Shown here in pieces: positions 1 to 64,000 of a DNA stretch of 64,000 nt. The position numbers and the translations under genes were made by a program. Positions within the stretch are counted from its first letter, which is position 1, and each line of letters opens with the position of its first letter. Source of the stretch: Microbacterium sp. 3J1 (GTDB lineage Bacteria > Actinomycetota > Actinomycetes > Actinomycetales > Microbacteriaceae); contig NZ_CDWI01000001.1 of NCBI RefSeq assembly GCF_001049495.1, forward strand, positions 186,001 through 250,000, in the 5' to 3' direction. The notes beneath the pieces were generated by a model. It saw only the letters and a program-made list of their open reading frames with translations. It was not told the DNA's origin and searched no databases.

Positions 1-780
1 CACGACCCCGCCGAGGACGACGGCCGTGATGGCCACGAACTCGTAGCCGCGTCCCACCGAGGGGTGCACGCCGGCGTACCCGACGAGGAGCACGGCCGAC
101 AGGGTGGCCGAGAGCGAGGAGATCATGAACGCGCGGGTCGTGACCCAGGCGCGTCGCGCACCGGCGTAGTCGACGGCCCGGGCGTTGTCGCCCACGGCGA
201 TCAGCATCTTGCCCAGGGGGCGCTTGGTCACCCAGATCCCGAGGGCGAGCCAGCCCGCGAGGATGAAGACGGCCCACGGGACGAAATCGAGGAAGGGCAC
301 GTCGCGGATGCCGCCGCGGCCGATCTCCCGGAAGCTGTCGGCGGGATTGCCGGTCGCCGCGCCGCCGGTCCACCACATCACGCCTCCGAGGAGGGCGAGC
401 ATCATGCCCAGCGTGACGATGAACGAGGGCACCTTGAGCAGCGTCGTGATGACGCCGTTGACGAGGCCGACGGCCGCGCCGACGACGACCATGAGCAGCA
501 GCACCGGCACGGTGCGCGAGTCGTCCTGTCCGACGAGGTTGCCCGCGATGATGACCTGTGCGGTGATGAGCGACCCCTGCGACAGATCGAACTCTCCGGC
601 GATGATCACGAAGTACTGGCCGATCGCCACGATCGCGATGGGGGCGACGCGCTGGATGAAGCGCATGAACTGCCCCGGCTCGGCGAAGCTCGGGTTGAGT
701 GCCGTGACGGCGATGAGCAGCAGCACGAGCAGCAGGAACACCGCGCCGCGCGGGCTCACGAGTGTACGCAGGGCGTTCAC
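1..780 (-). CDS. Sugar ABC transporter permease, RbsC-like (3' end outside window)
   Basis: Integral-membrane subunit of a ribose/xylose-type ABC importer. Reading from GTG at 780 gives at least 260 codons with no stop before the window edge, so the C-terminus is missing. A hydrophobic first helix (about residues 13-28) is followed by the family-typical stretch IVAIGQYFVIIAGEFDLSQG, the loop before the second helix group in RbsC-like permeases. The GTG overlaps the stop of the upstream permease as GTGA, and GGAGG lies 6-7 nt upstream, which fixes the start. It is the fourth gene of the operon that starts at 4512. A periplasmic sugar-binding protein is not in view and probably lies beyond base 1. 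The substrate cannot be inferred from the permease. Confidence 0.9.
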   Translation of the reverse strand, partial: MNALRTLVSPRGAVFLLLVLLLIAVTALNPSFAEPGQFMRFIQRVAPIAIVAIGQYFVIIAGEFDLSQGSLITAQVIIAGNLVGQDDSRTVPVLLLMVVVGAAVGLVNGVITTLLKVPSFIVTLGMMLALLGGVMWWTGGAATGNPADSFREIGRGGIRDVPFLDFVPWAVFILAGWLALGIWVTKRPLGKMLIAVGDNARAVDYAGARRAWVTTRAFMISSLSATLSAVLLVGYAGVHPSVGRGYEFVAITAVVLGGVV

Positions 781-1868
781 GGGCGGCCTCCTTCCGCCGC
801 GGAATGCGTATCGACGGCAGGATCGAGCTGCGACGCGGCCGCGGCCATCTCGGGCTCTGCCGCCTTCGCCGCGTCATCGCCCCCGGTCCGGGTCCCTCCG
901 GCGCCGAAGCGCGGGCGACGCGGCACGATCGCACGACGGCTGTAGACGGCCACCGCCGCGACGATGACGACGCCGCGCACGACGTCCTTGAGGAACGGGT
1001 TGACCTGCATGACGCTCATGACGTTGTCGACGACCGCGAGGATCGCGACACCGCCGATCGCTCCCCAGATCGAACCCCGGCCGCCGAGCAGCAGCGTGCC
1101 GCCCAGGACGACGGCCGCGATCGAGAGCAGCGCGTACCCGCCCTGCTGACCGACGGTGGGGCTGCCGACGCCGAGCCGGCTGGCCAGCAGCAGTCCGGCG
1201 AGGCCGGCGAAGACCGAGCAGAGCACGTGGGCGGCGATGAGCGGCGGGCGCGTGCGGACTCCGCTGAGGCGCGCGATCTCGGGGTCGCCGCCCACCGCGT
1301 ACAGGTGCGCTCCCGTGCGGGTGCGGTCGAGCAGGAACCAGACGAGGGCGGCGAGCGCGATCATGATGATCGTCGACACCGGCACCGGGCCGACGCCTGT
1401 GGCGCCGATCAGCTGGAACTCCCACGGCACCATGCCCGCCGACCCCTCGAAATTGGTGTTGAGGATGCCCTGCAGGATGAGGCCGACGCCGAGCGTCGCG
1501 ATGAAGCCGTTCACCTTGAGCACCGTGACGATGAGTCCGTTCACCAGGCCGATGCCCGCGCAGACGAGCAGCGTGACGGCGACGGCCGCGGGGATGTTGC
1601 CCGCGCTACCGTTCATGATCGTCGCGGCGAGCAGACTCGAGAGGCTGATGACGTAGGTGACCGACAGGTCGAGGGAGGCACCGAGGACGACGAGCGTCTG
1701 CCCGATCGCCACGAGACCGAGCACGCTCATCCCGGTGAGGATGTCGCGGATGTTGCCGGGGCTGAGGAAGTTCCGCCCGACCGTGGCGACGAGGATCGCG
1801 CCGACGACGATCGACAGGATGAGGATGCCGAGGACGATGACCGTCGAGTCGATCCGGAACCGCTTCAT
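777..1868 (-). CDS. Sugar ABC transporter permease, RbsC-like
   Basis: Second permease of the same importer, 363 residues, all helices followed by a charged, Ala-rich cytoplasmic tail of about 45 residues. The stretch VLGLVAIGQTLVVLGASLDL (about residues 49-68) is the conserved family segment that in ribose permeases precedes the EAA-like loop. Two different permeases beside one double-domain ATPase suggest a heterodimeric channel, as in AI-2 and some sugar importers. The ATG at 1868 overlaps the ATPase stop as ATGA, and the 3' end overlaps the next permease by 4 bp. Expression should follow the promoter near 4512. Confidence 0.93.
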   Translation of the reverse strand: MKRFRIDSTVIVLGILILSIVVGAILVATVGRNFLSPGNIRDILTGMSVLGLVAIGQTLVVLGASLDLSVTYVISLSSLLAATIMNGSAGNIPAAVAVTLLVCAGIGLVNGLIVTVLKVNGFIATLGVGLILQGILNTNFEGSAGMVPWEFQLIGATGVGPVPVSTIIMIALAALVWFLLDRTRTGAHLYAVGGDPEIARLSGVRTRPPLIAAHVLCSVFAGLAGLLLASRLGVGSPTVGQQGGYALLSIAAVVLGGTLLLGGRGSIWGAIGGVAILAVVDNVMSVMQVNPFLKDVVRGVVIVAAVAVYSRRAIVPRRPRFGAGGTRTGGDDAAKAAEPEMAAAASQLDPAVDTHSAAEGGRP

Positions 1869-3406
1869 CGTGCACCTCCGTCCGTGGCCGTCCCGTGGCC
1901 GCGTGCCGCACCCGTCGCCGCGCCGAGGATCTCGTGCTCGGCGGATCCCGCCGGGAGCTCGGCGACGAGCTCGCCGTCGCGCATGACGAGGATGCGATCG
2001 CTCATGCCGATCACCTCGGGGAGCTCGCTCGACACCATGAGCACCGCCTTTCCCTGCGTCGCCAGCTCGCGCATGAGCTGATACACGGCGTACTTCGCGC
2101 CGACGTCGATGCCTCGGGTCGGCTCATCGAACAGCACGATCTGCGGCTGGGTCAGCAGCCACTTCGCGAGCACCACCTTCTGCTGGTTGCCGCCGGAGAG
2201 GAAGCGGGCCTCCTGGTCGAGTCCTCGCGCGCTGATCTCCAGCGAGCTGAGAACGCCGGGCACCTCTCTCCGCGAGGCCGCGGTGCGTCCCGAGAACACG
2301 CTGCGGATGACGAGCAGCGAGTTGTCGAGCACGGACTGGCCGAGCGCGAGCCCCTGGGCCTTGCGATCCTCCGACACGAGGGCGAGACCCGCGCGCACGG
2401 CGCCACGGGCACTCGTGATGCGGGTCGGGGTGCCGTCGATCCGCATCGTGCCCCGCGCGAAGGGATCGATGCCGAACACACCCTCGACGAGCTCGGTGCG
2501 ACCCGACCCCTGCAGGCCCGCGATGCCGACGATCTCGCCGGCGCGCAGCGTGAGCGACACTCCGTCGACGAAGGCGTTGCCGCATCCGTCGAGCTCGAGA
2601 CGCGGATCTCCGATCACGGTGCCCTCCACGGCATCCGGGAAGTACGACTGGATCGAGCGCCCGACCATGCGCCGCACGAGCTCGTCGGTGGTGAGCGCAC
2701 TCGCGTCATCGGTGGAGACCAGCGCACCGTCCTTGAGGATGGTGATGCGATCGCACAGGTCGAAGATCTCCTTCAGCCGGTGCGAGACGTAGATCACGGC
2801 GACGCCGCGCGAGGTCAGCCGCCGGATGATCGCGTACAGCAGCTCGACCTCCCGACCGCTGAGCGCGGCCGTCGGCTCGTCCATCGAGATGACCTGCGCG
2901 TCGAAGGAGAGCGCCTTCACGATCTCGACGATCTGCTGCTCCGCGACCGTGAGCGAGCCGACCCGCGCCTGCGGATCGATGAACGAGACGCCGAGGTCGC
3001 CGAGCAGTTCGGCCGTGCGGCGGTTCATCGCCTTGCGGTCGACGAACGCTCCGCGCCGCGGCTCGCGTCCGAGATACACGTTCTGGGCGACGGTGCGCTC
3101 GGGGAGCAGCGTGAACTCCTGGAAGACCGTGACGATGCCGTCGTCCATCGCCTGACGCGGATGCGCATGGCGCACCTCCTCGCCGCGGTAGCGCACGACG
3201 CCGTCGTCGGCGGGCTGCACTCCGGCGATGATTTTCATCAGGGTCGACTTGCCCGCCCCGTTCTCGCCGACGAGGCCGTGGACCTCTCCCGGCCGTACGT
3301 CGAAGTCGATGCCCTTGAGCACCTCGACGCCGAAGAACGACTTCCGGATGCCCGACACCTCGAGCACGGCCTGCGTTGCGGCGTGCGTCTCCGCGAGAGC
3401 GTTCAT
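1865..3406 (-). CDS. Sugar ABC transporter ATP-binding protein, double domain (RbsA/MglA-like)
   Basis: Cytoplasmic motor of the importer, 513 residues with two nucleotide-binding domains. The first has Walker A GENGAGKST at residues 48-56. The second carries a degenerate P-loop (GLQGSGRTEL) and an intact signature LSGGNQQKV. This asymmetric architecture is characteristic of the carbohydrate-uptake CUT2 family (ribose, galactose, xylose, inositol). I take ATG 3406 rather than an in-frame upstream codon at 3424, because 3406 has GGAGGTGG just upstream and overlaps the dehydrogenase stop as ATGA, matching every other junction in the operon. Confidence 0.95.
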   Translation of the reverse strand: MNALAETHAATQAVLEVSGIRKSFFGVEVLKGIDFDVRPGEVHGLVGENGAGKSTLMKIIAGVQPADDGVVRYRGEEVRHAHPRQAMDDGIVTVFQEFTLLPERTVAQNVYLGREPRRGAFVDRKAMNRRTAELLGDLGVSFIDPQARVGSLTVAEQQIVEIVKALSFDAQVISMDEPTAALSGREVELLYAIIRRLTSRGVAVIYVSHRLKEIFDLCDRITILKDGALVSTDDASALTTDELVRRMVGRSIQSYFPDAVEGTVIGDPRLELDGCGNAFVDGVSLTLRAGEIVGIAGLQGSGRTELVEGVFGIDPFARGTMRIDGTPTRITSARGAVRAGLALVSEDRKAQGLALGQSVLDNSLLVIRSVFSGRTAASRREVPGVLSSLEISARGLDQEARFLSGGNQQKVVLAKWLLTQPQIVLFDEPTRGIDVGAKYAVYQLMRELATQGKAVLMVSSELPEVIGMSDRILVMRDGELVAELPAGSAEHEILGAATGAARGHGTATDGGAR

Positions 3407-4512
3407 GCCGCCACCTCCGTCCATCGACCGTCATGGGCCGCCGAGTCGAGCACGGCGTCGGTGAGCAGCACCGATCGATACCCGTCGTCGAAGGTGGGGA
3501 GTCCGTCGGGGTGCGCGCCGCCGATCGCGGCGTAGACGTCGGAGACGAAGCCGTTGAACGCGTCCTGGTAGCCCATCGCATGCCCCGCCGGCACCCGCTG
3601 CAGGCGCGCGGAGTCCGGAGCCGCGGCCGCGGGGTCGCGCAGGAGGAGTCGGGACTCGCCCCTCGTGCCGATCCACAGCTCCTCCGGACGCTCCTGCTCG
3701 AAGCGGAGAGTCTGCGTCGACCCGTGCAGCTCCAGGGTCAGCGCATTCTTGCGGCCTGCGGCCATCTGCGAGATGAGCAGTGTGCCCAGCGCTCCCGAGC
3801 CCGTCTCGACGAGGATCGCCACGATGTCCTCCGTGTCCACCGCGCGACCGGCGCGCTCGGCGAAGACTCGGCGGGTCCGGGCACTGAGTGCCCGGATGCG
3901 CTCGCCCACCACGAACTCGATGAGGTCGCAGAGATGCGAGCCGATGTCCGCGAAGGCGCGGGACGCGCCCCCCGACTCCGAGCGCACCCGCCAGTCGTCG
4001 TCCGTCGGCAGCAGCATCCAGTCCTGGAGATAGGAGCAGTCGAGGGTGAGGAGGTCGCCGATATCACCGCGGGCCACTCGCGCCCTCGCCTCTCGCACCA
4101 TCGGGTGGTAGCGGTAGACGAACGGCACGGCGGCGACGAGTCCGCGCGACGCCGCCAGGTCGGCGAGCGCCCGGGCATCGGCGACGGTCGTCGCGAGCGG
4201 CTTCTCGCAGACCACGTGTTTGCCCGCGTGCAGAGCGTGCAGCGCGAGGTCCGCGTGCGTGGCGTTGGGGGTGCAGATGTGCACGACGTCGATGTCCTCC
4301 GCGGCGAGCAGTGCGGTCGCATCCGTCTCCGCCCGCCCCGCTCCGAGCTCGCCGGCGGCGCTGGCGCTCCCCGCGGCCGAACGGGTGGCGACCGCGCGGA
4401 GCTGGCCGCCGGCGTCCCGTGACGCGGTGCGGTGCACGCGGGCCATGAAGCCTCCGCCGAGGATCCCGGCTCGGATCGTTCCGAGACCGGTGTCTGTGAC
4501 ATCCGTTGTCAT
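3403..4512 (-). CDS. Gfo/Idh/MocA family oxidoreductase
   Basis: NAD(P)-dependent dehydrogenase of 369 residues, probably oxidising the imported sugar or polyol. The N-terminal Rossmann fold starts with GILGGGFMA (about residues 16-24), and the family signature EKPLA begins at residue 103 (Glu-Lys-Pro, with the Lys expected near the catalytic site). It is the first gene of the operon with the three ABC genes and diverges from a ROK regulator. The ATG at 4512 has no obvious Shine-Dalgarno sequence and sits 14 bp from the first inverted repeat. Family members act on inositols, glucose derivatives and many others, so no substrate is assigned. Confidence 0.92.
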   Translation of the reverse strand: MTTDVTDTGLGTIRAGILGGGFMARVHRTASRDAGGQLRAVATRSAAGSASAAGELGAGRAETDATALLAAEDIDVVHICTPNATHADLALHALHAGKHVVCEKPLATTVADARALADLAASRGLVAAVPFVYRYHPMVREARARVARGDIGDLLTLDCSYLQDWMLLPTDDDWRVRSESGGASRAFADIGSHLCDLIEFVVGERIRALSARTRRVFAERAGRAVDTEDIVAILVETGSGALGTLLISQMAAGRKNALTLELHGSTQTLRFEQERPEELWIGTRGESRLLLRDPAAAAPDSARLQRVPAGHAMGYQDAFNGFVSDVYAAIGGAHPDGLPTFDDGYRSVLLTDAVLDSAAHDGRWTEVAA

Positions 4513-4526
4513 GCCGGTGAGTCTGA

Positions 4527-4613
4527 CACAGCACTTCCGACTTTTGCTAGACCTTCGTCAAAAGTTGTTTGTAACGAATCGGAAGTCATACGAGGCCGCA
4601 CCGAAGTGCTGTG
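4527..4613. promoter_or_regulatory. Divergent promoter region with three interleaved inverted repeats
   Basis: CACAGCACTTC (4527-4537) is perfectly inverted as GAAGTGCTGTG (4603-4613). CTTCCGA (4534-4540) pairs with TCGGAAG (4579-4585), and ACTTTTG (4540-4546) pairs with CAAAAGT (4559-4565). The repeats have different centres and lie between the Gfo/Idh operon and the ROK gene, so they are probably operators for the ROK protein. TTGTTT followed about 16 bp later by CATACG is a possible rightward promoter. Confidence 0.6.
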
Positions 4614-4626
4614 GTTTACTGACGCA

Positions 4627-5823
4627 ATGGTTGACGTTCTGCGGCCGGCTGCGGCGGCGAACCCGGGAGCGGGTGAGATCTTCCAGATCCTCCGCGACGG
4701 CCAGGCGCGCACGAAGGCGGAACTCGCCTCGCTCACCGGCCTCGCCCGGTCGACCGTCGCTCTCCGCGTCGACGCCCTCCTCGCCGCCGACCTGCTGCGG
4801 CCGGCAGGAGAGGCGGTGTCCACCGGCGGGCGCCCGCCGGCGCGCGTCGCGTTCAACCCTCGCGCAGGCCTCGTGCTGGCGGTCGACCTCGGGGCGACTC
4901 ACGCGACGGTCGCGGTCGCCGATCTCGCCGGCGTGATCCTCGACGCGCACACCCGCACCATCGACATCGGCGACGGTCCCGAGCGGCTGCTCGACGTGAT
5001 CCTCGCCGACGGCGCGGGGCTCCTCGCGGCCCCGTCCGCCGCGGACGCGCACCTGCTCGGCATCGGCATCGGGGTTCCCGGGCCGGTCGAGCACTCCACC
5101 GGCCGCCCGACGAACCCGCCGATCATGCCCGGATGGGACCGCTTCGACGTCCCGGCGTACGTGCAGCGCACGTTCGACGTCCCCGTCCTCGTCGACAACG
5201 ACGTCAACATCCTCGCCCTCGGCGAGCACGCGACCACCTGGCCGCACATCGACGACCTGATCTTCGTCAAGGTCTCCACGGGCATCGGCGCCGGCATCAT
5301 CGCCGGCGGGCAGCTGCAGCGCGGGGCGCAGGGGTCGGCGGGCGACATGGGCCACGTGCAGGTCCCGAGCGGATCCGGATCGAGCCGCGAACCCGGCGAC
5401 GACCGTGACCTCGAGGCGCTCGCGAGCGGGTCGGCCCTCGCCGCGGCGCTCCGCGGAGAGGGTCACGAGGCGCACGGGCCGTCGGATGTCGTCGAGCTCG
5501 TGCGCTCCGGCAACGCCGCTGCGATCGAGGCGACCAGGCAGGCCGGGCGGGACGTCGGCGAGGTCCTCGCGACGGTGGTCAATCTCCTCAATCCGTCGAT
5601 CATCGTCCTCGGCGGCAGTATCGCCCGCGCCGGCGAGCACCTCCTGGCCGGGGTGCGCGAAGTGGTCTATCGCCGCTCGATCCCGCTCGCGACACAGCAT
5701 CTCGCGATCGTCCAGTCGCAGGCGGGCGATCGGGCGGCGGTGCTCGGGGCGGCGATCATGGTGGCCCGCGAGGTCCTCTCCCCCGCCAGCGTCGACCGGC
5801 ACGTCGCCGAGAAGACGCGCTGA
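4627..5823 (+). CDS. ROK family transcriptional regulator
   Basis: Sugar-responsive regulator of 398 residues. An N-terminal winged helix (about residues 12-65, with TKAELASLTGLARSTVALRV as the recognition region) precedes a ROK/ASKHA fold starting VLAVDLGATHATVAV. The usual ROK zinc motif CxCGxxGCxE is absent: after GSAGDMGHVQV the sequence runs through a Ser/Asp-rich loop without cysteine. It diverges from the importer operon, so it is the likely local repressor or activator. I chose ATG 4627 because the HTH begins right after it; in-frame codons further upstream would run through the inverted repeats. A TTTACT box 6 nt before the ATG could give a near-leaderless mRNA. Confidence 0.92.
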   Translation: MVDVLRPAAAANPGAGEIFQILRDGQARTKAELASLTGLARSTVALRVDALLAADLLRPAGEAVSTGGRPPARVAFNPRAGLVLAVDLGATHATVAVADLAGVILDAHTRTIDIGDGPERLLDVILADGAGLLAAPSAADAHLLGIGIGVPGPVEHSTGRPTNPPIMPGWDRFDVPAYVQRTFDVPVLVDNDVNILALGEHATTWPHIDDLIFVKVSTGIGAGIIAGGQLQRGAQGSAGDMGHVQVPSGSGSSREPGDDRDLEALASGSALAAALRGEGHEAHGPSDVVELVRSGNAAAIEATRQAGRDVGEVLATVVNLLNPSIIVLGGSIARAGEHLLAGVREVVYRRSIPLATQHLAIVQSQAGDRAAVLGAAIMVAREVLSPASVDRHVAEKTR

Positions 5824-5839
5824 TCCATAAGCTGGAGCC

Positions 5840-6466
5840 GTGACCGCTGCCGACGACTCCGCCTCGCCGTACGAACGCGCTCTCGGCGAGCGCATCGCCG
5901 AGCTGCATCCGAAGACCGCCTGGTACTTCCGCACCATCCCATCAGGACACGTCGGCGTGGGAACCGGCGTGTTCACCACCGCAGGGTCCCGGCATCGCTG
6001 GCTGTGGCCCGCGTTCCGGATCGCGGAGGCCCTCGGCGTCGCCTTCTCCGGATGGGAACGCGACGTCCCGTTCCGCATCGAGAACCGCACGATCGACGGC
6101 CAGGCCGTCGCCGTCCGCCACTTCGAGCTGCCCGGACGCACGTGGGTCATGCCCGACACCGTCGCGCTGGGCCCGAACGGCATCCTCCGCAACGAGATCG
6201 GCCCACGCCGCACCGTCGTGACGACGTTCGACATCGATGTCCGCGACGGCGCCGTCGTGCTGACGATCCGCAAGGTGGGCCTGCGACTCGGCCGCCTCCG
6301 CCTCGCCGCACCGAGCTTCCTCCGGCCGCGTATCGGACTCGTCGAGCGGTGGGACGACGAGCGGCACCGCCATCACGTCGACATGACCATCGACGCGCCT
6401 CTCCTCGGGCGCGTCTACGAGTACACCGGATTCTTCGAGTACACGATCGAGAGCGAGACCCGATGA
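5840..6466 (+). CDS. DUF4166 domain-containing protein
   Basis: 208-residue protein with the DUF4166 pattern (YERALGERIAELHPKTAWYF near the N-terminus, later aromatic beta-rich segments such as YEYTGFFEYTIES at the end). No catalytic motif or signal peptide is visible, and the function is unknown. The stop overlaps the ATG of the TIGR01777 epimerase by 4 bp, so the two are co-expressed and may act together. The GTG start follows TAAGCT by 6 nt with no Shine-Dalgarno sequence, which suggests a leaderless transcript. Confidence 0.8.
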   Translation: MTAADDSASPYERALGERIAELHPKTAWYFRTIPSGHVGVGTGVFTTAGSRHRWLWPAFRIAEALGVAFSGWERDVPFRIENRTIDGQAVAVRHFELPGRTWVMPDTVALGPNGILRNEIGPRRTVVTTFDIDVRDGAVVLTIRKVGLRLGRLRLAAPSFLRPRIGLVERWDDERHRHHVDMTIDAPLLGRVYEYTGFFEYTIESETR

Positions 6467-7452
6467 CCGATTCCTCCGAGGCTCCCGGAGGCCGCGTCGT
6501 CGTCGGCGGGTCCACCGGATTCATGGGCCGGTACCTCGTGCCGCGCTTCCGGGCTGCCGGCCGCGAGGTCGTCACGGTCTCGCGTTCAGGCGCCGACATC
6601 GCCTGGGGCGATCAGGATGCCATCGACGCCGCCGTCGACGGCGCCGATCTCGTCATCGGCCTCGCCGGCAAGAGCGTGAACTGCCGGTACACCCCCGAGA
6701 ACCGCGCCGCGATCTTCCGGTCACGACTCGACACGACGGCATCCCTCAGCGCGGCGATCGCCGGAGCGGCGAACCCGCCGGCCCTGTGGGTGAACTCCTC
6801 GACGGCGACCATCTACCGCCATGCGGAGGATCGTCCGATGACCGAGTCGGGCGGCGAGATCGGCACCGGGTTCTCGGTGGAGGTGGCGAAGGCATGGGAG
6901 CGGGCGCTCTTCTCCGACGAGCTGCCGCACACGCGGCGGGTGGCGCTGCGCAGCGCCATCGTCCTCGGGCACGGCGGTGTTCTGGAACCCCTCAGGAACC
7001 TCGCGCGGCTCGGCGTGGGCGGCGCGCAGCACGACGGGCGATGGCCGGTGAGCCGCGCCCGGAGGGCCGCCGGCACAGGGCACTTCTTCGGGGCTCGACG
7101 CGGCCGCCAGCGGTTCAGCTGGGTGCACGTCGACGACGTGGCGCGCATCATCGACTTCCTCGAGCAGAATCCGGCGCTCGAGGGCCCGATCAACGCGGCG
7201 GCGCCGAACCCCGTCGACAACACGACGTTCATGGCGACGGTGCGACGAGTGCTCGGCGTGCGCATCGGGCCACCCATGCCGCGGTGGATGCTGGAGCTGG
7301 GCGCCATCGGCATCCGCACCGAGACGGAGCTGATCCTGAAGAGCCGATGGGTTCTGCCCGAGACCCTCACCGCGGCCGGATTCGAGTTCACCCACCCCGA
7401 GCTGGAGGGCGCCGTCCGGGAGTCCTTCGACCGCGAGCAGACGACCCTCTAG
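6463..7452 (+). CDS. TIGR01777 family NAD-dependent epimerase-like protein
   Basis: 329-residue extended-SDR protein. A Rossmann motif VVGGSTGFMGRYL lies at about residues 11-23, WVNSSTATIYRHAED in the middle, and a C-terminal DUF1731-like segment holds PPMPRWMLELGAIGI. Proteins of this group (E. coli YfcH type) have no established substrate. It is coupled to the DUF4166 gene by ATGA overlap. Its last 4 bases overlap the end of the convergent PLDc_N gene. Confidence 0.88.
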   Translation: MTDSSEAPGGRVVVGGSTGFMGRYLVPRFRAAGREVVTVSRSGADIAWGDQDAIDAAVDGADLVIGLAGKSVNCRYTPENRAAIFRSRLDTTASLSAAIAGAANPPALWVNSSTATIYRHAEDRPMTESGGEIGTGFSVEVAKAWERALFSDELPHTRRVALRSAIVLGHGGVLEPLRNLARLGVGGAQHDGRWPVSRARRAAGTGHFFGARRGRQRFSWVHVDDVARIIDFLEQNPALEGPINAAAPNPVDNTTFMATVRRVLGVRIGPPMPRWMLELGAIGIRTETELILKSRWVLPETLTAAGFEFTHPELEGAVRESFDREQTTL

Positions 7453-7838
7453 CCGCCCGCGGAATCCTCGCCGTCGTCCCTGCGCTTGTCGATCTCGGCA
7501 CGCAATCGCCATTCCTCGATCTCGCGGTCGAGGTCGGCGATCTGCTGCTCCGTCGTCCGCGTGTCGATCGGAGTCGCCGGCGCGGGCGGCGGGCCCGGCT
7601 GAGGTGACGGCCGTCCGGCCGGGCGCATCCGGGGCAACCTCGGGATCCGCAGGCCTGCGTCGGAGTACTCGCGGCCGATGGCGAACCACAGCAGGCTGCC
7701 GATCAGCGGCAGCAGCACCACGATGATGATCCAGGCGAGCTTCGGCAGGAAGCGCACCTGGGAGTCCTCACGCCGGATGATGTCCACCATCGCGCCGATC
7801 ATCAGTGCGATGACGAGGAGCGAGAACAGGAACGGCAT
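7449..7838 (-). CDS. Small membrane protein with PLDc N-terminal (PLDc_N) domain
   Basis: 129 residues with two N-terminal membrane helices (about residues 3-20 and 33-53) in the order seen at the N-terminus of cardiolipin synthases; IIVVLLPLIGSLLWFAIG is the typical second helix. The phospholipase D catalytic domain is absent. The tail is Pro-rich, then charged and probably coiled (TEQQIADLDREIEEWRLRAE). Stand-alone PLDc_N proteins are common in actinobacteria and of unknown function. The start follows TACCCT by 6 nt. Confidence 0.85.
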   Translation of the reverse strand: MPFLFSLLVIALMIGAMVDIIRREDSQVRFLPKLAWIIIVVLLPLIGSLLWFAIGREYSDAGLRIPRLPRMRPAGRPSPQPGPPPAPATPIDTRTTEQQIADLDREIEEWRLRAEIDKRRDDGEDSAGG

Positions 7839-7899
7839 GTGTTCAGGGTAGACGACACGGGCGCTCCGCGCCCCTGCCGTCCGAGCAGCTGGCGCCTGC

Positions 7900-8829
7900 T
7901 CAGGGGAGCAGGTGACCCGCCGCGCGGAAGAGCTCGTACCACTCCGCGCGCGTCAGTTCGATGTCGGCGCCGAGCGCCGCATCCCGTACGCGCTGCGGCG
8001 TGGTGGTGCCGAGCACGACCTGCATCTTCGCGGGATGCCGGGTGATCCATGCCGTCGCGATGGCGATCGGCGCGACGCTGTAGGACGCGGCGAGACGGTC
8101 GATCACGGCGTTGAGCTCGGCGTACTCCGGATTGCCGAGGAAGACCCCGGTGAAGAATCCGCCCTGGAACGGCGACCACGCCTGCACGGTGATGCCGTTG
8201 ATCCGGCAGTACTCGACGATGCCGCCGCCGTCGCGCACGACGCTCTGGGACTCGCCGGCCATGTTGGCGGCGACCGGCTGCGCGATGATCGGCGCGTGCG
8301 TGATCGACAGCTGCAGCTGGTTCGCGATGATCGGCTGCCTGACGGCGGTGCGGAGCAGATCGATCTGGCGGGGCGTGTGGTTCGAGACGCCGAAGGCCCT
8401 GACCTTGCCCGCCGACTCGAGCTCGTCGAATGCGCGGGCGACCTCGTCGGGCTCGACGAGCGCGTCGGGGCGGTGCAGCAGCAGCACATCGATGTGATCC
8501 GTACGCAGGGCCGCCAGGGAGCCCTCCACCTGGCGCACGATGTGGTCGTACGAGAAGTCGAACATGCCCTCGGCCGGGTTGATGCCGCACTTGGTCTGCA
8601 GCACGATCTCGTCACGCTCGGCGGCGCTGAGCTGCAGCGCATCGGCGAAGCGCGACTCGCAGAAGTGCATGCTGCCGCCGTAGATGTCGGCGTGATCGAA
8701 GAAGTCGATGCCCGCGGCGCGCGCGGTCTCGTACAGCTCTCGGATCTGCGTGTCGTCCTTGTCGTCGATGCGCATCATGCCGGCGACGACGGCGGGGGCG
8801 GTGGTGGAGCCGAAGGGAACGGTCTTCAT
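7900..8829 (-). CDS. Aldo/keto reductase
   Basis: NADPH-dependent carbonyl reductase of 309 residues. Catalytic Asp45 and Tyr50 lie in DFFDHADIYGG, Lys is in VLQTKCG, and the active-site His is in LLLHRPD. The length is normal for the YdhF-like branch. The substrate is unknown. It stands alone on the minus strand. A TAGCGT box sits 6 nt before the ATG with no Shine-Dalgarno sequence, indicating a leaderless mRNA. Confidence 0.93.
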   Translation of the reverse strand: MKTVPFGSTTAPAVVAGMMRIDDKDDTQIRELYETARAAGIDFFDHADIYGGSMHFCESRFADALQLSAAERDEIVLQTKCGINPAEGMFDFSYDHIVRQVEGSLAALRTDHIDVLLLHRPDALVEPDEVARAFDELESAGKVRAFGVSNHTPRQIDLLRTAVRQPIIANQLQLSITHAPIIAQPVAANMAGESQSVVRDGGGIVEYCRINGITVQAWSPFQGGFFTGVFLGNPEYAELNAVIDRLAASYSVAPIAIATAWITRHPAKMQVVLGTTTPQRVRDAALGADIELTRAEWYELFRAAGHLLP

Positions 8830-8850
8830 GGCTCTACGCTAGCGCTCCCT

Positions 8851-9090
8851 TCAGCGGGGTGTCTCCTGCTCCTCAGCACGAGCGGGAATGAGGCTCGCGA
8901 CCGGGACCGCGAGAGCGTCGGCGATGTCGGCGAGATCGGTGACGGTGAAGTCTGCATGCCGATCGAGCTTGCTCTGGAGGGCGGCGAGTCCGATCGCGGT
9001 GCTCTCCGACAGCCAGTGCGGAGTGCGACCCGCGCGTTCGAGCTCCGCGATCACCGCGGATGCCACCATTCGGCGCGTATCTGTCTTCAT
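8851..9090 (-). CDS. Small XRE-type helix-turn-helix protein
   Basis: 79 residues that are essentially one helix-turn-helix: WLSESTAIGLAALQSKLDRH followed by FTVTDLADIADALAVPVASL, the helix 4-5 pattern of XRE/Cro repressors. There is no effector domain. It diverges from another XRE gene and its metallopeptidase partner, with 94 bp between the two starts. TACTGT lies 6 nt upstream of the ATG. The target is unknown; autoregulation or control of the divergent pair is plausible. Confidence 0.8.
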   Translation of the reverse strand: MKTDTRRMVASAVIAELERAGRTPHWLSESTAIGLAALQSKLDRHADFTVTDLADIADALAVPVASLIPARAEEQETPR

Positions 9091-9184
9091 TCATAGACAG
9101 TAACGCCGCGCACGGGCGCATTCAAGGCGAGCAGGCACCAATATGACGGCATCTCGGTGTCACGCCGGTGCTATCGTGACTCAC

Positions 9185-9562
9185 GTGAAGACACGGGCCG
9201 AGCAGTACAACGCCGCCGTGGGCCGGCAGCTCCGCGCAGAGATCGGAGCCGCGGGCAGCAGCATCGCCGCGATGGCCCGGGAGATCGGCATCGCCCGCAG
9301 CGCCCTCGACAACTACGTCACGGGCAAGCGCGCCATCCCTGTTCCCATCCTCTTCGCGGTGAGCGCTGCCGTCGACGTCGAACCCCACACGGTGCTCGAC
9401 CGGGCAGAGGAGCGGCTCCGCGCCGAAGCCGGCCGACGCTCCGCCACCGTCACCCCTCTGCGTCCCCGCGCCGATGTCCCCGGCACCCGCGATAATCGCA
9501 CCGAGGTCGCCTTCGACTCCGCCGTCACGCACGACGACGACACCGACGACCTCTACGACTGA
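9185..9562 (+). CDS. XRE family helix-turn-helix regulator
   Basis: 125 residues. The N-terminal HTH (about residues 14-55) contains IAAMAREIGIARSALDNYVT, and an Asp/Arg-rich tail without a recognised domain follows. It lies 42 bp upstream of an ImmA/IrrE-type metallopeptidase gene, the classic repressor/anti-repressor protease arrangement. I used GTG 9185 rather than an in-frame ATG at 9143, because TATCGT sits 7 nt before the GTG (leaderless pattern) and the HTH begins soon after it. Confidence 0.82.
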   Translation: MKTRAEQYNAAVGRQLRAEIGAAGSSIAAMAREIGIARSALDNYVTGKRAIPVPILFAVSAAVDVEPHTVLDRAEERLRAEAGRRSATVTPLRPRADVPGTRDNRTEVAFDSAVTHDDDTDDLYD

Positions 9563-9604
9563 CGCTCATCGCGAGATCGTCTCGCACGCCGACCGGGAGG
9601 ACGC

Positions 9605-9997
9605 ATGGACCAGCTCCTCCGTCTGGTCGAGGAGCATGGCCTGCGCCTGATCGAACGGCCCGGCCCCTCGTGCGGCGGCTTCGAGCCGCTGACGTCGACC
9701 ATCCGCCTGGCTCCGGGCATGAGCGCCCGGACCACGTGCAGCGTACTCGCCCACGAACTCGCCCACGCGGTGCTCGGACACGCCCCCACGCCCGACCCGA
9801 CGACCCGGGCGCGGCAGGAGCAGCGCGCCGACGAATGGGCTGCTCGTCTGCTGATCGCCCCCGGTGCGTATGCCGAAGCCGAGAGGTTGAGAGGCCCTCA
9901 TCTCGCGAGCCTCGCCTTCGAACTCGGCGTCACGGTCGAGATCGTCACCGCCTACCGACGACTGCTCGTCCGGGCGCACCCTCTCGGCGCTGATTGA
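9605..9997 (+). CDS. ImmA/IrrE family zinc metallo-endopeptidase
   Basis: 130 residues with the zinc motif HELAH at 50-54 in a helix typical of the ImmA/IrrE (DUF955) domain. Family members cleave the partner XRE repressor in response to stress or element excision (Bacillus ImmA-ImmR, Deinococcus IrrE-DdrO). The neighbouring XRE gene is the natural substrate candidate. No mobile-element genes surround the pair, so it may be a domesticated stress switch. The start ATG has GGGAGGAC 3-10 nt upstream. Confidence 0.88.
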   Translation: MDQLLRLVEEHGLRLIERPGPSCGGFEPLTSTIRLAPGMSARTTCSVLAHELAHAVLGHAPTPDPTTRARQEQRADEWAARLLIAPGAYAEAERLRGPHLASLAFELGVTVEIVTAYRRLLVRAHPLGAD

Positions 9998-10005
9998 ATG
10001 GCAGC

Positions 10006-10608
10006 ATGACCTTCCGCACCACCCCCGCCCCCGTCACCCTCACCGGACGCCTCGTCGAGCTGCGCCCGCTGGAGACGTCGCACCACGACGGCCTTCTCGA
10101 GGCGCTGCTCGAGGGCGATCTGTGGAAGAACGCCTGGTACACGTCGGTGCCGTCGCCGGACGGGCTCGCGGCCGAGATCGATCGCCGGATCGGACTCATC
10201 GACGAGGGCGGGATGATCCCGTTCACCGCCTTCGACGCCGCCGGCCGCACGCTCGGACTCACGTCGTACTACGACATCGTCGAGGAGGTTCCGCGGCTGC
10301 ACATCGGCTACACCTGGAACCGGCCGTCGGCCCACGGCACCGGCACCAACGCCGAGTCGAAGCTCCTGCTGCTGCGCCACGCCTTCGAGGAGCTGGGCGT
10401 GTTCCGTGTGGGACTCACCACGCAGTGGGTCAACTTCCAGTCGCGGGCGGCGATCGAGCGCCTCGGCGCGAAGCAGGACGGAGTGATGCGCGCGATCAGC
10501 CGCTATCGCAACGGCGCACTCCGCGACAGCGTCGAGTACTCGATCATCGAGCCCGAGTGGCCCGCTGTGCGCGCCACGCTCGAGGCCAGGCTCGTCAAGC
10601 GGGCCTGA
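10006..10608 (+). CDS. GNAT family N-acetyltransferase (RimJ/RimL-like)
   Basis: 200 residues with the RimJ/L-type start (LTGRLVELRPLETSHHDGLL) and acetyl-CoA-binding region (IGYTWNRPSAHGTGTNAESK, then ELGVFRVGLTTQWVNFQSRA). The N-terminal segment resembles acetyltransferases that modify protein or small-molecule amines, but the target is unknown. ATG 10006 is preferred; an in-frame TTG at 9994 would overlap the previous stop. The 3' end carries a direct repeat across the stop codon and a terminator hairpin. Confidence 0.88.
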   Translation: MTFRTTPAPVTLTGRLVELRPLETSHHDGLLEALLEGDLWKNAWYTSVPSPDGLAAEIDRRIGLIDEGGMIPFTAFDAAGRTLGLTSYYDIVEEVPRLHIGYTWNRPSAHGTGTNAESKLLLLRHAFEELGVFRVGLTTQWVNFQSRAAIERLGAKQDGVMRAISRYRNGALRDSVEYSIIEPEWPAVRATLEARLVKRA

Positions 10609-10609
10609 C

Positions 10610-10630
10610 CAGGCTCGTCACACGAGCCTG
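10610..10630. terminator. Bidirectional terminator hairpin
   Basis: CAGGCTCGT (10610-10618) pairs perfectly with ACGAGCCTG (10622-10630) around a 3-nt loop, between two convergent genes. There is no clear T-tract on either strand. Confidence 0.6.
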
Positions 10631-10637
10631 CAAGACG

Positions 10638-10841
10638 TCACTCGGTGGCGTTGCCCGACCAGTTGTCGTCGCGACGCGTGGCCGACCCGCGCTGACGCAT
10701 GATGAAGGCGAGAGCAAGGCTGACGGCGAGGATGCCGGCGACGAAGACGAGCCCCTGGAAATCCGGGATCGTCTGCGCGAGCCCCAGGAGCCAGAACCCT
10801 CCGAGGAAGAGGATCATGAAGAAGATGAAGCTGAGGATCAT
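10638..10841 (-). CDS. Small two-helix membrane protein, hypothetical
   Basis: 67 residues with two strong hydrophobic segments (about 3-24 and 30-48) separated by a short polar turn, and a basic, then acidic, C-terminal tail. No family recognised. An AGGAGA motif 5-10 nt before the ATG supports translation. It is convergent with the GNAT gene. The role is unknown. Confidence 0.7.
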   Translation of the reverse strand: MILSFIFFMILFLGGFWLLGLAQTIPDFQGLVFVAGILAVSLALAFIMRQRGSATRRDDNWSGNATE

Positions 10842-10948
10842 GGGGTCTCCTGTCTGAGCGGCCGGCTCGACCAGGATACCGCTAGCGCAGACGCGGGGCC
10901 GACGAAACCCCCTGTCCGGGGAGCGCCCGACCTGGTTACGTCGACCCC

Positions 10949-11560
10949 ATGAGCGAACGACTGACGGCCCTGGCCATCTCCTGCACCCTCAAGCCCTCCC
11001 CCGCGGAATCGAGCACGGATCTGCTGGGATCGCAGATCCTCGCCGAGCTCGCGACCCACGGCGTCACCGGCGAGCTCGTGCGCGCGGTGGATCACGCCAT
11101 AAGCCCCGGCGTCGAGGCCGACATGGGCGACGGCGACGAGTGGCCGGCGTTGCGCACGAAGGTGCTCGAGGCCGACATCCTGGTCTTCGTGACGCCCACC
11201 TGGATGGGCCAGCACTCGAGCGTCGCGCAGCGTGTGCTCGAGCGGCTGGATGCCGAGCTGGGCGAGACCGACGAGCAGGGTCGACCGATCCTCTTCGACA
11301 AGGTCGCGATCGCCGGCGTCGTGGGCAACGAGGACGGTGCGCACCACATCTCGGCGATCGTCTTCCAGGCCCTCGACGACGTCGGATACACCGTGCCGGC
11401 TCAGACCTCCGTGTACTGGAACGGCGAGGCGATGCAGGGCGTCGACTACAAGGACCTGCCCGAGACTCCCGAGAAGGTGGCGCAGGCGACGGCGACGGCT
11501 GCGCGCAACGCCGCGCACCTCGCTCGACTGCTCAAGGCCGAGGCGTACCCGGCCGAGTAG
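10949..11560 (+). CDS. Flavodoxin-like NAD(P)H-dependent oxidoreductase
   Basis: 203 residues with the fold of FMN-dependent reductases: an initial strand LTALAISCTLKPSPAESSTD corresponding to the phosphate-binding loop, DILVFVTPTWMGQHSSVAQ for the FMN isoalloxazine loop, and IAGVVGNEDGAHHISA. Electron donor and substrate cannot be told from sequence. It is a stand-alone gene, divergent from the small membrane protein; TTACGT lies 7 nt before the ATG. Alternative reading: a WrbA-like quinone reductase, though it is shorter in the WrbA-specific insert. Confidence 0.85.
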   Translation: MSERLTALAISCTLKPSPAESSTDLLGSQILAELATHGVTGELVRAVDHAISPGVEADMGDGDEWPALRTKVLEADILVFVTPTWMGQHSSVAQRVLERLDAELGETDEQGRPILFDKVAIAGVVGNEDGAHHISAIVFQALDDVGYTVPAQTSVYWNGEAMQGVDYKDLPETPEKVAQATATAARNAAHLARLLKAEAYPAE

Positions 11561-11561
11561 G

Positions 11562-11891
11562 TCAGGCGGGAACGCTGCTGTCGACGACGCTGAACTGCAC
11601 GTACTCGTCGATGACGAGTTCGCCCGAGGCGTTCAGGGCGCGCATCATGTCCTCGATACGGCTCTTCTCGATGGGCTGCTGCTCGCCCGACTGGAAGAGG
11701 AACTGGAGCGGGATCGCCGGGTGCATCCACACGGTGACCCGAGCGGGGTCGCCGCCTTCACGAGGACGCCAGGTGAGCATGAAGCTCTCCTGGCGGCGCA
11801 GCTTCGTCCCGATGATCACCTTGAGGTGCGCCAGCGTCGCATCGTCGATGAAGATCGGCTCCGAAGTGCCGTCGTAACGCAGTCGTCCCAT
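11562..11891 (-). CDS. DUF7882-type small actinobacterial protein (often mislabelled ATP-dependent DNA ligase)
   Basis: 109 residues beginning MGRLRYDGTSEPIFIDDATL and containing LKVIIGTKLRRQESFMLTW. I recognise this as a small family found widely in Microbacteriaceae and frequently misnamed as DNA ligase. No ligase motif (KxDG) is present. I chose ATG 11891 over an in-frame codon at 11981, since the conserved family start lies there and TACTCT sits 7 nt upstream. It diverges from pgi across 59 bp. The function is unknown. Confidence 0.72.
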   Translation of the reverse strand: MGRLRYDGTSEPIFIDDATLAHLKVIIGTKLRRQESFMLTWRPREGGDPARVTVWMHPAIPLQFLFQSGEQQPIEKSRIEDMMRALNASGELVIDEYVQFSVVDSSVPA

Positions 11892-11950
11892 GAGAGAAAG
11901 AGTACCCCGCCGGGGCATTGCCCACGTGCATCCAGCGGTACCGTGGAGCC

Positions 11951-13630
<1,680 letters not shown>

Positions 13631-13673
13631 GCCCGGGCCGATGTGACGCTGGGGGCTCACCCTCGGAGATCTC

Positions 13674-15257
13674 TCAGAACGGCCACACCAGCGGCACATA
13701 GAGGACTGCGACCGCGACGTAGATGAGCACCAACGGAACACCCAGGCGCCAATAGTCCCCGAACCGATAGCCGGCCGGTTGCATCACCATCAGATTCACC
13801 GGTGTCGCGATGGGTGTGAGAAACGCGGCGGCGCCGACCACGGTCAGCGCCATCATGAACGGCTGCACACTGACCTGCATGCTCGACGCCACTGACACCG
13901 CGATCGGGGCGATGACGAGCACCGTGGCGACGTTGGAGATGAACTGGCCCAGAATCACCGATGCGAGGCAGATCGTCAGAAGTGCCAGGTACGGCGACGT
14001 ATCTCCGACGAGGCCGAGCACGGCATCACCGACGAGAGCGGCAGCGCCGGTGGACACGAAGGCCGATGACAGCGGGATCATGCCGGCGATGAGGGTGACC
14101 GTCGGCCAGGAGATCGAGGCGAACGTCTGCGGGACCGTGAGCACGCGGGTCACCACCAGCGCGCCGGCGGCGAGGAGCCCTGCGATGACGGGTGGCACGG
14201 CTCCTGTCGCAAGGAGCACGACCATGACAGCGAGAATGACCAGTGCGCGTCTCGCCCCGCGTCCGAGCGGAACGGTGCGTTGCATCTGCTGGGGCGAGCT
14301 CACGGGGATGACATCCGGCGAGTTCGTGTAGCGATGCAGAGCCTCCCACGGTCCTTGCACGAGCACCGCATCGCCTGCTTGCAGCGTCAGGGAACGCGAT
14401 GCCTTCGAGCCGACCTGACCCGGGCGGTTCCCGTGACGCAGCGCGAGGATGACGAGGTCCTCCTGACGTGTCGTCATCCCCGGTGAGACGACCCGTCCGA
14501 TCAGTGTCGATCTCGGCGCGATGAGAACTTCGGCCACACCTTCGCCGACGGTGAAGAGACGGCCGGTCTCGAGCGTCAGGTCGTAGGTCTCGCGCCACGC
14601 CCGAGCATCCTGGCTGGGGTCAGCAGGCTCCTCGAGTCGATCCGGCACCCGCGCCGGAAGGAGCCGGTCTCCGAAGGCGATCACCACGAGCACCGTCAAC
14701 AGCACCAGCGGGATGCCGACCACGGCGAACTCGAAGTAGCCGAAGGGTCGTCCGCCGGCCTCCGCGGCGGCTTCTGACACCAGGATGTTGACCGGCGTCC
14801 CCGTGAGGGTGAGGAGGGAGCCGGCCCCGGCGGCGAAGGCGAGGGGCAGGAGCATCCGAGAGGGCACGATCCCCGCACGCACGGCGACCAACACGACGAT
14901 GGGCAGTAGTGCGGCAACCGCCCCGTTGATGCTGATGACTGCCGAGAGCAGGGCAGCGAGGGCGCAGACGATGAGAAGCAGGCGCGTCCGCTTCTTGCCC
15001 GCTCGCCGCATCAGCTGTCCGCCGACCCACGACGTGACGCCCGTCGCGTCGAGCGCTTCGCTCACGACGAAGAGAGCGACGATGAAGAGGACGATGGGAT
15101 CGCCGAACCCGGCGAACGCCTGGGTCAGCGTCAGCACCCCCGTCGCCCACAGCAGGATCGGAACGGCCATCGCGACGACGACCATCGGAATGCGATTCGA
15201 TACGAAGGCGATCACAGCGGCGCCGAGGATGAGGAACGTGATGATCTCTGGGTTCAT
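13674..15257 (-). CDS. SLC13/DASS family anion permease with central RCK_C domain
   Basis: 527 residues of the divalent-anion:Na+ symporter superfamily (sulfate, dicarboxylate, citrate). An N-terminal helix bundle with the re-entrant motif SINGAVAALLP and TLTGTPVNILVSEAA is followed by a cytoplasmic TrkA-C-like segment (about residues 210-300), then a second bundle with a matching TPIATPVNLMVM hairpin. Many relatives carry two RCK_C domains; only one is evident here. It is the last gene of a leftward series from 20.5 kb, 94 bp after the GFA gene. The substrate is unknown. Confidence 0.88.
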   Translation of the reverse strand: MNPEIITFLILGAAVIAFVSNRIPMVVVAMAVPILLWATGVLTLTQAFAGFGDPIVLFIVALFVVSEALDATGVTSWVGGQLMRRAGKKRTRLLLIVCALAALLSAVISINGAVAALLPIVVLVAVRAGIVPSRMLLPLAFAAGAGSLLTLTGTPVNILVSEAAAEAGGRPFGYFEFAVVGIPLVLLTVLVVIAFGDRLLPARVPDRLEEPADPSQDARAWRETYDLTLETGRLFTVGEGVAEVLIAPRSTLIGRVVSPGMTTRQEDLVILALRHGNRPGQVGSKASRSLTLQAGDAVLVQGPWEALHRYTNSPDVIPVSSPQQMQRTVPLGRGARRALVILAVMVVLLATGAVPPVIAGLLAAGALVVTRVLTVPQTFASISWPTVTLIAGMIPLSSAFVSTGAAALVGDAVLGLVGDTSPYLALLTICLASVILGQFISNVATVLVIAPIAVSVASSMQVSVQPFMMALTVVGAAAFLTPIATPVNLMVMQPAGYRFGDYWRLGVPLVLIYVAVAVLYVPLVWPF

Positions 15258-15351
15258 CCCCGAGCCTCCGCTGTTCGATGCGCATCAGGCGCGTGATCGT
15301 CTGAATCTCCTGTGTGGTGCTCCCCCGATTATCGCGGTCGCGCAGTCCTCA

Positions 15352-15813
15352 TCATCCGCATCCTCCGGGCAGCCGCCCCTCGGCGGACCCGGGGACGGCA
15401 TCCGGACGTGCGGGATACTGCGGAACGTCGAGAGCCTTCGTCCACGAGATCCGGCGTGCGGTGAAGATCTCCATGATCGGCGGCTTCACGGATTCCGGGT
15501 CATCGAGACTGCCGAGCATGACGAACATCTGCCCCGGGAACCCGGAGAGATTGACGTTGAAGAGCCGTGCTCCACAGTCAGGGCAGAATGCTCGGTCGAG
15601 TGTGTTTCCGCTGTCCGCGACATAGGGATAGGTCGAGGGCGTTCCGCTCAGCAGCGTGAAGTCGTCCAGGCCGACGCTGAAGTACGAGGCCATGACTCCC
15701 CCTGACGCTCGCTGACAATCGCGGCAGTAGCAGTCGGCGACGAAGTCCGGGGCCTTCGTGAACTCGTAGGTGATGGCGCCGCATTCGCAGCGCCCGGTGA
15801 ACGTGTCCGGCAT
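15352..15813 (-). CDS. GFA family protein (glutathione-dependent formaldehyde-activating-like, DUF636)
   Basis: 153 residues with the zinc-binding cysteine array of the family: Cys9 and Cys11 (CEC), Cys28-Tyr-Cys30-x-x-Cys33, and Cys77-x-x-Cys80 (CPDC). Despite the name, most members lack proven activity with formaldehyde, and actinobacteria use mycothiol. The ATG has AAGGAGA about 5 nt upstream; a longer in-frame reading exists but lacks family similarity. It sits 10 bp after LtrA in a redox-flavoured leftward operon. Confidence 0.88.
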   Translation of the reverse strand: MPDTFTGRCECGAITYEFTKAPDFVADCYCRDCQRASGGVMASYFSVGLDDFTLLSGTPSTYPYVADSGNTLDRAFCPDCGARLFNVNLSGFPGQMFVMLGSLDDPESVKPPIMEIFTARRISWTKALDVPQYPARPDAVPGSAEGRLPGGCG

Positions 15814-15823
15814 TTCTTCTCCT

Positions 15824-17068
15824 TCATCGATGCCCTGGGCGGGCGGGTATGGGTGGGTATGTTCGCTGAGCCGTCCCGGGGCTCGATACCGCATCGGGTC
15901 GATGCGGAAGCTTCTCGCCGCCTCGAGACCCTCGAGCAAGCGACTCGATGGCGACCGGGATCGCGAGGACGACGACAGCGACGACGAGGGCGGCGAGTGG
16001 GGATATGACGCGCCCCGAACCGATGATCGTGAGGAGCGCGATCCCTGCTCCGATCCTCCACGCCTTCCACCTTCCGAGCATTCGGAACGTGAACGCCGCG
16101 TGGGATGTGAGGTAGAGAGAGGCGCCTCCGAAGAGGGCTGCGGCGCCGAAGCATCCCAACGCTCCCGGTTCCTCCACGTGCGCGATCGCGATCTCCACGC
16201 CGAGCGCCATGACGACGACACCGGCGATCATCGGGAGGTGCATGAACGTGTACGCCTGCAGCGCGAGCAGCGCTCGGGACCTGCCCTGCTTCCGGGCGAG
16301 TTCGTGTTCGGCATCTGCGGATGCCGTGTCGAAGTACAGCCACCAGACCGCAGCTGCGAGAAGCACTGCCAGCGCAGACCCGAGGATGAGCGGAGTCGAT
16401 ATGGGCCGCGTCGAGGCCCCGTCGCCGATGGCGACGATGGATTCGCCGATCGCGAGGATGATGACGAGACCGTGACGCTCTCCCCAATGCGCCGCCGAAT
16501 GCACCCGCCAGTGCCCGCCGCGCGAGGTCACGTACGTGAGGGCACCGTTGGTGGTGACCGCGAGAACCCACAGGACCGTCTGCAGTTCCCCACCTGCGAG
16601 AGCGCCGACGGCGAGGAGGCCGAGCTCGACCACGAAGGGGACGAACGTGATGAGGACCTGGCGGCGAAGCGCCGCATCGGCGCCCGCTGCCATGAGGTAG
16701 AGAGACAAGTGGATGGAGCGGACGACCGCATAGCCGGCGACGAGAACGAGAGGTCCGCTGAGACCGCTCGGCATGTCGTCATACGCCTCGGGGATCACGA
16801 GAGCGACGACGAAGATCGCCACCGCAGACAGGGTCATCCCCCGGCGGATGATGCCTTGGTCGACGTGGACGTGGTTGGACAGCCAGCTGTATGAGACCCA
16901 GGACCACCACAGCATGGTCAACAGGGTCATCGCATGAACGACAGCGAGCAGCGTGCGGTCGTGCACCATGAACTCCGTGACCTGGGTGAATGCGAAGACG
17001 AACACCAGATCGAAGAACAACTCGAATGTCGTCACCCGGTGCTGTTCGCCCGACGTCTCTACCCGCAT
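15824..17068 (-). CDS. Low-temperature-requirement A (LtrA) family membrane protein
   Basis: 414 residues, about ten to eleven membrane helices. It has the hallmark N-terminal TTFELFFDLVFVFAFTQVTE and the central HWGERHGLVIILAIGESIVA motif of LtrA proteins. LtrA was named from a cold-growth phenotype in Listeria; its biochemical role remains unsettled. I use ATG 17068 (GGTGAGG upstream); an in-frame GTG at 17086 is possible. It lies 20 bp after the FAD oxidoreductase, in the same direction. Confidence 0.92.
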   Translation of the reverse strand: MRVETSGEQHRVTTFELFFDLVFVFAFTQVTEFMVHDRTLLAVVHAMTLLTMLWWSWVSYSWLSNHVHVDQGIIRRGMTLSAVAIFVVALVIPEAYDDMPSGLSGPLVLVAGYAVVRSIHLSLYLMAAGADAALRRQVLITFVPFVVELGLLAVGALAGGELQTVLWVLAVTTNGALTYVTSRGGHWRVHSAAHWGERHGLVIILAIGESIVAIGDGASTRPISTPLILGSALAVLLAAAVWWLYFDTASADAEHELARKQGRSRALLALQAYTFMHLPMIAGVVVMALGVEIAIAHVEEPGALGCFGAAALFGGASLYLTSHAAFTFRMLGRWKAWRIGAGIALLTIIGSGRVISPLAALVVAVVVLAIPVAIESLARGSRGGEKLPHRPDAVSSPGTAQRTYPPIPARPGHR

Positions 17069-17088
17069 GAGGTGCCTCACCCCCACTC

Positions 17089-18381
17089 TCAGACGAAGTG
17101 CTCTGACAGAAAACGGTGGACGAAGGCGACGGCCATGGCACCCTCACCGACCCCGGAGGCGACGCGCTTGACGGAGTTCCGTCGAACGTCTCCGGCGGCG
17201 AACGACCCAGGCACACTCGTCTCTAGATAGAACGGCGCCCGCTCGAGCGGCCAGTGGTCACGAAGGTGCGCCCGGGAGAGATCCGGCCCCGTGACCAGAT
17301 AGCCGAGGTGGTCGCGCTCGATCGATGTGTCTCTCGCCCAGTCTGTGTTCGGCGCACCGCCGATGCAGACGAAGAGCTTTCTCGCCTTCAGCAGGCCTCG
17401 TTCACCCGTGTGCGAGTCGATCGTGGCCACGGACTCGAGCGACGCATCTCCGAGAAGTTCTGTCACCGAGGAGTTGAGGGCGAGGCGGACGTTCGTCCGA
17501 TTCTTGATCCGTGACACCAGGTAGGACGACAGCGTCGCCGAGAGGTCCGCCCCCCTGACCACCATGGTGACGGAGCGTGCCTGGGCGGAGAGGTTGAGGA
17601 CGGCTTGTCCGGCAGAGTTCCCGCCGCCGACGACGATGACGTCCTCTCCGCTGCAGTGCGCCGCCTCGCTCGTTCCAGCTCCGTAGAACACGCCCAGGCC
17701 GAGGAGCTCGTCTTCTCGAGCAACGCCGAGCCGTCTCCACTCCACACCGGTCGCGCAGATGTTCGAGTGGGAGATCATGGTGGTGCCGTCGTTCAAGGTG
17801 GCGATCATCCGGTCGCCCTGGAACTCTCCGTGAGTCCCCCCGCGCATGAGGAGCAGTTCTGCGCCGAACGCGATCGCCTGCTGACGCGCGCGCTCGGCGA
17901 GATCGCTGCCGCGAATCCCGTCCGGGAAGCCGAGATAGTTCTCGATCAGGCTGCTGTAACCGGCTTGGCCGCCGACGGCCTCGCGTTCGAGGAGCACGAC
18001 CTTGAGCCCTTCAGACGCCGCATACACGGCGGCCGACAGTCCGGCCGGCCCCGCTCCGTAGATGGAGAGGTCGTATTCACGGTGCTGGGGGCGCATGACC
18101 CATCCCAGTCGGGCGGCCACTTCTGCCGGGGTGGGTTGCACGAGTCTCGACCCGTTCGGGAGATCGACGATCGGTAAGGCAGCATCGTGCAGCGACTGAC
18201 CCGTGAGGGCGTAGCAAGCGAGATCCGTCTCGATCTCCGTCCATTCGTAGGACACGACACTACGAGTGAGGTAGTCCCGCAGCGCGTATGCATCACGAGA
18301 GTCGCGGCGGCCGTACATTCGCAACGTCCGCGACGTGCCGCCGCTGCGGGTGCTGTCGACGAAGTGCGGGTCGTCGCTCAT
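17089..18381 (-). CDS. FAD-dependent oxidoreductase, thioredoxin-reductase-like, without CxxC
   Basis: 430 residues. Residues about 20-100 resemble a glutaredoxin/thioredoxin fold (TLRMYGRRDSRDAYALRDYL ... LPIVDLPNGSRLVQPT), but the CPYC site reads RDSRDA. Then come an FAD Rossmann motif GAGPAG at 109-114, a second dinucleotide motif VVGGGNSAGQAVL, and the C-terminal FAD contact GSFAAGDVR. The TrxR dithiol CATC is replaced by a segment with a single Cys (AGTSEAAHC), so classical thioredoxin reduction is unlikely. Relatives occur fused to response-regulator domains in actinobacteria. GGAGGACC precedes the ATG. It is part of the leftward redox operon. Confidence 0.88.
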   Translation of the reverse strand: MSDDPHFVDSTRSGGTSRTLRMYGRRDSRDAYALRDYLTRSVVSYEWTEIETDLACYALTGQSLHDAALPIVDLPNGSRLVQPTPAEVAARLGWVMRPQHREYDLSIYGAGPAGLSAAVYAASEGLKVVLLEREAVGGQAGYSSLIENYLGFPDGIRGSDLAERARQQAIAFGAELLLMRGGTHGEFQGDRMIATLNDGTTMISHSNICATGVEWRRLGVAREDELLGLGVFYGAGTSEAAHCSGEDVIVVGGGNSAGQAVLNLSAQARSVTMVVRGADLSATLSSYLVSRIKNRTNVRLALNSSVTELLGDASLESVATIDSHTGERGLLKARKLFVCIGGAPNTDWARDTSIERDHLGYLVTGPDLSRAHLRDHWPLERAPFYLETSVPGSFAAGDVRRNSVKRVASGVGEGAMAVAFVHRFLSEHFV

Positions 18382-18429
18382 GGTGCGGTCCTCCAGGCGG
18401 TGCGCATTCCGGTGAGTCGAATGCGGGGA

Positions 18430-19089
18430 TCAGGCGTCGGGCAGGTCGCGGTAGCGCAGAGCGCGAGCGAGTGCGCTGCGCATCTCGGCGGCGGTATGGC
18501 GGATTCCGTAGGCGGGAAGGTCGCGCTGAAAGCGCCATCCCTCAGAAAGCGGGCCCACGTCGACGACGTCGAACCCGAAGCTGTCCAGCAGCTCCTGCAC
18601 GACGCGCTTGGCATTCGTGTCGTCTCCTGCCATCGCGAGCGCGCGGCGATTCTCGGTGCCCGCGGGGCTACCTGTCGTCGTCAGCTCGGCAGCGTTCAGG
18701 TTGTTGAGCGCTTTGACCACCGATGCGCCGGGCAGCGCTCGTTGCAGAATCTCTGCGGTGGTCGTCGATTCGTCGTCCAGTTCCGCGATGTCGCCGTTCC
18801 AGCTGGGGTAGTAGTTTCCCGTGTCGATGACGATCCTGCCGTCGAAAGCCTTGGAGGGCAGCCCCTCGTATGAGTGGATCGGCACGGCGACGACAACGAC
18901 GTCGGCCCGTTCCGTCGCATCCGCGACGGACCCTGCGGCGCGAGCGCGGGGTCCGAGCTCGTCGATGAGGGCGTCGAGTCCTTCCCCACCGCGAGAGTTC
19001 GCGAGTACGACGTCATGGCCGGTCCGTACGGCGACACGCGCCACCTGGGATCCGACGTTTCCTGCTCCGATGATGGCTATGGTCGCCAC
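18430..19089 (-). CDS. NADPH-dependent F420 reductase-like / NAD(P)-binding protein
   Basis: 219 residues. The N-terminal Rossmann motif TIAIIGAGNVGSQVARVAV matches the F420H2:NADP oxidoreductase (Fno) family, followed by DVVVVAVPIHSYEGL and IDTGNYYP, where Fno relatives have the D-x-T-N-P segment. Members range from true Fno to F420-independent reductases, so the cofactor is uncertain. The GTG start at 19089 has GAAAGG upstream and gives the standard N-terminus. 48 bp upstream of the FAD oxidoreductase gene. Confidence 0.87.
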   Translation of the reverse strand: MATIAIIGAGNVGSQVARVAVRTGHDVVLANSRGGEGLDALIDELGPRARAAGSVADATERADVVVVAVPIHSYEGLPSKAFDGRIVIDTGNYYPSWNGDIAELDDESTTTAEILQRALPGASVVKALNNLNAAELTTTGSPAGTENRRALAMAGDDTNAKRVVQELLDSFGFDVVDVGPLSEGWRFQRDLPAYGIRHTAAEMRSALARALRYRDLPDA

Positions 19090-19126
19090 GTTCTGCCTTT
19101 CGCTGGGAATGCGTGTGGATGGGTGT

Positions 19127-19486
19127 TCAGTCGGCGGTGCGCGAGCGGGACTGGAGGATCTCCGCCCAGTTCTCCGGAACCCGGGCCGCCGGGCCCGGAG
19201 CGGACTGGTCGTCCGGGTGACTGTGCGGCGGAGCAAGCACGGGCCCGGTGGCGAATCGATCGGTTCGGAAGTCCCAGAACCACTCCTCGCCCGGTTCGAA
19301 ACTCTGGATGATCGCGTGGCCCGTCCGCTGAGCGTGCGCCGTAGCGTGTCGGTTCAGCGAGTCGTCGCAGCAGCCCACATGCCCGCATGCTGCGCAGCGC
19401 CGCAGGTGCACCCACCAGGAGCCGCTCTCTTCGCATTCCACGCATCCGGTGCCGCTGGGCGGCACCTCCGTGTCGATCTGGTTCAT
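19127..19486 (-). CDS. UBP-type zinc finger domain protein
   Basis: 119 residues. Metal ligands fit the ZnF-UBP pattern: Cys15, Cys18, Cys31, Cys34, Cys39, His47, His51 and His57, followed by FEPGEEWFWDF, which forms the end of the fold. In eukaryotes the domain binds the C-terminal Gly-Gly of ubiquitin; free-standing actinobacterial copies have no known ligand. It lies between the alpha/beta hydrolase and the NADP-binding protein, 37 bp before the latter. The C-terminal 35 residues look disordered. Confidence 0.88.
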   Translation of the reverse strand: MNQIDTEVPPSGTGCVECEESGSWWVHLRRCAACGHVGCCDDSLNRHATAHAQRTGHAIIQSFEPGEEWFWDFRTDRFATGPVLAPPHSHPDDQSAPGPAARVPENWAEILQSRSRTAD

Positions 19487-19513
19487 GACATTCGGCTTCC
19501 CGTCTCGGGAGAA

Positions 19514-19539
19514 GAGAGGGCGGGCGAGCCCGCCCTCTC
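19514..19539 (-). terminator. Strong hairpin after the alpha/beta hydrolase gene
   Basis: GAGAGGGCGGGC (19514-19525) pairs perfectly with GCCCGCCCTCTC (19528-19539). It lies 7 bp past the hydrolase stop and 27 bp before the UBP start, so it may attenuate read-through into the downstream genes. Confidence 0.75.
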
Positions 19540-19546
19540 CGGTCGG

Positions 19547-20506
19547 TCAGGCGAAGGCTGCACGCAGGGACGCGGTGGCCAGCAGGATGGCGTGCTTCGC
19601 GGCCTCGGTGTCGTGGACGGAATTCACCATGACGAAGTCGTGCACGATGCCGCCGAAGCGAGCGTTGGTCGCCTTGACGCCGGCTTCGCGCAGGCGGGCG
19701 GCGAACGCCTCTCCCTCGTCGCGAAGGACGTCGGCCTCGGCGGTCATGATGAGCGTCTCCGGGAGGTGGCCCAGCTGCTCGAGCGACGCACGCAGCGGCG
19801 ATGCGGTGATCTGACCACGCTCGCCCTCGTCGGTGGTGTACTGGTCCCAGAACCAGTGCATCGCATCGCGGGAGAGGAAGTATCCCTCCGCGAACGTGTC
19901 GTAGGACTCCGTGTCGAAGGCGGCGTTCGTGACGGGGTAGAACAGCACCTGCTTGATGAAGTTCACGTCTCCTCGCTCGTGGGCGAGCAGCGAGAGGGCG
20001 ATGGCCATGTTCCCGCCGACGGAGTCACCGGCGACCGCGATCTTCGAGGCATCCAGGCCGTTGTCGCCGCCCTGGGCGACGACCCACTGCGCCGCGGCGT
20101 AGCTCTGCTCGATGGCGACGGGGTACTTGGCCTCGGGCGAGCGGTCGTACTCGGGGAACACGACGGCAGCACCCGAGCCGACGGCAAGGTCGCGGACGAG
20201 TCGGTCGTGGCTGTGCGCGCTGCCGAGCACCCAACCCGCGCCGTGGACGTAGAGGATGACGGGCAGAGTGCCGGTCGCGCCGGCGGGCTTGACGATGCGG
20301 ACGCGCACCGTGCCGGTCGGCCCGCCCTCGATCTCGACCCACTCGTCGTCCACGTCGGGCTTGAAGATCGTCGAGCTCTGTGCGGTCTCGAGGAAGTCCC
20401 GGGCGTCCGGAACGGTCATCTGGTAGAGGAACGGGGGGTTCGACGTGGCGTCCACGAACTCCTGAGCGGCGGGCTCGAGCGCGATGTCGTGCGGGTTTCC
20501 AGACAT
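19547..20506 (-). CDS. Alpha/beta hydrolase, hormone-sensitive-lipase (HSL) family
   Basis: 319-residue esterase. The oxyanion-hole motif reads HGAGW (HGGGW in most relatives), the nucleophile elbow is GDSVGG, and the acid and His lie in AEADVLRDEGE and FGGIVHDFVM. The start ATG 20506 follows AGGAGA; a longer frame upstream overlaps the divergent promoter and lacks similarity. It is divergent from the MarR gene (189 bp between starts) and first of the leftward set, so MarR control is likely. Its substrate is a short-chain ester of unknown identity. Confidence 0.92.
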   Translation of the reverse strand: MSGNPHDIALEPAAQEFVDATSNPPFLYQMTVPDARDFLETAQSSTIFKPDVDDEWVEIEGGPTGTVRVRIVKPAGATGTLPVILYVHGAGWVLGSAHSHDRLVRDLAVGSGAAVVFPEYDRSPEAKYPVAIEQSYAAAQWVVAQGGDNGLDASKIAVAGDSVGGNMAIALSLLAHERGDVNFIKQVLFYPVTNAAFDTESYDTFAEGYFLSRDAMHWFWDQYTTDEGERGQITASPLRASLEQLGHLPETLIMTAEADVLRDEGEAFAARLREAGVKATNARFGGIVHDFVMVNSVHDTEAAKHAILLATASLRAAFA

Positions 20507-20695
20507 GTTGTCTCCTGTCGGTGCCGGCGGCGGGTCCGCCTGCACCGCAAGCCTCGTCTCATCGGTGTCCGCGCACCAGGAAGAACGGAGGCAGAAACGA
20601 GGCACCATCCGGTTCTGAGTTCGGAAGTCCGCAGGAGGCGTCGCCTCGTGGACGTCGTGCGAGAGTAGTGAAGTCCGCGAAGGAAGGAGACCACT
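20507..20695. promoter_or_regulatory. Divergent alpha/beta hydrolase - MarR intergenic region
   Basis: Both flanking genes have good Shine-Dalgarno sequences. A 9-bp direct repeat GAAGTCCGC occurs at 20624-20632 and 20670-20678. It is a candidate regulator-binding element but not the palindrome usual for MarR proteins. No convincing -35/-10 pair was fixed. Confidence 0.35.
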
Positions 20696-21211
20696 GTGTC
20701 GGATGAGTATGACCTGCGTCCAGACTCGCCGTTCGCACTCCTCTCCCCGAACGAGGTGTCCGCCTGGTTCGCCTACATGAAGGTGCACTTGCGGATCAGC
20801 TACGAGATGAACCGGCAACTGCGCGTGGACAGCGGGATCTCATTGGGAGACTTCGACGTGCTCGTCGCGTTGACGAGCGACCCGCACGGACGGATGACGG
20901 TTTCCGGCCTCGCCACACGGATCGGGTGGGAAAGAAGTCGCCTGTCGCATCATCTTCGACGCATGCGGGCCAGCGGGCTCGTGGAGACCAGCCAGTCGAC
21001 GTCGGACCGTCGCGTCACCGAGGTCGTGCTCACCGAGGCGGGATCCCAGAAGCTCCGTGAAGCCTCTCCGTCTCACATCGGCTTCGTCCAGCGGGCATTC
21101 TTCGGCGATCTCGCACCGGCCGAGATCGCGGCGCTGACCTCGACGCTGGAGAAGGTCTATGACGGCCTCATCGAGCACGGGTCATTGCCGCGGCCGGAGG
21201 ATCACCCCTGA
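20696..21211 (+). CDS. MarR family transcriptional regulator
   Basis: 171 residues with the winged helix MTVSGLATRIGWERSRLSHHLRRM (about residues 62-85) and the wing ASGLVETSQSTSDRRVTEVVLTEAG in two parts, ending in a dimerisation helix. The GTG start is preceded by GGAAGGAGA. It diverges from the hydrolase/redox operon. MarR proteins of this type commonly sense phenolics or oxidised thiols; no cysteine is seen in the DNA-binding core, which argues against a Cys redox switch. Confidence 0.92.
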   Translation: MSDEYDLRPDSPFALLSPNEVSAWFAYMKVHLRISYEMNRQLRVDSGISLGDFDVLVALTSDPHGRMTVSGLATRIGWERSRLSHHLRRMRASGLVETSQSTSDRRVTEVVLTEAGSQKLREASPSHIGFVQRAFFGDLAPAEIAALTSTLEKVYDGLIEHGSLPRPEDHP

Positions 21212-21216
21212 GCGAA

Positions 21217-23442
21217 TCAGTCGGCCTCCGGCAAAGGCGGATCAAGCTCTGCCCGGGCGACAGTCTCGCCTCTCAGATCACCGATCTGAGCGAAGGTCTC
21301 CGCCGCTCGGGCGAATGCCGCGCGAGCGGACTCCTCGTCCCCGTTCATCCGGTGCGCTCGGCCGATCCGGAGGTGGGCGAGTCCCGCGCCCTGAGCCAGG
21401 TCGAGCTCCTCGGCCGCCTGCAACGCCGCGTGAGCCGCCGCCAGCGCCGTCTCCGGTTGCGTCGTTCCCAGCGCCGCCGACGCCATGCCGATGCGCGCGT
21501 TCACCAGCGCATGTCGAGCGATGTTGTGAGCCGGCGCCGTCGCCGGGTCCTCGACCCACGCAGCGGCGCGCTCTGCGTCGATCAGCGCCTCTTCGAACTT
21601 CGCCTCGAAGAGCTTGCTGGCTGAGAGGGTCAGCAGAGCCTGCGGGAATCCTTCCTTGTTCCGCATCCGCTCGAAGAGTTCCGCTGCCGCGTGTGCGTGC
21701 CGCTGCGCCTCTGCCTGCTCGCCCGTCGCCGTCTGCACCTCCGCGATGTACATGTGACTCCAGGCGATCTGTTCTGCATCGTCCGCCGATGTCGCCGCGT
21801 CGAGCGCCGCCTCGGCGTGAACGAGCGACTGCGCGAGGTCCCAGCGTTCCATCCGATCTGCCCACGACAGATACCCGAGGTGTCGGGCCTGCTCCGAGCG
21901 ATCGGCGATGGCCACGGCCGATGAGACCGAGAGGCGAAACACCGTATGCCAGTTGCCCCACTTCAACCACAGATCGGAGAACCAGTGCAGGGAGTCCGCC
22001 ACGCGCAGCACGTCGGCATGCAGACCCGCCGCATGCGCGGCTCTCAGTGCTGCGAGCCAGTGCTCGGCGTTGGCGACCAGCCACGCTCTTGCCGCGGGCT
22101 GTTCTTCTTCGATGGCTCGTCGCTCCGTCGGGATCGCCTCCTGCGTGTCTGGTTCGAAGAGCTGTCCGTATTCGAACGTGCGCTGCAGCAACCACGAGAC
22201 CTTGTTCTTCTCGAGGGTCGCCACCTCACGGCTGCCGAGAGCCTCGTCGAGTCGATCCCGCCCGTACAGGCGGAGAAGATCATGCATTCGGTACCGACCT
22301 CCCGCCGACGTCTCCACCAGCGCGAGTTCGATGAGCTCGTCGAGTGAATGCTCCGCGGTCCGCTGGGAGACCTGCAGGATGGCCGCCGGCAGGTCTGCAG
22401 AGAAAGTCGATCCGTCCAGGAGGCTGCACACGCCGAAGAGCGAACGAGCTGATTCGCTGAGCAGCTCGTACGACAGGTCAACGGCGTTCTTGACCTCCAG
22501 ATCGCCCGCGCGCAAGGTGTCCAGCCGGGTGTCCGCGTTGCGCAGCCGGAAGAGCAAGTCCTCCGCCGACCAGTCGGGGCGGGTCGCCAGACGGTTCCCC
22601 GCGACCCGCAGCGCGAGCGGGATGCGTCCGCACAGTTGCGCCAGTTCCCTGGTGTGAGGGTCTCCGGCGTTCAGCGTCGGGGCGAGCGAGGCGAGAAGGA
22701 CTTCACTCTCCGACTGGGCGAGAGGGTCGATACGGAGACGATGGATGCGCTCCAGTCCCGACAGAGGCCGACGGCTCGTCACGATCACCAACGCACCCGG
22801 GTTGGCCAGGAGTGGGCGCACCTGTGCCTCGCTTCCGGCGTTGTCGAGGACGACGATGTGGCGTCGAGTCGTGTCTTCGCTCCAGAGCCGCATCGCAGCA
22901 CCCAGATCGGTCGCCACGAACTGCTCCGGTCGCGCCACCTGCCCGAGGATCGCCTGGATGACGGCGAGGGGCGACGCCGGTCTGGCATCGAGGCCCTGGA
23001 GGTCGGCGAACAGTACTCGCGCTCCTTCGTCGGCGAACAGCCGTGCCGCTTCCAGGGCGAGGGACGTCTTGCCGATTCCGGGAGCGCCCCACAGGAGCGC
23101 CGCTCCGCCGGAATCGCCGACAGCGGAGCGCAGTCGTGCGAGCTCGTCGATGCGCCCCACGAAGTCCGCCAAGGGCGTGGGCATGACCGTGGAGGCGACC
23201 TCGCGTCGCTGCTGCCGCACCGACCGCGCCGTGTGGAGGAAGACCTCCCGCTCCGCTCCGCGGAGCTGCAGGGCATCGGCGAGCAGTCGTACGGTGCGCA
23301 CCTGTGGTGCCACGCTGACACCCCGCTCGATGTCGCCGATGCCCCGCTCACTCACGCCCGATGCCTCACTGAGCGCCTCGAGTGTGAGGTCTCGCGCAAC
23401 TCGACGGTCGCGCAGCATCGCGCCGAACGGGTTCTGACTCAA
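21217..23442 (-). CDS. STAND regulator: XRE HTH - NB-ARC ATPase - TPR array
   Basis: 741 residues. The XRE helix-turn-helix lies at about 8-60 (LTLEALSEASGVSERGIGDI). The NB-ARC/NACHT-type ATPase has Walker A GAPGIGKTS at 119-127, Walker B IVVLDNAG, sensor IVTSRRPL and the ARC helix GRIPLALRVAGNRL. TPR-like helical repeats run from about 430 to the end. Such AfsR/GutR-like STAND proteins switch on ATP and ligand binding to control transcription. The TTG start at 23442 is preceded by GGGAGGAG. An NTF2-like gene lies 43 bp upstream in the same direction. The ligand and targets are unknown. Confidence 0.93.
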   Translation of the reverse strand: MSQNPFGAMLRDRRVARDLTLEALSEASGVSERGIGDIERGVSVAPQVRTVRLLADALQLRGAEREVFLHTARSVRQQRREVASTVMPTPLADFVGRIDELARLRSAVGDSGGAALLWGAPGIGKTSLALEAARLFADEGARVLFADLQGLDARPASPLAVIQAILGQVARPEQFVATDLGAAMRLWSEDTTRRHIVVLDNAGSEAQVRPLLANPGALVIVTSRRPLSGLERIHRLRIDPLAQSESEVLLASLAPTLNAGDPHTRELAQLCGRIPLALRVAGNRLATRPDWSAEDLLFRLRNADTRLDTLRAGDLEVKNAVDLSYELLSESARSLFGVCSLLDGSTFSADLPAAILQVSQRTAEHSLDELIELALVETSAGGRYRMHDLLRLYGRDRLDEALGSREVATLEKNKVSWLLQRTFEYGQLFEPDTQEAIPTERRAIEEEQPAARAWLVANAEHWLAALRAAHAAGLHADVLRVADSLHWFSDLWLKWGNWHTVFRLSVSSAVAIADRSEQARHLGYLSWADRMERWDLAQSLVHAEAALDAATSADDAEQIAWSHMYIAEVQTATGEQAEAQRHAHAAAELFERMRNKEGFPQALLTLSASKLFEAKFEEALIDAERAAAWVEDPATAPAHNIARHALVNARIGMASAALGTTQPETALAAAHAALQAAEELDLAQGAGLAHLRIGRAHRMNGDEESARAAFARAAETFAQIGDLRGETVARAELDPPLPEAD

Positions 23443-23485
23443 CGGAGACTCCTCCCTGGTGGGGATCGCTGGTGTGAAGTGTGGT

Positions 23486-23842
23486 TCAGGCGTCGATGAC
23501 GACGTAGAGCGCGGTGATCAGCCCGTTCTGCACGAGAAGCACGTCGCGGCCGGTGGCCGCTACGATTCCCTCGGTCGGCGTCCCGAGACTCCACTGATAG
23601 GTCACGAGGTCCTGCGCCTGCTGGATCGGCCCATTCAGTGTGAGAGTCATCCCGGGCAGCGCGCCGTGAAGACCGGCGATGGCCTCGTTCACCCCGGCGT
23701 GCCCGGCGTAGGAGGCATCGCTCTCCGTGGTCCTGACGTCATCGGCGTACACCTTCGCCATCGATGTGAGGCGCTGCCCGGCATCTCCGGAGTTCCATAC
23801 ATCGAGGTGAGCATCTACCAGGGTGCGGATGTCTGAGGTCAC
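23486..23842 (-). CDS. NTF2-like / SnoaL-like small protein
   Basis: 118 residues with an NTF2-fold pattern: the first helix IRTLVDAHLDVWNSGDAGQR, then AKVYADDVRTTESDASYAGH, and strands ending LLVQNGLITALYVVIDA. Relatives are polyketide-type isomerases, limonene-epoxide hydrolase-like enzymes or ligand binders. No catalytic set is certain. GTG 23842 has AAGGAG 8 nt upstream; a palindrome and TACATT box lie just before. It is probably co-transcribed with the STAND regulator and could supply its ligand (inference only). Confidence 0.82.
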   Translation of the reverse strand: MTSDIRTLVDAHLDVWNSGDAGQRLTSMAKVYADDVRTTESDASYAGHAGVNEAIAGLHGALPGMTLTLNGPIQQAQDLVTYQWSLGTPTEGIVAATGRDVLLVQNGLITALYVVIDA

Positions 23843-23862
23843 GGTGGCGACTCCTTCGATAG

Positions 23863-23882
23863 GTGATATTTCACTTAATGTA
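23863..23882 (-). promoter_or_regulatory. Promoter with palindromic operator upstream of the NTF2-like gene
   Basis: On the minus strand, TACATT (23877-23882) fits a -10 element and is followed closely by the imperfect palindrome GTGAAATATCAC (23863-23874), placed where a bound repressor would block initiation. Confidence 0.45.
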
Positions 23883-23921
23883 GCGGCAGATGAAGGTGTG
23901 CGGGCCCGCTCGCGTCGACGT

Positions 23922-25253
23922 TCATGCCGCGAGCAGAGGCGCGCGCACGCCACGACCGAGGTCGCGGATGGTGGGAGCGACAGTCGCGGCGAGCATGAGC
24001 ACCAGGGCGCCCGAAGCGACGACCGCTGCCTCACCCAGGCGAAGAACGGGTGCAACGTGGAGGGCGAGAGCCGACCCCGCAACAGCCAGCACCGTGACGA
24101 CGAGAGCGGAAAGGAGCCCGGTCCCGACATAGATCACCGCTTCATACACTGCACTGGCGATGACGACCTCGGGGGTTGCCCCGGCTGACTGCAGCAGTGC
24201 CTGCTCGCCCGCACGCGAGCGACCAGACATGAAGACCGTAGCTGTGGCGCCGGCGATGGAAAGGAGGATGGGGCCGCCGATGAGAAGGACCACGACCTGT
24301 GAAGGCAAGCCCGCGCCGGGGGCTGAGTCGGCACGTGCGCTCGACACCGTCGCGTCGAGCGAGAACAGAAGGCCGCTCGACGCTGAAGCGATCATGAGCG
24401 GTCCCACTGTCGCCGCACCTCGCCTGATGTTGTCGGCTGCGGCGGCGCGGGCGAGGAACCATGCCACGGACAGCCGAGTCGGCACGGCTCTGGTCCAGCC
24501 ACGGGTCACCCACGCGTACAGCGGGGCACCGACGCCCGCGACAGCGGCCGCCAGCAGAACCCCGGCGATGAGCAAGGGCAGCTCGGCTGCGCCCGGAGAG
24601 CGTCCCTCTTGAGCGAAGATCATCCCTGCTCCGGCGACGGTCAGCAGACCGACACCGACCATGCGCGCTCTCGGGAAAGGGCGCGGCGACGAGCCGCCGC
24701 CCCGAATCGCAACCGTGATCGTCACTCTGCTCGCAGCGCGCGCGGCCCGCATGCTCGCGACGACCGAGACAAGGACCACCGTGCCGACAGCGGAGAACAC
24801 GCCAACCGGCGAGGACACTGCGCCCAGCCCGTCGAAGCCGCGCGCGCCCTCGAGCACATACCCGAGCATCGGGGCAAGGGCGGGGCCAGCCGCGACAGCT
24901 CCGAGAATCGACGCGACCGTGGACGCGACCAGCACCTGCATGAGGACGACGGCTTGGATCCGTGCCGGGGTGAAGCCGATCACCTGCCACAACGCGTACT
25001 CGCGTTCCTGAAGGGCGACGGTGAGACCTGCGACGGATGACAGGACGATGATCGCGGCGACGAGGACGAACACGATCACCACTCCGCTGATCCCGTACGT
25101 CGCCAACGCCGTCACCCCTCCGGCGCGAATGCCGGATTCGAGGAATCCTGCGGCGAGACCCGCGATGAATGCCGTGAGAAATCCGACCGCGAGCACTCCT
25201 GCCCAGATCCGGAGGTTGCTCAGGAGGTCCGCGATGATGAGTCGAGCGATCAC
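23922..25253 (-). CDS. FtsX-like ABC transporter permease
   Basis: 443 residues with two FtsX-type membrane segments: a helix set around residues 50-185 with LQEREYALWQVIGFTPARIQ (the conserved cytoplasmic motif), and a C-terminal set with RAGEQALLQSAGATPEVVIA. Each half therefore carries the family's R-x-[QEF]-x-x-x-L-x-x-x-G-x-x-x-x loop. It is a MacB/LolE-style mechanotransmission permease, not a solute channel. The GTG start overlaps the ATPase stop as GTGA. No membrane-fusion partner or two-component sensor (Bce type) is nearby, so export of a peptide or drug is only a guess. Confidence 0.9.
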   Translation of the reverse strand: MIARLIIADLLSNLRIWAGVLAVGFLTAFIAGLAAGFLESGIRAGGVTALATYGISGVVIVFVLVAAIIVLSSVAGLTVALQEREYALWQVIGFTPARIQAVVLMQVLVASTVASILGAVAAGPALAPMLGYVLEGARGFDGLGAVSSPVGVFSAVGTVVLVSVVASMRAARAASRVTITVAIRGGGSSPRPFPRARMVGVGLLTVAGAGMIFAQEGRSPGAAELPLLIAGVLLAAAVAGVGAPLYAWVTRGWTRAVPTRLSVAWFLARAAAADNIRRGAATVGPLMIASASSGLLFSLDATVSSARADSAPGAGLPSQVVVLLIGGPILLSIAGATATVFMSGRSRAGEQALLQSAGATPEVVIASAVYEAVIYVGTGLLSALVVTVLAVAGSALALHVAPVLRLGEAAVVASGALVLMLAATVAPTIRDLGRGVRAPLLAA

Positions 25254-25993
25254 GAGAGCTGGCCTGCCTCCGTGACGGCGTCGAGCACGGCTCGCGCAGA
25301 GGGGTTGGCGAGTTGTCTATGGATCTCGCCGTCACGAAGGACGAGCACTCGATCGGCGGTCGCGGCGGCCTCCAGGTCGTGCGTGACCAGGACGACGGAT
25401 CGATCCGCGGTCGCGGCGGAATGCAGCAGTTCGAGAACCTTCGCGCTCGCCAACTCATCCAGGGCGCCGGTGGGCTCGTCGGCGAAGACCACCTGAGGCT
25501 TCGCGGCGAGCACTCGCGCGATTGCGACTCGCTGCTGTTGCCCGCCGGAGAGTTCACGAGGTCGATGGTCGCCGCGGTCACTCAGCCCGACGTCGGCCAG
25601 CGCTTCGTCCACCGCTGACGCGCTGAGGGCACGATGCGCGAGGATCGCCGGAAGAGCGATGTTCTCCCGTGCAGTCAACGACCCGATGAGGTTGTACGTC
25701 TGAAAGATGACACCGACCTCATCCCGACGGAGCTTCGCAAGCGCCGCCCGGCTGAGCGTGTCCACTCTCTTTCCGGCCACCTCCACGCTCCCCCCGTCGA
25801 CGGGCTCCAATCCGGACAGCGCGTAGAGAAGCGTCGACTTTCCGGACCCGCTCGGTCCTACGATCGCGACGAACTCGCCGCGTCCCACCGTGAGGGACAC
25901 GTCCTTCAGCACGGGCAGGGGACGGCCATCCGGATCGCTGTAGATCTTCGTGATCCCGTCCGCCCTGACCACGTCCCGTGAGGCATCGCCCAT
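25250..25993 (-). CDS. ABC transporter ATP-binding protein, LolD/MacB type
   Basis: 247 residues with Walker A GPSGSGKST (about residues 45-53), Q-loop IFQTYNLIG, signature ELSGGQQQRVAIAR, Walker B VVFADEPTGALD and H-loop VTHD. The sequence EPTGALD is diagnostic for the family that pairs with FtsX permeases. I take ATG 25993 (GGGAGATC upstream) rather than the preceding in-frame TTG. It diverges from the ArsR gene, with the first GTTKGA-N6-TCAAAC operator in the 89-bp gap, so this exporter may share that regulation. Confidence 0.94.
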   Translation of the reverse strand: MGDASRDVVRADGITKIYSDPDGRPLPVLKDVSLTVGRGEFVAIVGPSGSGKSTLLYALSGLEPVDGGSVEVAGKRVDTLSRAALAKLRRDEVGVIFQTYNLIGSLTARENIALPAILAHRALSASAVDEALADVGLSDRGDHRPRELSGGQQQRVAIARVLAAKPQVVFADEPTGALDELASAKVLELLHSAATADRSVVLVTHDLEAAATADRVLVLRDGEIHRQLANPSARAVLDAVTEAGQLS

Positions 25994-26029
25994 CAATGAT
26001 CTCCCAAGATCTCTCAGCGCCCGAGGCGC

Positions 26030-26059
26030 TACAATAGTTGGATAACGATCAAACTATTG
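26030..26059. promoter_or_regulatory. arsR-type promoter and operator 1
   Basis: TACAAT (26030-26035) resembles a -10 for the rightward regulator gene. It overlaps the perfect inverted repeat CAATAGTT (26032-26039) / AACTATTG (26052-26059), whose centre contains GTTGGA-N6-TCAAAC (26037-26054). Confidence 0.7.
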
Positions 26060-26082
26060 CACGGATTCCCGGAGGAGCGAAC

Positions 26083-26457
26083 ATGGCAGGTCCCGTCGAC
26101 GAATCAGCCTCGCGCCAGTTCTGGGAGCCGGACGTCCTGGAGATCCAACTCGTGGATGTGCTGAAGGCGATCGCCGATCCGGCCAGGTTGAGCATCCTCC
26201 ACGGCTTGGCCGACGGTGAGTACCACCCCTGCAACGTCGCGGAATTCGGTCTGCCCATTCACAAGTCGACGCTCTCCCATCACTTCAAGACACTCCGCGA
26301 AGCCGGCGTGACCACCACCCGCGTGCAGGGCCGCGAAGCGGGGGTCCGCCTGCGCTTCGCCGACCTCGAGCGTCGGTGGCCCGGACTGCTGCCCGCGCTG
26401 CTCCAGGCTGCATCGAGTCACACCTACGCCCCCGCAGGCAGGACGCCGACGGCATAG
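26083..26457 (+). CDS. ArsR family winged-helix regulator
   Basis: 124 residues: DVLKAIADPARLSILHGLAD then the recognition helix KSTLSHHFKTLREAGVT. The metal-binding ELCVCDL motif of classic ArsR proteins is replaced by YHPCNVAEF with a single Cys50, so a thiol or organic signal is more likely than arsenite. The ATG at 26083 follows GGAGGAG. Operator 1 covers its promoter, and two further copies of the same half-site arrangement lie between its stop and the PfpI gene, suggesting autorepression plus control of the downstream operon. Confidence 0.92.
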   Translation: MAGPVDESASRQFWEPDVLEIQLVDVLKAIADPARLSILHGLADGEYHPCNVAEFGLPIHKSTLSHHFKTLREAGVTTTRVQGREAGVRLRFADLERRWPGLLPALLQAASSHTYAPAGRTPTA

Positions 26458-26480
26458 GGCCACCTGAGGACGCAGTCGAA

Positions 26481-26502
26481 CTGTTTGACAAGTATCAAAC
26501 AG
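26481..26502. promoter_or_regulatory. Operator 2 (perfect 8-6-8 palindrome)
   Basis: CTGTTTGA (26481-26488) is perfectly inverted as TCAAACAG (26495-26502) around a 6-nt spacer. It contains GTTTGA-N6-TCAAAC, the motif at operator 1, and lies 24 bp after the arsR-type stop. Confidence 0.7.
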
Positions 26503-26515
26503 CTGTGCACAATAA

Positions 26516-26541
26516 AATTGTTTGATGTTTGTCGAACAATT
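26516..26541. promoter_or_regulatory. Operator 3 and probable promoter of the PfpI-SDR operon
   Basis: AATTGTTTGA (26516-26525) and TCGAACAATT (26532-26541) form a 10-bp inverted repeat with one mismatch around 6 nt, again GTTTGA-N6-TCRAAC. TTGTTT at 26518 with TTATCT about 16 bp downstream could be the -35/-10 pair, so a bound repressor would occlude it. Confidence 0.65.
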
Positions 26542-26557
26542 ATCTCTCGAGGTGAAC

Positions 26558-27148
26558 ATGCCCATCACACACGATCACGACGTCTCCGACAACCGCGCCG
26601 GAATCGGACACGGTCGCACCCGCGGCCGTGTCGCGATCCTGACCGCGGACGACGTCGAGGACGTCGAGTTCTTCTACCCGTACTACCGGTTCGTCGAAGA
26701 GGGATTCGACGTCGATGTGCTCACCCCGGCGAGCACGACGGTCACCGGCTACAAGGGTCTTTCGCTCTCGACGGGCGTTTCTGCGGTCGCTGATGCGAAC
26801 CCGGCGGACTACGACCTCCTGTTCATCCCTGGAGGTCTTGCTCCTGGAGCCGTTCGCCAGGACTCGGACTCGGTCTCGTTCGTGCAGGACTTCGCTACGA
26901 CAGGCCGTGTCATCGGGGCCGTGTGCCACGGGCCTCAGGTGCTGGTCACCGCCGGCCTGGTCGAGGGTCGGCGCATGACCTCCTGGAAGGACGTCGCCCA
27001 CGAGATCCGCGACGCCGGCGGCGAGTATGTGGACGAGCCCGTCGTCGAAGATGCGCAGTTCATCACCGCGCGCAAGCCCGGCGATATGCCTCGGGAGATG
27101 GCTCGGATCTTCGAGCGTCTCACAGAGGCGAACGGAGAGAACGCATGA
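26558..27148 (+). CDS. PfpI/DJ-1 family protein (class I glutamine amidotransferase-like)
   Basis: 196 residues of the DJ-1/PfpI fold: the conserved acidic turn TADDVEDVEFFYPYYRF, DLLFIPGG, and the nucleophile elbow AVCHGPQ with Cys123-His124. Members are glyoxalase III/deglycases, cysteine peptidases or chaperones; the sequence does not decide. ATG 26558 follows GAGGTGA; an in-frame codon at 26522 would lie inside operator 3. It overlaps the SDR by ATGA. ArsR-type control and the SDR partner fit a role against reactive carbonyls (inference). Confidence 0.9.
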   Translation: MPITHDHDVSDNRAGIGHGRTRGRVAILTADDVEDVEFFYPYYRFVEEGFDVDVLTPASTTVTGYKGLSLSTGVSAVADANPADYDLLFIPGGLAPGAVRQDSDSVSFVQDFATTGRVIGAVCHGPQVLVTAGLVEGRRMTSWKDVAHEIRDAGGEYVDEPVVEDAQFITARKPGDMPREMARIFERLTEANGENA

Positions 27149-28188
27149 ACTCGCTCATCGCCACCCCTTTCGGCCCGAAGACGACGGCTGACGAGGTGCT
27201 CGACGGTGTGGACCTGACCGGACGCACCTACCTGGTGACAGGTGGCGCGTCCGGCATCGGCGCGGAGACGGTGCGCGCTCTGGCGCGCGCAGGCGGAAAC
27301 GTCGTGATCGGAACACGGCGCCCGGAACAGGCGGACATGCTCCTTCGCGAGTTCAGAGGCCTCCCCGAAGCGGGAGACGTCAGCGCCGCCGAACTCGATC
27401 TCGCCGATCTCGGTTCTGTGGATCGCTTTGTCGAGAACTGGAGCTCCCCGCTCGACGCAGTCATCGCCAACGCCGGCATCATGGCCCTACCCCGGCGTGA
27501 AGAATCCGCCGAGCACTGGGAACTCCAGCTGGCTACGAACTACCTCGGCCACTTCGCTCTGATGAGAGGACTCCGGCCGCAACTGGCAGCCAGCAGTGAC
27601 GGACGGGTGGCCATCGTGAGCTCCACCGCACACCTGCGCTCACCCATGCATTTCGAGGACCCGAACTTCGTGAGCCGTCCCTACGACCGATGGGCCGCAT
27701 ACGCGCAGTCCAAGACGGCAGACGTGCTGCTCGCCGTCGGGATCGCGGAGAGGTGGGCCGGCGACGGGATCACGGCGAACGCTCTCATGCCGGGGTGGAT
27801 CACCACGAACCTACAACGTCACCTCGACGATGACACGCTCCGGGCACTCGGTGCGATGAACGAAGCCGGGGAGCGGATCGAGCAGTCCTATTTCAAGACG
27901 CCTGCGCAAGGAGCTGCGACATCTGTTCTCGTTGCGGCCTCCCCGCTCGTCAGCGGTGTGACCGGTCGCTACTTCGAGGACAACCAGGAAGCCGCGACGA
28001 TCGTCGACACCGAAGGCCACAGTGTCGGCGTCGCGGCGCATGCGCTCGACCGTGAAGCTGCCCAGCGCCTGTGGGTGTTGGGTGAAACCACGCTCGAGCG
28101 ACGCGAGCCGCGGCGTGCGTCGATGCCGGCGGTCACGACGAAGGGGCGGATGCCGCAGCATCCGCCCCTTCGTCGTGTCGACACCTGA
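27145..28188 (+). CDS. Short-chain dehydrogenase/reductase with unusual C-terminal extension
   Basis: 347 residues. Cofactor motif TGGASGIG at 32-39, NAG as IANAGIM, catalytic Ser in IVSSTAHL and YAQSK. It is of the retinol-dehydrogenase/light-dependent-reductase-like SDR branch with Arg in IGTRRPEQ favouring NADP(H). The last ~20 codons run straight through a perfect 20-bp hairpin (28134-28177) that looks like a terminator, so the natural stop was probably lost and the tail (about from ERREPRR) is non-native. Translationally coupled to the PfpI gene. Confidence 0.9.
   Translation: MNSLIATPFGPKTTADEVLDGVDLTGRTYLVTGGASGIGAETVRALARAGGNVVIGTRRPEQADMLLREFRGLPEAGDVSAAELDLADLGSVDRFVENWSSPLDAVIANAGIMALPRREESAEHWELQLATNYLGHFALMRGLRPQLAASSDGRVAIVSSTAHLRSPMHFEDPNFVSRPYDRWAAYAQSKTADVLLAVGIAERWAGDGITANALMPGWITTNLQRHLDDDTLRALGAMNEAGERIEQSYFKTPAQGAATSVLVAASPLVSGVTGRYFEDNQEAATIVDTEGHSVGVAAHALDREAAQRLWVLGETTLERREPRRASMPAVTTKGRMPQHPPLRRVDT
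28134..28177 (+). terminator. Terminator-like hairpin lying inside the SDR reading frame
   Basis: CACGACGAAGGGGCGGATGC (28134-28153) is perfectly complementary to 28158-28177 around the loop CGCA. The stem is 20 bp. No T-tract follows. Confidence 0.7.
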
Positions 28189-28213
28189 TGTGCCGCTTCG
28201 ACGAACCTGATCC

Positions 28214-28423
28214 CTACGACATGCTCCGAGGACAGTTCGAGCGCGCCGGGGTGCTCCTGAGCAGTCGAAGCCTTCGGTGCTTGGTGCCACCGATCCCGGC
28301 CTCACTCGCCACGCGACGGATGCGCTTCTCCCCCATCGCTGTGCGCAGATTCACGACGAACTGCCTTGCCGCCTCGCCCGCCGGATCAGGGGACGGCTCA
28401 TCCGTCCACGCGTTGGTGAGGTC
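28214..28423 (-). pseudogene. Remnant of an XRE-type regulator gene
   Basis: A 70-codon open stretch between two stops, without a usable start. It encodes DPAGEAARQFVVNLRTAMGE then KRIRRVASEAGIGGT, which matches the N-terminal part of an actinobacterial HTH family; after that the similarity ends (frame decay or deletion). Similarity is judged from memory of the family, so moderate confidence only. It sits between the SDR and nrdF, next to the SDR's lost stop, suggesting a past rearrangement. Confidence 0.45.
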
Positions 28424-28510
28424 CTAGGGAGTGGGGTGCGGCGGGCAGAGCGAAGCGTCTAAGGCTTCTTCGAGGAGTGCTATCGTGCGGAGGTCCGGCC
28501 ACTTCAATGG

Positions 28511-28541
28511 TGTGCGGCGCCGCATTGCGCGACGCCGCACA
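28511..28541 (-). terminator. nrd operon terminator candidate
   Basis: TGTGCGGCG (28511-28519) and CGCCGCACA (28533-28541) form a 9-bp stem directly after the nrdF stop. Confidence 0.6.
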
Positions 28542-28547
28542 ACTGAC

Positions 28548-29573
<1,026 letters not shown>

Positions 29574-31718
29574 TCAGAGCATGCACGAGACGCACTCGGT
29601 CATGTCAGTGCCCTCGAGCGCCAGCTGACGCAGACGGATGTAGTAGATCGTCTTGATGCCCTTGCGCCATGCGTAGATCTGGGCCTTGTTGATGTCACGC
29701 GTCGTGGCGGTGTCCTTGAAGAACAGCGTCAGCGACAGGCCCTGGTCGACGTGCTGCGTGGCGGCGGCGTACGTGTCGATGACCTTCTCGTAGCCGATCT
29801 CGTACGCGTCCTGGTAGAACTCCAGGTTGTCGTTCGTCATGAACGGCGCCGGGTAGTAGACGCGGCCGAGCTTGCCCTCCTTGCGGATCTCGATCTTCGA
29901 CGCGATCGGGTGGATCGACGACGTCGAGTTGTTGATGTACGAGATCGAGCCGGTCGGAGGCACCGCCTGGAGGTTCTGGTTGTAGATGCCGTGCTCCTGG
30001 ATCGACGCCTTCAGCGCCACCCAGTCCTCCTGCGTCGGGATGTGCTTGCCCGCGAAGAGCTCCTTGACCTTCTCGGTCTCGGGCACCCAGGCACGCTCGA
30101 TGTACTTGTCGAAGAACTCCCCCGACGCGTACGTCGAGTCGGCGAAGCCGTCGAAGGCCTGCTTGCGCTCGATCGCGAGGTTGTTCGAGGCGCGCAGCGC
30201 GTGGAACAGCACCGTGTAGAAGTAGATGTTCGTGAAGTCGATGCCCTCTTCGGACCCGTAGTGGACGTGCTCGCGAGCGAGGTAGCCGTGCAGGTTCATC
30301 TGCCCGAGGCCGATCGCGTGCGAACGGTCGTTGCCGTCCTCGATCGAGCGGACCGAGCGGATGTGGCTCTGGTCGCTGACCGCGCTCAGCGCACGGATCG
30401 CCGTCTCGACGGTCTGACCGAGGTCATCGGCATCCATCGACAGCGCGATGTTCATCGAGCCGAGGTTGCAGGAGATGTCCTTGCCGATCTGGTCGTACGA
30501 CAGGTCGTCGTTGTACGTGGTCGGCGTGTTCACCTGCAGGATCTCGCTGCAGAGGTTGGACATGTTGATGCGGCCCTTGATCGGGTTGGCCTTGTTCACC
30601 GTGTCCTCGAACATGATGTACGGGTAGCCCGACTCGAACTGGATCTCGGCGATGGTCTGGAAGAACTCGCGCGCGTTGATCTTGGTCTTCTTGATGCGCG
30701 GGTCGTCGACCATCTCGCGGTACTTCTCGGTGACCGAGATGTCGCCGAAGGGGACGCCGTAGACCTTCTCGACGTCGTACGGCGAGAAGAGGTACATGTC
30801 CTCGCCGTTCTTGGCGAGCTCGAACGTGATGTCGGGGACGACGACACCCAGCGACAGCGTCTTGATGCGGATCTTCTCGTCGGCGTTCTCACGCTTGGTG
30901 TCGAGGAAGCGCATGATGTCGGGGTGGTGCGCGTTGAGGTACACCGCGCCGGCACCCTGACGGGCTCCGAGCTGGTTGGCGTAGCTGAAGCTGTCTTCGA
31001 GGAGCTTCATGACGGGGATGATGCCGGAGGACTGGTTCTCGATCTGCTTGATCGGTGCGCCGGCCTCGCGGATGTTCGAGAGCAGCAGCGCCACTCCGCC
31101 ACCGCGCTTGGAGAGCTGGAGGGCGGAGTTGATGCCGCGGGCGATCGACTCCATGTTGTCTTCGATGCGCAGCAGGAAGCAGCTGACGAGCTCGCCGCGC
31201 TGGGCCTTGCCCGCGTTGAGGAACGTCGGGGTCGCGGGCTGGAAGCGACCGGAGATGATCTCCTCGACCAGTGCGACGGCGAGCTGCTCGTCGCCGTCGG
31301 CGAGGCCGAGGGCCGTCATCACGACGCGGTCCTCGAAGCGCTCGAGGTAGCGCTTGCCGTCGAAGGTCTTCAGCGTGTAGCTCGTGTAGTACTTGAAGGC
31401 GCCGAGGAACGTCTCGAAGCGGAACTTCTTGCCGTACGCGAGGTCGTTGAGCTTCTGGATGAACTCGAGCGAGTACTGCTCGATGACCGCCGGCTCGTAG
31501 TACTCCTTCTCGACCAGGTAGTCCAGACGCTCCTTGAGGGAGTGGAAGAACACGGTGTTCTGGTTGACGTGCTGGAGGAAGTACTCGCGGGCCGCGCGCT
31601 TGTCGGCGTCGAACTGGATCTTGCCGTTCGCGTCGTACAGGTTCAGCATCGCGTTGAGGGCGTGATAGTCCAGACCCTCATAGGTCGGGTTCATCTTGAA
31701 CGCCACCGTATCCGTCAC
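29574..31718 (-). CDS. nrdE: Ribonucleotide reductase class Ib, alpha subunit NrdE
   Basis: Catalytic subunit reducing NDPs, 714 residues. Active-site cysteines lie in ELVSCFLL and the finger loop NLCSEI; the C-terminal redox pair is ECVSC, which NrdH regenerates. The start is GTG 31718, overlapping the nrdI stop as GTGA with AGGAG 7 nt upstream; the in-frame codon at 31757 would place 13 extra residues inside nrdI. No N-terminal ATP-cone is seen, as expected for class Ib, so allosteric activity control by dATP is absent. Confidence 0.98.
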
Positions 31719-32176
31719 TGAGTCGGCTCCTGCCTGCTCGTCAACTGCGGTACCCACCGTCGCTCCAATCCGTCGCTCACGCGATCAACATCGTCTTGTG
31801 TGCCGAAGATCTCGAGCCGATACAAGTGAGGCACGTGGCACTTGCGGCTGATGATGTCACCGGCGAGACAGAACGAGTCGCCGAAGTTGGTGTTGCCCGC
31901 AGAGATGACTCCGCGGATATGACGCCGGTTGCGCTCGTCGTTGAGGAATCGGATGACCTGTTTGGGCACCGCGCCTCGTTCGACGCCGCCCCCCTCACCC
32001 CCGCCATAGGTGGGGGTGACCAGGACGTAGGGCTCGTCGACGACGAGCTCTTCGTCCTGCCGGTGAAGGGGGATGCGTCGGGCCGGAAGCCCGAGCTTCT
32101 CGACGAAGCGCGCGGTGTTACCCGACGCGCTCGAGAAGTAGACCAGGAGCGGCGCAGCGGTCGCGACGGCGCTCAT
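31715..32176 (-). CDS. nrdI: NrdI, flavodoxin-like activator of NrdF
   Basis: 153 residues. FMN-binding loop [17 protein letters not shown] at the start and [11 protein letters not shown] in the middle, both signatures of NrdI. The protein supplies superoxide/peroxide for assembling the Mn(III)2-tyrosyl radical in NrdF. It starts 6 bp after nrdH and overlaps nrdE by 4 bp, giving tight stoichiometric coupling. Confidence 0.96.
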
Positions 32177-32182
32177 GGGCGA

Positions 32183-32416
32183 TCACGCCAGACGCGAGGC
32201 GAGCTCGTCGATCTTGTCGGGACGGAAGCCCGACCAGTGGCCCTCGTCGGTGACGACGACGGGTGCCTGCATGTAGCCGAGCGACTTGACCTGCTCGAGG
32301 GCTGCCGGGTCCTCCGACAGGTCGAGGATCTCGTACTCGATGCCCTTGGCGTCGAGCGCGCGGTAGGTGGCGTTGCACTGAACGCAGGACGGCTTCGTGT
32401 AGACCGTGATCGACAT
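32183..32416 (-). CDS. nrdH: NrdH glutaredoxin-like electron donor
   Basis: 77 residues with the redox site CVQC at 11-14 (KPSCVQCNAT) and the C-terminal SGFRPDKI motif characteristic of NrdH proteins, which are reduced by thioredoxin reductase. ATG 32416 is chosen over an in-frame codon at 32434 because GGGGAAG lies upstream and the fold begins SITVYTKP. First gene of the nrdHIEF operon. Confidence 0.97.
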   Translation of the reverse strand: MSITVYTKPSCVQCNATYRALDAKGIEYEILDLSEDPAALEQVKSLGYMQAPVVVTDEGHWSGFRPDKIDELASRLA

Positions 32417-32490
32417 CTTTTCGCTTCCCCTCACATCTCTGGCCCGCTTCTCGTCGGGCTGCTTTCCGGTAGACCCTCACCGGGATCTCA

Positions 32491-32506
32491 ATACTACATA
32501 TGGGTA
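32491..32506 (-). promoter_or_regulatory. NrdR-like box overlapping a possible -10 of nrdH
   Basis: The 16-mer ATACTACATATGGGTA matches 8 of 10 core positions of the NrdR consensus CWATATATWG. On the minus strand TAGTAT (32491-32496) could be the -10 of nrdHIEF. A clear second box, normally required for NrdR, was not found. Confidence 0.35.
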
Positions 32507-32552
32507 CGGACATTCGGGGTGACCACAAGGGGTAGTAGTTACATCCGTGTAG

Positions 32553-32728
32553 TTTTCCACCGCTCTCCACTGATACAACACAGGTTGTCCACCGTTTCTT
32601 CCACAGGCTGAGCCCTCGGGCAGCGGCCTCCGAACCGCGAGAAATCGCGGCTGTGAAGAAGCTGGGCGAGATCCATCCACAGGGGCGACCCTACGAGGGG
32701 GTTCTGACATTCCGATTCCTGTGGAAAC
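32553..32728. promoter_or_regulatory. Cluster of DnaA-box-like sequences upstream of nrdHIEF
   Basis: Six TCCAC cores in 176 bp: TTTTCCACC (32553-32561), CTCTCCACT (32563-32571), TTGTCCACC (32585-32593), TCTTCCACA (32597-32605), CCATCCACA (32673-32681) and GTTTCCACA on the minus strand (32720-32728). The actinobacterial DnaA box is TTGTCCACA. Several match 7-8 of 9 positions. Confidence 0.5.
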
Positions 32729-32804
32729 TGCATCCCGGCGTGTCGCGGCGTGTCGCCGAGCACCCCCTTCTGCGACCGCCTCCGGCTCCCGGTAGCGTTG
32801 AGTC

Positions 32805-34013
32805 GTGGCGGGATATCGGGACCTTCTTCGCACGCCGGGAGTGGCGCGCATGATCGCGGCTCAGCTGACCGCTCGCTTCCCCAACGGGATGAGCTCCCTC
32901 GCGATCCTTCTGCACGTCGAGCAGCAGACAGGATCGTACGGATCGGCCGGCCTCGTGCTGGCGGCGACCAGCGTCGGCCAGGCCGTCGCAGGCCCGATCA
33001 CGAGCAGATGGATGGGCGCCTGGGGAATGCGCCGCGTGCTCACGCTCACCCTGAGCATCTGCGTCGTCGCCATCCTCGGACTCGCCCTCCTCCCCCTCTC
33101 CGTTCCCGGGTACATGGTGCTCGGAATGATCGCCGGACTCTCCACTCCGCCGATCCAGGCCGCGGTGCGCACCATCTACCCCAAGCTCGTCAACGCGAAG
33201 CAGCTCACACCGCTGTTCTCCCTCGACGCCTCCCTGCAGGAGATCATCTGGGTCATCGCGCCCGTCGTCATCACCCTCGTGTCGACGCAGATCGGCACGG
33301 CGGAGGGCCTGCTGCTCGTCGCCATCGTGCTCGTCGGTGGCGGAGCGTGGTTCATCCTGTCGCCCGAGGTGGGCCGCGTGCGCATCCCGCGCAGCCGCAA
33401 CGCCCTCGGCACGGTCGTCCTCAAGCCCCCGGTGCTGCTGGCCACGGTCGTCGGCTTCCTCCTCATCGGCGCCTGCTCCGCGGTGGAGGTCGGCGTCGTC
33501 GCCACCTTCGAGCACGGCAGCCTCGCCGCCGGACTCGTGCTCGCCGTCTTCTCGGTCGGCAGCCTCGCGGGCGGTCTCGCCTTCGGCCACATCCCGATCG
33601 GCCCCTGGGCGATGGCGCGCCGCCTGCTCATCGTGACGGTCGGACTCTCGCTCACGATGTTCTCCCTCAACGAGTTCTGGCTCGGCGGCACCCTCATCGT
33701 CGCCGGCATCGGCATCGCCCCCGCTCTGGCCGTGCTCTTCGCCATCACCTCCGCGAGCGTCAAGTTCAGCGAGACCGCCGAGGCCTTCGGCTGGGCCGGC
33801 ACGGGTCAGCTCATCGGAGCGGCCGCCGGGTCGGCCGTCGCCGGATTCCTCGTCGACGCGACCGATCCCCGCGGCGCCTATCTCGCGGCGACCCTGTTCG
33901 CCGCGGTCGGTCTGATCGTCGCGATCGTCTTCGTGCGCTCCTTCCCCGATCTGCGTCACCGCGACGCGAGTCCCCACCCCGATACCGAACCACTGGCGGT
34001 CACCCCTTCATGA
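32805..34013 (+). CDS. MFS transporter
   Basis: 402 residues, about twelve membrane helices in two halves. The N-terminal half has ILLHVEQQTGSYGSAGLVLA and the MFS loop SRWMGAWGMRR between helices 2 and 3. The sequence resembles sugar-efflux/multidrug MFS proteins with small actinobacterial homologues, but no substrate signature is visible. The stop overlaps the ATG of a PfkB kinase, so the pair could be uptake and phosphorylation, or efflux of a sugar acid. The GTG start follows TAGCGT by 6 nt (leaderless pattern). Confidence 0.9.
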   Translation: MAGYRDLLRTPGVARMIAAQLTARFPNGMSSLAILLHVEQQTGSYGSAGLVLAATSVGQAVAGPITSRWMGAWGMRRVLTLTLSICVVAILGLALLPLSVPGYMVLGMIAGLSTPPIQAAVRTIYPKLVNAKQLTPLFSLDASLQEIIWVIAPVVITLVSTQIGTAEGLLLVAIVLVGGGAWFILSPEVGRVRIPRSRNALGTVVLKPPVLLATVVGFLLIGACSAVEVGVVATFEHGSLAAGLVLAVFSVGSLAGGLAFGHIPIGPWAMARRLLIVTVGLSLTMFSLNEFWLGGTLIVAGIGIAPALAVLFAITSASVKFSETAEAFGWAGTGQLIGAAAGSAVAGFLVDATDPRGAYLAATLFAAVGLIVAIVFVRSFPDLRHRDASPHPDTEPLAVTPS

Positions 34014-34921
34014 GCCCGGCTCCCTCCCCCACCCCCGTCCCCGAGGTCGTCTGCGTCGGCGAATCCATGGGCCTCGTCACGGCCCTCGGCGCACCGCTCG
34101 CCGAGACGGAATCGGCCGCCCTCGGCCTGGCCGGCGCCGAAGGCAACGTCGCGGTCGGACTCGTCGCAGCCGGGCGCACCGCGGCATGGGCCTCCCGGCT
34201 CGGCGATGATCCGATCGGCATCCGCATCTCCACCGAACTTCAGCGGCGAGGGGTGGAGCTCTGGGTGGAGACGGATGCCGATGCCCCGACCGGCGTCATG
34301 TTCAAGGACCCCGGCACCGAGTCGTCGTCCGTGTACTACTACCGCCGAGGCTCCGCGGCGTCCCGCATGGCCGCGGGATTCCTCGACGCCTCGCGCCTCG
34401 CCGGCGTCCGGGTCGTGCACACCACCGGCATCACTCCCGCGCTCTCCGAGTCCTGCCGCGCCATGGTTGACCGGCTGTACGTCGACGCGAGAGCAGCCGG
34501 CGCCCTCGTCTCGTTCGACGTGAACGACCGGCGCGCGCTGTGGACGATGGAGGATGCGGCCGCGACGCTGACCCGGTTCGCGGATGCCGCGGACATCGCC
34601 TTCGTCGGCCGTGACGAGGCGGAGCGGATCTGGGGCACGGCGACTCCTACCGAGATCCGCGCGCACCTCCCCCACTGCGGCCTCCTCATCGTCAAGGACG
34701 GCGACATCGGAGCGACGGCGTTCCCCGGCGACGACGAGCCGGTGTTCGTCCCCGCTCCGCGAGTCGAGGTCGTCGAACCGGTGGGCGCCGGTGACGCGTT
34801 CGCCGCGGGGTTCCTCGCCGCCACGCTCGACGGCGCCGCACTCGCCGATCGCCTCGCCGCGGGGCACGCGGCGGCCGCGCGCGTGCTCACCACGCACGGC
34901 GACCTGCCGCCGCTGGGCTGA
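34010..34921 (+). CDS. PfkB family carbohydrate kinase (KDG-kinase-like)
   Basis: 303 residues of the ribokinase fold. N-terminal VCVGESMGLVTAL, substrate lid region AGAEGNVAVGLVAAGRTAAW, and the C-terminal signature EPVGAGDAFAAGFLA with the catalytic Asp in GAGDAF. The N-terminus and size resemble 2-keto-3-deoxygluconate kinases. It is translationally coupled to the MFS gene by ATGA overlap. The phosphorylated substrate is not identified. Confidence 0.92.
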   Translation: MSPAPSPTPVPEVVCVGESMGLVTALGAPLAETESAALGLAGAEGNVAVGLVAAGRTAAWASRLGDDPIGIRISTELQRRGVELWVETDADAPTGVMFKDPGTESSSVYYYRRGSAASRMAAGFLDASRLAGVRVVHTTGITPALSESCRAMVDRLYVDARAAGALVSFDVNDRRALWTMEDAAATLTRFADAADIAFVGRDEAERIWGTATPTEIRAHLPHCGLLIVKDGDIGATAFPGDDEPVFVPAPRVEVVEPVGAGDAFAAGFLAATLDGAALADRLAAGHAAAARVLTTHGDLPPLG

Positions 34922-34975
34922 CCGGGCGCCGCCCGCGCCCCGCCTCACGTCCGCCGCCGGTCGTAGGCTGGGATC

Positions 34976-35734
34976 ATGCCTGCTCCGCTCACCCTGCCCC
35001 GCCTCGCGTGGGGCGACCCGTCGGCCGGTCGATACGCTCTGCTCGTGCACGGACTCGGCTCATCCGGCGCGCTGATGTGGCGGCTCGGCGACGCGCTCGC
35101 GACCGCGGGCTGGCACGCCACCGCCGTTGACCTGCGCGGGCACGGCGACGCACCGCGGGCACTCGACTACAGCGTCGAGGCGTACGGAGCCGACCTGGCG
35201 GCGACGCGACGGGACGACGGAGAACCCTGGGATGCCGTGATCGGCCATTCCCTCGGCGGCGCCGCGAGCACGGTCGCCGCGGCATCCGCACCCGCGTGGA
35301 CCCGCCGTATCGTGCTTCTCGACCCCGCGATCCTCGTCGGCGGCCGGGACGCGAAGATCGTCCGCAAGAGCCAGGAGCGCGCGTTCGCCGACAACCGCGT
35401 CGAGCTCGTGCAGCAGGAGCATCCGCACTGGCATCCGCAGGACTGGGAGCTCAAGGTCGACGCCGTGCATCGCGCGAGCGCCTGGGCCGTCGAGCAGACG
35501 AGTGTGCAGAACACTCCGTGGGACGTCACCGCCCATGCCGCCCGCCTGACGGTGCCCACGCACGTCATCGCGTCGGATCCCGCGGTCTACAGCATCTTCA
35601 CCGGCGAGGTCGCCGAATCCGTGCTCGACGCCAACCCCCTCCTCACCCTGTCGGTCGTCGAGGGGGCGGGGCACTCGCTGCACCGGGACAAGCCGGAGGA
35701 GACAGTCCGACAGCTGAGAGAGGCCCTCGCGTGA
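34976..35734 (+). CDS. Alpha/beta hydrolase
   Basis: 252 residues of the canonical alpha/beta fold: oxyanion-hole segment LVHGLGSSGALMW, DLRGHGDAPRA, nucleophile elbow GHSLGG and the catalytic His in VEGAGHSLHRD near the C-terminus. Acts in the cytoplasm on an unknown ester, lactone or C-C bond. Start ATG follows TAGGCT by 6 nt with no Shine-Dalgarno sequence. The stop overlaps the acyl-CoA dehydrogenase GTG as GTGA, so the two are co-expressed. Confidence 0.92.
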   Translation: MPAPLTLPRLAWGDPSAGRYALLVHGLGSSGALMWRLGDALATAGWHATAVDLRGHGDAPRALDYSVEAYGADLAATRRDDGEPWDAVIGHSLGGAASTVAAASAPAWTRRIVLLDPAILVGGRDAKIVRKSQERAFADNRVELVQQEHPHWHPQDWELKVDAVHRASAWAVEQTSVQNTPWDVTAHAARLTVPTHVIASDPAVYSIFTGEVAESVLDANPLLTLSVVEGAGHSLHRDKPEETVRQLREALA

Positions 35735-36891
35735 GCACGTTCGACCCGACCGCGTATCTGCCCGACGACCTGCTCGAGCGCATCCGCGAGCGCGCTCCGA
35801 TCCACGACCGCGACAACACCTTCCCCGAGCAGGACCTCGCCGAGCTGCGGGATGCCGGATACCTGGCGATCCTCGTGCCGTCCGAGCGCGGCGGAGCGGG
35901 CCTCGGGCTCGCGGAGGCGGCGATCCTGCAGCAGCGGCTGGCGACAGCCGCTCCGGCCACGGCCCTCGCGATCAACATGCACCTGGTGTGGACGGGTGTC
36001 GCGAAGGTCTTCTCCGACCGCGGCATCCACGGCCTCCAATTCGTGCAGGAGGGCGCGGTCGCCGGAGAGGTGTTCGCGTTCGGCATCAGCGAGGGCGGCA
36101 ACGACCTGGTCCTCTTCGCCAGCGACACGGACGCGCGCCCCGTCGCCGACGGCGGCTACTTGTTCACCGGCACGAAGATCTTCACCTCCCTCGCCCCCGT
36201 CTGGACGAAGCTCGGCCTGCACGGGCTCGACACGACGAGTCCCGATGCGCCGAAGCTCGTCTTCGCCTTCGTCGAACGCGACGACGCGGTCGTCACGGGC
36301 GATGATTGGGACACCCTGGGCATGCGCGCCACGCAGAGCAGGACCACGCGGCTGGACGGCGCGACGGCGGATGCCGCACACGTCGTGCGCCGCATCGACC
36401 CGGGGCCCAACCCCGACCCGATCGTGTTCGGGATCTTCTCGGTGTTCGAGATCCTGCTGGCGTCGGTCTACACGGGCGTCGCCCGACGCGCGCTCGACCT
36501 CGCCGTCCTCACCGCGAAGAAGAGGAAATCGAAGAAGACGGGTGCGGCGTACAGCCAGGACCCGGACATCCGCTGGCGAATCGCCGACATGGGGCTCGCC
36601 TACGACGCGCTGCCTCCGCAGATCGCGGCCCTCGCGCGGGACGTCGATGAGAGCGCCGATCACGGGGCCCGATGGTTCACCCTGCTCTCGGGCGTCAAGC
36701 ACCGGGCGATCACGACCGCGAAGCACGTCGTCGATCAGGCGATGCTCGTCGCGGGCGGCGGGTCGTACTTCTCCTCGAACGAGCTGTCGCGGCTGTACCG
36801 CGACGTGCTGGCCGGCGCGTTCCACCCGTCCGACCCGGAGTCGGCGCACGCGACGGCGGCGAGCGCCTGGCTGGGCCCGATCGAGTCCTGA
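35731..36891 (+). CDS. Acyl-CoA dehydrogenase family protein
   Basis: 386-residue flavoenzyme. The N-terminal helical domain contains LRDAGYLAILVPSERGGAGL, the central beta-domain FAFGISEGGNDLVLF and GYLFTGTKIFTSLAPVW, and the C-terminal helical domain binds FAD. The GGxxFSS segment near the end (AGGGSYFSSNELSRLYRD) occurs in acyl-CoA-dehydrogenase-like monooxygenases of the DszC/SfnC type as well, so it may be an oxygenase-type relative. GTG start overlaps the hydrolase stop. No electron-transfer flavoprotein genes are nearby. Confidence 0.88.
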   Translation: MSTFDPTAYLPDDLLERIRERAPIHDRDNTFPEQDLAELRDAGYLAILVPSERGGAGLGLAEAAILQQRLATAAPATALAINMHLVWTGVAKVFSDRGIHGLQFVQEGAVAGEVFAFGISEGGNDLVLFASDTDARPVADGGYLFTGTKIFTSLAPVWTKLGLHGLDTTSPDAPKLVFAFVERDDAVVTGDDWDTLGMRATQSRTTRLDGATADAAHVVRRIDPGPNPDPIVFGIFSVFEILLASVYTGVARRALDLAVLTAKKRKSKKTGAAYSQDPDIRWRIADMGLAYDALPPQIAALARDVDESADHGARWFTLLSGVKHRAITTAKHVVDQAMLVAGGGSYFSSNELSRLYRDVLAGAFHPSDPESAHATAASAWLGPIES

Positions 36892-36909
36892 CTCCAGTTC
36901 CGGTTTCGC

Positions 36910-36962
36910 CACTCTCAGAGCACGAATTCTGCGGATCCGGTTGCCGAGAGCCTCTGAGAGTG
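36910..36962. repeat. 11-bp perfect inverted repeat upstream of the Lrp gene
   Basis: CACTCTCAGAG (36910-36920) is inverted as CTCTGAGAGTG (36952-36962) around 31 nt. It begins 19 bp past the dehydrogenase stop and ends 14 bp before the Lrp start: either an imperfect terminator or an Lrp operator. Confidence 0.55.
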
Positions 36963-36975
36963 CGAGGATCGCACC

Positions 36976-37443
36976 ATGCCGTCCTCGAAGAAGCACCCGC
37001 CATTGGATGACGTGGCGAAGACCATCATCGAGCTGCTCCAGGAGGACGGGCGCCGCTCGTACTCGGACATCGGGCGGGAGGTCGGCCTCAGCGAGGCCGC
37101 GGTCCGTCAGCGGGTGCAGCGCCTGACCGAATCCGGCGTCATGCAGATCGTGGCGGTCACGGATCCGATGCAGCTGGGGTTCCCGCGTCAGGCGATGATC
37201 GGCATCCGCGTCTCCGGCGACACGCGCGTCGTCGCGGAGGCGATCGCCGAGATCCCCGCCATCGACTACGTCGTGATCACCGTCGGGTCCTTCGACATCC
37301 TCGCCGAGGTCGTCTGCGAGGACGACGAGGACCTCCTGGCGATGATCAACGACCACATCCGTCCGATCGACGGGGTGCTGTCGACCGAGACCTTCATCTA
37401 CGCCAAGCTGCAGAAGCAGCTCTACAACTGGGGGACCAGATGA
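36976..37443 (+). CDS. Lrp/AsnC family transcriptional regulator
   Basis: 155 residues: N-terminal HTH (LDDVAKTIIELLQEDGRRSY then DIGREVGLSEAAVRQRVQRL) and C-terminal RAM/AsnC ligand domain (IDYVVITVGSFDILAEVVCE). The ATG has a GAGG element 9-12 nt upstream. The stop overlaps the aminotransferase start as ATGA, a very common arrangement in actinobacteria in which the regulator senses the amino acid substrate or product of the coupled enzyme. Confidence 0.94.
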   Translation: MPSSKKHPPLDDVAKTIIELLQEDGRRSYSDIGREVGLSEAAVRQRVQRLTESGVMQIVAVTDPMQLGFPRQAMIGIRVSGDTRVVAEAIAEIPAIDYVVITVGSFDILAEVVCEDDEDLLAMINDHIRPIDGVLSTETFIYAKLQKQLYNWGTR

Positions 37444-38834
37444 GCACACACCGCACGACTCCCTCCGAGGCCGAGCTCCAGGCGATGGCCAAGGACCACC
37501 TCTGGATGCACTTCACCCGTCAGTCGACGATGGAGAAGAGCGGTGTGCCCATCATCGTCAAGGGCGAAGGCCACCGCATCTGGGACTCGAAGGGCAAGGA
37601 GTACTTCGACGGCCTCTCTGGGCTCTTCGTCGTCAACGCCGGGCATGGCCGCCGTCGTCTGGCCGAGACCGCCGCGAAGCAGGCATCCGAGCTCTCGTTC
37701 TTCCCGCTGTGGTCGTATGCGCACCCCGCCGCCATCGAGCTCGCCGACCGGCTGGCCGATGAGGCGCCCGGCGACCTCAACCGCGTGTTCTTCTCCACGG
37801 GCGGAGGCGAAGCCGTCGAGACCGCCTTCAAGCTCGCGAAGCACTACTGGAAGCTGATGGGCAAGCCCACCAAGCACAAGGTGATCTCCCGCTCGGTCGC
37901 GTACCACGGCACGCCTCAGGGCGCGCTGGCGATCACCGGCATCCCGGCGATGAAGGCGATGTTCGAGCCGGTCACGCCCGGCGGATTCCGTGTGCCGAAC
38001 ACCAACTTCTACCGCGCGGCCGAGATGGGCGGGCCGAGCGACGACCTCGAGGCGTTCGGCCGCTGGGCGGCCGACCGCATCGAGGAGATGATCCTCTTCG
38101 AGGGTGCGGACACGGTCGCCGCGGTCTTCCTCGAGCCGGTGCAGAACTCCGGCGGATGCTTCCCGCCTCCTCCCGGCTACTTCGCCCGGGTGCGCGAGAT
38201 CTGCGATCGACACGATGTGCTGCTGGTGTCCGACGAGGTCATCTGCGCCTTCGGTCGCCTCGGCCACACTTTCGCCTGCTCCGGGCTCGGCTACGTGCCC
38301 GACATGATCACGTGCGCCAAGGGCATGACGAGCGGCTACTCGCCGATCGGCGCCACGATCGTCAGCGACCGGATCTACGAGCCCTTCTCGCACGGAGACG
38401 TGTCGTTCCCCCACGGCTACACCTTCGGCGGGCACCCCGTCTCGGCGGCCGTCGCGCTCGAGAACCTCGCCATCTTCGACGAGGAGGGGCTCAACGAGCG
38501 CGTGCGCGAGAACTCGCCGCTGTTCCGCGCCGAGCTCGAGAAGCTGCTCGACATCCCGATCGTCGGCGACGTGCGCGGAGACGGCTACTTCTTCGGCATC
38601 GAGCTCGTGAAGGACAAGGCGACCCGCGAGACCTTCGATGACGCCGAGTCGGAGCGCCTGCTGCGCGGCTTCCTCTCCCCCGCCCTGTTCGAGGCCGGGC
38701 TCTACTGCCGGGCGGACGACCGCGGCGACCCTGTGATCCAGCTCGCGCCGCCGCTCACCGTGGGCGCCGCCGAGTTCCGCCAGATCGAGCAGATCCTGCG
38801 CAGCGTACTCACCGAGGCGCAGTCGGTGCTCTGA
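37440..38834 (+). CDS. Class III PLP-dependent aminotransferase (omega-amino acid/amine:pyruvate type)
   Basis: 464 residues. The PLP lysine is Lys294 in DMITCAKGMTSGYSPIGA, and the aspartate contacting the pyridine nitrogen is in LLVSDEVICAFGRLG. The N-terminal DHLWMHFTRQS and the long KGEGHRIWDSKGKEYFDGLS segment are typical of omega-transaminases acting on beta-alanine, putrescine or other terminal amines. Coupled to the Lrp regulator. Three 15-bp repeats span its stop codon. Either this enzyme or the one at 42,028 would feed the semialdehyde dehydrogenase at 40,516. Confidence 0.92.
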   Translation: MSTHRTTPSEAELQAMAKDHLWMHFTRQSTMEKSGVPIIVKGEGHRIWDSKGKEYFDGLSGLFVVNAGHGRRRLAETAAKQASELSFFPLWSYAHPAAIELADRLADEAPGDLNRVFFSTGGGEAVETAFKLAKHYWKLMGKPTKHKVISRSVAYHGTPQGALAITGIPAMKAMFEPVTPGGFRVPNTNFYRAAEMGGPSDDLEAFGRWAADRIEEMILFEGADTVAAVFLEPVQNSGGCFPPPPGYFARVREICDRHDVLLVSDEVICAFGRLGHTFACSGLGYVPDMITCAKGMTSGYSPIGATIVSDRIYEPFSHGDVSFPHGYTFGGHPVSAAVALENLAIFDEEGLNERVRENSPLFRAELEKLLDIPIVGDVRGDGYFFGIELVKDKATRETFDDAESERLLRGFLSPALFEAGLYCRADDRGDPVIQLAPPLTVGAAEFRQIEQILRSVLTEAQSVL

Positions 38835-38872
38835 TCGCGAGGGCTCTGACGGCGAGTGCTCTGACCGCGAGG
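38824..38872 (+). repeat. 15-bp tandem repeat across the aminotransferase stop codon
   Basis: Copies of KGCTCTGAYSGCGAG follow head to tail (TGCTCTGATCGCGAG, GGCTCTGACGGCGAG, TGCTCTGACCGCGAG). The first contains the TGA stop of the upstream gene. Confidence 0.7.
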
Positions 38873-38873
38873 C

Positions 38874-40433
38874 TCAGCGGGCGGATGCCGCGGTGCGCCG
38901 TCTCGCGAGGAGGGCGAGGTGGAGCGCCGCGAGCGTCTCGCCGTCGTCGAGATCGGCTCCGAGCAGGTCGCCGATCAGCGTGAGGCGCTGGTAGAAGACC
39001 GACCGTGACAGGTGGCTCGCCGCGGCCGCGGCCGAGCGATTGCCGGGGTGCGCCACCAGCGCGGCGAGCACGTCGAGCAGATCCCCGCGGCGCTCCTCGT
39101 CGTGCCGGACGAGCGGGGCGAGCATCCGCTGGCTGTGCGCGTGCAGACGGTGGTCGTCGCGCAGCGTGGCGACGAGACGCTCGAGGGGGCGGTCGCCGAC
39201 GCGGCGCACCCTGGCCCCGGCATCCGCCCTGTCGCTGTCGGCGAGGTCGCGCGCCGCCCGCAGCGACGCGAGGAGGCCGAGCACGTCGTCGGCGACCGGG
39301 CCGACGAAGACGGCGCGATCGGGTCCGGCGATCCGCAGCAGGACCTCGTTGGACAGGACGGCGGATGTCGGCGATGACAGCAGCGCGACGTCGTCGTCGC
39401 CCACGTGGGCCGCGACCACGGCGCACCCCGCCTGCCGAGCCCGGTACGCGAGTTCGCCGATCGAGCCGCTGCCTCGCACCACCACCCCGTGGCACTGCCG
39501 ATCCCTGAGCGCGAAGCCGCCGGCTCGCAGCCGGGCGTCGACGTCCTGTGCCTTCGCGAATCGGGCGCCGAGCAGGTCGTCGATCACGGAGCGCTGGGCG
39601 AGCAGGGACCATTCCGCGTCGCCTCCGTCGGCGATGCAGCCGAACGCGAGCGCTGTCGCGCCCTGTTCGAGCACAGTGAGGCGTCCCGCGGGATGCGGAC
39701 GACCGGCGAGCGCGAGAAGCGTCCCCCAGCGCACTCCCCGGGCCTGCACCGGCACGCGCTCCCCCCTGTGCCGGCTCTCCAGGACATCTGCGACCGAGGT
39801 GTCGAGAGCCTCGGCCGCGATCACCTCTCCGGCCAGGTTCTCGAGGACGACGGGCGCACCGAGAGTCCGCGCCGTCTCCGAGACGACCACGTCTGCCGGG
39901 GCGCCCTGCAGGCTCAGCGTCGTGAAGAGCTCATGCAGGCGCTGCCGTTCGCGCAGCGCGTGGGTCTGCGCCGCGATCAGCGCGTGATGCACCGCCTCGG
40001 TCACGGCGACGAACTTCACCTCGCGGGTCAGTGCGACCAGGGCGAGGCCCACTGTCGCGCAGACGTCGACGACCACCTGCGGCACCACCGCGTGCCGCGC
40101 GCCGACCTCGAAGACGATTCCGGCGATGCCTGCGCGATGCAGTCCTGAGGCGAAGTCCGCGAGGAGGTCGTCGTCGACCGGCCACCCGGCTCCTGTCGTC
40201 AGCAGCAGTTCTCCGCCGTCCAGCAGCCGCGCGACGCCGACGCTGTCGGAGACATGCACCCACCGCACGGCGACGTCGAGAGCGGCACCGCCGACGAGGA
40301 CCCGCGGCTCGCCTGCCTGCACGGCCGGCTCGGCGAGCACGTCACCCACCGTGAGGAACCCGCCTCCCTCCGGACGATCTGTCCGGAGGGAGAGAATGTC
40401 ACGACGATCTGGCACCGGATCCGCTCCTCGCAC
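38874..40433 (-). CDS. PucR family transcriptional regulator
   Basis: 519 residues. N-terminal PucR ligand domain (FLTVGDVLAEPAVQAGEPRV ... ADFASGLHRAGIAGIVFEVG), a middle GGDEF-like CdaR segment, and the C-terminal HTH_30 domain (RSAAAAASHLSRSVFYQRLT) preceded by LLDVLAALVAHPGN. PucR proteins regulate purine, GABA or beta-alanine use. It diverges from the semialdehyde dehydrogenase gene, which is its likely target. Start is uncertain: GTG 40433 gives a 28-residue leader that spans a perfect hairpin; GTG 40349 would begin exactly at the conserved VGDVL segment. Confidence 0.9.
   Translation of the reverse strand: MRGADPVPDRRDILSLRTDRPEGGGFLTVGDVLAEPAVQAGEPRVLVGGAALDVAVRWVHVSDSVGVARLLDGGELLLTTGAGWPVDDDLLADFASGLHRAGIAGIVFEVGARHAVVPQVVVDVCATVGLALVALTREVKFVAVTEAVHHALIAAQTHALRERQRLHELFTTLSLQGAPADVVVSETARTLGAPVVLENLAGEVIAAEALDTSVADVLESRHRGERVPVQARGVRWGTLLALAGRPHPAGRLTVLEQGATALAFGCIADGGDAEWSLLAQRSVIDDLLGARFAKAQDVDARLRAGGFALRDRQCHGVVVRGSGSIGELAYRARQAGCAVVAAHVGDDDVALLSSPTSAVLSNEVLLRIAGPDRAVFVGPVADDVLGLLASLRAARDLADSDRADAGARVRRVGDRPLERLVATLRDDHRLHAHSQRMLAPLVRHDEERRGDLLDVLAALVAHPGNRSAAAAASHLSRSVFYQRLTLIGDLLGADLDDGETLAALHLALLARRRTAASAR
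40364..40392. promoter_or_regulatory. Perfect 12-bp inverted repeat at the 5' end of the PucR gene
   Basis: CTCCCTCCGGAC (40364-40375) pairs perfectly with GTCCGGAGGGAG (40381-40392) around GATCT. It lies between the two candidate PucR start codons, so it is either an operator or a leader hairpin. Confidence 0.6.
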
Positions 40434-40515
40434 TCTGTGATGATGAGAGGAACCCAGCGTATCCGACCCCGGTCAGAGTGTTCGATACGCCGTACGCCCA
40501 CTCGAAGGAGCCCCC

Positions 40516-42000
40516 GTGGAGATCGTCCGACACCTCATCGACGGCGCTGAGACCGCCGACGCCGCCCGCACGGGGGAGGTCTTCGATCCCGCGACCGGCC
40601 AGGTGACGAAGGAGGTCGCCTTCGCGTCGACCGGCGAAGTCGACCGCGCGGTCGCCGCTGCGGCATCCGCCCTGCCCGCGTGGCGGGAGACGAGCCTCAT
40701 CAAGCGCGCCGACGTCTTCTTCCGGCTGCGTCAGCTGCTCAAGGAGCGCACTCCCGATCTCGCCGCGATCGTGACGTCCGAGCACGGCAAGGTGCTCTCG
40801 GATGCCGCGGGCGAGGTCTCGCGCGGCATCGAGAACGTCGAGTTCGCCGCCGGGCTCGTGCACCTGCTGAAGGGCGAGCGCAGCGAGCAGGTCTCGCGCG
40901 GCGTCGACGTGCACTCCGTCAAGCAGCCCGTCGGCGTCGTGGCCGCGATCACCCCGTTCAACTTCCCCGTGATGGTGCCGCTGTGGATGGTCGCCTCGGC
41001 GATCGCCTGCGGCAACACGGTCGTGCTCAAGCCGAGCGAGAAAGACCCGTCGGCCGCGGTCTGGATCGCGAAGCTCTTCCAGGAGGCCGGCCTGCCCGAC
41101 GGCGTGCTCAACGTGGTGCACGGCGACAAGGAGGCCGTCGACGCGCTGATCGAGTCGCCGCGCGTGAACGCGATCAGCTTCGTCGGCTCGACCCCGATCG
41201 CCCGTTCGATCTACCAGCGCGCGGCGAACGCCGGCAAGCGCGTGCAGGCGCTCGGCGGTGCGAAGAACCACATGGTCGTGATGCCGGATGCCGACATCGA
41301 CGCCGCCGCCGACGCCGCGGTCTCCGCCGCGTACGGCTCCGCCGGCGAGCGCTGCATGGCCGTGTCGGTGCTGGTCGCGGTCGGCGACATCGCCGACGAC
41401 CTGGTCTCAGCGATCGCCACGCGCATAGAGGGCCTGTCGATCGGACCGGGGACGGATGCCGCGAGCGAGATGGGTCCGCTGATCACCCGCGAGCACCGTG
41501 ACCGCGTCGCCTCGTACGTCACCGGCGCCGCGGCCGAGGGTGCGACGGTCGTCGTCGACGGGACCGAGGCGCAGTTCGACTCGGAGGGATTCTTCATCGG
41601 AGTCAGCCTCATCGACCGGGTCGAGCCCGGTATGACGGTGTATGACGACGAGATCTTCGGTCCGGTCCTGAGCGTCGTGCGGGTGGACAGCTACGCAGAT
41701 GCCGTGGCCCTCGTCAACGCCAACGCCTATGGCAACGGCACGGCGATCTTCACGCGAGACGGCGGAACGGCGCGGCAGTACGAGTTCGACATCGAGGTCG
41801 GCATGGTCGGCGTGAACGTGCCGATCCCGGTGCCGATCGGCGCGTACTCGTTCGGCGGCTGGAAGGACTCGCTGTTCGGCGACTCGCACATCTACGGCCC
41901 CGAGTCGGTGCACTTCTACACTCGGTCGAAGGTGGTCACGACTCGCTGGCCCGACCACACGCCCTCGCAGATCGACCTCGGCTTCCCGAGCAACCACTGA
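40516..42000 (+). CDS. mmsA: CoA-acylating methylmalonate-semialdehyde (malonate-semialdehyde) dehydrogenase
   Basis: 494-residue aldehyde dehydrogenase converting methylmalonate or malonate semialdehyde to propionyl- or acetyl-CoA with NAD+ and CoA. Catalytic Cys280 lies in the MMSDH-specific GSAGERCMA. The general-base Glu of hydrolytic ALDHs is replaced (QALGGAKNHMVV), as expected for CoA-dependent enzymes. The GTG start has GAAGGAG upstream. Adjacent to an omega-aminotransferase (28 bp downstream) and a divergent PucR gene, consistent with beta-alanine or valine/uracil breakdown. Confidence 0.95.
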   Translation: MEIVRHLIDGAETADAARTGEVFDPATGQVTKEVAFASTGEVDRAVAAAASALPAWRETSLIKRADVFFRLRQLLKERTPDLAAIVTSEHGKVLSDAAGEVSRGIENVEFAAGLVHLLKGERSEQVSRGVDVHSVKQPVGVVAAITPFNFPVMVPLWMVASAIACGNTVVLKPSEKDPSAAVWIAKLFQEAGLPDGVLNVVHGDKEAVDALIESPRVNAISFVGSTPIARSIYQRAANAGKRVQALGGAKNHMVVMPDADIDAAADAAVSAAYGSAGERCMAVSVLVAVGDIADDLVSAIATRIEGLSIGPGTDAASEMGPLITREHRDRVASYVTGAAAEGATVVVDGTEAQFDSEGFFIGVSLIDRVEPGMTVYDDEIFGPVLSVVRVDSYADAVALVNANAYGNGTAIFTRDGGTARQYEFDIEVGMVGVNVPIPVPIGAYSFGGWKDSLFGDSHIYGPESVHFYTRSKVVTTRWPDHTPSQIDLGFPSNH

Positions 42001-42027
42001 GCCGTCGCTCAGAGAGAGACCCGAGAC

Positions 42028-43416
42028 ATGACGAACTTCATCGACCGCCACGGCGCGTCCCACCCGCTGCCGGCGCCGGATGCCGAGGCGCAGGTGCGCG
42101 CGGACGACCGCGGCCACGTCTTCCACTCGTGGAGCGCCCAGGGCCTCATCGATCCGCTGCCCGTGGCCGCGGGCCAGGGGTCGACGTTCTGGGACTACGC
42201 GGGCAACGCCTACCTCGACTTCTCCAGCCAGCTGGTGAACCTCAACCTCGGGCACCAGCATCCCGACCTCGTCTCGGCGATCCAGCAGCAGGCAGGACGG
42301 CTCGCGACCATCCAGCCCGCGATGGCGAACGACGTCCGCGGCGAGCTCGCCAGGCTGATCGTCGAGGTCGCGCCCGAGGGCTTCGAGAAGGTCTTCTTCA
42401 CGAACGGCGGCGCCGAGGCGAACGAGTACGCGGTGCGCATGGCCCGGCAGTCGACCGGTCGCCACAAGGTGCTGTCCATGTACCGCAGCTACCACGGGTC
42501 GACGTCCACGGCGATCTCGCTGACCGGCGACCCCCGTCGCTGGGCGAACGGCACCCCCGATTCCGGCGCGGTCCGCTTCTTCGGGCCCTACCTCTACCGC
42601 TCGCCGTTCCACGCCGAGACGCCCGAGCAGGAGTCCGAGCGCGCGCTCGCCCACCTCGAGCAGACCATCCAGCTCGAGGGGCCCGCGACGATCGCCGCGA
42701 TCATCATCGAGACCGTCGTCGGCACGAACGGCGTGCTCGTCCCGCCGCCCGGCTATCTGCAGGGCGTGCGCGAGCTGTGCGACCGCTACGGCATCGTCTA
42801 CATCGCCGACGAGGTCATGGTGGGCTTCGGCCGCCTCGGCGAGTGGTTCGGCATCGACGCGTACGACGGTCGCCCCGACCTCATCACCTTCGCCAAGGGC
42901 GTGAACTCCGGCTACGTCCCCCTCGGCGGCGTCGTCATCTCCGAGCGCATCGCGCGAGCGTTCGACACCACGCCGTTCGCCGGCGGCCTGACGTACTCGG
43001 GGCATCCTCTCGCGTGTGCCGCGGGTGTAGCGACATTCGAGGTGTTCCGCCGAGACGGCATCCTCGAGCGCGTGCGCGACCTCGGCGAGCGCATCGTCGA
43101 GCCCACCCTGCGTCGCTGGGTCGACACGCACCCCAGCGTCGGCGAGGTGCGCGGGCGGGGTCTGTTCTGGGCCGTCGAGCTCGTGCGCGACAAGGAGACC
43201 CGCGAACCGCTCGTGCCCTTCAACGCCAGCGGTACGGATGCTGCGCCCGTCGCCGCCTTCGCCGCCGCCGCGAAGAAGGCCGGCGTCTGGCCGTTCACGC
43301 ATTTCAACCGCGTGCATGTGGCTCCGCCGCTCGTGATCGGCGAGGACGACCTGGTGCGCGGCCTCGCCGTGATCGACGAGGCACTCGCCGTCGCCGACGA
43401 GCACGCCGCGGCCTGA
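42028..43416 (+). CDS. Class III PLP-dependent aminotransferase (beta-alanine:pyruvate type candidate)
   Basis: 462 residues. Lys290 in LITFAKGVNSGYVPLGGVVI is the Schiff-base lysine; VYIADEVMVGFGRLGEWFG carries the PLP aspartate. N-terminal AQGLIDPLPVAAGQGSTFWD is typical of putrescine/beta-alanine-type omega-transaminases. It follows mmsA closely in the same direction; the product of beta-alanine transamination is malonate semialdehyde, the mmsA substrate. The two class III enzymes in this region differ throughout, so they are not recent duplicates. Confidence 0.92.
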   Translation: MTNFIDRHGASHPLPAPDAEAQVRADDRGHVFHSWSAQGLIDPLPVAAGQGSTFWDYAGNAYLDFSSQLVNLNLGHQHPDLVSAIQQQAGRLATIQPAMANDVRGELARLIVEVAPEGFEKVFFTNGGAEANEYAVRMARQSTGRHKVLSMYRSYHGSTSTAISLTGDPRRWANGTPDSGAVRFFGPYLYRSPFHAETPEQESERALAHLEQTIQLEGPATIAAIIIETVVGTNGVLVPPPGYLQGVRELCDRYGIVYIADEVMVGFGRLGEWFGIDAYDGRPDLITFAKGVNSGYVPLGGVVISERIARAFDTTPFAGGLTYSGHPLACAAGVATFEVFRRDGILERVRDLGERIVEPTLRRWVDTHPSVGEVRGRGLFWAVELVRDKETREPLVPFNASGTDAAPVAAFAAAAKKAGVWPFTHFNRVHVAPPLVIGEDDLVRGLAVIDEALAVADEHAAA

Positions 43417-43441
43417 CCCGCCCCGCCGCGCACGTATCCAT

Positions 43442-43502
43442 CTTCAGTTGGCACCTCATGCCGCAATTCGCGTCACATAGCGACAACAGGTGCCAACTGA
43501 AG
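43442..43502. repeat. Palindromic repeat copy R1
   Basis: 61 bp with perfect 15-bp arms CTTCAGTTGGCACCT / AGGTGCCAACTGAAG at its ends. The interior is CATGCCGCAATTCGCG, then TCACATAGCGACAAC. It is followed by GGCCCGCGCCCCC, shared with R3. Confidence 0.85.
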
Positions 43503-43513
43503 GCCCGCGCCCC

Positions 43514-43576
43514 CAGCTGGTGTGGCACCTCATGCCGCTATCAACGTGCAAAAGCGACAACAGGTGCCAACTGAAG
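43514..43576. repeat. Palindromic repeat copy R2
   Basis: It shares its right arm AGGTGCCAACTGAAG with R1. The left arm reads CAGCTGGTGTGGCACCT as in R3, and the interior has diverged (TATCAACGTGCAAAAGCGAC). Confidence 0.85.
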
Positions 43577-43602
43577 GGGCCGAGCTGCACCACACCATCC
43601 GT

Positions 43603-44007
43603 CTAGCGGAGCTTGATGAGTCCTGCATTCGTTGACCTGAACCCACATGCGTCGAAGTAGAAGCTCTTGAGGTGGTCTTCGAAGTCGACGTGCAGCCACT
43701 CGCATCCTGCGGCTGCGGATGATTCGCGCGCGGCGTCGATCAGACCGACACCGACCCCTTGCCGCCGTACTCGGACCGCGACGATGGTGTCTTCGACGAA
43801 TGCGTGACCGAGACCGTCCCAGATGATGTTGACGAAGCCGACGAGTCCCGCGTCGTCGCGAGCGGTAACCCAGCCGAGGCTGAGGCGGCTGAGTCGGTCG
43901 TTCCAGTCGTCATCGAAGAGGCGGTGCTCGAACGCCTCGGCATGCAGCGTGTTGACTTCTTGGTTGTGGAACGGTCCGCGCCATTCATACCGGACTGGAT
44001 CGAGCAA
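43603..44007 (-). CDS. GNAT family N-acetyltransferase, embedded between palindromic repeats
   Basis: 134 residues, a minimal GNAT fold. The acetyl-CoA pyrophosphate loop is VAVRVRRQGVGVGLIDAARE (R/QxxGxG/A), followed by WLHVDFEDHLKSFYFDACGF, the typical motif B. The TTG start at 44007 has GAGGAG about 7 nt upstream. Repeat copies R1/R2 lie just past its 3' end and R3/R4 past its 5' end, so the gene looks like cargo or a recently rearranged cassette. The substrate is unknown. Confidence 0.85.
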   Translation of the reverse strand: MLDPVRYEWRGPFHNQEVNTLHAEAFEHRLFDDDWNDRLSRLSLGWVTARDDAGLVGFVNIIWDGLGHAFVEDTIVAVRVRRQGVGVGLIDAARESSAAAGCEWLHVDFEDHLKSFYFDACGFRSTNAGLIKLR

Positions 44008-44087
44008 AGGTGGCTCCTCGGTGGCACAACGGTCGTTGCTGCGCTCGACAGTACACGGCTCCTGGCTCCCCCAGAACCCCGCGACCC

Positions 44088-44150
44088 CAGCTGGTGTGGC
44101 ACCTCATGCCGCTATTCGCGTCACATAGCGACAACAGGTGCCAACTGAAG
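44088..44150. repeat. Palindromic repeat copy R3
   Basis: Left half matches R2 (CAGCTGGTGTGGCACCTCAT), right half matches R1 (TCACATAGCGACAACAGGTG onward) including the trailing GGCCCGCGCCCCC. It looks like a recombinant of the two. The inner inverted repeat CGCTAT/ATAGCG is intact. Confidence 0.85.
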
Positions 44151-44165
44151 GCCCGCGCCCCCGGA

Positions 44166-44194
44166 TCAGTTGGCACCTCAGGCCGCTATTCGCG
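44166..44194. repeat. Partial palindromic repeat copy R4
   Basis: TCAGTTGGCACCTCA then GGCCGCTATTCGCG: the left arm and inner half of the unit only, ending 6 bp before the GntR stop codon. Confidence 0.75.
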
Positions 44195-44199
44195 CGGAG

Positions 44200-44928
44200 T
44201 CAGACCAGGAAGCCGCGCAGCAGCGCCTCGGAGCCTGCCAGGTGGTCGCGCATAGCGGCCTCCGCGGCATCCGGGCGCCCCGCGAGGATCGCGGTGACGA
44301 TGCTCTCGTGCTGCGCGCCGGAGTGCTGGATGTTCCTCGGCATGAGCGGGAAGGTGTCGAGCCAGGCGTTGACGTCCGCCCTGTTCTCGGCGACGAGCGC
44401 GACGAGCGACGGGATGCCGGCGGCCTCGGCGATCGCGAGGTGCAGCAGCGTGTCGAGCCGCCGGTACTCCCCCGGGCCCGCGGGCAGGGCCGCCTCGTGT
44501 CGCGCCCAGAGGTCGGCCCGGGTCGCGGCATCCAGCGTCCGGTTCGCCGCGGCGCGTGCTGCTCCGGTCTCGAGCACACGGCGGAGGCCCAGCACGTCGT
44601 CGATCTCCTCCGCGGTCACCGCCCTGTCATCCGTCGGCTGCGGCAGCGGATCCGCGACGAAGGTGCCGCCGTACCTGCCGCGCTTCGGAACGAGGTAGCC
44701 GGTGTCGGCGAGCTCGCGGATCGCCTCTCGCACTGTGTCGCGACTCACCCCGAAGGATGCCGCGAGCTCCCGCTCGGGCGGCAGCGACTCTCCCGGAGCG
44801 ACGACCCCGAGCCGGATGGTCTGCACGAGACGAGCGACCGCATCCTCGAGGGCGTTGCCTCGGCGGAGAGGCCGGTACACCGCCCGGCGCACCTCGACGA
44901 GATCGCCGTCGGAGGGGTGCTCGCTCAT
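44200..44928 (-). CDS. GntR family regulator, FadR/FCD subfamily
   Basis: 242 residues. The winged helix includes ELAASFGVSRDTVREAIREL and the wing LVPKRGRYGGTFVADP. The C-terminal FCD domain shows the metal/ligand-binding residues D-x-x-x-H (DTLLHLAIAEAAG) and later histidines (MRDHLAGSE). It is the last gene of the leftward gamma-glutamylation operon, so it probably responds to an operon intermediate and represses the divergent promoter region at 49.3 kb. 33 bp separate it from the SDR. Confidence 0.93.
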   Translation of the reverse strand: MSEHPSDGDLVEVRRAVYRPLRRGNALEDAVARLVQTIRLGVVAPGESLPPERELAASFGVSRDTVREAIRELADTGYLVPKRGRYGGTFVADPLPQPTDDRAVTAEEIDDVLGLRRVLETGAARAAANRTLDAATRADLWARHEAALPAGPGEYRRLDTLLHLAIAEAAGIPSLVALVAENRADVNAWLDTFPLMPRNIQHSGAQHESIVTAILAGRPDAAEAAMRDHLAGSEALLRGFLV

Positions 44929-44961
44929 GCTTTCACCTTGTCACAGCGACATGATCCCGCT

Positions 44962-45741
44962 TCACAGCGGCGTGACGTAGGCGTTCGTGATGCCACCGTC
45001 GACGACGAAGGCGCTGGCGGTGATGAACGAGGAGTCGTCGGAGGCGAGGAACGCCACCGCGGCCGCCAGCTCCGACGGCTCCGCGAAACGCCCCATCGGC
45101 ACGTGCACCAGGCGACGCTGCGCGCGCTCCGGGTCCTTCGCGAACAGCTCCTGCAGCAGCGGCGTGTTCACGGGGCCCGGGCACAGCGCGTTCACCCGCA
45201 CTCCCTGACGGGCGAACTGCACGCCGAGCTCCCGCGACATCGCCAGCACACCGCCCTTCGATGCGGTGTAGCTGATCTGCGACGTGGCCGATCCCAGCAG
45301 GGCGACGAACGAGGCCGTGTTGATGATGGATCCTCGACCCGCCGGCACCATGTGGCGCAGCGCCGCGCGGCTGCAGAGGTACACGCTCTTCAGGTTCACG
45401 TCCTGCACGCGATCCCAGGCCGGCAGCTCGGTCGTCTCGATCGAGTCGTCGTCGGCGGGCGAGATGCCGGCGTTGTTGAAGGCGATGTCGATGCGACCGA
45501 ACTCCGCGGCGACGCCGTCGAACAGGGTGTTCACCATCGCCTCATCCGCGACGTCCACGGGGCGGAACGCGCCGCCGACCTCGGCGGCGGCCTTCTCTCC
45601 CGTGGCCGGGTCGACGTCGGCGATGATCACGAAGGCGCCCTCCGCGGCGAACCGCTGCGCTGTGGCGAAGCCGATGCCGCTCGCTCCTCCGGTGATGATC
45701 GCGACGCGGTCCTTGAGGCGCTGGGTCAGATCGATGGTCAT
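44962..45741 (-). CDS. SDR family NAD(P)-dependent oxidoreductase
   Basis: 259-residue classical SDR: cofactor motif TGGASGIG at 17-24, an Asp after beta-2 (IIADVDPATG) favouring NAD(H), NNAG as FNNAGIS, and catalytic YTASK. ATG 45741 follows GGAGAG; a longer in-frame reading to 45858 is compositionally unlike protein. It lies 43 bp after the aldehyde dehydrogenase. In the pathway it may oxidise or reduce an alcohol/aldehyde from the amine carbon skeleton. Confidence 0.92.
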   Translation of the reverse strand: MTIDLTQRLKDRVAIITGGASGIGFATAQRFAAEGAFVIIADVDPATGEKAAAEVGGAFRPVDVADEAMVNTLFDGVAAEFGRIDIAFNNAGISPADDDSIETTELPAWDRVQDVNLKSVYLCSRAALRHMVPAGRGSIINTASFVALLGSATSQISYTASKGGVLAMSRELGVQFARQGVRVNALCPGPVNTPLLQELFAKDPERAQRRLVHVPMGRFAEPSELAAAVAFLASDDSSFITASAFVVDGGITNAYVTPL

Positions 45742-45784
45742 GTGTGCTCTCCGTTGCAGGTGGGAAGGGTGGCCGGGGCGGCGA

Positions 45785-47146
45785 TCAGGATTCGTCGGTC
45801 GCGAAGAAGACGTTCTTGGTCTCGGTGAAGTGCTCGGCGGCGTCGGGTCCGAGCTCACGACCGAGGCCCGAGGCCTTCATGCCGCCGAACGGTGTGGCGT
45901 AGCGCACCGACGAGTGCGAGTTCACCGAGAGCACGCCGCTCTGCACGCCACGTGAGACGCGCACCGCGCGACCGAGGCTCTCGGTCCAGATCGAGCCGGC
46001 GAGGCCGTACGCGGTGTCGTTCGCGAGGCGGATCGCATCGGCTTCGTCCTCGAACGGCATCACCGCGACGACGGGGCCGAACACCTCCTGCTGCGCGATC
46101 CGGTCTGTCGGGTCGGCGAGGACGACCGTCGGCGCGAACCAGAATCCCTCCCCGTCCGGCGCACTCCCGCGGAAGGCGATGTTCGCGTCGTCGAGGAAGC
46201 CCGACACGGTGTCACGGTGTGCCGCCGAGATCAGCGGCCCCATGTCGGTGTCGGCACTCGACGGGTCACCGACCCGCCAGGCGGCGACCGCCGGCTCGAG
46301 CATCTCGAGGAACCGGTCGTACACCGAGCGCTGCACGAGGAGTCGGCTGCGGGCGCAGCAGTCCTGCCCGGCGTTGTCGAACACCGAGCCCGGCACCGCC
46401 GCCACCGCCTTCTCGAGATCGGCGTCGGCGAAGACGATGTTCGCGCTCTTGCCGCCGAGCTCCAAGGTCACCGGCTTCAGGGCGCGCGCGCATCCGGCGG
46501 CGACCTCGATGCCGACCTCGGTCGACCCGGTGAAGACGACCTTGCGCACGTCCGGATGCTCGACGAGCCGCTGCCCGACCACGGACCCGGAGCCGGTCAC
46601 CACCTCGAACAGCCCCTCGGGAAGACCCGCCTCCCGGGCGAGCTCCCCGAGGCGGATCGCCGTGAGCGGAGTCAGCTCCGCCGGCTTCAGCACCACGGCG
46701 TTCCCTGCGGCGAGCGCCGGCGCGAACGCCCACGCCGCGATCGTCATCGGGAAGTTCCACGGCACGATGACACCGACCACTCCGTACGGATCGTGGAAGG
46801 TGACATCGAGACCGCCGGCCACGGGGATCTGCCGACCCGACAGCCGCTCGGGGTCTGCGGAGTAGTAGTTGAGCACCTGAGCGACATGGCCGGCCTCCCA
46901 CCGCGCCGAGCCGATCGGATGCCCGGAGTTGAGGACCTCGAGCTGTGCCAGCTCCTCGACCGCAGCCTCGACGACGCGGGCGAACGAGCGGAGCGCGTCG
47001 GCCCGAGCGACCGGAGCGAGTGCGGCCCACCGGCGCTGAGCCGCGACGGCACGCGCGATCGCGGCATCCGTCTCAGCGATGTCGGCTCGGGCCACCTCGC
47101 GGATCGCTGCTCCGGTCGAGGGGTTGATGACTGTGAACGCGCTCAT
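45785..47146 (-). CDS. Aldehyde dehydrogenase
   Basis: 453 residues. General-base Glu229 in LELGGKSAN and the nucleophile in GQDCCAR (Cys263 of the Cys-Cys pair). NAD-binding segment VPWNFPMTIAAWA and FTGSTEVG. The intact Glu marks a hydrolytic ALDH that forms a free acid, in contrast to mmsA. In a gamma-glutamylated-amine route it would oxidise gamma-glutamyl-aminoaldehyde to the acid released by the adjacent hydrolase. ATG 47146 overlaps the hydrolase stop as ATGA. About 20 residues shorter than typical gamma-glutamyl-aminobutyraldehyde dehydrogenases. Confidence 0.93.
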   Translation of the reverse strand: MSAFTVINPSTGAAIREVARADIAETDAAIARAVAAQRRWAALAPVARADALRSFARVVEAAVEELAQLEVLNSGHPIGSARWEAGHVAQVLNYYSADPERLSGRQIPVAGGLDVTFHDPYGVVGVIVPWNFPMTIAAWAFAPALAAGNAVVLKPAELTPLTAIRLGELAREAGLPEGLFEVVTGSGSVVGQRLVEHPDVRKVVFTGSTEVGIEVAAGCARALKPVTLELGGKSANIVFADADLEKAVAAVPGSVFDNAGQDCCARSRLLVQRSVYDRFLEMLEPAVAAWRVGDPSSADTDMGPLISAAHRDTVSGFLDDANIAFRGSAPDGEGFWFAPTVVLADPTDRIAQQEVFGPVVAVMPFEDEADAIRLANDTAYGLAGSIWTESLGRAVRVSRGVQSGVLSVNSHSSVRYATPFGGMKASGLGRELGPDAAEHFTETKNVFFATDES

Positions 47147-47895
47147 CGGGCGTCCTCCTTCCGCCGCGCGGCGAAGGCGCGGGCCTGTGAGATCAGATCG
47201 GCGAAGAGCCGCCGGTCCTCGGCGTTCTCCTCCGGGTGCCACTGCACGCCGACGACGTGGCCGGCCGAGGTGTCGACGAAGGCCTGCACGAGTCCGTCGT
47301 CGGAGTGCGCGGCCGCGACGAGGCCTTCGCCCAAACGATCGACGCCCTGGTGGTGGTAGCTGTGCACGCGCATGCCGGGCTCGCCGAGGATCTCGGCGAG
47401 CGGGGTGTCGACCGCGACCTCGACGTCGTTCTCGGCGAAGACCCCGCCGCCGATGCGGTACTTCTCCGTACCGAGCGACTCGGGCAGGTGCTGCTGCAGG
47501 GTGCCGCCGCGGGCGACGTTCACGAGCTGCAGACCGCGGCAGATCGCGAGCACAGGGATGCCGCGGCGCTCCGCCGCCTGGAACAGCGCGAGCTCCCACG
47601 CGTCGCGGTCGACGCGGGCGGGGTCGGTGAGCGGATGCCGGTCGGCCCCGTAGAGCTCCGGCGCGACGTCGGCACCGCCGGACAGCACGAGCCCGTCCAT
47701 GCCCGAGATCGCCGCGTCGGCGGCATCCGGGTCCTGCGGCGGCAGCAGCAGCGCGATGCCTCCGGACGAGGTCACACTCGTCAGGTACTGCTCGGGCAGG
47801 AACGCCGCTCGGACATCCCACACCCCCTGCTGCGCCCGCTCGAGGTATGTGGTGACGCCGATCAGCGGCGCGGGGTCAGAGGCGCTCGAAGCCAC
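47143..47895 (-). CDS. Gamma-glutamyl-gamma-aminobutyrate hydrolase family peptidase (PuuD-like)
   Basis: 250 residues of the class I glutamine amidotransferase fold. Nucleophile Cys119 in LAICRGLQLVNVARGG, and the His/Glu of the triad in GVQWHPEEN. PuuD releases glutamate from gamma-glutamyl-GABA. The GTG start at 47895 overlaps the end of the ligase gene by 20 bp and no later start fits, as the fold begins PLIGVTTYLE. Coupled by ATGA to the aldehyde dehydrogenase. Confidence 0.93.
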   Translation of the reverse strand: MASSASDPAPLIGVTTYLERAQQGVWDVRAAFLPEQYLTSVTSSGGIALLLPPQDPDAADAAISGMDGLVLSGGADVAPELYGADRHPLTDPARVDRDAWELALFQAAERRGIPVLAICRGLQLVNVARGGTLQQHLPESLGTEKYRIGGGVFAENDVEVAVDTPLAEILGEPGMRVHSYHHQGVDRLGEGLVAAAHSDDGLVQAFVDTSAGHVVGVQWHPEENAEDRRLFADLISQARAFAARRKEDAR

Positions 47896-49231
47896 GGATG
47901 CGCTCCCAGTCGGTGACGGCGGCGTCGTAGGCTTCCACCTCGATGCGCGCCTGGTTCAGATAGTGCTCGACCACGTCGTCGCCGAACGCCGCTCGCGCGA
48001 TCGTCGACTCGCTGAAGAGCCGCGCCGCCTCGCGCAGCGTCGTCGGCAGGTGATCGACGCCCGCCTCGTAGGCGTTGCCGGTGAATCGCTCGGGCAGCGG
48101 CAGCTCGTTCTCGATGCCGTGGAGCCCCCCGGCGATGATCGCCGAGATGGCGAGGTAGGGATTCACGTCCCCTCCGGGCACCCGGTTCTCGACCCGGAGT
48201 CCCGAGCCCGATCCGACCACGCGCAGAGCGCACGTGCGGTTGTCGATTCCCCAGGCGACGCCCGTCGGCGCGAAGCTGCCCTTCGCGAAGCGCTTGTAGG
48301 AGTTGATGTTGGGCGCGAACAGCAGCGTGAACTCGCGAAGCGTGGTGAGGATCCCGGCGATCCAGTGCTCCATGACGGGGCTGAACCCGTGCTCGCCGTC
48401 ACCGGCCATGACGGGAGCGCCCGACTCGTCCCGGAGCGAGAGGTGGATGTGGCAGCTGTTGCCCTCGCGCTCGTTGAACTTGGCCATGAACGTCAGCGAC
48501 TTGCCGTGCTGCTCCGCGATCTCCTTGGCGCCGTTCTTGTAGATCACGTGCTGGTCGGCGGTCTCGCGCACCTCGGCATAGCGGAACGCGATCTCCTGCT
48601 GGCCGAAGTTGCACTCTCCCTTCACGCCCTCGCAGTACATGCCGGCGCCGTCCATGCTGTTGCGGATGTCGCGCAGCAGCGGCTCCATCCGCGTCGAGGC
48701 GAGCAGGTTGTAGTCGACGTTGTAGTCGGTCGCGGGCGTCAGCCCCTCGTACTTGCGCGCCCACGCGTCACGGTAGGTGTCGTCGAAGACGATGAACTCG
48801 AGCTCGGTGCCCGAATACGCGGTCCACCCGCGCTCGGCGAGCCGGTCGCGCTGGCGGTCGAGGATCGCCCGGGGCGACGGTCCGACCGGCTCGCCGTTCT
48901 GCCAGACGAGGTCGGCCATCACGAGTGCGGTGCCGGCGAGCCACGGGATGTTGCGGAGCGTCTCGGCATCCGGTTTCAGCACCATGTCGCCATAGCCGCG
49001 ATCCCATCCCGACATCGCGTAGCCGTCGACCGTGTTCATGTCGACGTCGACGGAGAGCAGGTAGTCGCATGCTTCGGCGCCGTGCGACAGGATGTCCTCC
49101 TGGAACAGCCTCGCCGACACGCGCTTTCCGACCAGCCGCCCCTGCGCATCCGCGAAGGCCACGATCACCGTGTCGATCTCGCCGGCGGCGATGCCGGCGT
49201 CCAGCTGCTCGATGCTCAGGTTGCCCGACAT
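47876..49231 (-). CDS. Glutamine-synthetase-like gamma-glutamyl amine ligase (PuuA/GlnA3/GlnA4-like)
   Basis: 451 residues with GS metal ligands in GTELEFIVF, GQQEIAFRY and NSCHIHLSL and the arginine-containing active-site region RVENRVPGGDVNPYLA. The adenylylation-site tyrosine loop of assimilatory GlnA is not evident. Position at the head of an operon with a PuuD-like hydrolase, an ALDH and an amine permease argues for ATP-dependent glutamylation of an amine rather than ammonia: putrescine (PuuA), polyamines (Streptomyces GlnA3) or ethanolamine (GlnA4). The neighbour permease favours a monoamine such as ethanolamine. Confidence 0.92.
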   Translation of the reverse strand: MSGNLSIEQLDAGIAAGEIDTVIVAFADAQGRLVGKRVSARLFQEDILSHGAEACDYLLSVDVDMNTVDGYAMSGWDRGYGDMVLKPDAETLRNIPWLAGTALVMADLVWQNGEPVGPSPRAILDRQRDRLAERGWTAYSGTELEFIVFDDTYRDAWARKYEGLTPATDYNVDYNLLASTRMEPLLRDIRNSMDGAGMYCEGVKGECNFGQQEIAFRYAEVRETADQHVIYKNGAKEIAEQHGKSLTFMAKFNEREGNSCHIHLSLRDESGAPVMAGDGEHGFSPVMEHWIAGILTTLREFTLLFAPNINSYKRFAKGSFAPTGVAWGIDNRTCALRVVGSGSGLRVENRVPGGDVNPYLAISAIIAGGLHGIENELPLPERFTGNAYEAGVDHLPTTLREAARLFSESTIARAAFGDDVVEHYLNQARIEVEAYDAAVTDWERIRGFERL

Positions 49232-49389
49232 CCGACGCTCCGTTCTCCTGCGGTGAAGCGATCGGCCGACCGGCTTCGCCCTCAGAGTAGATCACCGCGA
49301 GTTCTAAAGGTAGACGAAACCACCATTGACTGTCACAATCATCCGCAAGGTGCACACCCGGCGCCGGCATGCATGCGAACGGAGAGCGG
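49232..49389. promoter_or_regulatory. Divergent promoter region of the glutamylation operon and APC permease
   Basis: 158 bp. For the rightward gene TAGACG (49311-49316) with CACAAT (49334-49339) at 17-bp spacing is a possible promoter; TTGACT at 49326 is another -35-like word. No strong palindrome for GntR was identified. Both flanking genes have good Shine-Dalgarno sequences. Confidence 0.35.
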
Positions 49390-50937
49390 ATGTCTGAGCA
49401 GAGCAGTGAGTCCCGCAAGGTCGCTGGAGCGACCTATACACGCGCCGGGAGTGACTACTTCGAGAAACGCACGCTGAAGAGATCGGCCGGTGTCTGGGGC
49501 CTCTGGGGTCTGGCGGTCGCCGCCGTGATCTCGGGCGACTTCTCGGGATGGAACTTCGGCATCGACTTCGCGGGATTCGGCGGGATGCTGATCGCGTTCG
49601 TGATCCTCGTCGCGATGTACTACGGCATGATCTTCGCGATCGGCGAGATGGCCGCCGCGATGCCGCACACCGGCGGCGCGTATTCGTTCGCCCGCTCGGC
49701 GATGGGCCCCTGGGGCGGCCTGGTGACCGGGGCGGCGGAGACGATCGAGTACGTGGCCACCACGGCGGTGATCGTCTACTTCTCGGCGTCGTACGCCAAC
49801 GGGATCACCAGCGAGCTGCTCGGGCTCGAACTCCCGGGATGGGCGTGGTACCTCATCCTCTACGTCGTCTTCATCGCCCTGAACTCCGCCGGCGCGGCGA
49901 TCTCGTTCCGCTTCGCGATCATCGTCTCGGTGATCTCGATCGGCATCATCCTCGTGTTCTCCGCCATGGCGCTCTTCTCCGGAGCGTTCTCCTGGGACGC
50001 CCTGTGGGACATCGTCCCCGACGAGGGTCAGACCGCGTTCCTTCCTCACGGCGTCCTGCCGATCCTGTTCGCCCTGCCGTTCGCGATGTGGTTCTTCCTC
50101 GGCATCGAGGAGCTGCCGCTCGCGGCGGAGGAGTCGCACAATCCGACCCGCGACATCCCGAAGGCCGGCTTCTGGGCCCGCGGCACCCTCATCGTCACCG
50201 GTCTGCTCGTGCTGTTCCTCAACACGGGCGTGATCGGCGCCGAGGCGACCGGCACGGCAGGAGAGCCGCTGCTCGACGGCTTCCGCGCGATCGTGGGCGA
50301 CCAGCTCGCCGCCGTGCTCGCACTGTTCGCCCTGATCGGACTGCTCGCGTCGCTGCAGGGCATCATGTTCGCGTACGGACGCAACATGTACTCGCTGTCC
50401 CGCGCCGGGTACTACCCGCGCTTCCTGTCGCTCACCGGCAAGCGGCAGACCCCGTGGGTCGCGCTGACCGTCGGCGCCGCCGTCGGCTTCGTCGCCCTCA
50501 TCGTGCTCGACGTGCTGACCGCGGTCGACTCCGAGGGTGCGGGCACGGTCGCCGGCGCGATCGTGCTGAACATCGCGGTCTGGGGCGCGGTCGTCGCCTA
50601 TGGGCTGCAGCTCGTGTCGTTCATCATCCTGCGCAAGAAGTTCCCGAACGTCGATCGCCCGTACGTCAGCCCCTGGGGCATCCCGGGTGCGGTCATCGCG
50701 CTCGTGATCGCCGCACTGATCTTCGTGGGCTTCCTCCTGAACCCGACGTTCGGCCCGGCCATCATCGCGATCGCGATCGTCTACGCCGTGATCCTGCTGG
50801 GATTCGGGTTGTTCTTCCGCCACCGCCTCGTGCTCTCGCCCGAAGAGGAGTACGCGCTGTCGGGCGGCTCGCACGGCGACCCGCAGACCGAGGGCTACGA
50901 CGCCATGGAGGGAGAGGTCTTCGACGGCAAGAGGTGA
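49390..50937 (+). CDS. APC family permease, ethanolamine-permease-like
   Basis: 515 residues, about twelve helices. Features shared with ethanolamine permeases (Eat/EutH-independent, APC superfamily): MAAAMPHTGGAYSFARSAMG, ELPLAAEESHNPTRDIPK and YSLSRAGYYPRFLSLTGKRQ. It probably imports the amine handled by the divergent gamma-glutamylation operon. ATG 49390 follows GGAGAG. Three 15-bp tandem repeats start within its last codons, and the 47-bp direct repeat that bounds the islet begins 46 bp after the stop. Confidence 0.92.
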   Translation: MSEQSSESRKVAGATYTRAGSDYFEKRTLKRSAGVWGLWGLAVAAVISGDFSGWNFGIDFAGFGGMLIAFVILVAMYYGMIFAIGEMAAAMPHTGGAYSFARSAMGPWGGLVTGAAETIEYVATTAVIVYFSASYANGITSELLGLELPGWAWYLILYVVFIALNSAGAAISFRFAIIVSVISIGIILVFSAMALFSGAFSWDALWDIVPDEGQTAFLPHGVLPILFALPFAMWFFLGIEELPLAAEESHNPTRDIPKAGFWARGTLIVTGLLVLFLNTGVIGAEATGTAGEPLLDGFRAIVGDQLAAVLALFALIGLLASLQGIMFAYGRNMYSLSRAGYYPRFLSLTGKRQTPWVALTVGAAVGFVALIVLDVLTAVDSEGAGTVAGAIVLNIAVWGAVVAYGLQLVSFIILRKKFPNVDRPYVSPWGIPGAVIALVIAALIFVGFLLNPTFGPAIIAIAIVYAVILLGFGLFFRHRLVLSPEEEYALSGGSHGDPQTEGYDAMEGEVFDGKR

Positions 50938-50973
50938 GACGGCAAGAGGTGAGCCGGCAAGAGGTGAGCCGGC
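50925..50973 (+). repeat. 15-bp tandem repeat across the APC permease stop codon
   Basis: CGGCAAGAGGTGAGA (50925-50939), CGGCAAGAGGTGAGC (50940-50954), CGGCAAGAGGTGAGC (50955-50969), then CGGC. The first copy includes the TGA stop. Confidence 0.85.
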
Positions 50974-50982
50974 GGGAGGACG

Positions 50983-51029
50983 CGCTACTTGCGGTCGAAG
51001 TCGAACGCCTTGAGCAGTTCGTCGACAGC
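50983..51029. repeat. Left 47-bp direct repeat (attL-like), displaced csoR 3' end
   Basis: Identical over 47 bp to 56499-56545. On the minus strand it encodes the last residues and stop of the CsoR/RcnR-family protein (AVDELLKAFDFDRK), but here the rest of the gene is missing. It marks the left edge of the 5.5-kb islet. Confidence 0.9.
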
Positions 51030-51111
51030 TTTCGTCATTATGCCGGGAGTGCACGAAACGATCCGCATCTGACTTTGTGTGCACGGAAGCACCCGCCGCA
51101 GGATTGGCCGC

Positions 51112-52020
51112 ATGAATTCAGAATCGGCGGGACTGTCACGGCGGACGATACTGCACGGAGGGCTGGCGGGGGCCGCTGCACTCGCCTTCTCCTCTTCGAC
51201 GGCACAGGCGTGGTCGTCCCCGGCCGAACCTTTGAGCAAACGTGGGTTGAAGAGAATCTCTGAGCTGGAGAAGTCCAGCGAAGTGACGATCGGAGTCGTC
51301 GCGGGTGATGGCACACGGGCGCGGATCGAACATCGTGCGGACGAGCTGTTCCCGATGTGCTCCTTGTTCAAGACGCTCCTCGTCGCGGAGCTGCTGGAGC
51401 GGCATTCATACGACTCGGCGTTCTGGTCCAAGACGATCACTTTCACGCCCGACGACATCGTGGTGAACTCGCTGATTACCGCGGCCGACCCTGACGGGCA
51501 GATGACGATCGACGAACTCGCCGATGCCGCGTTGCGGTACAGCGACAACACGGCAGGCAACCTGCTCCTCCGGGAGGTGGGAGGGCCGAGCGGTCTGACC
51601 TCGACCTTGCGGAGAGTGGGCGCACAATGGACTCGTCTGGACCGCTGGGAGCCGGAGTTGAACGAGGCGACGGCTGACGACCCGCGCGACACATCGACGC
51701 CTCGGGAGATTCATCGCCTGTTCTCCGATGCACTCATCGGCTCCCGCCTCGATCAGCTGGGTCGCGCGCGCCTGATGTCATGGATGCTGCAGAACCAGAC
51801 GACGAGCACGCGGATCGGCGCCGCTCTCCCAGAGGGGGCGGAGCTCGCGGACAAGACGGGAGCTGGTGGCTACGGAGTGGTGAACGACGCAGGAGTCGTG
51901 TTCCTCGAGAACCGTGCGGTCTCGCTGGCGATCCTGACGCGCACCAGCGATTCCTCCGCCGTAGGCAACAATGATGTGGTGCGTGACACCGCCAGGATCG
52001 TTCTCGACGACCTGCTCTGA
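51112..52020 (+). CDS. Class A beta-lactamase with Tat signal
   Basis: 302 residues. N-terminal twin-arginine signal (SRRTIL at 9-14, hydrophobic core, cleavage probably after AQA at 31-33). Class A motifs are complete: Ser84-x-x-Lys87 (SLFK), Ser144-Asp-Asn146 (SDN), Glu180-x-x-x-Asn184 (EPELN, the deacylating Glu166 equivalent), and Lys248-Thr-Gly250 (KTG). So an exported, probably active penicillinase. Base composition of the islet is lower in GC than the flanks (62% against 73% in two sampled 60-base lines), suggesting acquisition. Confidence 0.95.
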   Translation: MNSESAGLSRRTILHGGLAGAAALAFSSSTAQAWSSPAEPLSKRGLKRISELEKSSEVTIGVVAGDGTRARIEHRADELFPMCSLFKTLLVAELLERHSYDSAFWSKTITFTPDDIVVNSLITAADPDGQMTIDELADAALRYSDNTAGNLLLREVGGPSGLTSTLRRVGAQWTRLDRWEPELNEATADDPRDTSTPREIHRLFSDALIGSRLDQLGRARLMSWMLQNQTTSTRIGAALPEGAELADKTGAGGYGVVNDAGVVFLENRAVSLAILTRTSDSSAVGNNDVVRDTARIVLDDLL

Positions 52021-52119
52021 ACGACCTAACGGGCGCCCATGTGTTCGGCGGGCTTGGCACACGACCTGCGCGCCGACTCGGTGAGCAGGAGGACCCAACG
52101 AGCTGAATCGGAGACGGAT

Positions 52120-53019
52120 TTGAGGACTACGGCGGATCTCATGCCGACCCTGCGGGTATTGGTCGCCATCGCGGCGACCGGGAGCTTCTCCGCCGCTGCA
52201 GCGGCCTCCCACCTGCCTCAGTCGACAGTGAGCCGACGTATAGCCCGCCTGGAGGCGGCGTTCGGAGTGATGCTACTGGAACGAACAACGCGGTCGGTGC
52301 GTCTGACCGAAATCGGCGCAGTCGTCGTGTCGGCCGCGATGAACCTCCTCCGTGCCGAAGATCGCTTCTTCGAGCAGGTGGAGAATGCCGCGACATCTCG
52401 CGTCGTTCTGCTTCTGCCGTCGGGACTTCGAGCCGAGAACGCTGCGGCGATCGCGGTCCGCGCACGCACGCGCGCCATCCCCTTGGAGGTACGGTCGGCG
52501 CCACTGGAGGATCGTCGCACCGCGTTGCACGCGCGCAACGGCGACTATGTCGTCATCCCCTCCCCCGCTGAGCGCGCCGACTGGCACGTTCCCCTGGGTT
52601 TTGCGGGGCCGGAGGTCGAACAAGTTCCACACGCGTATCCCCTCGAACTCCTGCGACCCTCGCGCGGCGACCACCTCGATGCGCTGGCACCCGTGATCGT
52701 GCTCTCCGACGATGCGGAGACAGAGGCCGGCGCGACGATAAGACGTCACGCGACCGGTGTCGGCCTCGGAGCCGCACAAGTCATCGAAACCGGTCCGATC
52801 GACGGGCTCGCGCGCGTCATCGGTGGGAGCGGCGTAATCTGCTGCAGCGAAGCGGAGGCAGGCACCTGGGGTCTGGCATGGCGTCCCGCTGCTCACATCA
52901 TCATCGGCCGCCACCATCGGCTCGAAGCGAGAAACGGACAGCTGCGTGACACACTTCTGGCTGCGTGTGGCGCAGACCTGGCCCGTGCGCTCGGCGTTCC
53001 GATGAAGAAGGAAGGATGA
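52120..53019 (+). CDS. LysR family transcriptional regulator
   Basis: 299 residues from TTG 52120 (ATG 52141 is an alternative). The HTH is LVAIAATGSFSAAAAASHLP then QSTVSRRIARLEAAFGVMLL. The C-terminal effector domain is recognisable but divergent. Its stop overlaps the start of the second beta-lactamase-like gene (ATGA), while the Tat-exported lactamase lies upstream in the same direction. LysR-type AmpR/PenR proteins control lactamases from a divergent position; here the co-directional coupling is different. The ligand is unknown. Confidence 0.88.
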   Translation: MRTTADLMPTLRVLVAIAATGSFSAAAAASHLPQSTVSRRIARLEAAFGVMLLERTTRSVRLTEIGAVVVSAAMNLLRAEDRFFEQVENAATSRVVLLLPSGLRAENAAAIAVRARTRAIPLEVRSAPLEDRRTALHARNGDYVVIPSPAERADWHVPLGFAGPEVEQVPHAYPLELLRPSRGDHLDALAPVIVLSDDAETEAGATIRRHATGVGLGAAQVIETGPIDGLARVIGGSGVICCSEAEAGTWGLAWRPAAHIIIGRHHRLEARNGQLRDTLLAACGADLARALGVPMKKEG

Positions 53020-53936
53020 TGGAGTTATTGGGCGCCGAGCGCATCCGCTCACAGGCACAGAGCATTCTCGACACCGCTGGCCTCACCGGCTCGATCCTCG
53101 TACGTGATCTGGCCAGCGGCGTGGAGGTCGGCATCAACCCCGACGACAGCTTCCCCATGGCTTCGCTCGTCAAGCTTCCCCTCGCAGGCGCCCTGCTTTC
53201 CGCCGCGGACAATGGCGTCCTCGACCTGGGGGCGACCGTCCGACTGGATCCCGCGACAGCGACGCCGGGGCCCACCGGCCTCTGTCGGTTCCGCTACCCG
53301 ACCACGGTTGCCGTTGCCGACCTGCTGTACCTCGCGATCGCGATCAGCGACGATACCGCTGCAGATTCGCTCTTCAGCGTCGTCCCACCATCGTCCGTCC
53401 GAGCGTGGCTCGACAGCCTCGATATTCGCAGCGAACTGTTCATCCGCCACCCGATCTCAGACATCTACCGCAGTATCGCAGATCGGGTGAACCCGGCGGA
53501 CATGGAAGTACTCCACCGGCTCATCGTCGATGCCGCGATGTCGGGATCCGATTCCCCCTTGCCCCAGCTGAATCGTCGCCATGCCAACAACGGATCCGCT
53601 CGCGGCTTCGTCGATCTGCTCGGCGCTCTCTGGTCTGCCGACTCTGCGATCTCGGCGACAACGCGATCCGCGGTTCGCGAGTTGCTGGGCCTGAACGTGT
53701 TCCGGCACCGACTTGCTCCTGAATTCACGTCGGAGCGCATGCGGTGGTTCTCGAAGACGGGGTCGTTCATGAATCTCCGACATGAGGTGGGCGTCGTGGA
53801 GCACGCCTCCGGACGCGTGATCGCGGTCGCCGTGCTCACCCGCTCGAGCGTGCCTGCGATCGCGCAACCAGCCGCCGAAGCGGCGATGGGGCGGGCGGCT
53901 CGAGTCCTCCACGACCAGGTCCTTGCGGCCATGTGA
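53016..53936 (+). CDS. Beta-lactamase-like serine hydrolase without signal peptide
   Basis: 306 residues of the class A (Beta-lactamase2) fold. Ser50-x-x-Lys53 (SLVK) and Lys247-Thr-Gly249 (KTG) are present. The SDN triad is SDD at 111-113, and no EPELN-type Glu166 loop is visible. No signal peptide or membrane segment is seen, so it should be cytoplasmic. It may therefore be a non-lactamase hydrolase or a binder of a beta-lactam/muropeptide signal. Translationally coupled to LysR. Its last 79 bp recur imperfectly at 56409-56487. Confidence 0.85.
   Translation: MMELLGAERIRSQAQSILDTAGLTGSILVRDLASGVEVGINPDDSFPMASLVKLPLAGALLSAADNGVLDLGATVRLDPATATPGPTGLCRFRYPTTVAVADLLYLAIAISDDTAADSLFSVVPPSSVRAWLDSLDIRSELFIRHPISDIYRSIADRVNPADMEVLHRLIVDAAMSGSDSPLPQLNRRHANNGSARGFVDLLGALWSADSAISATTRSAVRELLGLNVFRHRLAPEFTSERMRWFSKTGSFMNLRHEVGVVEHASGRVIAVAVLTRSSVPAIAQPAAEAAMGRAARVLHDQVLAAM
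53858..53936 (+). repeat. 79-bp imperfect direct repeat, copy A
   Basis: 3' end of the second lactamase-like gene including its TGA. Matches 56409-56487 at 75 of 79 positions. Confidence 0.9.
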
Positions 53937-53973
53937 AGCACACGCCCCCGAGCCCTGCGAAAAGTGCCGGGGC

Positions 53974-55128
53974 TCAGTTCGTGTCTTGGCCCACGCGGAG
54001 GCGGTCAGCCTGGCACTGGAGGTGTCGTTGTTCGAGGACGCTGGTCGCGCGACGTGCGGCCTCCGCGTACTCGGCGGCCGCGGCCTCCGTCTCGCCGGCA
54101 CGCTCGTATAGGTAGGCGTGCGCGGCGTGGTAGCGCGGCACATCGTCACGTAGGGCGTCGAGGGCTGCGAGACCCGCGTACGGACCGTTCGCCTCACCTA
54201 TCGCGACCGCACGGGCCAGCCGAATAACGGGCGAATCTCCGAAGGAGAGCAGCTCGTCGTACCATTCGACAATCTGCGCCCAGTCTGTCTCGGCGGCCGT
54301 CGGGGCGTCCGCGTGCAGGGCCGCGATCGCGGCCTGCGCCTGGTATTGCCCCAGCTGATGCCGCGCGAGCGCCGATTGCAGGATGGCGACGCCCTCAGCG
54401 ATCAGATGGGCATCCCAGAGGGTTCGGTCCTGGTCGGCGAGCGGCACGAGGCGCCCATCGATCACGCGGGCTGGCCGCCGCGCATGGTGCAGCAGCATGA
54501 GCGCGAGCAGCCCGGCGACCTCTGGCTCGGCAGTGAGAGCCGTGAGTTGACGCGTGGTACGGATCGCCTCGGCGGCAATGTCGATCTCGCCGGAGTGGCC
54601 CTCGTTGAAGAGAAGGTAGAGCACGCGCATCACGCGGGACAGGTCACCCGGCTGGTTCAGCGAGATGCCAATGAGCCGCTGTTTCGCGCGGCTGATGCGC
54701 TGTGCCATCGTCGCTTCCGGCGTTATGAATGCGTCCGCGATCTGCCTTGTTGTCAGACCGGCGACCGCACGCAACGTGAGCGCGATCGCCGACGTTGACG
54801 TGAGGACCGGGTGCGTACACAGGAAGTAGAGCCCGAGCAGGTCGTCATGCTGTGGAACGGGACCGGGTTCGGGCTCAGCCGCGAGTCGCTGCTCTCTGAC
54901 GGCGCGCGCCGTGTCACTGCGCACCTGATCGAGGAACGCACGCCAGGCAACCGTGACGAGCCATGCACGGATGTCGCGCACTCCATCGACGGCCGGCCGC
55001 TCCAGCGCACGCACGAGGGCTGTCTGGACGGCATCCTCGGCCGACGCGAAATCCGCTCCACGCCGGACGAGGATGCCGACGACCTCGGGGATCGCGCGGC
55101 GCAGTGCCATGGCATCCGTCTCGGTCAT
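53974..55128 (-). CDS. ECF42-type RNA polymerase sigma factor
   Basis: 384 residues. Sigma region 2 lies near the N-terminus (SAEDAVQTALVRALERPAVD), region 4 at about 110-165 (LTLRAVAGLTTRQIADAFIT then PEATMAQRISRAKQRL), followed by a ~200-residue helical, TPR-like extension with VLYLLFNEGHSGE, the hallmark of the ECF41/42-like long sigma factors. The upstream gene encodes a DGPF (YCII) protein and overlaps by ATGA, which identifies the group as ECF42. No anti-sigma factor is present, as is usual for this group; the extension is thought to regulate activity. Confidence 0.93.
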   Translation of the reverse strand: MTETDAMALRRAIPEVVGILVRRGADFASAEDAVQTALVRALERPAVDGVRDIRAWLVTVAWRAFLDQVRSDTARAVREQRLAAEPEPGPVPQHDDLLGLYFLCTHPVLTSTSAIALTLRAVAGLTTRQIADAFITPEATMAQRISRAKQRLIGISLNQPGDLSRVMRVLYLLFNEGHSGEIDIAAEAIRTTRQLTALTAEPEVAGLLALMLLHHARRPARVIDGRLVPLADQDRTLWDAHLIAEGVAILQSALARHQLGQYQAQAAIAALHADAPTAAETDWAQIVEWYDELLSFGDSPVIRLARAVAIGEANGPYAGLAALDALRDDVPRYHAAHAYLYERAGETEAAAAEYAEAARRATSVLEQRHLQCQADRLRVGQDTN

Positions 55129-55532
55129 TCGACGTGGACGGGCGGCGCGCTCATCACCTCACGCAGCTCAAGCCATTCGCCTAGAGGCGTTCCTCCCGCC
55201 CAAGGCGCAGCCGACAGCTCTGCGGCGAGGTCCAGGGCGCGCTGATAGGAATCGACCTCGACGAGCATCCAGCCCGCGATGAGGTCCTTCGTCTCGGCGA
55301 ACGGCCCGTCGACGACGGGCGGGCGCCCCGCGCCATCGAAGCGGACCCATGCGCCGCCCATGGAGAGCCCCTCCGAGGACACCAATTCGCCCGACTCGAG
55401 GAGCCGCTGCTCCATATCCTGCATATATCGGATGTGTGCGGCCCACTCGTCTGGCGTGAGCTGGTCCATTGGGACCTCGTTGACCGCGGGACGTCCGCCC
55501 CGATAGTGCTTGAGTATCAGATATTTGGCCAT
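55125..55532 (-). CDS. DGPF domain (YCII-related) protein, ECF42 partner
   Basis: 135 residues. The name-giving motif appears as VVDGPFAETKDLIAGWMLVE (residues about 74-93), preceded by the YCII-like start YLILKHYRGG. DGPF proteins occur next to ECF42 sigma genes in many actinobacteria and are often their main targets; their biochemical function is unknown. GGGGAAGG lies upstream of the ATG. The pair is transcribed leftward inside the islet. Confidence 0.93.
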   Translation of the reverse strand: MAKYLILKHYRGGRPAVNEVPMDQLTPDEWAAHIRYMQDMEQRLLESGELVSSEGLSMGGAWVRFDGAGRPPVVDGPFAETKDLIAGWMLVEVDSYQRALDLAAELSAAPWAGGTPLGEWLELREVMSAPPVHVE

Positions 55533-55775
55533 GAAGCCTTCCCCGTTCGGTGCGGTCCATTCTGACCGCTTTCGATAGGAGACGGAACCGACCCCGGCGA
55601 TTTCGACATCGACAGACAGGAATTTGCGGATCGCTGCGTGCCTCTGACGAGGGGTCGTTGAGACTCTCCCGGCTCACACCGGCGGCAGCCTGCAGTGGAC
55701 GGGCCGCCAGCTTGATCCTGAGACTATCCTTTGCGAAGCGGACAAACGGCAATGGTCGGAGGGGGATGATGCGGA

Positions 55776-56177
55776 ATGGCGAACGTTGATCAGCGCAACG
55801 CTTCAATGCCGCGGACATTGGGGATCGCCCTCATCATTTTAGGCCTGGTCACCCTATCAAGCGGCTGTGCCCTGCTCCCGCTGGCGCTGTTCATGGGGGC
55901 ATGGGGAGGTTGGATCGGCCTTGTTCCCCTCGTGCTGTGGCTCGCGTACGCAACAGCGACCTTCTTGGTGCTCCTAGGCAAGTCATGGGCCCGATTTGCC
56001 ACGCCGTTGTTCCCGGTCTCATTCACGACAGCTGCGGTCGCTCTGATCACGTGGGAAGGTGTCCCGCTGGCCCTTTTCGCAGCAGCCGCGTTCACCTTGA
56101 CGGCAGTCGTGCTGATCTTCTCGCCACCGTCTCGCGCCTACTTCGTCCCGGAGGCGTCCATACCACCGGGAAGGTAG
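55776..56177 (+). CDS. Small four-helix membrane protein, hypothetical
   Basis: 133 residues, four hydrophobic segments (about 13-31, 34-58, 68-90, 95-115). No family recognised. One sampled 60-base line in its 5' half is 53% GC, far below the chromosome flanks, which supports foreign origin. GAGGGGG sits about 9 nt before the ATG. Last gene before the right end of the islet. Confidence 0.7.
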   Translation: MANVDQRNASMPRTLGIALIILGLVTLSSGCALLPLALFMGAWGGWIGLVPLVLWLAYATATFLVLLGKSWARFATPLFPVSFTTAAVALITWEGVPLALFAAAAFTLTAVVLIFSPPSRAYFVPEASIPPGR

Positions 56178-56500
56178 GTGGTGGACGGCAACGCAGTTCT
56201 CTCACGCGACTGCAGCACTGACCGATGCGCGCCCCAGGGAGGAAGAAATCTCCCCCCGACCTGGTTCGGATCTTCTTCGATGCATCAGCAATGACCCCGC
56301 TCGACGTTGGTCACCTGCGAGTGACGTATCGCTGGCCGGCGAGCTCAATGGCCGGCTAAGCAGTCGTGGGGAGCGACAACCGACGAGACTTCGACACCCG
56401 CCACCACCGATCGCGCAACCAGCCGCCGAAGCGACGATGGGACGGGCGGCTCGAGTCCTCCACGACCAGGTTCCTGCGGCCATGTGACTCCCACTGGTCG
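56178..56500. other. Gene-free interval at the right end of the islet
   Basis: 323 bp. 56178-56408 shows nothing recognisable. 56409-56487 is a diverged copy of the second lactamase-like gene's 3' end; the 47-bp direct repeat starts at 56499. Confidence 0.65.
56409..56487 (+). repeat. 79-bp imperfect direct repeat, copy B (lactamase-like gene remnant)
   Basis: Four mismatches to 53858-53936, including a preserved TGA. No similarity continues upstream, so it is a 3' remnant rather than a gene. It ends 11 bp before the right 47-bp repeat. Confidence 0.88.
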
Positions 56501-56545
56501 CTACTTGCGGTCGAAGTCGAACGCCTTGAGCAGTTCGTCGACAGC
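56499..56545. repeat. Right 47-bp direct repeat (attR-like) within intact csoR-type gene
   Basis: Perfect match to 50983-51029. Here it is the genuine 3' end of the CsoR/RcnR-family gene, so the insertion left that gene intact. Confidence 0.9.
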
Positions 56546-56773
56546 CTTGTCGCGCTCCTCCCCGCCCTCCTCGTACATGTGCGTGACGTGGGTGCGCAGA
56601 TGGTTCTCGAGAAGCAGACGGTTCAGGGACTCCAGTGAACGCTGGATCGCGCGGGACTGCGTGATGATGTCCATGCAGTACTCCTCGCTCTCGATCATCC
56701 GCGCGACGCCGCGCATCTGACCCTCGAGGATGCTGGTGCGGTGCAGTGCACGCTTCTTGATGTCTTCGATCAC
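56501..56773 (-). CDS. CsoR/RcnR-family (DUF156) metal-sensing regulator
   Basis: 90 residues, all-helical family fold: RTSILEGQMRGVARMIESEE, then Cys33 in EEYCMDII, His58 in LENHL and His62. CsoR copper sensors use Cys-His-Cys; this protein has Cys-His-His, the spacing-equivalent set of RcnR-type Ni/Co sensors, so copper is not assumed. GTG 56773 is taken because TACGCT lies 6 nt upstream (leaderless) and the family begins just there. No transporter or chaperone gene is adjacent. The gene's 3' end is the integration site of the islet. Confidence 0.9.
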   Translation of the reverse strand: MIEDIKKRALHRTSILEGQMRGVARMIESEEYCMDIITQSRAIQRSLESLNRLLLENHLRTHVTHMYEEGGEERDKAVDELLKAFDFDRK

Positions 56774-56876
56774 GATTCGAGCGTACGCGCTCCCGCGTCC
56801 GTCAGGCCGAGAACGGGTCGAGGACTCCGAGCCCCGGAACGTCCTCGGAATGGACTCCGCGTGAAAGGATGACGTC

Positions 56877-58154
56877 ATGCCGCGAACACCGATGGCGCTC
56901 CTCTCGCCCGCAGACCAGGTTCGACTTCGCGCCCTCCGACGGATGAAGGCGGTGGCGCTCGGTGCGCTCCTCTTCATGGCGGTGGTGTTCGTCATCGCGT
57001 TCTGGCTGCAGGAACGACAGCCGTGGCTCGGCTACGTGCGGGCGGCCGCGGAGGGCGGCATGGTCGGCGCGCTCGCGGACTGGTTCGCCGTCACCGCGCT
57101 CTTCCGCCGCCCGCTCGGACTCCCCATCCCGCACACCGCGATCATCCCCAACCGCAAAGACGAGATCGGGCGCACCCTCGGCGAGTTCGTCGAGACGAAC
57201 TTCCTCGAGGCCGGCGTCGTGCGCACCAAGCTCGCCAGCACCGCCGTCTCGCGCCGTGCCGGCGAGTGGCTGCGCGAGCCCGCGCACGCCGAGCGGGTGG
57301 GCGCTGAAGGCGCGGCCATCGCCACCGCCGTCCTCAACGCCCTGAGCGACGACGACGTGCGCGACCTCATCACCGACCTCGCTCGCGAGCACCTCGTCGC
57401 CCCCGAGTGGGGTCCCCCCGCGGGGGCCTGGCTCGAGAAGATCGTCGACGCCGGCGCGCACCACGGCGCCGTCGATCTGGCCGTCGACAGCGTCGGCCGC
57501 TGGCTCGACGCGAACGCAGGCTCCTTCTCTGGGCTCATCTCGCGTCGACTGCCGGGATGGATGCCGAAGCTCGCACAGCGCCTGGTCGATGACACCGCCT
57601 ACAACGAGGCGGTCAAGTTCGTCCGCGCCATGCAGGCAGACCCCCAGCATCCCGCGCGCCTCGCCATCGACGGCTACCTCGTGCGTCTCGCCGACAGCCT
57701 GCAGAACGACCCCGTGACGAGGGCCAAGTTCGAGAACGCGAAGGCGTCGCTGTTCGACAGCCCTCGCGTCGGAGCCCTCGCCGCCGAAGCGTGGAACACG
57801 GCGAAGGCCGGGCTGCTCACCGCGCTCGCCGACCCCGCGAGCGGACTCCGCGTCCGTGCCGCGCAGGCGCTGCAAGAGATCGGCGAGCGACTGACGACGG
57901 ATGCCGCACTGCAGCACCGCGTCGACACGTGGGTCTCCGACGCCGCCGTCTTCGTCGTCGACCGATACCGTCATGACATCGCGTCGATCATCACCGACAC
58001 CGTCGAGCGCTGGGACCCGGTCGAGACGACCGAGAAGATCGAGCTCATGGTCGGCCGCGACCTGCAGTACATCCGCCTGAACGGCACGTTCGTGGGCGCG
58101 CTCGCAGGCCTTGCGATCTTCACCATCGCGCACCTGGTGATCCCCGGCGCCTGA
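56877..58154 (+). CDS. DUF445 domain-containing membrane-associated protein
   Basis: 425 residues. Helix at about 25-45, then the conserved DUF445 block AAAEGGMVGALADWFAVTAL and LPIPHTAIIPNRKDEIGRTL, long amphipathic helices, and a C-terminal helix (TFVGALAGLAIFTIAHLVIP). Function is unknown; homologues are membrane-anchored with the helices outside the bilayer. AAAGGA lies about 7-12 nt before the ATG. Divergent from the CsoR-type gene. Confidence 0.9.
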   Translation: MPRTPMALLSPADQVRLRALRRMKAVALGALLFMAVVFVIAFWLQERQPWLGYVRAAAEGGMVGALADWFAVTALFRRPLGLPIPHTAIIPNRKDEIGRTLGEFVETNFLEAGVVRTKLASTAVSRRAGEWLREPAHAERVGAEGAAIATAVLNALSDDDVRDLITDLAREHLVAPEWGPPAGAWLEKIVDAGAHHGAVDLAVDSVGRWLDANAGSFSGLISRRLPGWMPKLAQRLVDDTAYNEAVKFVRAMQADPQHPARLAIDGYLVRLADSLQNDPVTRAKFENAKASLFDSPRVGALAAEAWNTAKAGLLTALADPASGLRVRAAQALQEIGERLTTDAALQHRVDTWVSDAAVFVVDRYRHDIASIITDTVERWDPVETTEKIELMVGRDLQYIRLNGTFVGALAGLAIFTIAHLVIPGA

Positions 58155-58314
58155 CCGCGGGGCCTCTGGCCCGGCGGTCCTCGCGCCGGAAGCCATCGCA
58201 CCGACCGGGTGAGGGCCTGTGGAGGACCCGACTCTCCGCTGCTAGCGTGCTCACCACTCGCGCAGGTCGCACTGGGGTCTCCTCTGACATGCCGACACCA
58301 CCGAAGGAGGACGC

Positions 58315-59775
58315 ATGGACTCGCTGCTCTCCGCGAACGTGACCTGGACGATCCTGGCCGTCGCGGCGTTCTTCATCAACGTGCTCGCGCTGATCTACAT
58401 CCCGCGGGGCCGTAAACCCACGGCGGCGATGGCATGGCTGCTCCTGGTGTTCCTGCTGCCCTTCGTCGGCATCGCGCTCTACCTGCTGATCGGCGACTTC
58501 CGCCTGCCGAAGAAGCGCCGCGACGAGCAGCAGCGCATCACGGCCATGATCTCCGAGCGCTCGGGCGACCACGTCGACGTGCACGCTCCGCGCTGGCTGC
58601 AGCGCGTCGCCCAGCAGAACCATGCCCTCACCGGGCTGCCGATGGTCGGCGACTCCTCCGCGCAGCTGATCGACGACTACCAGGGATCCATCGATGCGAT
58701 GGCGGCAGCCATCGGGTCCGCCGAGCGATACGTGCATGTCGCGTTCTACATCGCGGCGCGGGACGAGACGACCCATCGATTCTTCGCGGCGATGGAGCGG
58801 GCCGTCGCGCGCGGTGTCACCGTGCGCCTCCTCGCCGACTACATCGCCTCGCGCAAGATCCCGAAGTCCGAGGAGACCTTCGCCGAACTCGATCGGATCG
58901 GCGTGAAGTGGGCGTGGATGCTGCCGGTGCGGCCCTTCAAGGGCGAATACCAGCGTCCCGATCTGCGCAATCACCGCAAGCTCGTCGTCGTCGACGGGAC
59001 TGTCGGATTCATCGGCTCGCAGAACCTCATCTCCCGTGACTACGACTCGGAGAAGAACATCAGACGCGGGTTGATGTGGCAGGAGCTGGTGTCGCGGGTC
59101 GAGGGACAGATCGTCGCCCAGGTCGACGCGGTCTTCCTGTCCGATTGGCTGATCGAGACCGGCGAGGATCTGTCCTCTGTCGAGCGGGTCCCGGCCTCTG
59201 CGATTCCGAGACCCGCGTCAGCGGATCTGCATTGTCAGATGGTCCCGAGCGGTCCGGCGTATGGCACGGAGAACAACCTGCGGATGTTCCTCTCGCTCAT
59301 CCACGGCGCCACGGAGAGGGTCATCCTCACGAGCCCGTACTTCGTGCCGGATGAAGCGATGATGTACGCGATCACGTCGGCCTGCCGGCGCGGGCTCGAC
59401 GTGCAGCTGTTCGTGTCGGAGCTGGGCGACCAGGCCATGGTCTATCACGCGCAGCGGTCGTACTACGAGGCGCTGCTGCGCGCCGGGGTGCGCATCTTCC
59501 TGTACCCGGCGCCATACATCCTGCATGCCAAGCACTTCTCGATCGACGACGACGTCGCCGTGATCGGTTCGAGCAACATGGACATCCGTTCGTTCAGCCT
59601 GAACTCGGAGATGTCGCTGCTGGTGCGCGGCGAGTCCTTCGTCGCTCAGATGCGCGAGGTCGAGCAGAAGTACCGCACCGCCGGCCGGGAACTGACTCTC
59701 TCCGAATGGCTGCGCGAACCTGCGAAGTCGACTTTCCTCGACGGAGTCTTCCGGCTCACGTCAGCTCTGAACTGA
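58315..59775 (+). CDS. cls: Cardiolipin synthase (phospholipase D family)
   Basis: 486 residues. The PLDc_N double helix (residues about 10-62) is followed by two HKD motifs: HRKLVVVDG in the first half and HAKHFSIDD in the second, which together form one active site. Condenses phosphatidylglycerol or CDP-diacylglycerol with phosphatidylglycerol to cardiolipin at the membrane. GAAGGAGGA precedes the ATG; TAGCGT at about 58243 may be the -10 of a promoter with a 65-nt leader. It is a single-gene unit, convergent with the hut genes. Confidence 0.96.
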   Translation: MDSLLSANVTWTILAVAAFFINVLALIYIPRGRKPTAAMAWLLLVFLLPFVGIALYLLIGDFRLPKKRRDEQQRITAMISERSGDHVDVHAPRWLQRVAQQNHALTGLPMVGDSSAQLIDDYQGSIDAMAAAIGSAERYVHVAFYIAARDETTHRFFAAMERAVARGVTVRLLADYIASRKIPKSEETFAELDRIGVKWAWMLPVRPFKGEYQRPDLRNHRKLVVVDGTVGFIGSQNLISRDYDSEKNIRRGLMWQELVSRVEGQIVAQVDAVFLSDWLIETGEDLSSVERVPASAIPRPASADLHCQMVPSGPAYGTENNLRMFLSLIHGATERVILTSPYFVPDEAMMYAITSACRRGLDVQLFVSELGDQAMVYHAQRSYYEALLRAGVRIFLYPAPYILHAKHFSIDDDVAVIGSSNMDIRSFSLNSEMSLLVRGESFVAQMREVEQKYRTAGRELTLSEWLREPAKSTFLDGVFRLTSALN

Positions 59776-59797
59776 GTCGCGCGGTTCCGACCCCGTG

Positions 59798-60703
59798 TCA
59801 GCGGATGGCGAGACCTGCCAGCATCTCGAGCACGCAGAGCGCCGCGAGGCGCACCGTGCGCAGGTCGTCGGTGTCGGCGGTCGCGTCGACCTCGGCGATG
59901 TCCGCGCTGACGACCCGGGGGTCCGCGGTGATACCGCGCACGAGCGCACGCAGCTCCCACGCGGCGAAACCGCCGGGAACGCTCGCGGGACACCCGGGCG
60001 CGGCCGCGCGATCCGCCGCGTCGACATCGACGTCGAGATGGATGCGGGCGGCAGCACCCGCCCCGGCGATGGTCGTGGCCTCGGCGACGACATCGGCGAG
60101 GCCGCGCCGCCGCACCTCGTCGAGCGTGATCACCCGGATTCCCCAGTCCGCTGCCCTCGCGGCATAGGCTGCCGAGTTCGCGAAGTCGGCGATGCCGATC
60201 TGGACGATCCTCGCCGGATCGACTCGTTCGGTCTCGGGGGCGTCCTCGACGAGTCGTCGCACGGGTGAGCCGTTCGAGACGCCGTCGCGCAGGTCGAAGT
60301 GGGCATCGATCGTGATCAGTCCGGTCGCTCCGGCGCCACGGGCGACCGGGTAGGTCAGAGCGTTGTCGCCCCCGAGCGCGATGACGAGGCGCCCCGCGTC
60401 GGCGAGCTCGTGCACGCGAGCGACGGTGGCCGCGAGTCCGACCTCACCGTCGGGCTCCGCCACGTCTCCGGCGTCGAGGACTCGCAGCACCGCATCGAGA
60501 TCGACGACCGGCGGGCCCATGAGCATGGCGCTGTACCGCGTGAGCGCCTGGCGGATCGCCGCGGGCGTCGCGTGCGCACCGGTCGGCGAGAGCGAGGTGC
60601 GCCAGGTCGGGACTCCGAGCAACACAGCATCCGCATCATCTCCTGTGGTGAACGCGGGCCAGGAGCCCGCGCACGGCCACAGTTCATCGTGAGGGAGAGT
60701 CAT
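59798..60703 (-). CDS. Arginase/agmatinase family protein, probable formimidoylglutamase (HutG-like)
   Basis: 301 residues of the ureohydrolase fold. Metal motifs: [11 protein letters not shown] (GGDH in most members, Asn replacing the first His), [12 protein letters not shown] (DAHxD) and [11 protein letters not shown] (DxDxxD). Position as the fourth gene of the hut operon, overlapping hutI by ATGA, supports hydrolysis of N-formimidoyl-glutamate to glutamate and formamide. The Asn replacement could mean altered metal binding. ATG 60703 begins the standard N-terminus; upstream codons in frame are noise inside hutI. Confidence 0.88.
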
Positions 60704-61902
60704 GATCCTCCGTTTCGTGCCGATCCTGCAGCCGCGAACACCGTCACGCCGTCCTTCCAGACCCTGTCGACGAGAGGCACGCCGGGCCGATAGGCGAGAT
60801 GGATGCGCGTCGGCGCCGTCAACAGCACGAGGTCGGCGCGCGCCCCGGGCGTGATCACGCCGATGTCGGGTCGATCGAGGGCGAGAGCTCCCCCGGCCGT
60901 CGCCGCCCACACCGCTTCGGCGGGCGTCATCCCCATGTCGCGCACCGCGATGGCGATGCAGAACGACATCGACGATGTGAAGCTCGACCCCGGGTTGGTG
61001 TCGCAGGCGAGCGCCACAGTGACCCCCGCGTCGATCAGCCGGCGAGCATCCGGATACGGCTGACGCGTCGAGAACTCCACCCCGGGCAGCAGCGTGAGCA
61101 CGGTGTCGGAGGAGGCGAGCGCCGTGACATCCTCGTCCGTCAGGTAGGTGCCATGATCGACCGAGGCCGCGCCCAGCTCGACGGCCAACCGCACTCCGCC
61201 CCCGGGGCCGAGCTGGCTCGCGTGCACGCGCGGCCGCAGCCCCTTCGCGATTCCGGCGTCGAGCACTCTGCGGGACTGCTCCACCGTGAACGCGTCGGTC
61301 TCGCAGAACACGTCGATCCACTTCGCATGCGGCGCACACGCGTCGAGCATCGCGCCGGCCACGAGGTCGACGTACTCGTCGGCGCGATCGGCGTACTCGG
61401 CGGGGACCACGTGCGCTCCGAGGAAGGTGACCTCGGGAGTGACCTCGGCCGCGAGGCGCACCAGGCGCTCCTCATCGCGAACGCTGAGTCCATAGCCGCT
61501 CTTGATCTCGACGGTCGTCGTCCCCTGGGCGCGCATCTCGTCGACGAACCCGTGCAGTCGAGCCCGCAGCTCCTCGTCGCTCGCCGCTCTCGTGGCTGCG
61601 ACGGTGGAGCGGATGCCGCCGGCGGCGTACTTCTGCCCGGCCATCCTGGCCTCGAACTCGTCGGCGCGATCGCCACCGAACACGAGGTGGCTGTGGCTGT
61701 CGACGAAACCGGGGATCACCGCCCGACCGCGCGCGTCCACGACCTCGTCCACCCGAGGAGCGTCCGCCGTCGCGCCGACCCAGGAGATCCGCCCGTCCTC
61801 GACGAGAACGGCCGCCTGGCGCAGCGTCCCTGCGCGGTCGCCGTCCGACGAGATCACGTTCGTCGTGAGCTCGCCGATGTTCGTCAGCAGCGCGGTGCTC
61901 AC
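60700..61902 (-). CDS. hutI: Imidazolonepropionase
   Basis: 400-residue amidohydrolase opening the imidazolone ring to formimidoylglutamate. Metal-binding [24 protein letters not shown] (Lys and Tyr of the active site), later VDHGTYL and [14 protein letters not shown] with the catalytic Asp, all typical of HutI. GTG 61902 overlaps the hutU stop as GTGA and fits the expected N-terminus. Third gene of the operon. Confidence 0.97.
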
Positions 61903-63563
61903 AGCATCGGCACCTTCAGGCCGCGCTCGCGTGCGATCTCGCGAGCGTGCTCGTACCCCGCGTCGACGTGACGCATGACCCCGGTGCCGGGATCGTTCGT
62001 CAGCACGCGCTCGAGCTTCTCGGCGGCGAGTGCAGACCCGTCGGCGACCGTGACCTGGCCCGCGTGGAGGGATCGCCCGATCCCCACTCCGCCTCCGTGG
62101 TGCAGAGACACCCACGAGGCGCCGGATGCCGTGTTGAGCAGGGCGTTCAGCAACGGCCAGTCGGCGATCGCGTCGGATCCGTCCTTCATGGCCTCGGTCT
62201 CACGGTACGGGGAGGCGACCGATCCCGAGTCGAGGTGGTCGCGACCGATCACGATCGGCGCCGTCAGCTCCCCGGAGGCCACCATCTCGTTGAATCTCAG
62301 TCCGGCGAGGTGGCGCTCCTTGTACCCGAGCCAGCAGATCCGGGCCGGAAGTCCCTCGAAGTGCACCTTCTCGCCCGCCTTCTCGAGCCACCTGTGCAGC
62401 GCCTTGTCGTCGGGGAAGAGGTCGGCGATCGCCCGATCGGTGCGGTGGATGTCCTCGGGATCCCCCGAGAGCGCCGCCCAGCGGAAGGGACCCCGGCCCT
62501 CTTCGAACTGCGGCCGGATGTACGCGGGCACGAAACCCGGGAACTCGAACGCCCGCTCGAAACCGCCCAGCTGCGCCTCGGCGCGGATCGAGTTGCCGTA
62601 GTCGAAGACAGCGGCACCTGCGTCCTGGAACGCGACCATCGCCTCGACGTGCCGGGCCATCGACTCGCGAGAACGCCGGGTGAACTCCTCGGCATCGCGC
62701 TCGGCCTCGGCCCTCCACTCCGCGACCGGGATACCGACCGGCAGGTAGGCCAGAGGGTCGTGCGCGCTCGTCTGATCGGTGACGATGTCGATCGGCACCC
62801 CGCGTCGCCGCAGTTCGGGGAACACTTCCGCCGCATTGCCGACCACACCGACCGACAGGGCCTCGCCGGCATCCTTCGCCGCCACGACGCGCTCGACGGC
62901 CGCGTCGAGATCCGTGGTGTACTCATCGAGGTATCCGTGGTCCACACGCCGCGAGAGTCGGGATTCGTCGACGTCGACGATGAGCACGACCCCGTCGTTG
63001 AGCGTCACGGCCAGCGGCTGCGCGCCACCCATCCCGCCGGCGCCGCCGGTCAGAGTCAGCGTTCCTCGAAGCGACTCCCTCCCGAGTGAGCGGGCGACGG
63101 CCGCGAAGGTCTCGTACGTCCCCTGCAGGATTCCCTGAGTGCCGATGTAGATCCACGACCCGGCTGTCATCTGGCCGTACATGATGAGCCCGAGCTCCTC
63201 GAGGCGGCGGAACTCCGGCCAGTTCGCCCAATCCCCCACGAGATTGGAGTTGGCGATCAGGACGCGCGGTGCCCATTCGTGCGTGCGGAAGACGCCGACC
63301 GGCTTGCCCGACTGCACCAGCAGGGTCTCGTCCGGCTCCAGCTCGTCGAGCGTGCGGACGATCGCGTCGTACGCCTCCCAGCTGCGCGCCGCCTTGCCCG
63401 TGCCGCCGTACACGACGAGGTCTTCGGGGTGCTCGGCGACCTCGGCGTCGAGGTTGTTCATGAGCATCCGCTTGGCCGCCTCGGCGCCCCAGCTCTTGGC
63501 GGTGCGCTGGTTGCCGCGCGCGGCGCGGACGGTGCGCGGCCCGGTCGGAGTGGTGTCAGTCAT
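61899..63563 (-). CDS. hutU: Urocanate hydratase
   Basis: 554 residues, normal length. Converts urocanate to imidazolonepropionate using tightly bound NAD+. The family motifs include [15 protein letters not shown], the NAD-binding [20 protein letters not shown] in part, and the catalytic-cysteine region near the C-terminal half ([12 protein letters not shown]). Start ATG 63563 overlaps the end of hutH by 8 bp. Confidence 0.98.
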
Positions 63564-64000
63564 TCGCGTGCTCCTCTGCGATGCGGGCGACGGCGCCGGA
63601 CTGCACGAGCGCGGTCACGGCTTCGATGTCAGGTGACAGGAAGTGATCGGGTCCTGGGCCCGCGGCGACGGTGCGGACGAGGTCGCGCACGGCGCCCGTC
63701 GCCGGCCCGGCCTGCAGGGGCGCACGGAGGTCGAGCGCGCGGGCACCCGTGAGGATCTCGATCGCCAGCACGCGTCCGAGTCCGTCGATGGCGCGTCGCA
63801 GCTTGCGCGCGGCAGCCCAGCCCATCGACACGTGGTCCTCCTGCATGGCGGACGACGGGATCGAATCGACGGATGCCGGAACTGCGAGGCGCTTGAGCTC
63901 GGACACGATGCCCGCGGCCGCATACTGCGCGATCATCAGGCCCGAGTCGACGCCCACCTCGTCGGCGAGGAAGGGCGGAAGACCGCGGTTCCTCGCGGGG
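63556..64000 (-). CDS. hutH: Histidine ammonia-lyase, C-terminal part (5' end outside window)
   Basis: 148 codons are visible, the C-terminal third of the enzyme that deaminates histidine to urocanate. [20 protein letters not shown] and [20 protein letters not shown] are HutH-specific (the latter includes the Glu-Asp-His segment at the active site). The MIO-forming Ala-Ser-Gly loop lies outside the window. First known gene of the hut operon; promoter and any HutC-type regulator are beyond base 64000. Confidence 0.97.

Follow-up and report, generated by a model that had tools for sequence, protein, structure and literature searches.

RexT of Nostoc sp. PCC 7120 (PDB 7TXM, 7TXN, and 7TXO) has been described as a protein of ArsR-type fold without a metal site, which forms a vicinal Cys40-Cys41 disulfide, recognizes the operator ATTCG-N15-CGAAT, and targets thioredoxin (PMC8960804). 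According to that report, the RexT cluster comprises 7085 sequences, with RexT being the sole member studied both biochemically and structurally by 2022, and CyeR of Corynebacterium glutamicum is assigned to the same cluster, its inactivation depending on a Cys that corresponds to RexT Cys41 (PMC8960804). A third ArsR-family protein, PyeR of Pseudomonas aeruginosa, is described as an autorepressor whose operon also encodes an MFS transporter and an oxidoreductase; this operon is induced by HOCl and its deletion renders cells HOCl sensitive (PMC7950407).

Here we analyzed a 64-kb stretch of Microbacterium sp. 3J1 (hereafter the window), in which an arsR gene lies upstream of genes for a PfpI-type protein and a short-chain dehydrogenase/reductase (SDR). 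The window ArsR resembles RexT in its fold, the lack of a metal site, and a Cys at the aligned position, whereas it has one Cys rather than a vicinal pair, an operator of the form TTYGA-N6-TCRAA, and PfpI-SDR as its predicted target (compared with PMC8960804). CyeR, as described in the same source, is likewise actinobacterial and controls an adjoining oxidoreductase, but it has another Cys at a distance of seven residues and its target is an old yellow enzyme (PMC8960804). The published description of PyeR differs in that its one operon is also under MexT, is lowered by HOSCN, and contains neither PfpI nor SDR (PMC7950407). A literature search, with thin coverage of subscription titles and with ArsR plus PfpI matches judged on titles and the starts of abstracts, returned no case of ArsR-family control of PfpI or a short-chain dehydrogenase. 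A predicted operator and predicted targets thus become available for a widespread but little-studied branch of ArsR proteins.

A single-cysteine ArsR-type regulator

The arsR gene (26083-26457, + strand) encodes a winged-helix protein of 124 aa with matches above cut-off to Pfam HTH_20 and HTH_5. Its structure model (pLDDT 86) matches the structures of RexT, SmtB, and CadC, and RexT is the best PDB match both by sequence and by fold (TM 0.71 to query). Domain and fold thus place it in the ArsR/SmtB family, and the palindrome at its own promoter (operator 1 below, with counterparts in 33 of 35 loci), which was assessed by sequence only, also agrees with this assignment. Cys50, the only Cys of the protein as had been predicted, aligns with the peroxidatic Cys41 of RexT (residue numbering of RexT is chain number minus 2), and RexT Arg61 and Thr68 are also matched, while Asn77 (Val here) and His75 are not. 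The vicinal Cys40-Cys41 pair and the full Cys41/Arg61/Thr68/Asn77 set of RexT are therefore absent, as is the CyeR-type second Cys seven residues away, and no thioredoxin gene was found among the neighbors examined (ABC, SnoaL, PfpI, and SDR genes). The window ArsR is nearest to RexT and CyeR (the latter compared by description) without having their defining cysteine pairs.

Three copies of one palindrome around arsR

Exact matches to GTTKGA-N6-TCRAAC were found by pattern search at 26037-26054, 26483-26500, and 26520-26537 in the window; the original prediction had the first two coordinates right and placed the third at 26518-26535, off by 2 bp. Each copy lies, as had been proposed, inside a longer palindrome, with 11 of 14 pairs matching over 26032-26059, 9 of 11 over 26481-26502, and 9 of 13 over 26516-26541. 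These three places are the only exact matches in the whole genome (3,400,308 bases; none in the reversed control). With up to two mismatches the window holds 10 matches against 8.4 expected by shuffling, and since there is no enrichment at this level, the signal resides in the exact copies and their longer palindromes. Up to three mismatches genome-wide, two further sites appear, both at a paralogous arsR-MFS pair (two matches in the reversed control), so that the regulon of the window ArsR looks local.

Further information was obtained from relatives. A symmetrical 26-bp motif of 34 bits was built from 40 distinct sites in the loci of 35 relatives with the window left out; its consensus is AATTGTTTGATGATCATCAAACAATT, with the core TTYGA-N6-TCRAA. 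This motif ranks the three window sites first to third, namely predicted operator 3 (26516-26541, no strand assigned; 44.0 bits) before PfpI, predicted operator 1 (26033-26058, no strand; 34.2 bits) between the ABC ATPase gene and arsR, and predicted operator 2 (26479-26504, no strand; 33.2 bits), also before PfpI, all with the exact 18-bp core, while the fourth-best place in the 64 kb reaches 5.1 bits and the top score in 3.4 Mb of first-order simulated sequence is 13.8 bits. As the training sites had been chosen by the core TTYGA-N6-TCRAA, which is akin to the pattern originally proposed, only the flanks and the middle count as independent in the case of sites 2 and 3. Site 1 (TTGGA) departs from the exact training core, yet it scores 34 bits.

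Conservation of the operator with the regulator and with PfpI-SDR genes

Searches for the regulator gave some match, mostly distant, in 284 of 295 genomes of the genus, and matches with E up to 1e-15 in 64 of 398 genomes of the family. Thirty-five loci were counted as orthologous, comprising the six closest among 29 further loci retrieved from the genus and every one of the 29 new loci retrieved from the family; the other 23 genus loci, partly of a paralogous type with different half-sites, were left out of this count. TTYGA-N6-TCRAA is present within 180 bases around the arsR start, just upstream of the gene, in 33 of the 35 loci (all except L052 and L058) and nowhere else in their 115 kb, and the same half-sites with spacers of 2-5 or 7-11 are not found in these loci at all (one match in the reversed control, with spacer 10). 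In 31 of 35 loci the divergent gene also has a site at its start, of the form TTYGA-N6-TCATA, and the two sites are 33-36 bp apart in the 30 loci that have both. All six divergent genes that were run against Pfam (five from orthologous loci and one at the paralog in the genome of the window) belong to MFS_1. At such loci (L005-L010, L053-L078) the second operator overlaps the start codon of the exporter gene, and the exporters begin with MTxIEQSY-like residues; likewise, several ArsR proteins whose start codon is overlapped by the operator have MSN as their first residues.

The PfpI gene (26558-27148, + strand) encodes a 196-aa PfpI/DJ-1 family protein with CHGP at Cys123-His124 (Pfam DJ-1_PfpI; TIGR01382 above cut-off; nearest solved structure PH1704). 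It overlaps by ATGA with the SDR gene (27145-28188, + strand), whose 347-aa product matches Pfam adh_short and has PRK06196, under its cut-off, as the best NCBIfam model. Close PfpI orthologs (E up to 1e-45) are rare, found in one of 295 genus and two of 398 family genomes, both counts including the genome of the window itself. A profile search of genome contigs with a two-row PfpI alignment yielded 22 loci. At eight of them PfpI is at least 54% identical; an SDR homologue adjoins PfpI in six of these eight, and the operator is present in four of those six, namely in Promicromonospora sp. MEB111, Curtobacterium sp. MCBD17_032, Herbiconiux solani, and Curtobacterium aurantiacum. In the latter three, arsR is divergent from PfpI-SDR with two operators 38-39 bp apart between them. 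In a fifth genome (L051, L080), arsR is accompanied by two operators 38 bp apart and by an SDR gene to which a PfpI-like N-terminus is joined. This SDR (L080:7871-8896) starts with residues resembling the PfpI N-terminus, as though PfpI had been lost in frame.

In Promicromonospora, one operator precedes PfpI-SDR, and the flanking 3.5 kb on each side contain no arsR. The 6.2-Mb genome contains exactly two exact GTTYGA-N6-TCRAAC sites, one before PfpI-SDR and the other, on another contig, immediately before the gene for an ArsR ortholog (51%), a gene that is divergent from an MFS-like one (judged by the start of the latter). From these positions we infer that the Promicromonospora ArsR may control PfpI-SDR in trans. 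At the PfpI-SDR loci of Actinoplanes cyaneus and Actinacidiphila guanduensis an AraC-type gene lies upstream; there are only more distant ArsR homologues, and no exact operator site was found in either genome. The shorter core occurs before one distant ArsR gene in each of these genomes (L131 and L132), implying that the core itself predates the clade of the window ArsR.

The sites had been proposed to define the regulon of the window ArsR, and the operator upstream of its orthologs, together with the PfpI-SDR genes that carry it in four other genomes, once apart from arsR, agrees with this. The link between regulator, operator, and target is well supported across these genomes, and the window contains a real, conserved set of the three, with arsR and PfpI-SDR as predicted targets. 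It had also been suggested that the genome be searched with GTTTGA-N6-TCAAAC. In the genome of the window the search proved specific, the broader GTTKGA-N6-TCRAAC occurring exactly at the three sites, whereas in the genus GTTTGA-N6-TCAAAC matches 17 of 295 genomes (own included) and is not specific, and seven of the 11 fetched loci examined belong to a different system. Judged by their translated starts, these seven have a MocR-like gene that adjoins a pdxS-like one. The palindrome there, GTTTGA-YNTARN-TCAAAC at 1501-1518 of L034, L035, L038, L041, L045, L047, and L048, lies between the two genes and probably serves as operator for a vitamin B6 regulator, with no relation to the window ArsR.

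Promoter overlap and proposed regulation

Operators 2 and 3, with 37 bp from center to center, both fall inside the 100-bp gap between arsR and PfpI and hence, as originally stated, upstream of PfpI-SDR. Within 25900-28400, TTGACA-17-CACAAT (26485-26513, + strand; 10 of 12 consensus positions, 0.4 such matches expected by shuffling) is the sole match resembling a promoter; its -35 hexamer is included in operator 2 and its expected transcription start is at operator 3. Since both operators overlap this sole candidate promoter, repression by occlusion is suggested. A TACAAT -10 box had been thought to overlap site 1. It lies at 26030-26035 and overlaps the longer palindrome by a few bases, leaving the 18-bp core untouched, and it has no good -35; in the direction of the ABC genes, no convincing promoter was seen in the arsR-ABC region.

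The operators, the regulator family, and the conserved association of regulator, operator, and target come directly out of the computation; DNA binding, repression, the start site, and release are steps that we infer. Very probably, the regulator represses itself and the PfpI-SDR pair, whose products are likely to act in detoxification, through three copies of one palindrome. In the mechanism that we favor with reasonable, if incomplete, confidence, the regulator, presumably dimeric and belonging to the RexT/CyeR branch of winged-helix ArsR-type repressors, would recognize the palindrome of about 26 bp; bound to operator 1 it would limit expression of its own gene, and bound to operators 2 and 3 it would cover the -35 hexamer and expected start of the PfpI promoter and block the PfpI-SDR operon. 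A chemical stress handled by the target enzymes would then weaken DNA binding and induce the operon; an electrophile or oxidant that acts on Cys50 is the likeliest trigger. Least certain in this scheme are the signal and the part played by Cys50. With this ArsR branch tied to a PfpI-SDR operon, the substrate of the PfpI-type protein may be approachable through the inducer.

Position 50 and the nature of the signal

Position 50 is Cys in 12 and Lys in 24 of the 61 rows aligned. The tree has a supported core clade of 39 rows (99/99) and groups 24 Lys rows in one clade (100/97), while a further Lys row, L075, is located within the Cys rows; the tree is midpoint-rooted and gives no direction for the change between Cys and Lys. 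The operator is kept in the Lys50 clade. Cys50 is present in all five PfpI/SDR-adjacent regulators found (window, L050, L051, L105, and L107) and likewise in eight regulators whose loci carry the MFS-type second site. The Promicromonospora regulator, which would control PfpI-SDR in trans, has Lys at this position. That Cys50 acts as an oxidant or carbonyl switch, as was suggested originally, is plausible. The exchange between Cys and Lys at the presumed sensor position, with the operator constant, offers a natural experiment on the mechanism of sensing.

Many repressors of efflux pumps bind a small ligand without covalent chemistry. The same repressor, operators, and targets might thus respond to a small xenobiotic or metabolite bound non-covalently, with Cys50 being incidental, a possibility to which we give appreciable but lesser weight. 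The MFS_1 assignment of the five divergent genes run, from loci of the kind that make up 31 of 35, the persistence of the operator in Lys50 relatives, and the Lys of L075 inside a Cys50 clade are all in line with a ligand, whereas RexT and CyeR, the two nearest characterized proteins, have been reported to act as redox switches through the aligned Cys (PMC8960804), and the Cys is kept in each of the five regulators next to PfpI/SDR genes. The sequence data would fit either a thiol switch or a ligand pocket. A broader form of the electrophile mechanism, which we offer as speculation and consider rather unlikely, is that this branch senses electrophiles covalently at one position, either Cys or Lys, with the operator unchanged, and that the same operator has shifted between MFS exporter genes and PfpI-SDR, even across contigs, such that efflux and repair would answer one reactive compound; the single Cys would then undergo alkylation or form a mixed disulfide with a small thiol, and no internal disulfide.

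It is improbable that another regulator, such as the ArsR paralog on contig 9 or the nearby MarR-type regulator (20696-21211, + strand; Pfam MarR_2), is the main reader of the three sites. The paralog does have two related sites (two and three mismatches) before its own arsR-MFS pair, and MarR genes recur in this neighborhood. Yet the paralog belongs to a different clade and its sites have different halves, the exact site elsewhere adjoins orthologs of the window ArsR, and a genus locus with MarR, SDR, and ABC genes but without ArsR has no site. Sensing of metal or arsenite is very improbable and was set aside, because, despite a score of 56.1 against a cut-off of 55 for a generic NCBIfam metalloregulator subfamily model, the metal-specific models are far below their cut-offs (CmtR, 39.9 against 150), the protein has one Cys and, as had been noted and as agrees with its sequence by eye, no metal motif, and metal transport and arsenic genes are absent among the targets.

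The ABC exporter and associated genes

Divergent from arsR are the genes of an ABC exporter, i.e., the ATPase (25250-25993, - strand; Pfam ABC_tran), a possible target of operator 1, and an FtsX-like permease (23922-25253, - strand; Pfam FtsX). The exporter had been listed as a tentative member of the regulon. In a search centered on the permease over the 295 genus genomes, no operator was found at 25 ABC homologue loci as fetched (L165 and L168 include little or no sequence upstream of the ATPase gene and carry little weight); conservation therefore does not support control of the exporter, and an ABC-centered regulon was rejected. In the window, operator 1 may still serve both directions.

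Farther along are genes for a SnoaL-like protein (23486-23842, - strand; Pfam SnoaL_2) and the MarR-type regulator; SnoaL-like genes recur near PfpI/SDR genes of relatives, as do homologues of the MarR gene (54% and 58% identical). Counterparts of the window's ABC ATPase, permease, SnoaL, and MarR genes lie beside PfpI-SDR in C. aurantiacum, similar ABC, SnoaL, and MarR genes lie beside SDR in the genus genome that has neither ArsR nor the site, and in a Streptomyces locus PfpI is near window-like ABC genes. Judged by this co-occurrence, the ABC, SnoaL, MarR, and PfpI-SDR genes look like one functional set. Genes for PfpI, SDR, an alpha/beta hydrolase, SnoaL, MarR, a large AAA-LuxR regulator, and an ABC exporter recur together in varying order in L173:9436-18619 and L174:7540-12083. 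In the window, a 741-aa protein with an XRE-type HTH and an AAA domain is encoded near this gene set (21217-23442) and perhaps stands in for the AAA-LuxR regulator of Curtobacterium.
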